Shown: positions 1-40,864 of the stretch, piece by piece | Layout of the letters: each line of letters opens with the position of its first letter | Position numbering within the stretch: position 1 is the stretch's first letter | Assembly (NCBI GenBank): GCA_031277915.1 | Contig: JAITLL010000068.1 | Location: forward strand, 1 to 40,864 | DNA: 40,864 nt | Source of the DNA: Acinetobacter sp. | GTDB taxonomy: Bacteria > Pseudomonadota > Gammaproteobacteria > Pseudomonadales > Moraxellaceae | Direction of reading: 5' to 3' | Position numbers and translations under genes: made by a program | The notes under the pieces: generated by a model | The model's input: the letters and a program-made list of their open reading frames with translations, nothing else | Databases searched by the model: none | Told to the model about the DNA's origin: nothing

Positions 1-27
1 GAATAAGCTTTGTATTCTTACGCACAT

Positions 28-117
28 GGAAGCGTGGCAGAGCGGTTTAATGCACCGGTCTTGAAAACCGACGAGGGTGTGAGTCCTCCGTGAGTTCGAA
101 TCTCACCGCTTCCGCCA
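28..117 (+). tRNA. tRNA-Ser (anticodon TGA)
   Basis: The acceptor arm GGAAGCG (28-34) pairs with CGCTTCC (107-113), followed by the discriminator G and an encoded CCA (115-117). The anticodon loop reads CTTGAAA, giving anticodon TGA. A long variable arm is present between the anticodon stem and the GTTCGAATC T-loop, as expected for class II serine tRNAs. The 3' end of this gene is the target of the integrations described downstream. Confidence 0.96.
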
Positions 118-180
118 AAATTCTGAATAAGCCCTTGTTTTTGCAAGGGCTTATTTTTTACCTATCGTTTTACCCCTCAT
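108..180 (+). repeat. Attachment-type direct repeat, copy 1 (tRNA 3' end and terminator)
   Basis: This segment covers the last bases of tRNA-Ser, TTCCGCCAAAATTC, the terminator hairpin and the motif TTTTACCCCTCAT. The same order of elements recurs at 2841-2916, and the core TTCCGCCAAATTC recurs at 12619-12631. The simplest reading is that this is the intact chromosomal attachment site and that the other copies mark the ends of integrated elements. Confidence 0.75.
126..158 (+). terminator. Intrinsic terminator of tRNA-Ser
   Basis: A near-perfect hairpin with arms AATAAGCCCTTG and CAAGGGCTTATT is followed by a T run. It lies directly behind the tRNA. Diverged copies follow the two other attachment-like repeats at 2841 and 12619. 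Confidence 0.9.
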
Positions 181-315
181 TAAAACTTGGATTGGAATAG
201 CTAAAATAAGAACAATTCAGATGGTGCTGGATAGTCGATAAATTGAGTTTAAGTTATCTCTTACAGAACAAACTTATATGTAAATGTACCGCACACCTAC
301 TTTTTGATCTTGTTC

Positions 316-609
316 TTATTGCTCATAGTCATGATATTCCTTTTGATCAAGATTCTCTTTATCTGTAGCTGTTTCATTCATAGGTGTACAGTTAGGGTTA
401 TGAGCGGCGAGTGGTATTGAAACGTTCTTAGTTGTCCGTTTTGCTATTTGGGCTGTAGGTTTTCTTTGTCTATTTAGATTTAGCATTGGTTTTTTGTTAT
501 CTCGATTTGGCAAGGGTGTGTCAATGAGAGCATCATCATTTTGCTCAGTCATTTCTTTTTTAGGTTGAGTAAGTCCAGTATCCCCACTTTCTGATTTGGG
601 TAAGGTCAT
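316..609 (-). CDS. Hypothetical hydrophilic protein (97 aa), doubtful
   Basis: This open frame encodes a strongly hydrophilic protein rich in Asn, Lys, Asp and Thr, with no signal peptide, membrane segment or motif I recognise. No convincing ribosome-binding site precedes the ATG. It lies in the inner integrated segment next to other decayed sequence, so it may be the C-terminal part of a phage or plasmid protein, or non-coding. The composition looks protein-like, which is the only reason to keep it. Confidence 0.3.
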   Translation of the reverse strand: MTLPKSESGDTGLTQPKKEMTEQNDDALIDTPLPNRDNKKPMLNLNRQRKPTAQIAKRTTKNVSIPLAAHNPNCTPMNETATDKENLDQKEYHDYEQ

Positions 610-1059
610 TTCATTGTGGATAGATTCTGTAGGAGGGGGCGGATTTGTACAGGAGATGCAGCAGGGATTGCAGGGGAGTGTTAGAGCGGTGAATTAATAA
701 TAAGGCATCATGTGATGCCTTTTCCAAACAGATTAAATTTTTTATTTTATTGCTATATGAAATTTATATATGAGATATTCTATATAAAGTTACAGCATCT
801 TTTTTTCTTCAATATGAATATTCATGCATTAATTGGTAGGGAAGTTCAGTTGCTGACTTAGTCAGACGGTCTGAGTTATTTTGACCAGCTGAACCTAGAT
901 AAAAATTTTCATTTCCTTGTGATTCTGCCTGTATTAGTGTGGGCTAGATGTCACTGTATACAAGCCTTGAGTTAATGGGGGTAAACTGTAAAATAATTCA
1001 CAAGAATATAAAATTTCAGTTTTAAGTATCAGCTACAATAAAAAAAATCTTATCCAATA
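610..1059. other. Gene-free stretch with ORF remnant and two hairpin clusters
   Basis: A plus-strand frame open from 569 to 697 ends in a glycine-rich, phage-like stretch (SVGGGGFVQEMQQG) without a start codon, so it may be a C-terminal remnant. It is followed at 702-722 by a palindrome with 9-base arms (AAGGCATCA/TGATGCCTT) that could be a terminator. At 846-897 several small inverted repeats are nested (CTGAC-TTA-GTCAG, CAGAC-G-GTCTG) inside an outer GTTCAG/CTGAAC pair. The rest is AT-rich and probably holds the promoter of the next gene. Confidence 0.4.
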
Positions 1060-2169
1060 ATGGCTATGCAAATATTTGAGTCAGCAAAAAGTTTATGGTC
1101 TGTGATTTTGCAACAATTTCGTTGGGATAGTCATACACCACAACGTACGCTTGATGAAATAGAAGTTCTACTTTCGGTGTTTCTAGCGATTTTAATTGCG
1201 CATCATTATAACGCGGAGCATATTGGATGGGCTGCATTTAGTGGCTATATGGTATTACGTTCGCATATTGCAGATACTTGTATCCGTGGGGTACTTAGAA
1301 TTTTGGGAACTATAGTAGGTGCTTTACTGGCATGCTGGATTGAGCTGTTTATTTCTAAAACACTTTGGCTAAATAGTCTAGTTTTGGCTTTTTTTGCTGC
1401 GTTCTCACTATATTTTGCAATGACAACACGCTATGGCTATGCATGGCTGTTTTTCGGTTTGACCTTTGTGATGGTGATTATTGATGGATTGGTGTATCCC
1501 TTTGCAGATATAAGTCAGTTTGCCAAAACTAGAAGTATTGAAGTAATTGCTGGTACTGTGGCATGTATGCTCGTGAGTCTATTTTTTACATATATTATTC
1601 GTCCCAAATTTTCTTTAATGGTTAATAGAAGTGGTTTAGCCGAGATAATAAAGTTTGAGGGGTATAGAAAACGCACTTTGATTCATACTGCACAGGCGGC
1701 ATTGGCGATAGCAATTGTACCTTTTTTAATTCATTTTTTTCCAGTTGATTTACTGATTCAAACTTCGATCACGATTTTAGCAGTACTGATGATTCCTTTA
1801 CCTAGTTTGAATAATAAAAAACTAATTTCAATGAGAAATCTATATCGCTTATTTGGCTGTTTACTGGGTGCTACATTGGCTTTTATTCTATTACCTATCA
1901 GTGATCTAAACTATATTTGTGCGGTATTGTCGATTGGATTGGGAGTTGTAATTGGGCGACATATTGAAAATAGTGGACAGGCTTTTGCTTATATAGGAAC
2001 GCAATTTTCGTTAGTTTATATTGTTGTGATGGTACCTGATAAACTAAGTTTACTGAGTATGGAAAATGGTTGGATGCGTTTAGCGGGAATCGTGTTTGGT
2101 ATTATTTTGATTGAATTAACACGATTAGTATTTGTACCGTTGCAGTATTTGTTGACGCACGAGAAATAG
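1060..2169 (+). CDS. FUSC-family inner membrane protein (aromatic acid exporter-like)
   Basis: This 369-residue protein is almost entirely hydrophobic, with two blocks of closely spaced membrane segments (about residues 35-175 and 210-355). The pattern matches the FUSC family, which includes AaeB-type efflux proteins and the YccS-like membrane halves. The charged first 30 residues ([10 protein letters not shown]) lie before the first membrane block. The protein is shorter than full AaeB-type pumps of about 650 residues and keeps only the membrane modules, which is normal for many FUSC members. No strong ribosome-binding site precedes ATG 1060, and ATG 1066 is a possible alternative. The substrate is unknown; aromatic acids are only a family-level guess. 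It lies alone in the inner segment of the tRNA-Ser island. Confidence 0.75.
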
Positions 2170-2225
2170 TCACTTTAAATTAGTTATTCGCTTTATATTA
2201 TTTATAAAAACATCTTTATCAGTGA

Positions 2226-2740
2226 ATGGCTTTGCTGCACCAACCAATCTCTAAAGGCTGATTCCACAATATAATTTTCAAATGAATAAGCCTACTCCTA
2301 AAATTTATCGTACTCTCAATTGGTCTTCATACAACCAAGCTCTCATTAATCGTGGAAATATTGCCATGTGGTTTGATCCCAATACTCAGTGGTATGAACA
2401 ACCGTAAGGTAAACAAGGTCGAAATCAAACTTACTCTGATACAGCAATCCAATGTTGCTTAATGATTAAATCTTTATTCCGTCTGTCTTTACGTATGGTC
2501 ACTGGCTTTGTTCAAAGTCTCATTAAACTTTCTGGCTTGGATTGGACAGAACCAAATTACTCCACCCTCTATAGAAGACAAAGGTATATTGATTTTTCAA
2601 TTGGCTATCAAAAAAGTAGTGGTGGACTCCATCTAGTCGACTCTACTGGTTTAAAGTTTTTAGGTGAAGGCGAATGCAAGTGCAAGAAACATCAGCCTGA
2701 ATATCCTCAACAATGGTGCTGTTACAGCAATAAGCTCGAT
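2226..2740 (+). mobile_element. Truncated IS5-family element (IS17/ISAba-like)
   Basis: The left end starts near GGCTTTGCTGCACCAACC, which resembles the terminal inverted repeat of Acinetobacter IS5-family elements (GGCTTTGTTGC type). It is followed about 56 bp later by the transposase start. Similarity to the transposase stops near 2735 and no right terminal repeat is visible, so the 3' half is deleted. The remnant can no longer move by itself. Confidence 0.8.
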
Positions 2741-2785
2741 AAATGTACAGTCGTTAGAAAGAAATCCATTGCAGTAAAAAATTAA
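2282..2785 (+). pseudogene. IS5-family transposase, 5' fragment with internal stop
   Basis: Translation from ATG 2282 gives the typical N-terminus of IS903-group transposases (NKPTPKIYRTLNWSSYNQAL, then WFDPNTQWYEQP). An in-frame TAA at 2405-2407 replaces an expected Gln codon. The frame then reopens and continues through the conserved region CCLMIKSLFRLSLRM, SGLDWTEPNYSTL and VDSTGLK, the latter containing the first catalytic Asp of the DDE triad. After about 2720 the sequence diverges from the family and ends at 2785, so the rest of the catalytic core is absent. It is non-functional. Confidence 0.85.
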
Positions 2786-2840
2786 ATATTAATATATATA
2801 TCATTATAAATCAAATAGTTGTTTATTTAATTTGACTGGC

Positions 2841-2916
2841 ACTGCTTCCGCCAAATTCTTAAAAAGCCCTTGTTAATGACGAGGGCTTTTTTTATGCTTA
2901 TTGTTTTACCCCTCAT
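2841..2916 (+). repeat. Attachment-type direct repeat, copy 2, with terminator
   Basis: This is a diverged copy of 108-180: ACTGCTTCCGCCAAATTC, a hairpin with arms AAAAAGCCCT/AGGGCTTTTT (2861-2890), then TGTTTTACCCCTCAT. The order and spacing match the region behind tRNA-Ser. It contains only the last bases of the tRNA, so it is not a tRNA gene. It probably marks the junction between two integrated elements; the hairpin can still act as a terminator. Confidence 0.75.
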
Positions 2917-3069
2917 ATACTTCACATTAAAAATTAAAAGACAGAAATGAATAAGCATGGATCGCTTCACTTAATTTAAAAATACAATTAAATATAATAT
3001 ATAAAATAATAATTAAGTTAATCTAATGAAAAACAATAAAAAATTTAATCACCTGTCATAAATGCAACA

Positions 3070-3098
3070 TTGACACCTATCAACTCTCAGATTATGCT
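3070..3098 (+). promoter_or_regulatory. Sigma-70 promoter of leader RNA copy 1
   Basis: TTGACA (3070-3075), a 17-bp spacer and TATGCT (3093-3098) form a near-consensus promoter. The predicted start, near 3105, falls at the first hairpin of the structured leader. The second leader has the same layout at 15653-15681. Confidence 0.8.
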
Positions 3099-3328
3099 TT
3101 GCGTGCTGGCCACATTGCCAGCCGGCTTTGACAGGCCGCGCTCAAGAACATTGAAAAAATTCATTTTTTTGATGTAGACTCACTCGTCCCCCTTTTTGTA
3201 GCGGTAGGACGGAAGGGGGACACCCTCGGGTGTGCTGGGTCTTGAGCCAGTCTGTCAACCCTCTTTCGTTCTGCCACCATAAGTCCAAATAAATGCTCTG
3301 GCAGAACTCCAATAATCAGGAGTTGGCT

Positions 3329-3385
3329 ATGCACATCCATTATTTCTTGGTACTCAGTGCCAAAAGTTATAACGACACAACTTAA
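3329..3385 (+). CDS. Leader peptide (18 aa) inside leader RNA copy 1
   Basis: ATG 3329 opens an 18-codon frame (MHIHYFLVLSAKSYNDTT). A GGAG ribosome-binding site at 3319-3322 is held in a hairpin with AACTCC at 3305-3310. The second leader has a peptide of identical length at 15917 with 12 of 18 residues conserved, including HIHYF and SYNDT. Conservation between diverged copies and a sequestered ribosome-binding site suggest it is translated and regulated. By analogy with orfX/icd behind the phage C4 RNA, translation of this frame could decide whether transcription reaches the TetR gene. That role is inference. Confidence 0.6.
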   Translation: MHIHYFLVLSAKSYNDTT

Positions 3386-3495
3386 AAATTTATAGCAGCT
3401 TGAACGCCGTAGGGTTTTCAGGCTTTAAGTCATTTTTACTTAAAACTTAGCAACAACAAAACTTGAGATGTGCCAAGCACCGTCTTGTGGCGTTG

Positions 3496-3535
3496 CTGTG
3501 CCTTTTTTTCTCCCAAAAAGGGCACAGTTTTTTTT
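3496..3535 (+). terminator. Intrinsic terminator between leader RNA and TetR gene
   Basis: The arms CTGTGCC plus T run (3496-3509) and AAAAAGGGCACAG (3515-3527) form a strong hairpin followed by eight T residues. It ends 40 bases before the TetR start codon. The second leader has the same hairpin at 16089-16128. Its position suggests attenuation of the TetR gene, with the leader RNA as the default product. Confidence 0.85.
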
Positions 3536-3575
3536 ATCTCATTTAGAAACAACAAGAATTTAAAAAGGTAAAACT

Positions 3576-4142
3576 ATGCAAAATTACTTAGAAACCTCTT
3601 CCAAAAAATTACAGGTTGTTCAAACCGCAATCCAACTCTTTATCACTCGTGGCTTTCATACTGCGGGTGTAGACCTGATTGCCAAGGAAGCCAAAATACC
3701 GAAAGCAACACTTTATAACTATTTCCACTCGAAAGAACGCTTAATTGAAATGTGCATCGCCTTTCAAAAAAGCCTGCTTAGAGAAGAAGTACTGGCCATT
3801 ATCTATGCAAATCGTTATTACACTTCAAAAGATAAACTCAAAGCAATTATTGTTTTACATACCAATTTAAACAGTTTGTACAACCTTTTACTTAAAGCGA
3901 TTTTTGAAATAAAGCTGCTTTATCCGCAGGCTTACCGCATGGCAGTTGAGTACCGAAAGTGGTTGCGCCATGAAATTTTTGACTTGATTTTTAGCGGAGA
4001 AACTCGTGAGCCAAAGTTCGATGCCAACATGGTTATAAATCTTATAGATGGCTTGATGCTACAGGTTTTAAGCTCTAACAGTTTGGATGAAAGGGATGAG
4101 GTGTTGGAGTGGTTTTGGGGAAGGTCGGGTGGAAAAATTTAA
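3576..4142 (+). CDS. TetR-family regulator, leader-RNA associated, copy 1
   Basis: This 188-residue protein has an N-terminal TetR helix-turn-helix at about residues 10-57: a helix around VVQTAIQLFITRGFHTAGVD, then KEAKIPKATLYNYFHSKE, which is the family signature. The remainder is the all-helical ligand and dimer domain, with LLKAIFEIKLLYPQAYRMAV in the middle. It is paralogous to the gene at 16170, and both begin with (Q/P)NYLET. A weak site (AAAAAGG) precedes ATG 3576. A terminator and about 470 bases of structured leader separate it from its promoter, so expression probably depends on antitermination. No adjacent gene reads in the same operon: the next frame is a truncated oxidoreductase about 300 bp away. 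Its ligand and targets are unknown; autoregulation or control of the leader RNA are possibilities. Confidence 0.88.
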   Translation: MQNYLETSSKKLQVVQTAIQLFITRGFHTAGVDLIAKEAKIPKATLYNYFHSKERLIEMCIAFQKSLLREEVLAIIYANRYYTSKDKLKAIIVLHTNLNSLYNLLLKAIFEIKLLYPQAYRMAVEYRKWLRHEIFDLIFSGETREPKFDANMVINLIDGLMLQVLSSNSLDERDEVLEWFWGRSGGKI

Positions 4143-4440
4143 AAAGACTCTTCTCGAAGCTTAGTTTAAGAGAGACCTCTGCAAATTAGGAATAGGTGAA
4201 TTTAAAAAATTAAAATTTAAAGTGGGTTTTAGTTCTTAAATTTTATTTATCTTCTGGTCAATTTAGAAACTTATTGATAAAGGGCTACACGTAATTTGTT
4301 GGAGACTTAATAGTAAAAAATAGGGTAGTTATTGAAGGGGATAAACTAGCCAACCTATTCCTTTGAGGAATGGCTCATGAAGCTAATTCGTTTGTGGGCA
4401 GAATTGGTGTTTCATGTGATCATTTTATCTGTAGTTGTAG
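4143..4440. other. Intergenic, no gene seen
   Basis: This AT-rich stretch has no usable frame. GAGACCTCTGCAAATTAGG near 4171 resembles the end of some insertion sequences, but no matching partner was found. A plausible ribosome-binding site for the following fragment (GGAG at 4443) lies at the right end. Confidence 0.4.
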
Positions 4441-4452
4441 TTGGAGATAACG

Positions 4453-4735
4453 ATGATGCATACAGTAAGGAAGCTACCCCATATAGATGGAGATCTAGGC
4501 TGGGTTGAAACTACTCCAAATTCGAATTTATCTTTTGGGCCTCATCTAAAAGGCGATCATGAGTTTGATATTGTCATAATTGGCGCTGGCTATACTGGAA
4601 TTTCAACTGCCATTCGCCTTGCTGAAATTAATCCAGATACTCGTATTGCTATTATTGATGCCTTACGTGTAGGAGAAGGTGCCTCAGGTCGTAATGCGGG
4701 CTTCTTAATTGATTTACCTACTACTCAGGTTCAGC
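4453..4735 (+). pseudogene. FAD-dependent oxidoreductase, N-terminal fragment
   Basis: GGAG at 4443-4446 precedes tandem ATGs at 4453 and 4456. The product begins like DAO-type (DadA/PuuB/OrdL) oxidoreductases: a leader with GWVETTPN, then the Rossmann motif DIVIIGAGYTGISTAIRLAE, an acidic strand end (IAIIDALRVGEG) and the family motif ASGRNAGFL. After LIDLP the homology stops and the frame runs into the end of the convergent RND gene, closing at 4782. About 80% of the protein is missing. The intact relative at 32654 shows the expected length. The arrival of the metal-efflux cassette apparently cut this gene. Confidence 0.8.
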
Positions 4736-7700
4736 AGCACGCTCAAAACGACCATAGCGTAAGGCAAAAGTCGGTAAGATAATTAAATTCAGTGCAGTAG
4801 ATGTGATTAATCCCCCTAGAATTACGATCGCCATTGGTCCCTCAATTTCATTCCCTGCAGTGCCACTGCTGATTGCCAGTGGTAATAATGCCAATCCCGT
4901 GACCAGAGCCGTCATCAGGATCGGTATCAAGCGTTCGGATGCTCCCTGCATGGCGGTTTGCAGGTTCCAGGTTAATCCATCGATATGCACCAGACGTTCA
5001 TAGTGGCTAATCAGCATGAGCGAGTTGCGTAACGAGATTCCGAACAGGGTCACAAAGCCGACCATACTACCCAATGACAGGTTCGCACCTGAAAGTAAGA
5101 CCATCACGATGCCCCCGACCAGTGCAAAGGGTAGATTAACCATCACCAGTAACACACCACGATGGCTACGCAATGCCAGAAAGAGCAATAGGGTGATTCC
5201 TGCCAGAGAAAGTGCACCGTACAGCATCAGATCATGTTGTGACTGTGTCCGTGCTTCACTTTCACCGCTCAATACCGCATAGACACCAGTGGGCATGTGA
5301 ATTTCACGATCCAGACGTGTTTGGGCTTCTTGAGCAAAATCACTGGCGGGGCGACTACCCAGCGTTACCGATACGGTCTGAACTCGTTGTCCACCCTGAT
5401 GGCTAATCTGGTAGCGTCCAGACACTTGACGGATAGTTGCCAATGCTTGCAACGGGACGGCAAAGCCATCGGCATTCCGAATGGTCAATCCACCCAGATC
5501 TTTGACGCTTTGGTGCAGGGTTGGAGGAAGGGCGACTGTCACATCATAAGAACGGTTACCCTCATAAATCTGCGCGACAGTGATGCCTTGGTATGCCGCC
5601 TGAATAGTGTCCAGCACCTCCAACGGCTTAAAGCCCCAACGGCTGAGTTGATCCGGTTTCAGCCGTACATCGAGTTGTGGAATCCCCGGTGGAGAATCCA
5701 CTTGTACACTGGCTGCACCGGAAATCGTGCCCAGCATGCGTGCAATTTGTTGAGCCGTCCGGTCAATGCTATCCAGGTTATTCCCAAACACATTAACCAC
5801 TACAGGGGCGGTCACACCTGAAATGACTTCATCGATCCGCTCGACTAAAAATGTATTCACCGATGTTGAAATGCCCGGAAAAGTTTGCAGTGTTTGACGG
5901 ATGCGATACAGGGCCCAGTCCTGTTCTGCAGCTGACATGAGGGCGAGATCAACCTCAATTTCAGAGAGTTGAACCCCAGTAGGATCAACTACTTCGGCTG
6001 CCCGTCCGGCACGTTGCGCAACTAGACGTACTCCCGGAATTTGCATTAATGCGCTCGATACTTGCGTTCCCACTCGCATCGATTCAGCGAGTGAAGTTCC
6101 CGGTTCCAGTCCCATGTGAACGATGTAATGTCCCTCGCGCAGTTGCGGAATAAAGTTCCCACTCAAAAAGGGCAAGGCTGCCAAAGCGGCAACGCACATT
6201 ACTGCCACTGTGATGGTGATGGCTTTGGCCTGTTGTTCGACTTTGCCGAGCAGTGTCAGATAGCGTGCTTTTAGGCGTTGAATGAACTGCGGTTCATGTT
6301 CCGGCAAAGCCCCCCGTGCCAAAAGTGCCAGTGCCATTGCCGGAGTCAGGGTCAGTGCCACACCCAGTGATGCTAGAACCGCTAAAATATAAGCGATCCC
6401 TAAAGGTGCAAACAAACGACCGCCCACACCGGATAGGGTCAATACTGGTAAAAAAATCAGCATCACAATAAAAGTGGCAAAAACAACCGTACTGCGGACT
6501 TCCAGTGAGGCTTGCAGAACCACCTGATGCGTAGCAAGGGGGGGTGTCCGCATGCGATTTTCGCGTAAACGCCGATAAATATTTTCCACATCAATGATGG
6601 CATCATCTACGACTTCACCCAGAGCAATCGCCAGCCCGCCTAGAGTCATGGTATTGAGACTCACCCCCAGAGCATTCAGGATAATAATCGCAACCAACAG
6701 CGAAAGTGGAATGGCAACGGCCGAGATGATTGCAGTACGCGCGTTCATGAGGAACATGAACAGCACGGCAATCACCAATATCGCACCGATGATCAATGCG
6801 TTACGCAAGTGTTCTACTGCATCGCTAATAAAATTTGCTGGTCGAAAGACATTGATATTGATGTCCACCCCTTGTTGTTTCAGCATGGGCTGAAGCGTTT
6901 TCAACTGGCTTTCAATCCCATTGGTGACGGTCATGGTATTGGCGCCATATTGGCTATCCATGATCAGCATGACACCTGGTTTCCCCATAATTGATGCAGC
7001 GCCAACTGGAGGAGCACTGGTCCATGTGACCGTGGCAACATCGCCCAGGTGAATCGCTGGACCATTGTTTGCTCGAAGGACCACGGCTGCGAGTTTTTCT
7101 GGTGTGCTGAGTTGCCCGTTGACATTGATGGCAATTCTCTGGTTGTTATTTTCGATAAAACCTGCACCGCGCACACCGGTTGACTGGCGTGCAGCTGTGA
7201 TGACATCCTGAACGGATAGCCCATAACGCATGAGTTTGGAGGGATCAACCTGAAGTTGCATTTGCCGTGCATTGCCACCAAAGACAATCACATCTGCCAC
7301 ACCGGAAACCGTGAGCATTTGTGGTTTGATGGTCCATTGAGCGATGTCATATAGCTCTTGCAGCGATCGGGTTGAAGACGTCAGACCGACAATCCGTACC
7401 GTACTCGTGGTGGTAGTTAGTGGTAATAATTTAGGGGCTTGGACATCGGCAGGGAGTGTTGCGACAAGCCCATTGATACGTTCGGCAACCAGTTGGCGAA
7501 CCTGCATGATACTGTTTTGATCATCAAAAACCAGCGTAATAGAAGACAACCCTTGCATTGATTTAGAACGCATTGATTGTAAGCCGACCATTCCGCCCAA
7601 GGCATTCTCGACCGGCTGTGTCACCAGTGTTTCCACTTGCTCGCTGGTCAGTCCGGGTGCTTCAGTTTGCACAATACTCATTGGTGGAGAAAACTCTGGA

Positions 7701-7816
7701 AATACATCCAGTTTTGCACGATTTAAACTCAACATACCGTAGGCGACAATCATCAGCGCCAGCGCATAGATCACACCACGAAATCGTAAAGAGAATCGGA
7801 TGATGGTATTGAGCAT
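4721..7816 (-). CDS. RND heavy-metal efflux pump, inner membrane permease (CzcA/CusA type)
   Basis: This 1031-residue protein has the length and layout of HME-RND transporters: a first membrane helix at residues 10-30, a large periplasmic loop, a block of helices at about 335-530, a second loop and a final block at about 855-1020. In the fourth membrane segment GEVVDDAIIDVEN places D404, D405, D409 and E411 where CzcA has its proton- and metal-relay acidic residues, which separates it from drug-type RND pumps. It exports a cation with proton antiport, together with the fusion and outer membrane proteins encoded upstream. AGGAG lies 9 bases before ATG 7816. An RcnR-type sensor at the head of the operon points to nickel or cobalt. 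The G+C content is visibly higher than in the surrounding backbone, suggesting transfer from another lineage. Its last codons lie inside the junction with the oxidoreductase fragment. Confidence 0.92.
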   Translation of the reverse strand: MLNTIIRFSLRFRGVIYALALMIVAYGMLSLNRAKLDVFPEFSPPMSIVQTEAPGLTSEQVETLVTQPVENALGGMVGLQSMRSKSMQGLSSITLVFDDQNSIMQVRQLVAERINGLVATLPADVQAPKLLPLTTTTSTVRIVGLTSSTRSLQELYDIAQWTIKPQMLTVSGVADVIVFGGNARQMQLQVDPSKLMRYGLSVQDVITAARQSTGVRGAGFIENNNQRIAINVNGQLSTPEKLAAVVLRANNGPAIHLGDVATVTWTSAPPVGAASIMGKPGVMLIMDSQYGANTMTVTNGIESQLKTLQPMLKQQGVDININVFRPANFISDAVEHLRNALIIGAILVIAVLFMFLMNARTAIISAVAIPLSLLVAIIILNALGVSLNTMTLGGLAIALGEVVDDAIIDVENIYRRLRENRMRTPPLATHQVVLQASLEVRSTVVFATFIVMLIFLPVLTLSGVGGRLFAPLGIAYILAVLASLGVALTLTPAMALALLARGALPEHEPQFIQRLKARYLTLLGKVEQQAKAITITVAVMCVAALAALPFLSGNFIPQLREGHYIVHMGLEPGTSLAESMRVGTQVSSALMQIPGVRLVAQRAGRAAEVVDPTGVQLSEIEVDLALMSAAEQDWALYRIRQTLQTFPGISTSVNTFLVERIDEVISGVTAPVVVNVFGNNLDSIDRTAQQIARMLGTISGAASVQVDSPPGIPQLDVRLKPDQLSRWGFKPLEVLDTIQAAYQGITVAQIYEGNRSYDVTVALPPTLHQSVKDLGGLTIRNADGFAVPLQALATIRQVSGRYQISHQGGQRVQTVSVTLGSRPASDFAQEAQTRLDREIHMPTGVYAVLSGESEARTQSQHDLMLYGALSLAGITLLLFLALRSHRGVLLVMVNLPFALVGGIVMVLLSGANLSLGSMVGFVTLFGISLRNSLMLISHYERLVHIDGLTWNLQTAMQGASERLIPILMTALVTGLALLPLAISSGTAGNEIEGPMAIVILGGLITSTALNLIILPTFALRYGRFERAAEPE

Positions 7817-7902
7817 GAAACATTCTCCTGTCCGCCTATGGTTTTTTCTGCAATGTCACTGGTTTAGATTAGGTCGAGTTGATTTTTAACTAGACCTGAA
7901 AG

Positions 7903-8952
7903 TTAGTCATCACATTCGGGCGGATCTTTACAAATCGTGGAAATCCCTTGCGGTTTGAGTTCTTCGGAAAGTAACAGTTGTGCGCCTTGTGTGACCACAA
8001 CATCACCGGCACGGAAACTGTGATCGGCAATGAAACCTTGTCCGGTTTCATTGTGAGCCGGAACAAAACGCCGTGTGAATTGATTCGGTGCAGTGCGTAC
8101 ATAAGCCCAGGTTTGTCCGCCATACCAGATCACGGCTGACTCTGGAATTAGGATGCCAGACAGCGTTTGATTTGGTATAGGAAGTTGTACCGTGAGTCGA
8201 GAACCCATCGGCAGTGCATGCGGAACCAGATACAACCATGGACTTCCTTGCAGGCTTGGATCAGCTTGCGGTGAGCTAGACAGTTTTTGCGCAGTCAGCG
8301 CTTGTTCCTGCGCAGATTGAACGGTCACGTTATTGGGTGCTACAGCCGCATAAGTATTGGGTAAGGTCACCCGTAAGATAGATGCCTGACCGGATTGCAA
8401 ACTTTGCAGTAAGTCAGATTTTGGTAGCAGTACGTTATGAGCAATGCTTTCCCCAAATTGCTGTTGTATCGTCGCAGCAAGCCTCGGAAGCATGGCACGT
8501 GCTGCGTCGAGTTTTGCGATATCGTTTTGCATTAGGGTTTGTGCATCTTGCACGCTTTTCTGAGAAATGTTCTGGTCATCATTAAATAATTGGCGGCTAC
8601 GCTCATATTGCGCACGTGAATTGGTCGCCTGTGCGTTCAGACTGGTGATGTTGGCATGGGCATTTGCCCATTGATCACGTAGCGTGAACAGTGGTTGCAG
8701 ATCAAGTACTGTGGCATAAGCATTCATCTTCTGTTGAATAGCTGTAGCACTGAGGGCGGTTAGCATAATCCGGCTGGCTTGTTGTGCTTGCAGACTGACC
8801 GTGACCACGGTTTCACCTTTGATGGTTTGTACTGTAGATTGGGGCGGTGTTACGGGGAGGGCAGAAGCTGAAAAAAATTGATGGCTATACCAACCGCCAC
8901 CGGCTGCCAAAGCAAGGAGGGGCATCACCAAAAGCATCGGTTTGAGTTTCAT
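7903..8952 (-). CDS. RND efflux periplasmic membrane-fusion protein
   Basis: This 349-residue protein starts with a membrane anchor or signal (residues 5-20, MLLVMPLLALAAGGGW). It continues with the hallmark layout of CusB/CzcB-type adaptors: a lipoyl-like strand (ATVLDLQPLF), a helical hairpin rich in Ala and Gln (about 95-165), and beta-barrel regions (LPMGSRLTVQLPIP, IPESAVIWYGGQTWAYV, GDVVVTQGAQLLLSEEL). The N-terminal lipoyl half looks shortened compared with CzcB. The C-terminal tail carries two cysteines (CKDPPECDD), which might bind metal. The gene overlaps the upstream outer membrane factor by four bases (ATGA) and is followed 86 bp later by the permease, so the three are almost certainly one operon. 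Confidence 0.88.
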   Translation of the reverse strand: MKLKPMLLVMPLLALAAGGGWYSHQFFSASALPVTPPQSTVQTIKGETVVTVSLQAQQASRIMLTALSATAIQQKMNAYATVLDLQPLFTLRDQWANAHANITSLNAQATNSRAQYERSRQLFNDDQNISQKSVQDAQTLMQNDIAKLDAARAMLPRLAATIQQQFGESIAHNVLLPKSDLLQSLQSGQASILRVTLPNTYAAVAPNNVTVQSAQEQALTAQKLSSSPQADPSLQGSPWLYLVPHALPMGSRLTVQLPIPNQTLSGILIPESAVIWYGGQTWAYVRTAPNQFTRRFVPAHNETGQGFIADHSFRAGDVVVTQGAQLLLSEELKPQGISTICKDPPECDD

Positions 8953-10340
8953 TGGGCGAATCCTCCCATCCGTGTGGTTTTTTTCTGGGTGAAGATACCG
9001 TGGTCTAGGTTTCGTTGTAGTGCATCTTCAAGCAGTGCAGCACTTTGCATCACATTCACTTTTGCATCCAGCGTGTTTAACTGACTGGTTTGATATGCCA
9101 CCTGCGCTTGAGTATAACTCAGTCGATCCAGATTTCCGGCATGGAATGCGTGTGATTGACTGTTCAATTGCTGTTGTGCGATCGATTGAGAGTGGATCGC
9201 CAATTGCATTGCCTGCTGACTGGACTGATAACGGCTTAACGCTTGAGCAAGATCGGCCAAAATTTTGTCCTGTAAGGCAGTAGTTCGTGCCGCTGCTTCT
9301 TTACGCTGGGCTTCCGCTAGATGGATGCCACCCTGATTTTGATCGAAAATTGGTAATGAAATACCCGCTAAACCGAATGCAATTTTGTGTGTGCCCATGT
9401 CATAAGTATAGCCAGGACCTAAATGAATATCGGGATATTGTTTCGCAACTTCCAACTGTAATGTTGATTCGGCAGCAGCATAATTTGCCAGTGAGGCCAA
9501 GAGATCCGCCCGCTGAAAAATAGCCTGTTGCTGCATTTCGGTGCTGGGTACGATAGGGGGCGATGTGATAACGCTAAAATCGAAATCCAATTGCTTCAAC
9601 GTACTCACTGGGACACCAATAACAGCAGCCAATGCGGCGAGTGCATTTTGTTCAGCATTGCGTGCTGCAGCGAGGTCACTTTGTGCTTGAGTATCCGCCA
9701 ATAATGCGGCATTGACCTCAGGGCGTGAGAATTGTCCCACAGCAAGACGCTTACGGCTCATAGCGGCGATTTGCTGCTCGGCAAGTACTTGTTGCGATAA
9801 CAGGGTGATGCGTTCACGTGCAGCATATAGGGTCAGCAAGGCATCACGAACTTGGGCACTGACGTTCCATATCTCATTGCTGAGATTTAAACGTGCTGCT
9901 TGTGATAGGTGTGATGCTTGCGCAATGTGGTAACCGCGCTTGTGTGCTGTTTCGATGGGAATATCCAGTGCAAACCCTAATGTCCAAGGAGAAGAATCAC
10001 TCGCTGCATTTGAGGCATATTGACTGGGTAGTTGTAGAACTGGATTAGGAATGGCACGTGCAACATCTACTCCAGCTTGTGAAGTGGTGGCTTGAGCACG
10101 GGCAATATCGAGTGTTGGGCTATAATAAAATGCCGCTAAGGTTAGCATTTCACGGTTCCAATGCGGCAAGGGCCAAGCAATATTTTGCCCTAATTCGCGC
10201 TGGATATATTGATGTAAATCTTCAGAATCTAGGGAACGTGATTCAAATTGTTGTACCAATTGAGCGGGTACAATCGGCTGGGGGTGATATGTTGTACAGC
10301 CCGTCAAGATGATCAAAATACAGTAACTGAGTTTACGCAT
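8949..10340 (-). CDS. Outer membrane efflux factor (TolC/CusC-type lipoprotein)
   Basis: The protein has 463 residues. A short signal ends in the lipobox LTGC with Cys15, so it is probably a lipoprotein. Two repeats of long Ala/Gln-rich coiled-coil helices (about 150-235 and 335-440) separated by beta segments (GPGYTYDMGTHKIAFGLAGI) are typical of the OEP family. It forms the outer membrane channel of the tripartite pump. GAGGAAA sits 7 bases before ATG 10340. It is first of the three pump genes and follows the sensor gene by 110 bp. The gap contains a possible inverted repeat at 10419-10439 (TACAGGG / CCCT…GGTA) that may be a second operator, but the symmetry is poor. Confidence 0.9.
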   Translation of the reverse strand: MRKLSYCILIILTGCTTYHPQPIVPAQLVQQFESRSLDSEDLHQYIQRELGQNIAWPLPHWNREMLTLAAFYYSPTLDIARAQATTSQAGVDVARAIPNPVLQLPSQYASNAASDSSPWTLGFALDIPIETAHKRGYHIAQASHLSQAARLNLSNEIWNVSAQVRDALLTLYAARERITLLSQQVLAEQQIAAMSRKRLAVGQFSRPEVNAALLADTQAQSDLAAARNAEQNALAALAAVIGVPVSTLKQLDFDFSVITSPPIVPSTEMQQQAIFQRADLLASLANYAAAESTLQLEVAKQYPDIHLGPGYTYDMGTHKIAFGLAGISLPIFDQNQGGIHLAEAQRKEAAARTTALQDKILADLAQALSRYQSSQQAMQLAIHSQSIAQQQLNSQSHAFHAGNLDRLSYTQAQVAYQTSQLNTLDAKVNVMQSAALLEDALQRNLDHGIFTQKKTTRMGGFAQ

Positions 10341-10450
10341 GGTATTTCCTCAGAATTCGTTGAAATAATGTAAATATCATTGTCATTCCAAACAACCCAA
10401 AATTATTCTAATAATGAGTACAGGGTGAGCCCTTTGGTAGAAAAACTCTA

Positions 10451-10720
10451 TCATTTTAAATATGATTTTATCACTTGTAATACTATATCTATATCTTTGT
10501 GACGTTGAGTTTGATCCGATTCATTTACAACATGATCAGTAAGATGGCCTTCAATTACAGCTGACATCAAACCATTGACGGCCCCACGTATGGCAGCAAT
10601 TTGCTGGAGAATGGCAGTACAGTCTTCTCCCTGATCCAACTGCTTTTCTAGGGCAGTAGCTTGTCCTTGAATTCGTCGAACTCGTGCAAGCAACTTTGCT
10701 TTGTCATTTATAGTGTGCAT
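10451..10720 (-). CDS. RcnR/DmeR-type nickel/cobalt-sensing repressor (CsoR family)
   Basis: This 89-residue all-helical protein is closely similar to E. coli RcnR throughout: [12 protein letters not shown], then C34 followed by [15 protein letters not shown], then EGHLTDHVV. The four RcnR nickel/cobalt ligands are all present with a one-residue offset: H2, C34, H59 and H63. FrmR-type formaldehyde sensors lack the last His, so a metal sensor is favoured. It should bind DNA as a tetramer and release it on Ni(II) or Co(II). It is the first gene of the minus-strand efflux operon and probably represses itself and the pump from the inverted repeat at 10735-10779. I am confident of the family and fairly confident of the metal class. 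Confidence 0.9.
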
Positions 10721-10734
10721 GAATTTACGACTTT

Positions 10735-10779
10735 GCTACAGCAGGGTAATGCTTGGCTGTTTATCCCTAGTGCTATAGC
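10735..10779 (-). promoter_or_regulatory. Candidate operator of the RcnR-type repressor
   Basis: GCTACAGCAGGGTAA (10735-10749) and TTATCCCTAGTGCTATAGC (10761-10779) form an interrupted inverted repeat with a G-tract in each arm. It begins 15 bases upstream of the repressor start codon. RcnR/CsoR-type proteins bind A/T-flanked G-tract palindromes. The position fits autorepression of the operon; the assignment is inference. Confidence 0.5.
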
Positions 10780-10799
10780 GAACCTTATGATTGTGCCAT

Positions 10800-11245
10800 T
10801 CTCTTAGATTCCGGCCATTTTGGGGATGGGACCTGTAGTGTAGTTATTTGATGAATGGTTAATTCCAATATGTGCACCATCACTCTTAAGCAGTGATAGC
10901 GTGGACTTGTCGGCTAGAGAAATCATTCATCCTTCACCAGATAAACGAGATTGGCGACGTTGGTTAGCTAGAGCACAACTTGATATTGATGTTGATATGA
11001 CAAGAGGCGAAGTCTTTGACACCCTAGAACAAGGTAATATTGCGGCTATTGCAGGGTACGGTATTTCCATTGGAGATTTGGTTTTGTGTTCAGGGGCGAT
11101 TGTAAATAAACAGCTTGCACAGCCATTTAAAACAGTCGTATCTACTGGTGATGGTTATTATCTCGTGTGGTCAGAACTGTCGGGGGAAGGACACTTGTAT
11201 ACGCCAGTTTTTAGCATTTTTGCAAGGGATGGTTCCCATCGTTGA
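10800..11245 (+). pseudogene. LysR-family regulator (GcvA-like), C-terminal fragment
   Basis: The open frame from 10844 to 11245 reads LFDEWLIPICAPSLL, HPSPDKRDWRRWLARA, then FDTLEQGNIAAIAGYGISIG and LQ/KTVVSTGDGYYLVW-type ends. These are the conserved blocks of the effector-binding domain of GcvA-like LysR regulators. A TAG at 10841 precedes it, and homology continues upstream in another frame (HFGDGT, expected as RFGDG), so there is also a frameshift. The DNA-binding N-terminus is absent. GTG 10901 is an artificial start. Like the oxidoreductase fragment at 4453, it abuts the metal-efflux cassette and is a relic of the interrupted region. Confidence 0.75.
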
Positions 11246-11353
11246 TTACCCTGATATTATCTATAGATAGTGTTCTTGCTCATGATGGTGGATTCGTATT
11301 TATGTAGAAGTCTGGATTTATGCTGTATTTTTACAGGGTGGAAAAATGAAAAG

Positions 11354-12617
11354 CTATCCAATACAAAAAATAGCCCAATCACCCATCAAATTTTTACGCT
11401 TCTCAAGATAAGCTCCACGTAAATAAGCAGCTTCAACTTCGTCAGGTAGTTTATGTGCTAGTACATGCTTACAGACCTCACGTGGGTAGTTAGTTTTGTC
11501 TGCTGACCAGTCACGGAACGTGGAACGGAAGCCATGTGTTGTGATCACTCGATTTTGCTTCGGGTCAATATTAAGCCATTTTCTTTAAGTTTTTGTTCAT
11601 GCATTCTTTTAATCAAAGCTGTTAGTGACATATCAGAAAGCATGCCACAGCCACGAGGTGCAGGGAAGATAAATCCTGAGGCTGGGTATACAGTTTAATG
11701 GATTCAAGCAATGTGATGGCTTCTTGGGATAAAGGAACTCGATGTTCCTTCTCTGCCTTCATACGCTCTTTAGGGATGATCCAAACTTTAGATTCAAAAT
11801 CAATTTCTTGCCATGTTGCACCAAAAACCTCACCAGACCGGGCAGCAGTAAGAATCGTAAACTCTAAGGCTTTAGGAGAAATCCCTTTCTTCAATCTTAG
11901 CTTTTGAATAAATTCAGTGACTTGATCGTAAGGTAAAGAAGGGTGGGGATTTGATTCCTGTATTAATTTACCGAGAATAGGCTCCAGATTACCTTTCCAT
12001 TTAGCAGGATTGTCCCCAGTAAAAAACTCCATTGCTTTAGCATAATCAAAGATAGTTTCTATACGTCCACGAATACGTCTGGCTGTTTCATTTTTCTCAA
12101 TCCAGATAGGCTTAAGAGCTTCAGCAATATCAACTTTGGTAATGCTGCCAATAGTGAGATCACCCAGCGTTGGGTAAATGTAGGTTTCCAAGGTTGATGA
12201 CCATTGCCCAATATGTTTTTCATTTTTAAGTTCACGAGTTTTATTGGCAATCACAACTTTGGCACATTCACTGAAAGTTTTATTCTTTAACTGCTGGATG
12301 CGGAGCTTTTCGAGTTGTTCCTGCTTATGAGCAATTGGATCAATACCACTTCGTATTTGTAACCTTAGTTCAGTGGCTTTGGCACGAGCTTCAGCTAAAG
12401 ATACTTCCGAGTACGAACCTAGGCCAATATCACGGCGATGGGGTTTCAACTTACCATCTTTACCCAGACGTTTACCTACTACCGCACGTAAAATCCAGAC
12501 ACGGGAATTCCCCTCAACGTTCAAACACAGACCATCAACACCCCCTACAGAATGTCGTCCAGTCGCTTTAATTCTTGATACACTGAGTGCTGAAAGCTCT
12601 TTAGACTTTTTTGGCAT
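11354..12617 (-). pseudogene. Tyrosine-recombinase integrase (P4/DUF4102 type), two frameshifts
   Basis: ATG 12617 starts a protein with the DUF4102 arm-binding domain (LSVSRIKATGRHSVGGVDGL), a SAM-like core domain (about 105-190) and a catalytic domain. The first catalytic Arg lies in TAARSGEV. Near 11680 a one-base indel moves the frame to SGFIFPAPRG…LTALIKRMHEQ. A second near 11575 moves it to VITTHGFRSTFRDW, which contains the His/Arg box, then CKHVLAH and the nucleophile region AYLRGAYLEKR. All catalytic blocks remain, but no single frame spans them, so the enzyme is presumably dead unless these are sequencing errors. The start lies 2 bp from the att core at 12619, which supports an integrase of this tRNA-Ser island. 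The ribosome-binding region (GGCGG) overlaps the att core. Confidence 0.88.
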
Positions 12618-12618
12618 A

Positions 12619-12661
12619 TTCCGCCAAATTCGAAAAGCCCCTGTTAAAAGCAGGGGCTTCT
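12619..12661 (+). repeat. Attachment-type repeat, copy 3, with terminator hairpin
   Basis: TTCCGCCAAATTC (12619-12631) matches the tRNA-Ser 3' end core. It is followed by a hairpin with arms AAGCCCCTG (12635-12643) and CAGGGGCTT (12651-12659) that resembles the tRNA terminator. It lies immediately behind the integrase start and is probably the distal att site of the island. Confidence 0.75.
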
Positions 12662-13069
12662 TATATGCAAAGTATATAAATCAAACCAATCTTTAGCTTA
12701 ATTGTTGATAACAAATCCTAAAAATTTCATATAAATCAAAAGAGTATGTATTTTAATCAAAAGTGATTTATTTTTAAAATATATCTTTTATTTTCAGTAT
12801 CTTACAGTGATTTTATCTACATATCAGAATTGAACAAGTTATTTGTAGAATATTCATTTATTGATATATGATGAGCCAATACTTAGAAACTGATTCAAAA
12901 CATAATTCTATTGTTCGGCGAGCAAGTTCAAGGAAGAAATACGGCTGAATTCAGGCTTCTAAACCCTATATCTGGAAATTATTTCTAGCCAAATATTATA
13001 TTTTGACCCAATGGTTGGGAATGTCTCACTCTTATTTTGAGGAGGCGTTTCCTATTTTAGGATATATCT
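12662..13069. other. AT-rich intergenic region with a TetR remnant
   Basis: Apart from the short TetR-like frame at 12868-12948, no gene is visible. The leader of the MetQ-type gene occupies the right end, with AGGA at 13060-13063 as a probable ribosome-binding site. I see no methionine riboswitch that I can defend. Confidence 0.5.
12868..12948 (+). pseudogene. TetR N-terminal remnant, third copy of the leader-associated family
   Basis: Tandem ATGs at 12868 and 12871 open a 25-26 codon frame, MSQYLETDSKHNSIVRRA followed by unrelated residues and a stop at 12946. It matches the first 18 residues of the two intact regulators (MQNYLETSSKKLQVVQTA and MPNYLETPAKKLHIIRTA). The helix-turn-helix and everything after it are absent, and no structured leader precedes it. 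It is best read as a truncated third paralogue just outside the tRNA-Ser island. Confidence 0.55.
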
Positions 13070-13948
13070 ATGAAAAAATTATTTAGTGTACTGTTCAGCG
13101 CATCTGTACTGACACTGACTGCATGTAACAAACAACCTGCACAAACTGAAAATGCAGCACCTGCTAAAGATAAAACAGAGTCAGTTCGCACAATTAAACT
13201 GGTTTCAACAGGTTCAGATACTGACGTATGGAAATACGTTGCAACGCTTCCTGAAACTAAAGAAGCGGGTATTAAACTCGAAGTGACCAATTTGACAGAC
13301 TATGTTGTGCTCAATACATCTGTCGCAAGTGGTGAGCAAGATGTAAATGCGTTCCAGTCGTTTAACTACTTGGCCGCTTATAATTCTTCAAATAAAGCCA
13401 AAGTTGCTGCTGTGGCAACAACTTACTTAGAGCCAATGGGGCTTTATGCAAATAAAGTTAAAACTGTTGAGGAGTTCCCACAAGGCGCTACAATCGCGAT
13501 TCCAAATGATACTGCTAATGAAGCTCGTGCATTAACTTTATTGCAGTCTGCTAAACTGATTAAACTTAAACCAAACTTTGACCCTGTAAAAGGGACTACA
13601 AACGACATCGCTGAAAACCCTAAAAATTTGCAATTAAAACCAATTCAAATGACTACAGCGGTTCGTGTTAAAAACGATGTAGATGCAATTGTACTTGGTA
13701 ATACATTGGCACTTGAGGGTGGCCTCAATGTAATGAAAGATTCTATTTTCCGTGAGCCTATTGACCAGTCTACTAAGCTTTATGTCAATTTATTGGGCGT
13801 TGCTGAAGCAAACAAAAATGACCCGATTTATACGAAACTTGGTGAACTTTACCACTTACCTAAAGTACAAAAGTTTGTGAGCGAAAAGTTCGCGGGCACA
13901 AAAGTTGAAGTGAACAAGCCTGTTTCTGAATTTGCAGACATCAAATAA
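13070..13948 (+). CDS. MetQ/NlpA-family substrate-binding lipoprotein
   Basis: This 292-residue protein has a lipoprotein signal ending in LTAC with Cys19, a charged linker to about residue 42 and the NlpA fold: TIKLVSTGSDTDVWKYV, GIKLEVTNLTDYVVLNTSVA, GEQDVNAFQSFNYL, then IAIPNDTANEARAL and the C-terminal KLYVNLLG…YHLPKVQKFV. The family binds methionine or related small amino acids for the MetNI importer in the periplasm. No metN or metI lies next to it, so it is solitary and must share an ATPase/permease elsewhere, or bind another ligand. AGGA lies 6 bases before ATG 13070. It is followed by its own terminator. Confidence 0.9.
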   Translation: MKKLFSVLFSASVLTLTACNKQPAQTENAAPAKDKTESVRTIKLVSTGSDTDVWKYVATLPETKEAGIKLEVTNLTDYVVLNTSVASGEQDVNAFQSFNYLAAYNSSNKAKVAAVATTYLEPMGLYANKVKTVEEFPQGATIAIPNDTANEARALTLLQSAKLIKLKPNFDPVKGTTNDIAENPKNLQLKPIQMTTAVRVKNDVDAIVLGNTLALEGGLNVMKDSIFREPIDQSTKLYVNLLGVAEANKNDPIYTKLGELYHLPKVQKFVSEKFAGTKVEVNKPVSEFADIK

Positions 13949-13980
13949 GTAATTTTTTAATTTTAATAAATTCAAAAACA

Positions 13981-14010
13981 ACAAAGCTCTGACATTGTCA
14001 GGGCTTTTTG
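13981..14010 (+). terminator. Terminator of the MetQ-type gene
   Basis: The hairpin AGCTCTGAC/GTCAGGGCT is followed by five T residues, about 35 bases after the stop codon. Confidence 0.8.
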
Positions 14011-14138
14011 CAATCTAGGGCAGAGGACATCGTATTTAAGTAATAGCATAATGTATTCATCAAAATGACACCGATTAGTCATCTAAATGAAATCCTGCTG
14101 GTTAAAAATAATCCAATTTATCGGGGTGAATTCCAGTC

Positions 14139-15398
14139 ATGCAGAAAAAATCTTATAAAATTCTAAGTTTGGCGTTTCTTATTGTGAGCATGATGGGCTT
14201 AACTGCCTGTAATGATAGTAAAGATCAACAATCTACAGCAGTTTCAACAACACCAACAGATACTCGTGACCAGCGTTTTCTAACGGTAAAAACCAATGAT
14301 GTGATTCAAGTTGCGATTGATGACTTGATCCCAACGCAGGGTGCAATTGGTTATGATCAAATTTATTATAAATTAGGACGTTGGCAAGGTGATGCACAGC
14401 GCCCAACTTGGCAAGCAGATTCGGTCAATCAATTGGTCTATTTAAATAAAACTATTGGCAAGAAATTTAGTGATTATTGTGAAGCGATTGGTGCCAAAGG
14501 TCGTGATGATTTTACGAGTCTGCAAGACCTGAAAAATGCGAATTTAAAACAATTAGAGACATTTAAATGCCAAGAACAGCCAGGCACTGAAACGGCTGAT
14601 TTGAAAACAGTCGTTGTTGGTTATGATGGGCGACTTTACCTGACCGATGGACATCATACGATGACAGAGTTCCGTGAACTGCCAGATGGTGGGGGGCAAC
14701 TTAAAGTATGGGTAAAAGTTGTTGGGAACTATAGTGATAGTAAAACGGCGGATGAGTTTTGGGCGAAAATGCTTGCAAATGGCCGAGCATGGTTAAAAGA
14801 TGGAAAGAATCAACCGATTTCATATCAACAATTACCTAAAAACTTAGGCCTCAAAACTGTAACAAACCCTGATGGTATGCAAAATAATCCATACCGTTCT
14901 TTGGTCTATTTCACGCGTGATATTGGTTATAGCAAAGTTGCCAATGCAACGGACTATACCGAATTCTTATGGGAAGATTGGTTTAATAAGCAAATCGACA
15001 AAAACTTGGTACATCCTTTAAGTTTTTATCATACCGATGCTAGTGTGTATGGTGTTGCAGATGTATTGGCATCTACAGAAATAAAAACTGACTTAACTGT
15101 GTCGGGGAGTGCAACAGGCTATCAGGCAGCGGTTGCTGATTATTCATTATTGATGGGAAGTACCAAACCAACTGATATTATTTATGGTACTTCAACTGCC
15201 GCAGATTTGGGCGCATTACAGCTTGTGAAAAATGCTGCTAAAGGTTCTGTTACGGCAACTTCAATTTCTAATCTTGCAGATTTGACCCGTGATGAAATTA
15301 AGAAAGATAAAACCCCACGTGCAGGTGGTAGTATCTGGTATGCCGTAAATTACAAAGCATGTGGTAAACCCGCTACTGGAACGTGTTGGGGGTGGTAA
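14139..15398 (+). CDS. ParB/Srx-like (ParBc_2) lipoprotein
   Basis: This 419-residue protein starts with a lipoprotein signal (residues 1-24, LTAC with Cys24) and a Ser/Thr linker. The conserved core starts at about residue 45 (VKTNDVIQVAIDDLIPTQGAIGYDQ) and includes LYLTDGHHTM with D170-G-H-H at 170-173. That is the signature of the ParB-like PF08857 family, related to ParB/sulfiredoxin catalytic cores. Family members are usually annotated only as putative nucleases or phosphotransferases. An exported, lipid-anchored version suggests an envelope function. The C-terminus contains two Cys (KACGKPATGTCWGW) that could form a disulfide in the periplasm. GGGGTGA precedes ATG 14139. It appears monocistronic. 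Confidence 0.75.
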   Translation: MQKKSYKILSLAFLIVSMMGLTACNDSKDQQSTAVSTTPTDTRDQRFLTVKTNDVIQVAIDDLIPTQGAIGYDQIYYKLGRWQGDAQRPTWQADSVNQLVYLNKTIGKKFSDYCEAIGAKGRDDFTSLQDLKNANLKQLETFKCQEQPGTETADLKTVVVGYDGRLYLTDGHHTMTEFRELPDGGGQLKVWVKVVGNYSDSKTADEFWAKMLANGRAWLKDGKNQPISYQQLPKNLGLKTVTNPDGMQNNPYRSLVYFTRDIGYSKVANATDYTEFLWEDWFNKQIDKNLVHPLSFYHTDASVYGVADVLASTEIKTDLTVSGSATGYQAAVADYSLLMGSTKPTDIIYGTSTAADLGALQLVKNAAKGSVTATSISNLADLTRDEIKKDKTPRAGGSIWYAVNYKACGKPATGTCWGW

Positions 15399-15417
15399 TT
15401 CACTGGTAGTACAAAAG

Positions 15418-15447
15418 AAAGGGGTGAGTAAAATCGCTCCTTTTTAA
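15418..15447 (+). terminator. Terminator of the ParB-like gene
   Basis: AAAGGGGTGAG and CGCTCCTTT can pair imperfectly around TAAAAT, followed by a T run. It lies 20 bases after the stop codon. Confidence 0.6.
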
Positions 15448-15652
15448 TATAAATTAAATCATTAACGTTTGATCAGAATGGAATTAAAAATTAAAAAACA
15501 TGACTTGCTCTCGCTTAAGCCCTAAACATTTCGTCTTACACATGCTATTAAGATTTTTACTACTTTTATAAACCTAAAATTAACAATAACTTGTTAATTA
15601 TTTAACCTTGCTTTTTAATGATCTAATTTAAAACAAATGTCATTTTGTGCGC

Positions 15653-15681
15653 TTGACTGAGAGAGAGTTGGGAACTATTCT
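15653..15681 (+). promoter_or_regulatory. Sigma-70 promoter of leader RNA copy 2
   Basis: TTGACT (15653-15658), a 17-bp spacer and TATTCT (15676-15681). The predicted start near 15688 falls at the first hairpin, exactly as in copy 1. Confidence 0.8.
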
Positions 15682-15916
15682 TTGCCTGCTGGCCACATTG
15701 CCAGTTGGTCGTCGCAGACCAGGAAAACAAAGTCGATATGCAAAATTCTTGTTTTGTGTGTCGGGAACTCGTTCGCCCCCTTTTTCTCTACGGTAGGGCG
15801 GAAGGGGGACACCTTCGGGTGTGCTGGTTCCTTTGTTTCCAGTCTGCGAACCCCCTTTCGTTCTGCCACCATAATTCTAATGTTTTGGCAGAACTCCCAA
15901 TAAAAAGGAGTTGGCT

Positions 15917-15973
15917 TTGCACATTCATTATTTCATGGCAGTCCTTGCCATAAGCTATAACGACACAGCTTAA
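15917..15973 (+). CDS. Leader peptide (18 aa) inside leader RNA copy 2
   Basis: TTG 15917 replaces the ATG of copy 1 and opens an 18-codon frame whose residues HIHYF, A and SYNDT are conserved. GGAG at 15907-15910 sits in a hairpin with ACTCC (15893-15897). The stop codon falls at the same distance as in copy 1. The weak start codon suggests low or conditional translation. A coding role is supported only by conservation between the two copies. Confidence 0.5.
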   Translation: MHIHYFMAVLAISYNDTA

Positions 15974-16088
15974 AAACTTTAAAGCAGCTTGATCACCAAT
16001 AGGTTTTCAGGCTTTAAGTCATTACGGCTCAAAAACTTGCATCAACAATAAAACTTGAGATGTGCCAAGCACAGTCTTTATGGCTTTG

Positions 16089-16128
16089 CTGTGCCTTTTT
16101 TTCTCCCAGAAAGGGCACAGGCTTTTTT
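16089..16128 (+). terminator. Intrinsic terminator before the second TetR gene
   Basis: The arms CTGTGCC plus T run (16089-16102) and AGAAAGGGCACAG (16108-16120) are followed by CTTTTTT. It ends about 42 bases before the TetR start, as in copy 1. Confidence 0.8.
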
Positions 16129-16169
16129 ATCTCATTTAGAAACAACAAGAATTTTATAATGGTAAAACT

Positions 16170-16727
16170 ATGCCAAATTATTTAGAAACACCTGCTAAAA
16201 AACTACACATTATCCGCACCGCTATCCGACTATTTACTACCTATGGATTTCACACAGCAGGCGTAGACCTGATTGCCAAAGAATCTAAAATTCCAAAAGC
16301 CACGCTTTACAACTACTTTCACTCAAAAGAGGGCTTGATTGAAATATGCCTCTTAGTTCAAAAAGATGCGCTTATGGAAAAAGTAACGGAGCTAATAGAA
16401 ACAACCCAATATTTCACTTTGACTGATAAACTCAAGCAAATCTATCTTTTACATGCAGATTTAAATGGCGCTTACTATTTATTGTTTAAAGCAATTTTTG
16501 AAATTAAAGCACTTTATCCTCACGCTTACCAAAGCGCTGTACGTTATAGACGCTGGCTAAAAAATGAGGTGTTCTGTCTCATGACAGAAACTAAGAAAGT
16601 GGCGTCCTATGCAGAAGCAGAGATTTTGGTATTTATGATAGATGGGGCAATTTTAGGGCTTCTAACTTCAGACAGAATTGAAGAACAAACTAAGTCGTTA
16701 AATTACTTTTTGGTGAGGGTTGCCTAA
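16170..16727 (+). CDS. TetR-family regulator, leader-RNA associated, copy 2
   Basis: This 185-residue paralogue of the gene at 3576 has a nearly identical DNA-binding region (GFHTAGVDLIAKE, KIPKATLYNYFHSKEGLIE at about 26-55) and a more diverged ligand domain (LLFKAIFEIKALYPHAYQSA). Because the recognition helix region is almost the same, the two proteins may bind the same operator while sensing different signals. It is preceded by the same 480-base leader and terminator. GGTAAAACT before ATG 16170 is conserved in both copies but is a weak ribosome-binding site. The gene downstream is on the other strand, so it is monocistronic. Its targets are unknown. Confidence 0.88.
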   Translation: MPNYLETPAKKLHIIRTAIRLFTTYGFHTAGVDLIAKESKIPKATLYNYFHSKEGLIEICLLVQKDALMEKVTELIETTQYFTLTDKLKQIYLLHADLNGAYYLLFKAIFEIKALYPHAYQSAVRYRRWLKNEVFCLMTETKKVASYAEAEILVFMIDGAILGLLTSDRIEEQTKSLNYFLVRVA

Positions 16728-16772
16728 TAAACTCATTGCAACCCGAGTTATTGGGCTGGGGTTGCTAAACGC

Positions 16773-17147
16773 CTAATACTGTAATGCCGTCATATTCAGT
16801 GCTTGTGGCTTGAAAAAATTAAAGTGACTTGCAAACCATTCTGTTTCTTCTTTGAAAATGAGTTTTAAAGTTATATCGTATTTATCTAGCTGATTTATAA
16901 ATGAATAAAGTGTATATAAATCTTTTATAATATCTCTGATTTCTTGAGAATTAATAAAAGTTACTCCCCAATGAAAAAACTTTACTTTATCTCGATTAAA
17001 TAAATTTTCAACGAGAGAGAAAGCAACTTCATCAATAGCTATAGAGTCTATACAATCTTTATTTCTATTTTGATCCAAAGGCATAATTTGTATATTTAAG
17101 GAACCTACTAGACCAGAAACAAATTTAATATCAAAATTGATTTTCAT
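16773..17147 (-). CDS. Hypothetical protein (124 aa)
   Basis: This is a soluble protein with alternating strands and helices and no signal peptide. I do not recognise the family. It is acidic and aromatic-rich toward the C-terminus (EETEWFASHFNFFK). No clear ribosome-binding site precedes ATG 17147. It lies 137 bp behind the small membrane protein gene on the same strand and next to the vgrG island, where small orphan genes are often immunity genes. That is only a contextual suggestion. Confidence 0.5.
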   Translation of the reverse strand: MKINFDIKFVSGLVGSLNIQIMPLDQNRNKDCIDSIAIDEVAFSLVENLFNRDKVKFFHWGVTFINSQEIRDIIKDLYTLYSFINQLDKYDITLKLIFKEETEWFASHFNFFKPQALNMTALQY

Positions 17148-17284
17148 ATTAAATGGCTGAATAAATTAAAATTTTATATATTCCAAATTATACTATTTAT
17201 CTTACATATTTTTATAGAGATGCAAAAAAAGTTAAGCCAGAGACACTTAGTATTCCAAATATGGCCACAAAAGTAGGGAGAGCC

Positions 17285-17542
17285 TTAGCATATTTTTTTT
17301 AAAAGAATAGATAGAGTAATCAAACATGCGAGATAGATGAATGGGGATACAATTATAAATAACCATATCCAAATATAACCGCCTCTCCCTTCAAAATAAG
17401 ATATGTTAATTGTCAGAAGTTGGGCAATTAAGCTACCAATAGCCAAGCTGGCTGGTAAACCCAATATGAGATAACAGATAATAAGCCCCATGGGTTTACG
17501 TTGCTTGACGGATGAATTTAGTAAGTTCTTATCTATTTCCAT
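17285..17542 (-). CDS. Small two-helix membrane protein (85 aa)
   Basis: Two clear membrane segments (about 19-42, ICYLILGLPASLAIGSLIAQLL, and 54-83) are separated by a short loop (NISYFEGRGGY). The N-terminal 18 residues are polar. AAGAG about 10 bases upstream could serve as ribosome-binding site. The family is not recognised. It lies between two TetR genes and could belong to the transcription unit of the TetR gene at 17685, 142 bp upstream on the same strand. Its function is unknown. Confidence 0.5.
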   Translation of the reverse strand: MEIDKNLLNSSVKQRKPMGLIICYLILGLPASLAIGSLIAQLLTINISYFEGRGGYIWIWLFIIVSPFIYLACLITLSILLKKIC

Positions 17543-17684
17543 AAAGTATTACTCTTAATGCTAATGTATTTTTTTCCGTCCTTTAAATATATGCCCGTTA
17601 TTGTAATAAATGATGACAGTCTCATTTTAATCAGAAACGATCCAACATGAACTTAAATTTATTTTTAGAGATAGAGTGTTTGAT

Positions 17685-18272
17685 TTACATTGAGCTAGTC
17701 TCTAGCTCAATTAATGTATTGATATAATTCCATGTTTTCTCTGGCTCAATAGGGGCTTCTTCGCAAACAGACCCGTTAATTAAACCATCTAAAAGAGACA
17801 GGAATAAGTGAGTTAGTGTCATAGGGTCTCTAATTTGCATCTCTTTGAAAATAGAAGCTGTGGTATCGAATAACCAATTTCGGTATTCATCCAGCACGAT
17901 TTGAATCGATGGGTATAAGCTTCCTACATCCATTCGTGCTTTATGAAATGGGCATCCTCTGGCACCATTTTGATTTACCCAATTGATATACCACATATAA
18001 AGTTGCTCTAATTTTTCTAAAGGAACTGATTTTGACGAGATTTGCTCTTCTACAGCAATCTTCATTTCGAGTTTCAATTCCTGTAAGCAAGCAAATACCA
18101 GATTTTCTTTAGACGGAAAGTTCTTATAAAAAGTCATTTTAGCTACCTTAGATTCCGTAATAATACGGTCGATACCAACAGCTATATAACTTTCCTGAAT
18201 AAAGAGCTGGGTAGCAGTACTTAGAATGATTTCTCGTTTTGATTGTTTTTTAAATTTTATTTCTGCGTTCAT
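17685..18272 (-). CDS. TetR-family regulator divergent from vgrG
   Basis: This 195-residue protein has a TetR helix-turn-helix at about residues 12-60 (REIILSTATQLFIQESYIAV, then SKVAKMTFYKNFPSKENLV). Its ligand domain contains NGARGCPFHKARMDVG, an ARGCP-type motif seen in several TetR repressors of the AcuR/NemR-like type. It is unrelated in detail to the two leader-associated regulators. The gene is divergent from vgrG with a 28-bp perfect palindrome in the 162-bp gap, so it probably represses itself and possibly the vgrG cassette. Two small genes lie downstream on the same strand. Confidence 0.88.
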   Translation of the reverse strand: MNAEIKFKKQSKREIILSTATQLFIQESYIAVGIDRIITESKVAKMTFYKNFPSKENLVFACLQELKLEMKIAVEEQISSKSVPLEKLEQLYMWYINWVNQNGARGCPFHKARMDVGSLYPSIQIVLDEYRNWLFDTTASIFKEMQIRDPMTLTHLFLSLLDGLINGSVCEEAPIEPEKTWNYINTLIELETSSM

Positions 18273-18364
18273 AATAGGGTTATTGCAATGAGTTGAAGTG
18301 TTAAGTTTATTATTTTAGTTTATAGATGAGATATTCGACTAGTCATTAGAGGTAGAATTAATAT

Positions 18365-18392
18365 AAAAAATAGACAAATCTGTCTATTTTTT
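18365..18392. promoter_or_regulatory. TetR-type palindromic operator between tetR and vgrG
   Basis: The perfect inverted repeat AAAAAATAGACA-AATC-TGTCTATTTTTT has 12-base arms, with a TAGACA…TGTCTA core typical of TetR-family operators. It lies 43 bp before vgrG and 93 bp before the TetR gene. It could also form a hairpin, but neither gene ends near it, so an operator is favoured. Confidence 0.7.
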
Positions 18393-18434
18393 ATAAAATA
18401 TGTTCGATTGTAACTCAAATTTATAAATAAAGTG

Positions 18435-21400
18435 ATGTTCAATAATATTTTTCAAATCTTAGAGAGTTTTGGTTTCCTCTCACAACATCGTTCGGTGTAT
18501 CTCCAGTTTTCAGATGCATCTCTGACTAGTCAGGTTTTTTTACAACGCATAGATGGGCAACATTCTCTTAATCAGGGCATGACAGCAGAGCTGATTTGTT
18601 TATCAACCAATGCCCATATTTCACTCAAGAAATTTATTGGAGTGCAGGTTGCTGTCGATCAGGTAACAGATCGAGGAAATTTTTTCCGTACTACAGGTAT
18701 TATTACTGAAGCATCGCAGGGGCAAAGTGATGGTGCTCTAACCTTATATAAGTTCACCATAAGTGATCCAACCTATCTCTGGCATAAACGCAGAAACAGC
18801 CGTGTGTTTATGAACAAGAGTATGAAAGAAATTAGTGAAATTCTGTTTCAAGAATGGCAGGGGAAAAGTCCATTATTTGCTTCGAGTCTGACTTTAGATT
18901 TGAGCGGGTTGAAACAGGAATACGACATACGTCCTTTCGTGATGCAGCTCAATGAAAGTGACTATGAATTTTTAACTCGTTTATGGCGTAGTGAAGGGAT
19001 TAATTGGTTAATTGATGAAGTTGAGCTGACTGTATCGAGTAATACAGATCATATTCAGCCACAAAAATTACGTCTGATTGATGATAATAACCAATATCAA
19101 GCGCTGGCAAGAAGAGCGATTCATTACCATAGAAGTCATGCAACTGAACAATTTGACAGCATGACTGGCCTCATGGCTAACCGTGGTTTACAGCCGACTT
19201 CTGTTTTTGTGCAGCGCTGGCAGTCAGATGTATTACAGCAAACAGATGGCGCTGGTAGTGTACAAAGTAAACATCAGCATAGCTCTAACCATGATAATCA
19301 AAGTTTAAACCTTGAAGATGCTTGGCACTTTAGTCCGGCATGGATGCAAGACTTAAAAGGTGAAGATGGAGCAACCTCAGCAAGTAACCAACAACTGGAA
19401 AAATTTAACCAGAATCTAAGTGCGTACTACGATGCCCAGTCTAAGCAATTTATTGCTCAAACCACGGTACGGGATACCCAAGTTGGCTACTGGTTTGAAC
19501 TGAATGAACATCCTGAAATTGATCTGCATGATGGCGCAGATAAAGAGTTTCTGATCATTGGTAAGCATTACTACAACCAAAATAACTTACCGAAAGACTT
19601 AAACCAGCAAATTCAAGCGTTAGTTCAACAAAGCCATTGGCAAGCTAGTCAGACAGACGAACGCCAAGGCAATGAACTGATTTTACAACGCCGTAATATT
19701 AAAGTGGTGCCTGCGTATCAACCTTTAGAGAATCGACCTAAAGCTTCTGTGCAACGTGCTCGAGTGGTGGGGCCAGAAGGTGAACAAATTTATGTTGATC
19801 AGTGGGGGCGTATAAAAGTTCGGTTCTTGTTTACCCGAGCCGATGACCATCGCCATGATGGTGGGGCTGGAAGTAGCGACAATGACACCGATTCGGCTTG
19901 GGTTGATGTTTTAACCCCGTGGGCTGGTGCAGGTTATGGTGCACGCTTCTTGCCACGTGTTGGTGAGATCGTTGTGATTGATTTCTTTGATGGCAACATC
20001 GACCGACCATTTGTGGTGGGACGTATTCACGAAGCAGAACGCCATCCGACCCAGTTTGACCAGAAAGGACAGCTACCAGACACTAAAAAGTTGAGTGGCA
20101 TTCGGTCAGAAGAAGTCGGCGGCAAAGGTTTTAACCAGTTACGTTTTGATGACACCACAGGACAAATTAGTGCCCAGCTACAAAGTAGCCATGCAGCAAG
20201 CCAACTCAACTTAGGTAACTTAAGCCATCCAAAAGACAGTGCGACAAGCGATGGCCGAGGTGAAGGCTTTGAACTTAGAACTGACCTGTGGGGTGCAGTC
20301 AGAGCTGGTAAAGGCTTACTTGTTAGCACCCATAAACAAGACCAAGCTCAAGCAACACATTTAGATACAGCCGATGCCAAGCAACAAATAGAAGGTGGCC
20401 TTAATAATGCTAAGGCACTCAGTGAAGTGGCTAAAAATCAGCAAACTGATCCATTGGAAATGCTTGAGAATCTAAAAACTTTCTTGGAACAAATCGAACA
20501 ACAAGATAAAGACAAAGCTGCCATATTTAAACAAGCTTTAATGATATTAACCGCTCCTAATAGCATTGCTATAGCCGGTAATGAAGACATACATCTCAGC
20601 GCAGATGGTCAGTTGAGTCAAACTGCTGGGGATAGTATTAACCTGACCACCCAGAAGAACCTGATTGCACATGCTCAAAATAAGGTGAGCTTGTTTGCCG
20701 CTCAACAAGGGGCGAGGCTCTATGCGGGCAAAGGAAAAGTTGAAATACAGGCACAAGCAGATGGAGCTGACTTTATTGCCCGTAAAGCTGTTCAGATTAT
20801 TTCAACAGAAGACAAAATTGAAATTAGTGCTTCTAAAGAAATCGTTATCACGGTGGGTGGATCTCAAATCAAGATTAATGGCTCGGGAATTTTCCCAGTT
20901 ACTGGTGGCAAGTTTGAGGTGAAGGCTGGGCAGCATTTGTTTATGGGGGGTAGCAGTGCTTCAAGTAACTTACCTGCTTTACCTCAGTTGAATATGCCTG
21001 CTAAAGAGCTTGAACTTAAGTACGTGTATGACGATTTAAAGCCAGTTGCTCAAGCACCTTATAAACTTATATTTCAGGATGGTACGACACAAGAAGGCAT
21101 TCTGGATAGTAATGGTTCTGCTAAAGTTCAAATTCCAGCCGATAAAATCCAGCCTAAGGTTTATTACGGTTTTAGCAATATGGAGGCTAAACCAGATCAG
21201 CCCAAACAGCAGAATAGTTTTAAAGATAAAAAAGTGATGAGTATTGTAGAAGCAGAACAATTGATCGAACAATATAACAAGCAAGAACTTGCCCACTTAT
21301 TAGATGAATATTTCCCTGATGAAATACAAGCCATGATCGATGGGCAGGGTATTGAGTACGATGATCATATTAATGATTATGTGGAAAAAGATTTAGAACA

Positions 21401-21497
21401 ACAAAATAATCCGGATGATGCTATTGCTGATCAAGCAGAAGAAATCCCATTGAATGAACAATCAACTCCACATTCTGGTTTTGGGGAGGGTATATGA
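18435..21497 (+). CDS. vgrG: Type VI secretion spike protein VgrG with C-terminal extension
   Basis: This 1020-residue protein has the gp27-like base (about 10-400, with YEFLTRLWRSEGINW), the gp5-like OB-fold (about 440-530, QWGRIKVRF and GYGARFLPRVGEIVVIDFF) and a DUF2345 beta-helix region (about 700-835, LTAPNSIAIAGNEDIHLSAD). It ends with a transthyretin-like segment (about 858-918, PYKLIFQDGTTQEGILDSNG) and a long acidic tail. Such tails recruit cognate effectors. ATG 18435 is preferred over GTG 18432. Its end overlaps the effector start by four bases. It forms the tip of the T6SS needle; the other secretion genes are not in this window, so this is an orphan vgrG island. Confidence 0.95.
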   Translation: MFNNIFQILESFGFLSQHRSVYLQFSDASLTSQVFLQRIDGQHSLNQGMTAELICLSTNAHISLKKFIGVQVAVDQVTDRGNFFRTTGIITEASQGQSDGALTLYKFTISDPTYLWHKRRNSRVFMNKSMKEISEILFQEWQGKSPLFASSLTLDLSGLKQEYDIRPFVMQLNESDYEFLTRLWRSEGINWLIDEVELTVSSNTDHIQPQKLRLIDDNNQYQALARRAIHYHRSHATEQFDSMTGLMANRGLQPTSVFVQRWQSDVLQQTDGAGSVQSKHQHSSNHDNQSLNLEDAWHFSPAWMQDLKGEDGATSASNQQLEKFNQNLSAYYDAQSKQFIAQTTVRDTQVGYWFELNEHPEIDLHDGADKEFLIIGKHYYNQNNLPKDLNQQIQALVQQSHWQASQTDERQGNELILQRRNIKVVPAYQPLENRPKASVQRARVVGPEGEQIYVDQWGRIKVRFLFTRADDHRHDGGAGSSDNDTDSAWVDVLTPWAGAGYGARFLPRVGEIVVIDFFDGNIDRPFVVGRIHEAERHPTQFDQKGQLPDTKKLSGIRSEEVGGKGFNQLRFDDTTGQISAQLQSSHAASQLNLGNLSHPKDSATSDGRGEGFELRTDLWGAVRAGKGLLVSTHKQDQAQATHLDTADAKQQIEGGLNNAKALSEVAKNQQTDPLEMLENLKTFLEQIEQQDKDKAAIFKQALMILTAPNSIAIAGNEDIHLSADGQLSQTAGDSINLTTQKNLIAHAQNKVSLFAAQQGARLYAGKGKVEIQAQADGADFIARKAVQIISTEDKIEISASKEIVITVGGSQIKINGSGIFPVTGGKFEVKAGQHLFMGGSSASSNLPALPQLNMPAKELELKYVYDDLKPVAQAPYKLIFQDGTTQEGILDSNGSAKVQIPADKIQPKVYYGFSNMEAKPDQPKQQNSFKDKKVMSIVEAEQLIEQYNKQELAHLLDEYFPDEIQAMIDGQGIEYDDHINDYVEKDLEQQNNPDDAIADQAEEIPLNEQSTPHSGFGEGI

Positions 21498-22927
21498 GTA
21501 CAGCCGTTGCAAAATCACCAGCTAAAACCATTCGAGTCACCCAAAAAGGGGAGCAATCGGCAGCCGACTGGATAAAAGGTGTATTAGACGGGAGTGGATC
21601 AAGCCCGGCACAAATTATTGTGGCTGTGGTGATTGGTTGTATCCCTTTTGTTGGGCAGGGTGTCGATGTTGGTAATGTGATCGTTTCAATTGTCAAAATT
21701 GCAGAAAACCCGAATAACAAAGATAACTGGTTTGATCTGGTCTTTAATTTAATTGCATTTGTTCCTGTTGCAGGAGATGGACTTAAAATTGTATTTAAGC
21801 AATTGCGCTCGGGTAAAGCGATGGGGGCAATATTAGATGCAATCCCAAGTAAAACCATGCGTGGCAATGTTGAAAAATGGTTTCGTAACTTAAACTGGAA
21901 TGCTTATACCAAAGAGTTACAGACCACCAGTAATAAAATGATTGATGGCTTAATTGATGTTTTCGATAGCTGGATGACTAGAGCTGTCTTGGGACAGGCC
22001 CGATTAAAAACGCTTGTGATGCAACTGAGACAAATGAAAAAAGTTGCGAACAAGCAAATTGAAATGGTGATGAAAGACCTACAATTAGCCCATAAAAAAG
22101 CTTTGGCGACACCGTATCCGAATACCACAGCGAAGGCACCCATCCATACATCGGCTTCAAAGAAACCTAATTCTACTTCTGCTCCTCGTACACAGCAAAA
22201 TGGTCAGGTTCTTAAAAATACCAGTGGTAATACTGCGAAGACAGGAAGCAAGAATACATCAACCAAAAGAGAATCAAAAAAGCGTAGTAATCAGGAGTTA
22301 GGTTCGGGTGGTGAGCACATCACGGATTATTATTTTGTGAAGCGGAAAAAGAACCGTAGCAAAATTAATAATAATGGTGTGCTGTATGAATATCACGATA
22401 CTGGACATAACGGTATTGACCATGTCTGGCATAGCAATAGTATTGGGCATAAGTACCGAATTACCGATAGTAAATCGACGAATTTAGCTAGCCATAAAAA
22501 ACTGATGACCCCTAAAGCGGCAATGGCTGCTTTAAGGATGGGGTTAGATGTCTATATGAAACCTGATCAGGAAAGCAAAGCAAAACGGTCAGTAGGTACA
22601 ACTGTGGCTGATGGTGTGCAAATGTCACATCTTTGGATTGCGAAGAAAATTGATAGTGCAAAGCTTACTGTTGAGCATAGAAGAAAGTTAATTGCTCAGA
22701 TTCAGGCTTGGGAGCGAGTTAAATTTAAAGCAAGTACTGAAAAAAGAGTAGGTAAAACAGTAGCTGTACAGTGTCCTTATGATCGGAGCTTGGTTACGAT
22801 TACGGGAAATCTATTTGATCACCACAGTCAATGTAAAGGGCTGGATAAACCGAAATGTAGCCGTACAGTGACTGCACATGCGATTACTTTAGAATTTGTA
22901 ATGCCAAATGAAATGCTGGAGCGTTAA
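21494..22927 (+). CDS. T6SS effector with PoNe-type DNase domain
   Basis: This 477-residue protein has an N-terminal delivery region with a hydrophobic GQ-D segment (residues 38-70, AQIIVAVVIGCIPFVGQGVD), a helical linker and a basic Ser/Thr/Lys-rich hinge (about 205-275). The C-terminal toxin starts at about residue 280. It carries GIDHVW with D309 and ITDSKS with D325 and K327, a PD-(D/E)xK arrangement, and then QMSHLW, which matches the downstream Q-x-S-x-x-W motif of such nucleases. Together with the PoNi-type gene two bases downstream, this identifies a PoNe DNase that should degrade DNA in competitor cells. The start overlaps vgrG (ATGA), so the two are co-translated and the effector is presumably loaded on that VgrG. 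Confidence 0.85.
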   Translation: MSTAVAKSPAKTIRVTQKGEQSAADWIKGVLDGSGSSPAQIIVAVVIGCIPFVGQGVDVGNVIVSIVKIAENPNNKDNWFDLVFNLIAFVPVAGDGLKIVFKQLRSGKAMGAILDAIPSKTMRGNVEKWFRNLNWNAYTKELQTTSNKMIDGLIDVFDSWMTRAVLGQARLKTLVMQLRQMKKVANKQIEMVMKDLQLAHKKALATPYPNTTAKAPIHTSASKKPNSTSAPRTQQNGQVLKNTSGNTAKTGSKNTSTKRESKKRSNQELGSGGEHITDYYFVKRKKNRSKINNNGVLYEYHDTGHNGIDHVWHSNSIGHKYRITDSKSTNLASHKKLMTPKAAMAALRMGLDVYMKPDQESKAKRSVGTTVADGVQMSHLWIAKKIDSAKLTVEHRRKLIAQIQAWERVKFKASTEKRVGKTVAVQCPYDRSLVTITGNLFDHHSQCKGLDKPKCSRTVTAHAITLEFVMPNEMLER

Positions 22928-22929
22928 GA

Positions 22930-23997
22930 ATGTCAATAACAGTCAATGATCAAGAAATAGATTGGCAAAGATGGCTAGAGCTGGAAATACATGGAAATGA
23001 TGTATATAGAGATTCTTTACTTGACGAAGAAATGTATCATGATCGATTTGATACATTTGTGAATGGATTGTATTCGGTTACTGATGGTTTTAGTAATTAT
23101 AAGAATGAAAAAAAGTTTGGTGGTTATATTGCAGCAGGTAGAAGAAGAGTCATTGATGCTCTAGATTTAATGTCTTTGCAGTATTCTGCTGGTGGGGATA
23201 TTAGCTTTATTAAAGAGCTTTATCCTTACTTACTACATTGGACTGAAGAATATGCTGAAACCAGTCATTTATATAATTTAAGCCCTGATGCTGGTGGACG
23301 TTATGTCTGGCATATCAGCTTAGGTACAGAAGATTATTGGTATATTGCTTTACGTTTGATCTGTTTCGGTTTGTTGACTGGCTATGCAGACCAAATGGCA
23401 CGTATTATGTCGATTATTGACTATGTTGAAGCTACTCCTGAAGGGCAGGAGAAAGATGGTTTAATTGAGCGTCTGGTTGCCCCATTTGTAGCAGACCGTG
23501 GAACTCTATCAGGTGAAGCTAGAAGACATTTGCCTTATCGAAAGTTAATCAAGGTGTTTAATGCTGCGCCTGAGCAACGCCCAGCTTTAATACTGCAATA
23601 TTTAGAAAGCTGGTATGAGGCGAGTCGTAGAGAACCTTATCATGATCAACATCCACAAACGGATATAAATGACGGTTTCACATATTACGGTTATTGGTCA
23701 TGGGAAGTAGCAGCAGTGACATGGCTGTTAGAAATAGATGATACTTTATACCGTGAGCATGAGTTCTATCCAAAAGATTTAGTAGATTTTGCGCGTACAC
23801 AATCAAATGCAGTTCCAGAAGAGCAACAGCCAGAACGTATAAAAGTAAAAGGTGGTGAAGCTTGTATTAAAACAGGTTATTGGATTACTCCAGCTAAACC
23901 TGATACGCGACTTTATTTTACGCAAGGTGCAATCTTGCCGATCCTTTCAGAAACGGATTGGGGTGAAGTGTATTGGTACTGGGATGGTGAGCAATAA
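22930..23997 (+). CDS. PoNi-type immunity protein (DUF1910/DUF1911)
   Basis: This 355-residue cytoplasmic protein has an N-terminal helical DUF1910-like half (about 25-135, with a RRRVIDALDLMSLQYSAG-type helix) and a C-terminal DUF1911 half. The C-terminal half is marked by YYGYWSWEVAAVTWLLEIDD, FYPKDLVDFAR, GYWITPA and the final DWGEVYWYWDG. The gene starts two bases after the DNase effector stop, the usual toxin-immunity arrangement. It should neutralise the PoNe domain. Two related genes lie downstream at 27541 and 28689, so the island accumulates this immunity family. Confidence 0.9.
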   Translation: MSITVNDQEIDWQRWLELEIHGNDVYRDSLLDEEMYHDRFDTFVNGLYSVTDGFSNYKNEKKFGGYIAAGRRRVIDALDLMSLQYSAGGDISFIKELYPYLLHWTEEYAETSHLYNLSPDAGGRYVWHISLGTEDYWYIALRLICFGLLTGYADQMARIMSIIDYVEATPEGQEKDGLIERLVAPFVADRGTLSGEARRHLPYRKLIKVFNAAPEQRPALILQYLESWYEASRREPYHDQHPQTDINDGFTYYGYWSWEVAAVTWLLEIDDTLYREHEFYPKDLVDFARTQSNAVPEEQQPERIKVKGGEACIKTGYWITPAKPDTRLYFTQGAILPILSETDWGEVYWYWDGEQ

Positions 23998-24249
23998 AAG
24001 CTAAAAAATCATGTAAGTTCAAGATCGATTTAGTGAAGGCAACGGTAGAAATTATTAAAAGTGTTAGTTCTTCAAGTAAGAGTTCTGATAGTGAAGAAGC
24101 AATATAATAAAAGCCCAGCTTAAATGCTGGGCTTTTTTGTACGAAGAGATTTGTCGCGTTGCTTAACACAGTTATTTAACTAGCTTTGTTAAAATGGTAT
24201 AAACACCTGCATAAAACCTAATAATTTCAATGTTTTTTTTGAGGGTGAC
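23998..24249. other. Intergenic with terminator and small Ser/Lys frame
   Basis: A frame without a good start codon (about 23993-24106) encodes a Lys/Ser-rich stretch ending SSSSKSSDSEEAI. It may be a remnant of a displaced gene. The remainder is the terminator at 24109 and the upstream region of the next gene. Confidence 0.35.
24109..24138 (+). terminator. Terminator of the vgrG-PoNe-PoNi unit
   Basis: The perfect hairpin AAAAGCCCAGC/GCTGGGCTTTT is followed by a T run, 110 bases after the immunity gene. Confidence 0.88.
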
Positions 24250-25362
24250 ATGGTAATCAAACACATTATTATCCATGAGATACGTAGAGCTAAAGCTGAT
24301 GACGGTGAAGATATAATTATTTCGAACATTAAAAGTGAAGAAAATGATGTATCAAAGCTAGATGCTGAATTGGCTGTAGGCTTTATACGTATGTTTGCTA
24401 AAGCGAATTTGTATGTTGGCGAGTTCGCATTGAATGATGATACTTCAGCATTACCAGCTTTTGAATAAAAGTTAAAAGATTTCTATGATGAAGATGTGGA
24501 CTGCTCAGATTTTGTAGAAATGACAAAACAGCTGGCTCAGCATTTTGAATCGATTCTAACGAAGGATAAAAGAATTAATGGAGGATATTTAGTCTTTTTT
24601 GAGTATGAATCCATGGCTCCGATCAGACTTGCTGTTGCTGTAATTAATAAGACCAAGGGAACTGATGTTGATGGTGAATTGAATTTTGTTGTTCGAGAAA
24701 TATTGGATATTGATAAACTCCATATTGGAGCGACTATTAATATTTCAGAGTGGTTTGAAGACATATCCAACAGATATATTCGTTTTCAGAAAGGTCATGC
24801 TGATGAGGTTCGGGACTATTTTCAGAGCTTTATAGGTTGTATTGTTGATGCAAACGCAGCTAAAGAAGAAACCCAGAAACTTAAGACAGCGGTTGAAGAT
24901 TTTGTAAAAGAAGAATTTATTCACATCCCTGATGAGAATCCTGAAAAACTAATGATAATTCAGGATGAAGTTGATAAGAAGCTTATGGAAACACACGCTT
25001 ATGTATCTGATTGTTTGAAAAATAATAATGATGTTTTACTTGAAAATATAGCTAAGCGAGTTTTTCCTGAAAAGAGTGAAGACTTTTTTATATATGCATC
25101 CAATACACATAACATTTCTGACAATATTTCGATCAGTAAAGGTGTGCTAAATAGCTTTAAAAAAGTGAGTAGTCGTAATAAGGATGTTTCATTGAGCATT
25201 GCTCGCCATCTTATAGGACGACGTATCTTTCGCAAAAATGGCAAACTTGAAATTGACGAAAACCTGTTAACAGTAGAGTTTTTAGCTTCTCTTGATACAC
25301 CACGAATGGTGCTCAATATCGGAAAATTTGTGGATGAGCAAGGCTTAGGTAAAGGTGATTAA
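24250..25362 (+). pseudogene. Nucleoid-associated protein (NdpA/YejK family), nonsense-mutated
   Basis: One reading frame of 370 codons matches the NA37 family of nucleoid-associated proteins, such as E. coli YejK with 335 residues. It runs from IKHIIIHEIRRAK at the start to LDTPRMVLNIGKFV near the end. A TAA at 24466-24468 interrupts it after LPAFE; the following KLKDFYDED continues in the same frame, so a single substitution (for example GAA to TAA) explains it. Only a 72-residue N-terminal peptide would be made, unless GTG 24496 initiates the remaining 288 residues. No ribosome-binding site is visible there. The gene sits between two effector cassettes and is probably a passenger. Confidence 0.8.
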
Positions 25363-25472
25363 AGCCTGTTGGGACTTTTTTATTATATTTTTTTAATATG
25401 TGAATGCTATTAGCACTAATAATTTTTTATTTATAAGAGTCTTCCTTCATGATTTTACTTTATTAAGATTAT

Positions 25473-25500
25473 AAGCCAAACAAGTTGTTTGGCTTTTTTT
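25473..25500 (+). terminator. Terminator after the nucleoid-associated protein gene
   Basis: AAGCCAAAC/GTTTGGCTT with loop AAGTT is followed by a T run. It could also end transcription of the minus-strand gene tail at 25516 in the other direction. Confidence 0.8.
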
Positions 25501-25515
25501 AGAATTTATTTCTAT

Positions 25516-25641
25516 TTATTCAGACTCAGTTAAGTCACGTTCACGGCATGATAATTTATAGTAGCGACCTTTAGGCAACGAACTAAGGTTAAAGCCATAG
25601 TAATCACTAGTTGACTCTATAGGGCTGATATTACATTGATT
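25516..25641 (-). pseudogene. C-terminal tail of an unidentified minus-strand gene
   Basis: Read on the minus strand, this stretch gives about 40 residues (CNISPIESTSDYYGFN, then LPKGRYYKLSCRERDL) ending in TAA at 25516-25518. It has two cysteines and no start codon. The frame meets a T-run at about 25641, immediately in front of the truncated toxin gene. I do not recognise the family. It looks like the end of a real gene cut by a recombination event. Confidence 0.45.
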
Positions 25642-25645
25642 TTTT

Positions 25646-26563
25646 TTGCAAATTTTTCAATCACTTTTACAAATGTATGGTAGTCGTAATACTGCTAAAA
25701 TGACTGGGTTTGATGCTCTGGCAGATAAATACGCGGCTGCACTTAAAAGTATCATGGCTCAGGTTGGACGGTATATTGATGACCTTTGTCGTCAGGTTGA
25801 CAATGCCTGTCATGAGATTATGAGACAACCAAAATTGAGTGTTGCAGGTGGACATGGCAATGGGATGGATATCCATATTGCTGGGAGTCCAAGTCAACCG
25901 ACTCGAGCTAGCCATACGCAGCCATCTAATAAAATTGCTTTTGCTAAGATGAAAGAGCATAAGGTCGGATGTTTTGATCCAGTAAATACTCCTAAAGCTC
26001 GAGCCAATGCCCGTAAAAATATTGATTTAGGACATCCGCCACAAGCCAAGCGTGAAAATTGGTCAGAAGATCAATATTTAAAGTGGGAAACCGATCGCCA
26101 GTTAGAAATGCAGCAGAATGCTTTAAATAGTATGACGGCAAAAGATTATGAGAAAGGTCGAGATCTTTTTAAGCAAAATGGGCGAGGGAATGGTCTGGAT
26201 CAGGTTCAAGCTAGAACAAAATACGAAAAAGAGCTTAAAGATAAATACTATGAACAATATTCTAAAGACCCTAATATTTCAGCAATAGATGCTATGACTA
26301 AATCTGAGAAAGATGCTAAAGATGTAATGTCGACCATGGCTGCCTTACATAATCCAGATCAGATAGCAGCAGGAATTATGAGTGATGCGCTTATGGATAT
26401 TGGCTTAAAGAATGTAAATTCATCTATTGGTAGCGGCTGGGGCAATAAAGCGACTGGAGAAGCCGTGAGTCGTGCAGGATCTATTGATGATGCTGTTAAA
26501 GGAATTGATCCAAGTGTGAAAGATGCAACTAAACTCAATGTCAAATTAGCGAGATGTAAATAA
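25646..26563 (+). CDS. Tde/Ntox15-type DNase effector, lacking its delivery N-terminus
   Basis: The frame has 305 codons from TTG 25646, but no ribosome-binding site is visible; ATG 25673 is an alternative. The N-terminal 85 residues look like the end of a linker. The rest matches the Ntox15 (toxin_43, Tde) family: CFDPVNTPKARANARKN, ENWSEDQYLKWETDRQ, FKQNGRGNG, then the motif HNPD (H-x-x-D) at about residues 236-239 and a KNVNSSIGSGW tail. HxxD is the catalytic motif of Tde DNases. The N-terminal T6SS delivery domain seen in the effector at 21494 is missing, so this is an orphan toxin cassette that may be silent. The immunity gene overlaps its stop by one base. Confidence 0.78.
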   Translation: MQIFQSLLQMYGSRNTAKMTGFDALADKYAAALKSIMAQVGRYIDDLCRQVDNACHEIMRQPKLSVAGGHGNGMDIHIAGSPSQPTRASHTQPSNKIAFAKMKEHKVGCFDPVNTPKARANARKNIDLGHPPQAKRENWSEDQYLKWETDRQLEMQQNALNSMTAKDYEKGRDLFKQNGRGNGLDQVQARTKYEKELKDKYYEQYSKDPNISAIDAMTKSEKDAKDVMSTMAALHNPDQIAAGIMSDALMDIGLKNVNSSIGSGWGNKATGEAVSRAGSIDDAVKGIDPSVKDATKLNVKLARCK

Positions 26564-27267
26564 TGTTATCAGAAGTTGTGTTAAAGAAAATTAATGATCA
26601 TCTGGATTTTTTTAATGTTCGATTTTCAAATATTAAAATAGGTAAAAAGCCAACGCCTGAATTTATTGCTCAGCATCAACATACTTATCCTGAATATTTA
26701 TTTTATATTTGGGAAAAATTAGGTTTCGCATCCTTTGAAAATGGCGGATTTTGGCTTGTTAATCCCTTGGATTATGAAGATATTTTAGAGCTTTGTTTAA
26801 AAGATACTGATTTCCCCCAATATGATGAATTTTATGTCATTGGTAGAAGTGCTTTTGGTGATTTACATGTAATAGGTAAAAACACGAGTTCAAAGTTGAC
26901 AATAGATATTATTAATTTAAGAATTTACCCATCAATTAAAGATATTCCAAACGTAGAAGATATAGACCATTTAATTTCATTTTTATCTACTATTGTCATG
27001 AAGGCGAAGAATGAAGATATAGATATTTATGATAAAAATGGCAAGTTTCTTTTTGATCGTTGCTTAACAAATTTAGGTGAAGTCAACGATAATGAAATCT
27101 ATGCCTTTGAACCTCCAGTTGTATTGGGTGGGCCGCAAGTTATTGAGAATATGAAAAAAGTAGATTTATTTCAATACATTCCTTTTGTAGCTCAGCTAGA
27201 TAAGTTTCAAGTCATGTTGGATATTGCCAAAGAGGTTGATCGTTTGGGTATCAAACCAAAAGGTTAA
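26563..27267 (+). CDS. Tdi-type immunity protein (GAD-like/DUF1851)
   Basis: This 234-residue soluble protein has an N-terminal GAD-like part (residues 20-75, HQHTYPEYLFYIWEKLGFA and NGGFWLVNPLDYEDIL) and a C-terminal DUF1851-like part (from about 150, YDKNGKFLFDRCLTNLGEV, then FEPPVVLGGP). This combination is the T6SS immunity protein Tdi1 architecture, the partner of Ntox15 DNases. ATG overlaps the toxin stop as TAATG. It probably remains functional and protects against Ntox15 toxins of other strains even if its own toxin is silent. Confidence 0.85.
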   Translation: MLSEVVLKKINDHLDFFNVRFSNIKIGKKPTPEFIAQHQHTYPEYLFYIWEKLGFASFENGGFWLVNPLDYEDILELCLKDTDFPQYDEFYVIGRSAFGDLHVIGKNTSSKLTIDIINLRIYPSIKDIPNVEDIDHLISFLSTIVMKAKNEDIDIYDKNGKFLFDRCLTNLGEVNDNEIYAFEPPVVLGGPQVIENMKKVDLFQYIPFVAQLDKFQVMLDIAKEVDRLGIKPKG

Positions 27268-27304
27268 TTTTGCCTAACAAACTATATGTTATGAGAGTAA
27301 TTAG

Positions 27305-27326
27305 AAAAGGGAGCTAGGCTCCTTTT
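27305..27326 (+). terminator. Weak terminator after the Tdi gene
   Basis: AAAAGGGAGC and GCTCCTTTT form a hairpin about 40 bases after the stop; the T run is short. Confidence 0.5.
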
Positions 27327-27355
27327 CCTATATATAAATTCTTCAAATAAAATTT

Positions 27356-27541
27356 GATAGCAGCCTTACATAATCCTGATCAAATTACTGGAGGGATTGA
27401 AAGTAATGCAGCAATGGATACCCATTGAACTTTTGGGGAGCTGCAAAGATTGATGAAGCTTTAAACAATCGAGTTACTCGAGCAAACATTAAAATGATCA
27501 TACCAAATAAAATTAATTTATTAAAAATGAGAGCTAAGTAG
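27356..27541 (+). pseudogene. Ntox15 toxin C-terminal tail remnant
   Basis: The segment reads IAALHNPDQITGGIESNAAM and stops at a TGA near 27428. After a frame change it continues NFWGAAKIDEALNNRV to a TAG at 27539-27541. It matches the last part of the Ntox15 domain, including the catalytic HNPD motif, and resembles 26340-26560 of the intact cassette at protein level. The TAG overlaps the GTG start of the next immunity gene by one base, preserving a typical toxin-immunity junction. It is the scar of a replaced effector. Confidence 0.72.
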
Positions 27542-28524
27542 TGTCAGACTCCACAGACCAACGTAGGCAGCAATTTCTAACTGAAGATTATTATTTAAAA
27601 ACTAAAGAATACAATGAGGAAGGAATTTCTCTATATCTAGAAAGTGATGCATTTGATGATGATCAATATAATTGTGGTGAAGCAAGTCGTTGGACTGCAA
27701 TTACAGATATATATACTTCTTTATTGTATCTTTCATATACTGCTGGGCATTGTATACAAGAACTTATCCCCTTATTTGAAAAAGTTATCGTCGGTTATGA
27801 GAAGCAATCAGAAGCATTGGCACTTTTTCATAAATCAGAAAAACCTTCTGTTATTGCTAGCCAAAATGAAACTTTAAATATATTAAGCCTTGCTTTTTTA
27901 CTACACCATAATGATCTTTTTCTCCGTATTCATTCTCTAGTCAATGGTGAAAGAGATAGTCATACAGGCGAAGATGAAATCATTAATAAGTTTTTTAAGT
28001 TGAATGATTCTACTCATCCAACTGTCAATGAAGGAAATTTATTTGCTTTAGGCTATGCCAAGTTATGTGATGTAATTGATAATGTTCTAGTAAAAAGTGA
28101 TAAGAAGCATTCAGTAGATCTTTTAGATGAATACTTATCAAATTGGTATCAAATGAATAAAAATGAAATTTGGTATAATAGTCACTTGGACTTAGAAAAT
28201 AAAAGTTCCTATGTTGGTTATTGGGCATTTGAAGCTGCTGCCCTAGTTTATTTGCTTGATTTAGATGATAGCTCCCTACATAAACATTTGTTCTACCCTA
28301 AAGATATTGTACAGTGGGCTAGAAATCAAACAAAAATAAAAGCAGTAAATGATGATGCAATGCAAATAAAATTAAGAGGAGGTGAGAAATGTACAAAAAC
28401 TGGTTATTGGCAAACACCTGCACAGCCAAATTTACGTCGGTATTTTGTTCAGGATGAAGTTCTTCCCACACTTATTGAAATAGATTGGGGAGAGGTATAT
28501 TGGTATTGGGATGGTGAGAATTAA
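27541..28524 (+). CDS. Orphan PoNi-type immunity protein (DUF1910/DUF1911)
   Basis: This 327-residue homologue of the immunity protein at 22930 is diverged in the N-terminal half. It is clearly related at the C-terminus (SYVGYWAFEAAALVYLLDLD, FYPKDIVQWARNQ, TGYWQTPAQP, DWGEVYWYWDG). It starts with GTG overlapping the stop of an Ntox15 tail, so it was inherited together with that toxin end. No complete cognate toxin remains nearby. Orphan immunity genes of this type can protect against kin or competitor effectors. A hairpin at 28527-28546 follows. Confidence 0.85.
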   Translation: MSDSTDQRRQQFLTEDYYLKTKEYNEEGISLYLESDAFDDDQYNCGEASRWTAITDIYTSLLYLSYTAGHCIQELIPLFEKVIVGYEKQSEALALFHKSEKPSVIASQNETLNILSLAFLLHHNDLFLRIHSLVNGERDSHTGEDEIINKFFKLNDSTHPTVNEGNLFALGYAKLCDVIDNVLVKSDKKHSVDLLDEYLSNWYQMNKNEIWYNSHLDLENKSSYVGYWAFEAAALVYLLDLDDSSLHKHLFYPKDIVQWARNQTKIKAVNDDAMQIKLRGGEKCTKTGYWQTPAQPNLRRYFVQDEVLPTLIEIDWGEVYWYWDGEN

Positions 28525-28526
28525 TT

Positions 28527-28546
28527 GAATGCCCAATAGGGCATTC
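28527..28546 (+). terminator. Hairpin after the orphan immunity gene
   Basis: GAATGCCC/GGGCATTC with loop AATA, directly behind the stop codon; the T run is weak. Confidence 0.55.
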
Positions 28547-28688
28547 TTATCTACAAAAGATAGTTATAAAATGTAGTAAATGATCAAAAAAAGTTTTGAG
28601 CTAGGAATAAATATAGGAAATTAATGAAACTTACATATATTAAGTTTTTAAAATTTAATTTTTGAAATTTATTAAATGTAAGGTTGAA

Positions 28689-29159
28689 ATGATGTTTATT
28701 AATCAGCAAAGACAAAAAATGGATGAAAAGTATTATCTCTCTACCAGAGCTGCTTTAATAAATGCTATTCAAGACTTTTTAAGTGAATCTAATAGTGATA
28801 AGGAAGTTGAAGCGGGGTGGATTGATTCTTATTCTATAGCTGCAAGATATCAATTTGATCTATTTATACTAGACTATACTGCTGGAAGATCTATTGATCA
28901 CTTACGTGTAGATTTTGATAGTGTTATAAATTTATTTAATGTTTTATCTGAAAAGCAAAGAACTTATTATAAAGATCCAAATTTTAGTGTCTTTGATTTA
29001 GAGTTGCTTGATGAGTATTGCTTATATATTTGGTTAATTAGTCTTTGTTATTTATTAAAAAGAAATGACTTATTGGTGAGTGTTGCCAAATTAGTAGATG
29101 GAGAGACTCAAGAAAATGGAGGTAAAGACTGGATCATTGAAGAATTTTTAGCTTTTTAA
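28689..29159 (+). CDS. Truncated PoNi-type immunity protein (N-terminal half)
   Basis: AGG (28681-28683) supports ATG 28689, giving 156 residues. The sequence corresponds to the DUF1910-like N-terminal half of the immunity proteins at 22930 and 27541: SIAARYQFDLFILDYTAGRS matches TAITDIYTSLLYLSYTAGHC, and LISLCYLLKRNDLLVSVAKLVDGE matches ILSLAFLLHHNDLFLRIHSLVNGE. It stops at GGKDWIIEEFLAF, just before the DUF1911 half. It may be a decaying gene or a stand-alone N-terminal domain. Confidence 0.7.
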   Translation: MMFINQQRQKMDEKYYLSTRAALINAIQDFLSESNSDKEVEAGWIDSYSIAARYQFDLFILDYTAGRSIDHLRVDFDSVINLFNVLSEKQRTYYKDPNFSVFDLELLDEYCLYIWLISLCYLLKRNDLLVSVAKLVDGETQENGGKDWIIEEFLAF

Positions 29160-29701
29160 AATGATTGCAGTGTAATACTAGTTCTGTAAGTGCATATACG
29201 GAAAGTAGTGAAAGATAATAAATAGGAGTGTGCTCTAAAAAATAGAACTAAATGGATGAATAGAATAATGAAATTAGTGCATACATTAATAAGTAACAAA
29301 AGCCCATCCTTAGCTGTTAAGGTTCCAGATTGATCAATGATTCCATTCTTTCTAAAAAGATACTATCCCAGTAAATTCCGCGCTATTTGGGATTATCCCA
29401 GTTATACTCGTAGAGTGTAAACATGCTTCCCTTAACTGCTGAAATCTTTGCCAATTGCTTGATTCAGTACTTAATGATCATCCTATCGATCAGTACCTTG
29501 ATGATCTACCCGATTATCAGGTGGTAAGAGAGACAGCGCCTCAAACTGGAGATGTGAATCGTTAGGGCTATATAGTTCTTCTCAAACATCAAATTATCTA
29601 TATGGCATTGATTTTAATAGAGATTTTGTTTAAATCCTCAAGTGAAGGTAATGGTTTTAATAATAAAGCGGTGAAATTTTATCCGTAAAGAAGGAAATAG
29701 T
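29160..29701. other. Decayed coding stretch before the small lipoprotein gene
   Basis: No intact gene is present. Between about 29452 and 29565 a frame reads QLLDSVLNDHPIDQYLDD, then QVVRETAPQTGDVNR, and meets a TAG at 29563. A neighbouring frame then reads SNYLYGIDFNRDFV to a TAA at 29631. These look like pieces of one or two proteins broken by frameshifts, possibly an effector end. An inverted repeat ATCCCA…TGGGAT…ATCCCA lies at about 29367-29402. Confidence 0.4.
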
Positions 29702-30067
29702 ATGAGACTTTTTTTAGTATGTTTAATAGTTTTTCTTGGTGGTTGTAGAGCTTTAGAAATTAATAAGGATTATTATTTTCAACAAGGTTTTAATGCATCA
29801 ACTGTTGTGAATCTAACTAATTATGTATATATAATTAAAGAGTTACAGAAACATGAAGATGTTGGTGTTGATATATATATTCCTTTATTGCTTATTGCGC
29901 AAGATATGAGGAGAATGTCAGAAAAAGATTTAACTCTTTATGATAAAAAGAATTTGTGTCAAGTTAAATATTTTGTGAATAATAAATATTTAAATGATAA
30001 GAGAAAGATTCAAAATGACCTCTTGGAAACTAAAAAATGGCTTCTAAATTTAAATTACTGTATTTAG
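29702..30067 (+). CDS. Small lipoprotein, possible T6SS immunity protein
   Basis: This 121-residue protein has a signal peptide ending in LGGC, with Cys15 as lipidation site. The mature part is charged and mostly helical (YIIKELQKHEDVGVDIYIP, then MRRMSEKDLTLYDKK) with two further Cys near the C-terminus. AGAAGGAA lies 5 bases before ATG 29702, a good ribosome-binding site. I do not recognise the family. Its place behind decayed toxin-like sequence at the end of the immunity array suggests a periplasmic immunity lipoprotein, but this is context only. Confidence 0.6.
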   Translation: MRLFLVCLIVFLGGCRALEINKDYYFQQGFNASTVVNLTNYVYIIKELQKHEDVGVDIYIPLLLIAQDMRRMSEKDLTLYDKKNLCQVKYFVNNKYLNDKRKIQNDLLETKKWLLNLNYCI

Positions 30068-30114
30068 TTTTCTTTTATTAAAAAAACTAGTTGTTTTTTA
30101 ATTTTATATCAAGC

Positions 30115-30141
30115 CCATCTTAATTTAAAGATGGTTTTTTT
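30115..30141 (+). terminator. Terminator after the small lipoprotein gene
   Basis: CCATCTT and AAGATGG with an AT loop are followed by seven T residues. Confidence 0.82.
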
Positions 30142-30407
30142 ATTATTTTAATAAACTTAAATATCCCGTAATGGTGGTTATTTGCTAAGTTTCATACTAG
30201 GAAGATAAGGGTTGTAAGTTAAAGTGGTTATTCGCTCTTTATAATGCTGATATATGTTTTTAAATCTATATTTAATTTTATCTTATATTAAATATATTCT
30301 TAGTATAAGTAAATTTAAGCTTAATTTTAAAAATTTTTTTCTATATTTAGTATAGCAGGAGAGCTATTAATAAAAGAATTCTCCTGCTTAATTCAATTGA
30401 AATTAGA
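30142..30407. other. AT-rich intergenic with a hairpin
   Basis: No gene is seen. A hairpin GCAGGAGA/TCTCCTGC (30355-30387) lies 20 bases behind the stop of the minus-strand gene at 30408 and may be part of its 3' end, although no T run follows. Confidence 0.5.
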
Positions 30408-30767
30408 TTATTTCTTTACTTTAAAACGGTATTTACATTTTAGGCAGCGGTAGTCTTGAAAGATATTTTTATCGATCATTACACCTGCTTTTTTACCAAA
30501 AATATTGCCCACTACACCACCAGTAATACCTGCACTAATTGCACCGACAAATGTTCCTACAGTACCACCAACGATCACACCTAATGGCCCAGCTACAGTA
30601 CCAATTGCAGCTCCAATAGAAGCACCCGTTGCAGCACCGCCTACGGTACCCGCTGTAGTTCCTGCAGCTGTTAATAAAACACCGCCAGTGGTTTTAAGCA
30701 GTTTGTCATGATCACGTGTTTCAACTTCTGTAGAACCACACTTCGGGCATTGCAGTGTTTTTTCCAT
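30408..30767 (-). CDS. Zinc-ribbon and glycine-zipper protein (119 aa)
   Basis: CAGGA 8 bases upstream supports ATG 30767 rather than the longer frame from 30815. An N-terminal zinc ribbon (CPKCGS, residues 7-10) and a C-terminal CLKCKYRFK pair bracket a long Gly/Ala-rich segment (about 28-92: GGVLLTAAGTTAGTVGGAAT, then GASIGAAIGTVAGPLGVIVG). The middle has glycine-zipper periodicity and probably inserts in or associates with membranes. The two Cys pairs could form one zinc site across both ends. The function is unknown. It lies between the T6SS island and the catabolic genes, and could be part of either or neither. Confidence 0.65.
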   Translation of the reverse strand: MEKTLQCPKCGSTEVETRDHDKLLKTTGGVLLTAAGTTAGTVGGAATGASIGAAIGTVAGPLGVIVGGTVGTFVGAISAGITGGVVGNIFGKKAGVMIDKNIFQDYRCLKCKYRFKVKK

Positions 30768-31146
30768 AAAATTTTTCCTGTTTTTCATCATTAAGCGACG
30801 CAGTGGATGGAGCAAAATCAGTAAAGTAAGTAAAAGTGCTGCTTATGGTGAAGCGTCTTTTCCTGATTGATGATCGCAACGATATACCTGGTCAGCCACG
30901 ATTTTAGCTGAACATTGGCACAAATATTTATAGATCATGTAAACACTTGTACTTTAATAATGATCTCTTAAAAATGTCTTAATCACCATTTTTAAAATGG
31001 ACCATTCACCCCTAAGTGAACTGTGATTGAATAGAGATAATAAAGATATTTTGCCTGTTTAAATTTGTGGTGCGGAAAAGATTGTTTACCGACCTCTAAA
31101 TAAAACAAAAAAGCTTATTCTATTTGAATAAGCCTTTTTAAGACGA
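30768..31146. other. Intergenic with a short remnant frame
   Basis: A 20-codon frame at 30845-30907 (MVKRLFLIDDRNDIPGQPRF) resembles the start of transthyretin-like segments in Acinetobacter T6SS proteins, but it stops at once. The rest has no coding signal. The terminator of the permease gene lies at 31107-31139. Confidence 0.35.
31107..31139 (-). terminator. Terminator of the amino acid permease gene
   Basis: The hairpin AAAAAGCTTATTC/GAATAAGCCTTTTT has A and T runs on both sides, so it works on either strand. It is 8 bases behind the permease stop. Confidence 0.82.
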
Positions 31147-32505
31147 TTAAATTGATTTATCTAACCTTAAAACTTTATATAAACCAAGCATTAAAGCAAT
31201 CCAGATGGGAATTAAAATGACAGATTCTTTAAAACCTTGAGTCCACATAATGTATAAAATCATGCCAATAAAAACGAGCACGACATAGTTACTTAAAGGT
31301 GAAAAGAGAGCAGGGAACTTGGCAACTTTTCCTTCTAACTTCATGGCTTTTTTAAATTTTAAATGGGTAAAGCTAATAATTGCCCAGTTTAAAACTAAAG
31401 CTGCAACAGCCATATACATAAGGTGACTTAAAGCTTCTTCTGGTACGAAGTAGTTGAGTAAAACACATCCAAAAATCAAAATAGAAGAGAAGACCACAGC
31501 GGCTGTTGGTACGCCTTGTTTGCTTACTTTTGCAAAAACTTTTGGTGCATTATCTTGGACTGCTAGTCCGTACAACATACGGCTGTTGGCATACATACCA
31601 CTGTTATAAACTGAAAGTGCGGCAGTTAAAATAATAAAGTTGAGTAAGTGTGCCGCCCAACCAATGCCAAGCTGACTAAAAATCATGACAAATGGGCTTT
31701 TATCTAAACCACCGAGGTCCAGTTGGTTCCACGGAATAAGCGACATAATAATCGCGAGTGAAGCTACGTAAAAAATTAAGATTCGAAAAATAACTTGGTT
31801 AATGGCTTGTGGAATACTTTTTTCAGGATTTTCAGCTTCAGCAGCGGTCATTCCAATCAGTTCAATACCGCCAAATGCAAACATTAAAAAGGCGAGCATA
31901 TAGAACAAACCCGAAAACCCATGCGGGAAAAATCCGCCATGCTGCCATAGGTTTGAAAAGCTCGCTATAGAGTCGTTGCCTGCTGTAAGCAATAAATATA
32001 AGCCAAATACAATCATTGAAATGACTGCGGTAACTTTAATAATGGCTAACCAAAACTCAGATTCACCATAAAATTTAACGTTGCCTAAGTTCAAACACGT
32101 GACCAAAACAAAGAAAAATAAGGCTGATATCCAAGCAGGAATATGAGGCCACCAATAATGCACATATTTAGCAACTGCAGTCAGTTCGGTCATCGCGACT
32201 AAAATATAGACCACCCAATAGTTCCAGCCCGATAAAAAACCGGGGAATCTTCCCCAATATTTTTGTGCAAAGTAACTAAAGGAACCGACCACAGGTTCTT
32301 CTACGATCATTTCACCCATTTGGCGCATAATTAAAAATGCGACCAAACCGACAATGGCATAACCTAAAATAATAGAAGGGCCAGCGGACTGGATAACTTG
32401 TGCAGAGCCTAAAAATAAACCTGTCCCGACAGCGCCACCCATAGCGATTAGCTGGATGTGACGATTTTTAAGTCCACGTTTTAATTGGGAAGTTGAGTTA
32501 CTCAA
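31147..32505 (-). CDS. Amino acid permease (APC superfamily, AAT family)
   Basis: This 452-residue protein has about 12 membrane segments. The N-terminal signature LKRGLKNRHIQLIAMGGAVG, then GTGLFLGSAQVIQSAGPS, is typical of proton-coupled amino acid permeases of the AroP/PheP/GabP/ProY group. MGEMIVEEPVVGSF and a conserved Glu in the GGIELIGMTAAEAENP segment also fit. The substrate cannot be read from sequence. It is in its own unit between two terminators but lies next to an amine oxidation cluster on the same strand, so uptake of a related amino acid is plausible. Confidence 0.9.
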   Translation of the reverse strand: MSNSTSQLKRGLKNRHIQLIAMGGAVGTGLFLGSAQVIQSAGPSIILGYAIVGLVAFLIMRQMGEMIVEEPVVGSFSYFAQKYWGRFPGFLSGWNYWVVYILVAMTELTAVAKYVHYWWPHIPAWISALFFFVLVTCLNLGNVKFYGESEFWLAIIKVTAVISMIVFGLYLLLTAGNDSIASFSNLWQHGGFFPHGFSGLFYMLAFLMFAFGGIELIGMTAAEAENPEKSIPQAINQVIFRILIFYVASLAIIMSLIPWNQLDLGGLDKSPFVMIFSQLGIGWAAHLLNFIILTAALSVYNSGMYANSRMLYGLAVQDNAPKVFAKVSKQGVPTAAVVFSSILIFGCVLLNYFVPEEALSHLMYMAVAALVLNWAIISFTHLKFKKAMKLEGKVAKFPALFSPLSNYVVLVFIGMILYIMWTQGFKESVILIPIWIALMLGLYKVLRLDKSI

Positions 32506-32595
32506 AATACTATGCGCTGTCTAAAAAAGCCGATGCTATTGTAATGGATTGAATAGGGATAACCTAATTTGAATAGGATTTTTACTCAGTTAAAT

Positions 32596-32632
32596 AAAAA
32601 GGATTCGTATAAAGCTATACGAATCCTTTTTT
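32596..32632 (-). terminator. Terminator behind the FAD oxidoreductase gene
   Basis: The hairpin AAAAAGGATTCGTAT/ATACGAATCCTTTTT works on both strands. It separates the oxidoreductase unit from the permease gene at 32505. Confidence 0.88.
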
Positions 32633-32653
32633 AGAAAATGATGTTTTTATAAA

Positions 32654-34099
32654 TTAGAAAGATACCATTTTGCCTGGGTTAATCATTGCACCGATGCCAT
32701 ACATGCTTTTTGCGAGTGGAATAACAACGGGTGCAAGGGTACGACCAAACATAATATTTTGATGGTCAATTCTAGATAACATTTCAAAGTCATTCGATTG
32801 ACCAATAAAGTCATTCGCAATCGCCTTACCAATGCGTACCGTCTGTGCAACACCATGTCCACTCCAGCCGTGAACAGCATAAATTGGGAACTTGTTGCCA
32901 AACTTACGGCTGTCGACTGCACCATTTACGGTTAAATCGGTGGTTCCACTCCAAACAAAATCCATTTCTAGATTTTTAATTTGTGGGAACACGGTATGAA
33001 TTCGATGCTCTAAATAATTTAAAGTTTTCTCTGGCCCCCAGCATGTGCCAGTACCTTGGCCACCAAACAATAAACGGTTGTTAAACACAGGGCGGTAGTA
33101 ATCAATCTGGAACTGAGTGTCATAAACCGGATGCCCAAATGGCAAAAGCTCTTTAGTATCAAGTTCTAAAGGAGCGGTGGTTGCGACATAGGTATAAAAC
33201 GGAATAGTGGTATTGTTCTGTTCAGATAAAAGTTTAAACGAGGCATGGTGTACTGCTAACACCACAGACTTTTTAGCTTTTACGACAGCATTTGCTGTTT
33301 GAACATAAATCCCATCTGCTTTTTCTACTATTGAAATGACTTCTGTTTGTTCATAAACAGTACCGCCGTTTTGGCAAAAGCCATAAATTAAGCCACGGTT
33401 TAAAGCTAAAGGATGGATTTGTCCGCCTAACTCATCAATTAAACCGCCTGTATAGTAGTCCGATTTAATAAAGTCCATGAGTTCATGCTTACCCACAATA
33501 CGGGTATGGTCTTCACCTAAATATTTTCGTGCATCGGCACCTTGTGTTAAGCCAACCAAATGTCCTTCATGAACGGCGGCAGTAATATGTCCATATTTTC
33601 GGTCAAAGTTGAGTTGGTATTTTTCCGAGATGTCATCAATGAGTTGCATCGCTTCAGTAGAGGTAAAATGCCATAGTTTTTTGGCATCTTCATAGCTTAA
33701 GCGATCGGCCATTTCCTGAGCTTCCCAGCGAGCTAAACCGGGAGTAAGTTGTCCACCATTTCGACCAGAAGCTGCACTACCAATGCGGTTTTTTTCTAAC
33801 AAAACGGTATCTACACCTTGTTCAGCTAGGTGTAGGGCAGTCGATGAACCTAATAAGCCACCACCAATAACTACGACATCACATTCAATGTCAGCATTTA
33901 AACTGTCAAATGTATGCCAATCAGAAAGTGAGCTTTCATAATAGTTGGCGGGGTTATCTACCGATGCGTCATTAACTGTAGTTGTATCAAATTTCGCATG
34001 TTTTGGATTTAACCAACTCCACTCTTTGCCCATTTGTAGAGATTTACTTGGTTTGTATTCCACATCTTTTAAAAGCTGAGGTTTAGAAATAATTTTCAT
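32654..34099 (-). CDS. FAD-dependent amine oxidoreductase (PuuB/OrdL/DadA type)
   Basis: AAGGA 9 bases upstream selects ATG 34099, giving 481 residues. A leader with KEWSWLNPKHAKFDTTTVND and DWHTFDSLNADIECDVVVIG is followed by the Rossmann motif GGGLLGSS, the strand end LLEKNRIGSAASGRNGGQLTP and C-terminal FAD contacts (HGWSGHGVAQTVRIGKAIAN). The family oxidises amines or amino acids such as gamma-glutamylputrescine or D-amino acids. The permease gene ends 19 bases upstream, and the dehydrogenase further up would take the aldehyde product. The substrate is not decided; a polyamine derivative is a reasonable inference. The fragment at 4453 belongs to the same superfamily. Confidence 0.88.
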   Translation of the reverse strand: MKIISKPQLLKDVEYKPSKSLQMGKEWSWLNPKHAKFDTTTVNDASVDNPANYYESSLSDWHTFDSLNADIECDVVVIGGGLLGSSTALHLAEQGVDTVLLEKNRIGSAASGRNGGQLTPGLARWEAQEMADRLSYEDAKKLWHFTSTEAMQLIDDISEKYQLNFDRKYGHITAAVHEGHLVGLTQGADARKYLGEDHTRIVGKHELMDFIKSDYYTGGLIDELGGQIHPLALNRGLIYGFCQNGGTVYEQTEVISIVEKADGIYVQTANAVVKAKKSVVLAVHHASFKLLSEQNNTTIPFYTYVATTAPLELDTKELLPFGHPVYDTQFQIDYYRPVFNNRLLFGGQGTGTCWGPEKTLNYLEHRIHTVFPQIKNLEMDFVWSGTTDLTVNGAVDSRKFGNKFPIYAVHGWSGHGVAQTVRIGKAIANDFIGQSNDFEMLSRIDHQNIMFGRTLAPVVIPLAKSMYGIGAMINPGKMVSF

Positions 34100-34118
34100 A
34101 GAGAAGTTCCTTAAAAAA

Positions 34119-35450
34119 TTAATAAGCATTACTAATCGCAATACTTTGTTTTTTAATCGTTTTATAGATGAATAAAAGAATGCCTAAAGATAACCAGAAG
34201 CATCCAAAAATGAGTGAAGATGAGTCGAGATTGAGCCATAAGCAAATAATGCTAATGACCGATAAAAGCGGTAAAAATAGGTTTAGAAATTTATTTTTAA
34301 AACCTAAGCGCTGTTTATCTTTAATATAAAACTTCATAAAGACTGAGAAATTTACGGCTGTAAAAGCGACTAGTGCACCAAAGCTGATCAGGCTTACGAC
34401 TTGTGCTAAATCTAGAAAAACCGCGGACATTGAAATAAGACCAACAAATAAAACCGAGAAAAAAGGCGTACCTAAAGAGCTATGGATAGTCCCAAAATAC
34501 TTTTTAGGAAAAATATTGTCAGAACCCATTATATACAGTAAACGCGAGGCACTGGCATGTGAGGCAAGACCTGAGGCGACTGTGTTCATAATTTGTCCAC
34601 ATAAGAAGATAGACTGGAACAAAGCACCGCCTACATAAAGCACAATTTCAGGCAGTGCTTCTGAAGGATGGTGAAAACGAACATTATTTGGAAAATAAAG
34701 CTGAATAAACCAAGCGGCAATGAAGAAAATAAGCCCACCAGTAAGTGTTGTTAACATGACTGCACGAGGAATATTTTTGGTGGGCTGTTTGGTTTCATTT
34801 GAAAGGGTGGTAACTGCGTCAAAACCTAAAAATGAAAAACATAGAACTGAAGCGCCAGCGACGAGAGGTAATAGCGATTGCTGGCCATGCCATAGCGGGG
34901 CCAAAGTAAGCACGTGCTCATAACCTTGAGTCGAGCCAATACCACGAATGACTAAATATACAAAAATGACCATCAGTATGATGGGTGCAAACACAAACAC
35001 GAGGCTTAAGTTGGCAAGTAACCGAATACGAAAACAGTTGACTAAGGTGACAAGGCCTGCCGATACAAGTACCCAAAACCAATAAGGCAGACTTGGAAGA
35101 AGGGCGGTAAGATAAATTGCGGCAAGTAGAACATTAATAAGCGGTAATAACAGATAGTCGAGTAGAGAACACCAGCCGACAAAAAAACCACTTTTAGGCC
35201 CTAAACTTTCAGCCGTATAACTATATGCTGAACCTGATTTTTCCGAATTTTTACTAAACCTCGCATAACTCCAAGCAGTGAGCAGCATAGCGCCTAAAGC
35301 GAATAGGTAAGCGAGAGGAACATGACCTTGAGTAATTCCGGAAACAATGCCGAAAGTATCAAAAACCGTCATGGGGGTCATATAGGCAATACCAATAATC
35401 GTGACTTGCCATAGAGATAGTTTTTTTAAGGAAGACGCTTTATTTTCCAT
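34119..35450 (-). CDS. APC-family permease, PuuP-like (putrescine/amine importer)
   Basis: This 443-residue protein has about 12 membrane helices. The start SLWQVTIIGIAYMTPMTVFD followed by TFGIVSGITQGHVPLAYLFA, and the motif SEKSGSAYSYTAESLGP, are characteristic of PuuP-like importers. Its stop is 19 bases before the FAD oxidoreductase start, so the two are co-transcribed. Pairing of such a permease with an amine oxidoreductase supports polyamine uptake followed by oxidation. Confidence 0.87.
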   Translation of the reverse strand: MENKASSLKKLSLWQVTIIGIAYMTPMTVFDTFGIVSGITQGHVPLAYLFALGAMLLTAWSYARFSKNSEKSGSAYSYTAESLGPKSGFFVGWCSLLDYLLLPLINVLLAAIYLTALLPSLPYWFWVLVSAGLVTLVNCFRIRLLANLSLVFVFAPIILMVIFVYLVIRGIGSTQGYEHVLTLAPLWHGQQSLLPLVAGASVLCFSFLGFDAVTTLSNETKQPTKNIPRAVMLTTLTGGLIFFIAAWFIQLYFPNNVRFHHPSEALPEIVLYVGGALFQSIFLCGQIMNTVASGLASHASASRLLYIMGSDNIFPKKYFGTIHSSLGTPFFSVLFVGLISMSAVFLDLAQVVSLISFGALVAFTAVNFSVFMKFYIKDKQRLGFKNKFLNLFLPLLSVISIICLWLNLDSSSLIFGCFWLSLGILLFIYKTIKKQSIAISNAY

Positions 35451-35646
35451 GTCTTTTCAACCTCAAATTTCGTTGTTTTTGCTTTTCATCCAGAAAGGCG
35501 ATGCTATTTTTAGGCCAAAACTTCCCCATGACCTGAATAAACAAGTCTGATTGAAGAAAGTTTGAACAGTAGCTAGAGGCTTAAAGTGCTATTTCACCTT
35601 GGTGGTACATTAAAGCTAGAATAAAAGGCCAATATTCTTTGCTTTT
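35451..35646. other. Intergenic between Cache gene and permease gene
   Basis: The 196-bp gap has no frame. The stretch AGTTTGAACAGTAGC and other AT-rich parts could hold a promoter for the permease-oxidoreductase pair, but no clear -35/-10 pair can be defended. Confidence 0.35.
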
Positions 35647-36360
35647 TTAGATCACGACCAATTGGAAAGACGGACATGGTCGCGAGAAAAACTGTTGAAC
35701 AGCTTTTTCTTTAAATAATGTTCCAGTTCTGATGCTAATGTCATTTGAAGTAATGACCCGAGATGAATCATTCATAATGACTGCTTTTTGCTTGATATTT
35801 TTGAGTTTTGGCATAAGCAGCTTTTCGAGCGCCGAAACTAAAATATCCGTAGCAATGACACCAATAAACTGATCATGAATCATGACAGGATGAGCAATAG
35901 TGATGGTATAGGCACCGTTGCAAATATAATCAACATAAGGACCATGTATGCATGGGCTTTTATCTTGAGAAGGTTTGTGGAACCATTCAAAAGAGCGGAA
36001 ATCTAAAAAGCGCTGCGCATTTTGGTAGTTTTCAAGTTTCGCTTGTTGTAACTGGTCTTCTTTTTTATACCACCATTCGAGTGTCCAATAGTCTTGCTCG
36101 TCTTGTGTTGCTGGACTATAACTCGCAAAACCAGCTCCTTGACTATAATGGCTCTGATTTAGCGCATTTTTAATTTCTTTCTGTAAAGCAGAGCGTTCTG
36201 AAGTTGAAAGCTTAATATCTGCATTTTTTTCAGATGCATGCTTTGACAGAATTTTACTTGCTTTAGTCGCTAGTGTTTCGGTAATGGTCGTTGTTTCCTC
36301 AACAACACTTTTTAATAAACTTTGAAGCTCTTCTATATCTAAATCTAAGTGCTGGGTCAT
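35647..36360 (-). CDS. Cytoplasmic Cache-domain ligand sensor
   Basis: This 237-residue protein has no signal peptide or membrane segment. An N-terminal helical region (about 1-75) is followed by a Cache/PDC-like domain (about 80-225): ARFLDFRSFEWF-like strands, GPYVDYICNGAYTITIAHPV, QFIGVIATDIL. Cache domains usually sense small ligands outside the cell, so a soluble stand-alone version is unusual. It is 65 bp behind the GntR regulator gene on the same strand and probably works with it in sensing an intracellular amine or amino acid. No output domain is present. Confidence 0.75.
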   Translation of the reverse strand: MTQHLDLDIEELQSLLKSVVEETTTITETLATKASKILSKHASEKNADIKLSTSERSALQKEIKNALNQSHYSQGAGFASYSPATQDEQDYWTLEWWYKKEDQLQQAKLENYQNAQRFLDFRSFEWFHKPSQDKSPCIHGPYVDYICNGAYTITIAHPVMIHDQFIGVIATDILVSALEKLLMPKLKNIKQKAVIMNDSSRVITSNDISIRTGTLFKEKAVQQFFSRPCPSFQLVVI

Positions 36361-36425
36361 TCCTATAACTCCTAAAATTCCATATTTCTAACTTGATTAT
36401 TGATAAGTCATCGCATTTATTATTT

Positions 36426-37145
36426 TTATTCACTCGATAACTTATAGCGAAGCATTTGGTCAGTGAGCATTGAAACTATTTTTCTTGCTTGAATCACAGC
36501 TTCATTTTCATTGTTTTCAATAAACGATGACAAAAGATGGTGATATTGCTTTACAACTTCACGGTGAAAATCATCATCTCGATAAAGTACGGCAATGAGC
36601 GGTGCCCATTCCGCTTGAATAGTGAGTTCCTGATTTGCGAGTCTTGCAGATTGAGCAAATGAGGTGAGTGTAAGCAAGCAACGTAAATCAAGCTGTGCAC
36701 GTGTATCTGCTTCAACAGCTTGTTCAAATTGCTCAATGAGCTCTTTGATTTTGCCTAGTTCATATTCAGTGGTTCTTTGAGCGGCCAAATATGCACTATG
36801 CGTTAAAATTGCACTGTGAAACTCGCCTAAGTCAGCTAAATATTCATTGGAAGCTTGGCGCAATGGGTGTTGGTTTAGCAGTAAGTCTGAAGGTAGCTCA
36901 CAAACAAAACTTCCGCCATTTCTACCACGACGTGTATCAATTAAACCTTTTACACGTAAAGTATTGAGAGCCTCGCGAACCGTAATTGGCGAAACTCCCA
37001 TTAAGCGTGCTAAATCTGCCTCATTAGGAAGTTGTTCATTGCTTTTGAGCAAACCAGAGATAATTGCATTCTCCAAGCGTTCTACAACTTGTTCCGAACG
37101 AGTTGCTTGAGCAATAGGTGCAAAAATTATCGTATATGCTGACAT
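36426..37145 (-). CDS. GntR/FadR-family transcriptional regulator
   Basis: This 239-residue protein has an N-terminal winged helix (about 15-85: QVVERLENAIISGLLKSNEQ, then ARLMGVSPITVREALNTL and DTRRGRNGGSFV) of the GntR type. Its C-terminal helical FCD-like domain (FHSAILTHSAYLAA, DFHREVVKQYHHLL) binds an effector. FCD regulators commonly control catabolic operons for organic acids and amines. It lies inside the catabolic gene row and probably controls it, perhaps via the inverted repeat at 39459. Confidence 0.9.
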   Translation of the reverse strand: MSAYTIIFAPIAQATRSEQVVERLENAIISGLLKSNEQLPNEADLARLMGVSPITVREALNTLRVKGLIDTRRGRNGGSFVCELPSDLLLNQHPLRQASNEYLADLGEFHSAILTHSAYLAAQRTTEYELGKIKELIEQFEQAVEADTRAQLDLRCLLTLTSFAQSARLANQELTIQAEWAPLIAVLYRDDDFHREVVKQYHHLLSSFIENNENEAVIQARKIVSMLTDQMLRYKLSSE

Positions 37146-37204
37146 GGCGAATTCTCTAAAAGCTAAGCCAAAAGACTTAGCTTAATGAAGCGGATAAATA
37201 ATAA

Positions 37205-37975
37205 TTAAAACACGCCATAACCATGGACAGCCTGTTCATCTTCAGGAACAGCTGGTATTGCATCCCAAAGTTCAGCAATTTTGCCATTTTCAACTCGCCA
37301 TAATTCAAAATAGGCATGTCGATTTCCAGCAATACTACCTTCGGAATGAGTCAATACAAATTGACCATCAGCAATGGAGCGATGCGTTTTGGAGTATACC
37401 AAACCTTGTCCTTCATTACGGATATTGTTCAAAAAATCAATGACTGCCTTAACACCGTCCCCAATATCAGGGCTATGCTGAATGAACTGGTCGTCGCGAG
37501 TGTATTCTTTAAAGGCATCGTAATTTCCATCAATTAATGATTTCTTAAAGAAAGAGGTCACAATTTCACGGTTTGTCTCTGAATCATGATGAGTTACGAT
37601 TTCGGTCGGACCGTCTAATTGTGTTCTACCACTTACATTTGGTGCTGCTTCAGTCACCAACCCATCCCAATGTTCTACAATTTTGCCGTCTTTCACTCGG
37701 TAAATATCAAAGCCAACCAAAGGGTTTTCATCTAATCCCTGAAAGCGGCCATGAATTGCAACCAAGTCGCCATCTGCCAATACACGTACAGCTTCATGTT
37801 GCATGTCGGGGCAATCTTCTACCAATTGGCGAAGGCCTGAAAGACCATTTGCAACGAGTGGTGAGTGCTCTATAAAGTCTTTAGAGAAATAACGGTCTAG
37901 AGCAGTGGTGTCGTGCAAATTAAATAGCTTGTGATGGGCTTTAGTCACCAAGTCTTTCATTTCTTGTTTATTCAT
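37205..37975 (-). CDS. Tandem NTF2/SnoaL-like protein
   Basis: This 256-residue protein contains two SnoaL/NTF2-like folds in tandem: about 5-110 (HHKLFNLHDTTALDRYFSKD, then GRFQGLDENPLVGFDIYRVK and GKIVEHWD) and about 135-245 (SFFKKSLIDGNYDAFKEYTR, FELWRVENGKIAELWDAIP). The two halves align with each other, pointing to internal duplication. Such proteins act as small hydrolases, isomerases or ligand binders; the activity here is unknown. AAGGAG lies about 4 bases upstream. The gene follows the dehydrogenase by 28 bp, so both are probably in one operon. Confidence 0.82.
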   Translation of the reverse strand: MNKQEMKDLVTKAHHKLFNLHDTTALDRYFSKDFIEHSPLVANGLSGLRQLVEDCPDMQHEAVRVLADGDLVAIHGRFQGLDENPLVGFDIYRVKDGKIVEHWDGLVTEAAPNVSGRTQLDGPTEIVTHHDSETNREIVTSFFKKSLIDGNYDAFKEYTRDDQFIQHSPDIGDGVKAVIDFLNNIRNEGQGLVYSKTHRSIADGQFVLTHSEGSIAGNRHAYFELWRVENGKIAELWDAIPAVPEDEQAVHGYGVF

Positions 37976-38003
37976 TTTGATCTCCTTTCAAAGCTCATTT
38001 TTA

Positions 38004-39434
38004 TTATTCGTTTGAACTCATCACATGTTTAACGCGGGTATATTCTTCAAAACCGTAGCCAGATAAATCTTTACCATAACCTGATTTTTTGAAACCGCCG
38101 TGTGGCATTTCTGCGGTTAAAGGAATATGGGTGTTAATCCAAACTGTACCAAAATCGAGTTCACGAGACAGACGGGTTGCACGAGCATGGTCTTTGGTCC
38201 AGACACTTGAAGCTAGGCCATATTCAACATCGTTGGCTTTTTCAATCGCATCATTTTCATCTGTAAATTTCTGAACGGTAATCACTGGTCCAAAAATTTC
38301 ATTTTGAATTGCTTCGTCGTGTTGTTTTAAACCACTAATAACAGTTGGTTCAAAATAGAAACCTGGACGGTCTGCTTGTTTTCCACCTGTTTCAACTTTG
38401 GCGTGAGCAGGCAAGTTATTGATAAATGCTTTAACATTTTTTAATTGATTGGCATTGTTGAGTGGACCATAAAGTGCATCTTGATCATCGGGTTCACCAA
38501 AACGGGTATTTTTGGCAGCTTCAACGAGTTTAGCTAAAAACTTATCATGAACAGCTTCGGCCACAATGACACGTGTTGCAGCAGTACAGTCTTGTCCTGC
38601 GTTGAAATAACCCGTTAAAGCAATCATTTCAACGGCTTTATCAATGTCGGCATCTTCAAAAACCACTACAGGTGCTTTTCCGCCAAGCTCAAGGTGAGCT
38701 TTTGCTAAATTTGCTGCGGCAGAAGCTGCAACTTGTAGTCCAGCACGGACCGAACCTGTAATCGAAACGAGCGCAGGGGTTTTATGTGATACAACTTTTG
38801 AACCAACCTGAGCTTGGCCTAACACGACGTTAAATGCGCCCTTAGGGAAAAATGGTGCAGCAATTTCTGCCAGTAAAAGCGTACTTTCTGGGGTTGTGTC
38901 ACTTGGTTTAAGTACCACTGTGTTACCCGCAGCCAAAGCAGGGGCAATTTTCCAAACAGCCATCATGAGTGGATAGTTCCAAGGTGTAACTTGACCAACC
39001 ACACCGATAGGTTCACGGCGAATAGAAGAAGTTAAACCTTCTAAATATTCACCAGTTGCTGAGCCATCGAGTAAACGGGCAGCACCTGCGAAGAAACGAA
39101 CTTGATCTGCCGATACGCCCACTTCTTCAGATGCAATTAAGTGTTTTAACTGACCTGTATTGCGGCTTTGCGCTTCAATTAAACGCTCTGCATTTGCTTC
39201 AATGGCATCTGCCAACTTTAATAATGCTTTTTGACGCATTGATGGTGTACTGCGACCCCAAATTTTAAATGCTTCTTTGGCCGCGGCATACGCTGCATCC
39301 ACTTCTGCCTCGGTTGCATTGGGCGATTGTGCATAAACTTCACCAGTGACTGGACTCACCAAGTCGAAGTAATCATTTCCTCTGCTAGTAACATATTCGC
39401 CGTTAATAAAGTGTTTTAGTTGAGTTTTAGCCAT
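38004..39434 (-). CDS. NAD-dependent aminobutyraldehyde-type aldehyde dehydrogenase
   Basis: This 476-residue protein has the full aldehyde dehydrogenase fold: GQVTPWNYPLMMAVWKIAPA (cofactor site), SITGSVRAG, general-base Glu in LELGGKAP (E249), and nucleophile Cys in AGQDCTAATR (C283). EIFGPVITV and the PHGGFKKSGYGKDLSGYGFE end complete it. The AGQDCTA nucleophile box and length are like PatD/PrR gamma-aminobutyraldehyde dehydrogenases, which convert the oxidised putrescine product to GABA. It heads a minus-strand row with the NTF2-like, GntR and Cache genes. The exact aldehyde is inferred from similarity and context. Confidence 0.88.
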   Translation of the reverse strand: MAKTQLKHFINGEYVTSRGNDYFDLVSPVTGEVYAQSPNATEAEVDAAYAAAKEAFKIWGRSTPSMRQKALLKLADAIEANAERLIEAQSRNTGQLKHLIASEEVGVSADQVRFFAGAARLLDGSATGEYLEGLTSSIRREPIGVVGQVTPWNYPLMMAVWKIAPALAAGNTVVLKPSDTTPESTLLLAEIAAPFFPKGAFNVVLGQAQVGSKVVSHKTPALVSITGSVRAGLQVAASAAANLAKAHLELGGKAPVVVFEDADIDKAVEMIALTGYFNAGQDCTAATRVIVAEAVHDKFLAKLVEAAKNTRFGEPDDQDALYGPLNNANQLKNVKAFINNLPAHAKVETGGKQADRPGFYFEPTVISGLKQHDEAIQNEIFGPVITVQKFTDENDAIEKANDVEYGLASSVWTKDHARATRLSRELDFGTVWINTHIPLTAEMPHGGFKKSGYGKDLSGYGFEEYTRVKHVMSSNE

Positions 39435-39760
39435 TTTTATACCTTGTCCTTAGGTTTTAACATATAACATATAATACTATATGTATTATGTTTTAATTTT
39501 TCTGTCAAATACTTTGATGAAGGGAGTGAGCGAAAAAAGTGTGGGTTTAAATCAACTTTAATTTTAAGTTTTTGATTTTATTATTTAAAAATATTAAAAA
39601 ATAATTGAAGATTTTTAGAACAGGTTCATCGTTACATGAGCTCAGCCGATTTGATGAAAGACAATAGAAGATTTTTCTCATCGAGAGTAGTTTGATAAGC
39701 CAAACCTTATGCTTAGCTCATCAATTTTTCTTTCTTATTCTTTGAAATTAAAGTGAGTGA
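39435..39760. other. Intergenic region upstream of the dehydrogenase gene
   Basis: No gene is seen. The stretch is very AT-rich and holds the promoter and the inverted repeat at 39459-39492. It also receives the 3' end of the Lrp-type gene. Confidence 0.6.
39459..39492 (-). promoter_or_regulatory. Candidate operator upstream of the dehydrogenase gene
   Basis: AACATATAACATATA (39459-39473) and TATATGTATTATGTT (39478-39492) are 15-base arms pairing at 13 positions with a 4-base spacer. It lies 25-58 bases upstream of the start codon, overlapping the expected promoter. The GntR regulator encoded in the same row is the best candidate binder; the Lrp-type protein is an alternative. Confidence 0.5.
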
Positions 39761-40183
39761 TCAGGTCTTATGACTCGCAAGCAGAATGCTGGTTTCACTG
39801 TTATAAATACCTGAAATGTTCCTGATTCTCTCTAAAACTTTATCGAAGTTTTCTAAGGTGTCAGAGCGTAGCTCGACCAAAATGTCCCATTTGCCATTGG
39901 TTTTATGCAGACATTCCACTGCGCTTTCTAGGCGTAATTCTTTAATCACAGACTGTGCTTTAGTGCCTTCAACCATAATACTCATCCATGCACGAATAAC
40001 ATTGCGCTCTGCATTCGGTTTAAAACGAACCGTATATCCAGTAATGATGCCCGAAGACTCTAAATACTCGATTCTCTTTTTAACCGTTGCTCTTGAAACG
40101 TGAACTTTTTCGGCTAACTCGGTCACAGGCATCCGTGCGTTATCTTTAAGTAAACCTAAAATAATTTGATCGATAGTGTCCAT
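39761..40183 (-). CDS. Lrp/AsnC-family transcriptional regulator
   Basis: ATG 40183 (MDTIDQIILGLLKDNARMPV) matches the usual Lrp start and gives 140 residues; an upstream start at 40279 would add an atypical extension. An N-terminal winged helix-turn-helix (TELAEKVHVSRATVKKRIEY, residues 21-40) is followed by the RAM ligand domain (about 65-135, with TNGKWDILVELRS). It is divergent from astC with 135 bp between, so it is well placed to control that operon in response to arginine or another amino acid. It may also act on the dehydrogenase operon downstream on its own strand. Confidence 0.88.
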   Translation of the reverse strand: MDTIDQIILGLLKDNARMPVTELAEKVHVSRATVKKRIEYLESSGIITGYTVRFKPNAERNVIRAWMSIMVEGTKAQSVIKELRLESAVECLHKTNGKWDILVELRSDTLENFDKVLERIRNISGIYNSETSILLASHKT

Positions 40184-40318
40184 ATTGTAATTGTCAATTA
40201 TCAAAGTGGTAAAAAATAATTCATTTTTTGCTGAATTACAAATTTTGTGAATCAATTTGATTTTGAATAATAGAGCCATTAGCTAACCCGAATAATTCAA
40301 TTTAATGGACTAGATAAA

Positions 40319-40864
40319 ATGAATAATTTTCCAGTTTCTCGTGGCAACTTTAATGACTGGATGGTTCCAGTTTTTGCACCGGCAAATTTCATTCCTGTAC
40401 GTGGTGAAGGTTCACGTATTTGGGATCAAGAAAATAAAGAATATATCGATTTTGCAGGCGGGATTGCAGTAAACGCATTAGGTCATGCGCATCCAGTGGC
40501 AGTAAATGCATTAACAGAACAAGCAACAAAACTTTGGCATGTCGGCAATGGTTATACCAATGAACCAGTTTTACGCCTTGCTAAACAACTCACCGAAAAT
40601 ACATTTGCAGATAAAGTATTCTTCTGTAACTCAGGTGCAGAAGCGAATGAAGCAGCTTTAAAGCTTGCTCGTAAAGTAGGACTCGACAGCGGTGTGGCGG
40701 GTAAAAGCGGCATCGTGGCATTTAATAATGCGTTCCACGGCCGTACTTTATTTACCGTTTCGGCGGGTGGTCAACTAAAATATTCACAAGATTTTGCACC
40801 ACTTCCAAATGGTATTAACCATGTTGCCTTTAATGATTTAGAAGCTGCAAAAGCAGCCATTAAC
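40319..40864 (+). CDS. astC: Succinylornithine aminotransferase, start of ast operon (partial)
   Basis: The first 182 residues of a PLP-dependent class III aminotransferase are present; the gene runs off the window. The sequence follows E. coli AstC closely: [90 protein letters not shown]. AstC removes the amino group of succinylornithine in the arginine succinyltransferase pathway. The catalytic Lys lies beyond the edge. ArgD-type acetylornithine aminotransferase is the alternative, but the N-terminal [14 protein letters not shown] stretch favours AstC. The ribosome-binding site is weak. Confidence 0.85.

Follow-up and report, generated by a model that had tools for sequence, protein, structure and literature searches.

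In phage P1, the C4 antisense RNA blocks translation of icd, which leads to Rho-dependent termination of transcription before ant. What does an RNA of this type control when it precedes a TetR-family regulator in an Acinetobacter chromosome? The question is raised by a leader found in a 40,864-nucleotide stretch of Acinetobacter sp. DNA (contig JAITLL010000068.1, assembly GCA_031277915.1), which was analysed as a whole and is called the window. A sequence-only reading of this DNA had described a strong promoter, a multi-helix RNA of probable C4 type, a short ORF with a hidden ribosome-binding site and a strong terminator preceding a TetR gene.

C4 modules in the window and across Acinetobacter

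The first module of the window spans positions 3070-4142 and is made of the following parts, all on the plus strand:

3070..3098, plus: sigma-70-like promoter TTGACA-17-TATGCT, 10/12 matches
3092..3142, plus: region resembling the c4-a1b1 upstream target (RF03163), 32.0 bits, E 1.2e-6, below the curated cut-off of 46.7 bits though in the expected place and on the expected strand
3106..3121, plus: hairpin CTGGCCACATTGCCAG with the loop CACAUU, corresponding to 'Region 1' of the Group 1 sRNAs in the available text of Weiss 2016 (PMC5320573)
3127..3134, plus: TTTGACAG, counterpart of P1 a1, complementary to CTGTCAA of the C4 RNA
3140..3147, plus: GCTCAAGA, specificity site upstream of C4, corresponding to b1 of P1 and complementary to the loop of the C4 hairpin
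3186..3197, plus: strand that could form an alternative, anti-C4 hairpin with the 5' strand of the C4 stem
3197..3281, plus: C4 antisense RNA (RF01695), 59.3 bits, E 4.1e-9 for the window, cut-off 45
3203, plus: putative RNase P-type 5' end of the C4 RNA at GGT, after the GGW rule given in the available text of PMC5320573
3239..3246, plus: GUCUUGAG, loop of the C4 hairpin and thereby this module's pairing code
3268..3276, plus: GTTCTGCCA, 3' strand of the C4 outer stem, with 3299-3307 as alternative partner
3299..3307, plus: TGGCAGAAC, pre-SD strand, competed for by the C4 3' strand and the SD hairpin
3305..3324, plus: cis hairpin AACTCC...GGAGTT over the Shine-Dalgarno sequence (SD AGGAG at 3318-3322, sequestering AACTCC at 3305-3310)
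3329..3385, plus: short ORF of 18 codons (MHIHYFLVLSAKSYNDTT), ATG at 3329, in the position of P1 icd
3495..3528, plus: intrinsic-terminator-like hairpin, 14 pairs then a T run, before the TetR start
3576..4142, plus: TetR-family regulator, 188 aa, Pfam TetR_N E 1.7e-13

The C4 identity, previously deduced from the letters of the leader, was confirmed by Infernal with the Rfam C4 model, whose match at 3197-3281 also accounts for the multi-helix RNA. The short ORF was found as described, with its AGGAG lying opposite AACTCC, as were the terminator-like stem with its T run and the TetR gene after the leader. Terminator-like sites in the first-module region numbered 4, against 1.9 in shuffled sequences. 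The claim of a strong promoter held in part: the TTGACA-17-TATGCT element is present at 3070, but taken alone it does not exceed chance, because the scan returned fewer promoter-like sites in this region than the shuffles did (4 versus 6.7). Inspection of the alignment by eye revealed a TTGAC and a -10-like element at the same place in most TetR leaders of the genome that carries the window, and a comparable short ORF was likewise seen in most of them. Also by eye, competing short pairings were noted in the alignment at 3468-3528 (GTGCC-GCAC, GCACAG-CTGTGC or similar, and CTGTGCC-GGGCACAG), an arrangement before tetR that resembles a trp-like attenuator. Directly upstream of the module, a 107-residue ORF (2462-2785) gave a partial DDE transposase domain match.

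At about 15653-16727 the parts are repeated in this order in a second module, which comprises:

15653..15681, plus: promoter-like TTGACT-17-TATTCT (by eye)
15725..15732, plus: upstream specificity site AAACAAAG
15786..15873, plus: C4 RNA, 74.5 bits, loop UUCCUUUGUUU at 15828-15838
16088..16121 (approximate), plus: terminator-like hairpin (by eye)
16170..16727, plus: TetR-family regulator, 185 aa, 54% identical to the first TetR

Both C4 matches of the window have a TetR gene about 300 bases downstream. Downstream of the second module, the interval 18432-23997 holds a VgrG-like type VI secretion gene, a Pfam-unmatched gene and a PoNe-immunity-like gene.

At least one C4 match was found in 128 of 150 Acinetobacter genomes, and 15 genomes had 19 or more; the window's own genome (G000) has 26, of which 25 are above the cut-off. 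We fetched 198 of the 205 elements present in 13 genomes (left out were one each in G053, G097, G003 and G004 and three in G024) and classified the gene after each C4 using HMMs made from the own-genome copies. TetR genes followed 124 elements, small lipoprotein-like genes 37 and other genes 34, and three elements lay near contig ends. Upstream members of tandem C4 pairs were counted with the TetR gene that follows; without them, 111 of the 122 usable TetR-class elements remain. Searching four genomes with the window TetR separated its relatives into two distinct score groups, at 120 bits or more and at 73 bits or less. Close paralogs (14-20 per genome) were C4-linked in 61 of 65 cases, namely 17/17, 14/14, 13/14 and, in the own draft genome, 17/20, as opposed to none of the 26 proteins in the lower group. 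The proposal that C4 here controls a chromosomal TetR gene can therefore be extended from one locus to a general association. Two of the three unlinked close paralogs of the own genome are cut at contig ends; the third (G000:C40:4298-4831, 63% identity) has no upstream Rfam C4 match and is the sole own-genome case to which contig ends offer no explanation. About 17 C4-TetR copies are present in this genome, with pairing codes that are almost all different. Among 60 C4-linked TetRs from the four genomes, the helix-turn-helix (residues 31-62) is the most conserved part, with a mean pairwise identity of 0.69 as compared to 0.46-0.55 elsewhere.

Several other arrangements were observed. A second family linked to C4 follows the 37 elements of the lipoprotein class; its proteins have about 94 residues and, judged by eye from an N-terminal signal and a cysteine, resemble small lipoproteins. 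Own-genome loci of this family include:

G000:C50:88785 (L042)
G000:C29:28223 (L047)
G000:C8:81854 (L051)
G000:C54:5447 (L052)
G000:C20:76943 (L057)

Elements L165, L166, L168, L172, L178 and L183 stand before other proteins that appear lipoprotein-like by eye, often with a full P1-like plan. Four successive C4 RNAs, three of them head to tail with a spacing of about 85 bases, precede a single TetR gene in L066 (G083:C1:255601-256181), an array that resembles s067-s069, three adjoining short Group 1 sRNAs in the available text of Weiss 2016 (PMC5320573). Canonical-looking modules were also seen on the Acinetobacter plasmids pGFJ1 and pRIVM_C010761_4 (L062 and L063, one replicon cluster), before a hypothetical protein or a CAP-domain protein; L062 carries a second C4 on the opposite strand. 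The 12.7-kb A. baumannii plasmid pRAB94-3 (L064) has a canonical-looking C4-TetR module adjoining a TonB-dependent receptor gene, so that the module can be mobile. Module matches were returned for 32 phage-collection and 22 plasmid-collection records, all named Acinetobacter. The entries named Acinetobacter phage MD-2021a, and several among the plasmids that are 0.5-4.1 Mb long, seem to be bacterial chromosomes filed in the wrong collection, and matches there were for this reason rejected as proof of a phage or plasmid home.

A pairing code shared by the C4 loop and its upstream site

The C4 hairpin loop is 6-12 bases long, and most loops are complementary to a site in their own leader, 40-110 bases upstream of the C4 RNA. 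A loop-matching upstream site scoring at least 15 was found in 102 of the 122 TetR-class elements, the remaining 20 falling below this score. When the 53 distinct TetR-class loops were compared with all sites, the own upstream site was best or tied-best for 39 (34 of 52 in a separate run), and none of 5000 permutations reached the observed mean match. These permutations carry no control for relatedness, and the stronger test is a comparison of syntenic loci.

From 146 direct reciprocal-best syntenic pairs, 28 were dropped (tandem, no parsed loop or near a locus end), leaving 118. The loop differed in 77 of these pairs: 55/67 in the TetR class, 16/40 in the lipoprotein class and 6/11 in the remainder. 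In all 77, the loop fitted its own site better than the site swapped in from the partner, including 14 of 14 pairs in which both flanks match. Counting all pairs inside syntenic groups gave the same picture, with loops differing in 98 of 149 pairs and the own site fitting better in 98/98. In this all-pairs count, different-loop pairs were somewhat more diverged outside the code, with an identity after the C4 RNA of 0.79 versus 0.86, but 44 of the 98 different-loop pairs were still at least 85% identical over the 100 bases after C4. At one lipoprotein-class locus, the loop TTTCTTAGGTA was kept in 7/7 genomes. The C4 loop and its own upstream site change together.

The loops are not strictly unique. 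In seven genomes, 69 distinct loops were counted among 149, every genome had at least one shared pair, and in the own genome one loop is common to two elements. Duplicate loop pairs within genomes numbered 13, against 27.8 expected from shuffling among the seven genomes (0/5000). This low duplication is suggestive of selection against cross-talk; as proof of such selection it was rejected, because inheritance of loops at a common locus raises the number expected under this null.

One A. baumannii locus indicates how codes are replaced. It has methionine synthase and flavin reductase genes as left neighbours; four strain records are near-identical there and share one loop. In a fifth record (L226) the left flank is shared (96-99%) and the TetR is 85-100% identical, but the loop is another one, with a matching site of its own. 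Between the upstream site and the C4 start the identity is only 28-45%, and it falls once more between the short ORF and the terminator. Short patches rather than whole modules have therefore been exchanged. Immediately upstream of its module L226 also has two further C4 matches, and its right flank differs.

Two architectures and a proposed switch

The annotation of the P1 record gives the order a1, b1, C4, a2, b2, and its C4 begins at GGT, which matches the 5' end proposed for the window copy. (In the available text of Weiss 2016, the C4 loop and its upstream partner are named a' and a1; they correspond to b' and b1 of the P1 record.) The window module shares its basic layout with P1/P7: a promoter and an upstream target that can pair with the C4 loop come first, the C4 fold next, and a short ORF and a regulator after it. 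Unlike in P1/P7, modules of the window type control a TetR gene and occur in many copies per genome with nearly unique loops. No antirepressor gene was found downstream of the window C4, a TetR_N protein being in its place. At the ribosome-binding site of the window short ORF, nothing resembling a2 was found when the downstream a2b2 target was sought, and the SD has just a short wobble match nearby; the copy has instead the cis SD hairpin and the terminator-like hairpin before the regulator.

Both architectures occur in the TetR class. The full P1 plan, with upstream and downstream loop-matching sites and an a2-like sequence (TTTGACAG or TTTAGCAG) just after C4, was found in 26 of 122 elements, tandem members included. 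In 67, including the window copy, the upstream site is accompanied by neither a matching downstream site nor an a2-like sequence, and the SD hairpin pattern (present in 71 of the 122) takes their place; 29 are mixed or degenerate. The full plan was found in 9/37 elements of the lipoprotein class and in 12 of the 22 'other' elements with a parsed loop, with 4 more lacking the a2-like pattern only (12 of these 34 elements have no parsed loop). Judged by its sequence, the window copy is a derived type of C4 module without the P1 downstream site. Some TetR copies of the own genome (C77 and C64; window 15786-15873, L041 and L043) combine canonical downstream sites with an additional, weaker C4 immediately upstream, an arrangement that may be ancestral.

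Covariation was consistent with alternative folds. The C4 stem strands covary across copies (0/5000 permutations), and a three-stem C4 fold was recovered in the alignment. The C4 3' strand also covaries with the pre-SD strand, both in TetR leaders (2/5000, 8 distinct sequences) and in the others (0/5000, 18 distinct). For the anti-C4 hairpin, the signal was weak in TetR leaders (60/5000) and clear in the others (0/5000). We compared folds in 16 of the 19 own-genome TetR-class elements (3 were dropped by the pattern), with the pairs enforced in both states. The predicted energy was lower for the site-loop duplex in 14 of the 16, lower for the C4 stem in one and equal in one, with a mean difference of 3.6 kcal/mol. 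Predicted opening of the SD averaged 0.23 in the duplex fold and 0.07 in the other, low in both; it was higher in 14/16 and did not rise in 2.

We judge it slightly more probable than not that the locus is a co-opted C4 module, with TetR in place of the phage antirepressor, that forms a double-negative, locus-specific switch, and that its genes are probably the TTTRs discussed below. We infer from the leader sequences a mechanism in which C4 would act in trans to keep the locus OFF and a cis duplex would turn it ON. A single promoter would produce a leader containing the upstream target, the C4 RNA, the short ORF with its hidden start and the terminator-like hairpin, followed by tetR. In the OFF state, mature C4 released from earlier transcripts by an RNase P-type cut (GGT, 3203) would cover the upstream site of a new transcript. 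The C4 of that transcript would then fold, its 3' strand would be locked in the stem and the SD hairpin at 3305-3324 would stay closed. The short ORF would remain untranslated, and transcription would end before tetR, through Rho or at the hairpin 3495-3528, yielding more C4. In the ON state, with C4 scarce, the upstream site would pair in cis with the loop of the nascent C4, which would not form. The freed C4 strand would pair with the pre-SD strand and open the start, so that tetR would be read and no C4 made. Such a double-negative loop could be bistable. Either termination coupling as in P1 icd-ant or the hairpin at 3495-3528 would serve the tetR leader, and attenuation there by a C4-type RNA, as had been suggested at the outset, is plausible. 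With loop codes that are private to almost every copy, the loci would switch independently of one another. Not all copies may work alike, since 20 of the 122 TetR-class elements show no good upstream match and 26 retain downstream sites like those of P1.

An unlikely reading, although it fares best among the alternatives, is that C4 acts as in P1, binding in trans to the short ORF's ribosome-binding site (the a2b2 target downstream) and silencing tetR by polarity. The 26 full-plan elements and the order of sites in the P1 record agree with it. In the 'other' class, the downstream site was cognate-first for 10 of 12 loops, and the mean cognate downstream score of the TetR class exceeded all 5000 permutations. 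However, the downstream site of the TetR class was cognate-first for only 10/52 loops (median rank 12), and it is absent from the window copy and 66 other elements. Downstream duplex energies were significant in 2 of 5 genomes but not in the other 3, the own genome included. The SD region is nearly constant in the own TetR leaders while their loops vary, and the downstream site was on this ground rejected as the main target of the window copy; for canonical copies it was retained as an alternative.

A further possibility, to which we give a small probability, is attenuation by a leader peptide: the progress of the ribosome on the short ORF would set the terminator, and C4 would be a relic without a part in pairing. 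Most own-genome TetR leaders have, by eye, both the short ORF and the terminator-like hairpin, the SD-hairpin pattern is common in the class, and azithromycin, a translation inhibitor, raised the activity of the ABUW_1645 iModulon according to the available text of PMC10878099. Yet a relic would not keep its loop and upstream site complementary through repeated changes, and the stop codon of the ORF lies about 110 nt before the terminator stem.

Slightly less probable still is that the C4 RNAs serve the chromosome as a bank of immunity against incoming C4-controlled phages and plasmids, with TetR as a passenger or sensor; an anti-phage role of C4-like sRNAs is raised in the available text of Weiss 2016 (PMC5320573). 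Such a bank would accord with the turnover of loops at syntenic loci, with the modules on plasmids that look canonical by eye, and with the finding that 7 of 59 distinct TetR-class loops also occur before non-TetR genes. Against it, the loops follow their own cis site (77/77), and anti-SD-like letters were found in 13/59 TetR-class loops, versus 7/18 in the lipoprotein class and 10/15 in the 'other' class, so that most TetR-class loops would be ill suited to covering an SD. When viral contigs were scanned, in a search covering close TetR relatives only, one was confirmed, at a contig edge with its leader beyond view.

That the modules are decayed, functionless phage remnants before unrelated TetR genes is hardly credible: C4 is a phage RNA family and a partial DDE transposase-domain ORF lies just upstream of the window copy, but loop and site change jointly across 13 genomes, the C4 stem covaries (0/5000), and homologous RNAs are highly expressed and apparently processed in the available text of PMC5320573.

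Probable relation to the opaque/translucent switch of A. baumannii

In AB5075, 21 C4-like sRNAs of Group 1 are described in the available text of Weiss 2016 (PMC5320573); they are strongly expressed, and GGW is their apparent cleavage site. With its Region 1 hairpin, C4 core, GGW site and about 20 copies per genome, the window copy is of this kind. In that text, Group 1 is treated as sRNAs without proven targets, and neither a role in TetR leaders nor matching upstream sites are described; the genes flanking the sRNAs are referred to its Table S1. One Group 1-like sequence bears the annotation ABUW_0220 there, which is two locus numbers away from ABUW_0222, a TTTR.

The TTTRs are 11 TetR-type regulators of AB5075, with one pseudogene, that are alike in their helix-turn-helix (Perez-Varela 2022, PMC9802203, available text). 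Overexpression of any of the 11 turns opaque cells translucent, and during natural switching four of them are activated stochastically. By qPCR, no autoregulation was seen in the three TTTRs tested, and no cross-regulation save two exceptions. When TTTR reporters were introduced by transformation into pooled translucent variants, the fraction of colonies with the reporter on was 18-94%, according to the TTTR; from these locus-specific fractions the state looks trans-acting or diffusible and locus-specific, which C4 would fit. The sRNA SrvS tunes the switch, and the cause of stochastic activation is otherwise left open in the same text. As TTTRs vary in on-frequency and an unrelated sRNA alters it, C4 cannot be the whole story. 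The C4 leader is not named in the available text of this paper, and 'antisense' has no match in its main text.

The 11 TTTRs and one pseudogene reported for AB5075 compare with 14-20 close paralogs per genome in our set, and in the C4-linked TetRs, too, conservation is highest in the helix-turn-helix. To relate the two groups, TTTR locus numbers were scaled to kilobases with a two-parameter fit and compared with the positions of the AB5075 Group 1 sRNAs. All 12 TTTRs lay within 25.3 kb of a Group 1 sRNA, at a mean distance of 10.8 kb; random sets averaged 86 kb (0/400 as good) and sets of other sRNAs 89 kb (0/200). Eight of the 12 were within 15 kb, a count equalled by the best random set (random mean 2.7). 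On locus numbers and family structure rather than sequence, the C4-linked TetR genes are probably the A. baumannii TTTRs.

C4 sRNAs and the TetR switch are each already known, separately. A literature search that took in few subscription journals and no supplements, and included the available texts of PMC5320573, PMC9802203, PMC2864571, PMC12802169, PMC11472050 and PMC10878099, returned no paper linking C4 RNAs to the TTTR switch. Within the literature searched, the following appear to be new: the leader role, the TTTR link, the private code that coevolves and is exchanged in patches, the derived module type and the switch proposed here.

The C4 RNA may be the missing molecular switch behind random on/off colony switching in A. 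baumannii. More tentatively, and with somewhat less than an even chance in our view, Acinetobacter of the baumannii group would hold a bank of 14-20 RNA-coded memory switches, in which private loop-site codes make the states of the TetR loci self-sustaining, random and inherited without DNA change. The codes would spread by exchange of site-to-C4 patches between loci and strains, and would be kept different to avoid cross-talk. For this hospital germ, a candidate can thus be named for what sets each switch TetR on or off, an RNA with one code per gene, and the base changes expected to break or restore control can be predicted from the loop-site code. If true, a phage immunity RNA would have been turned into a family of orthogonal chromosomal switches.
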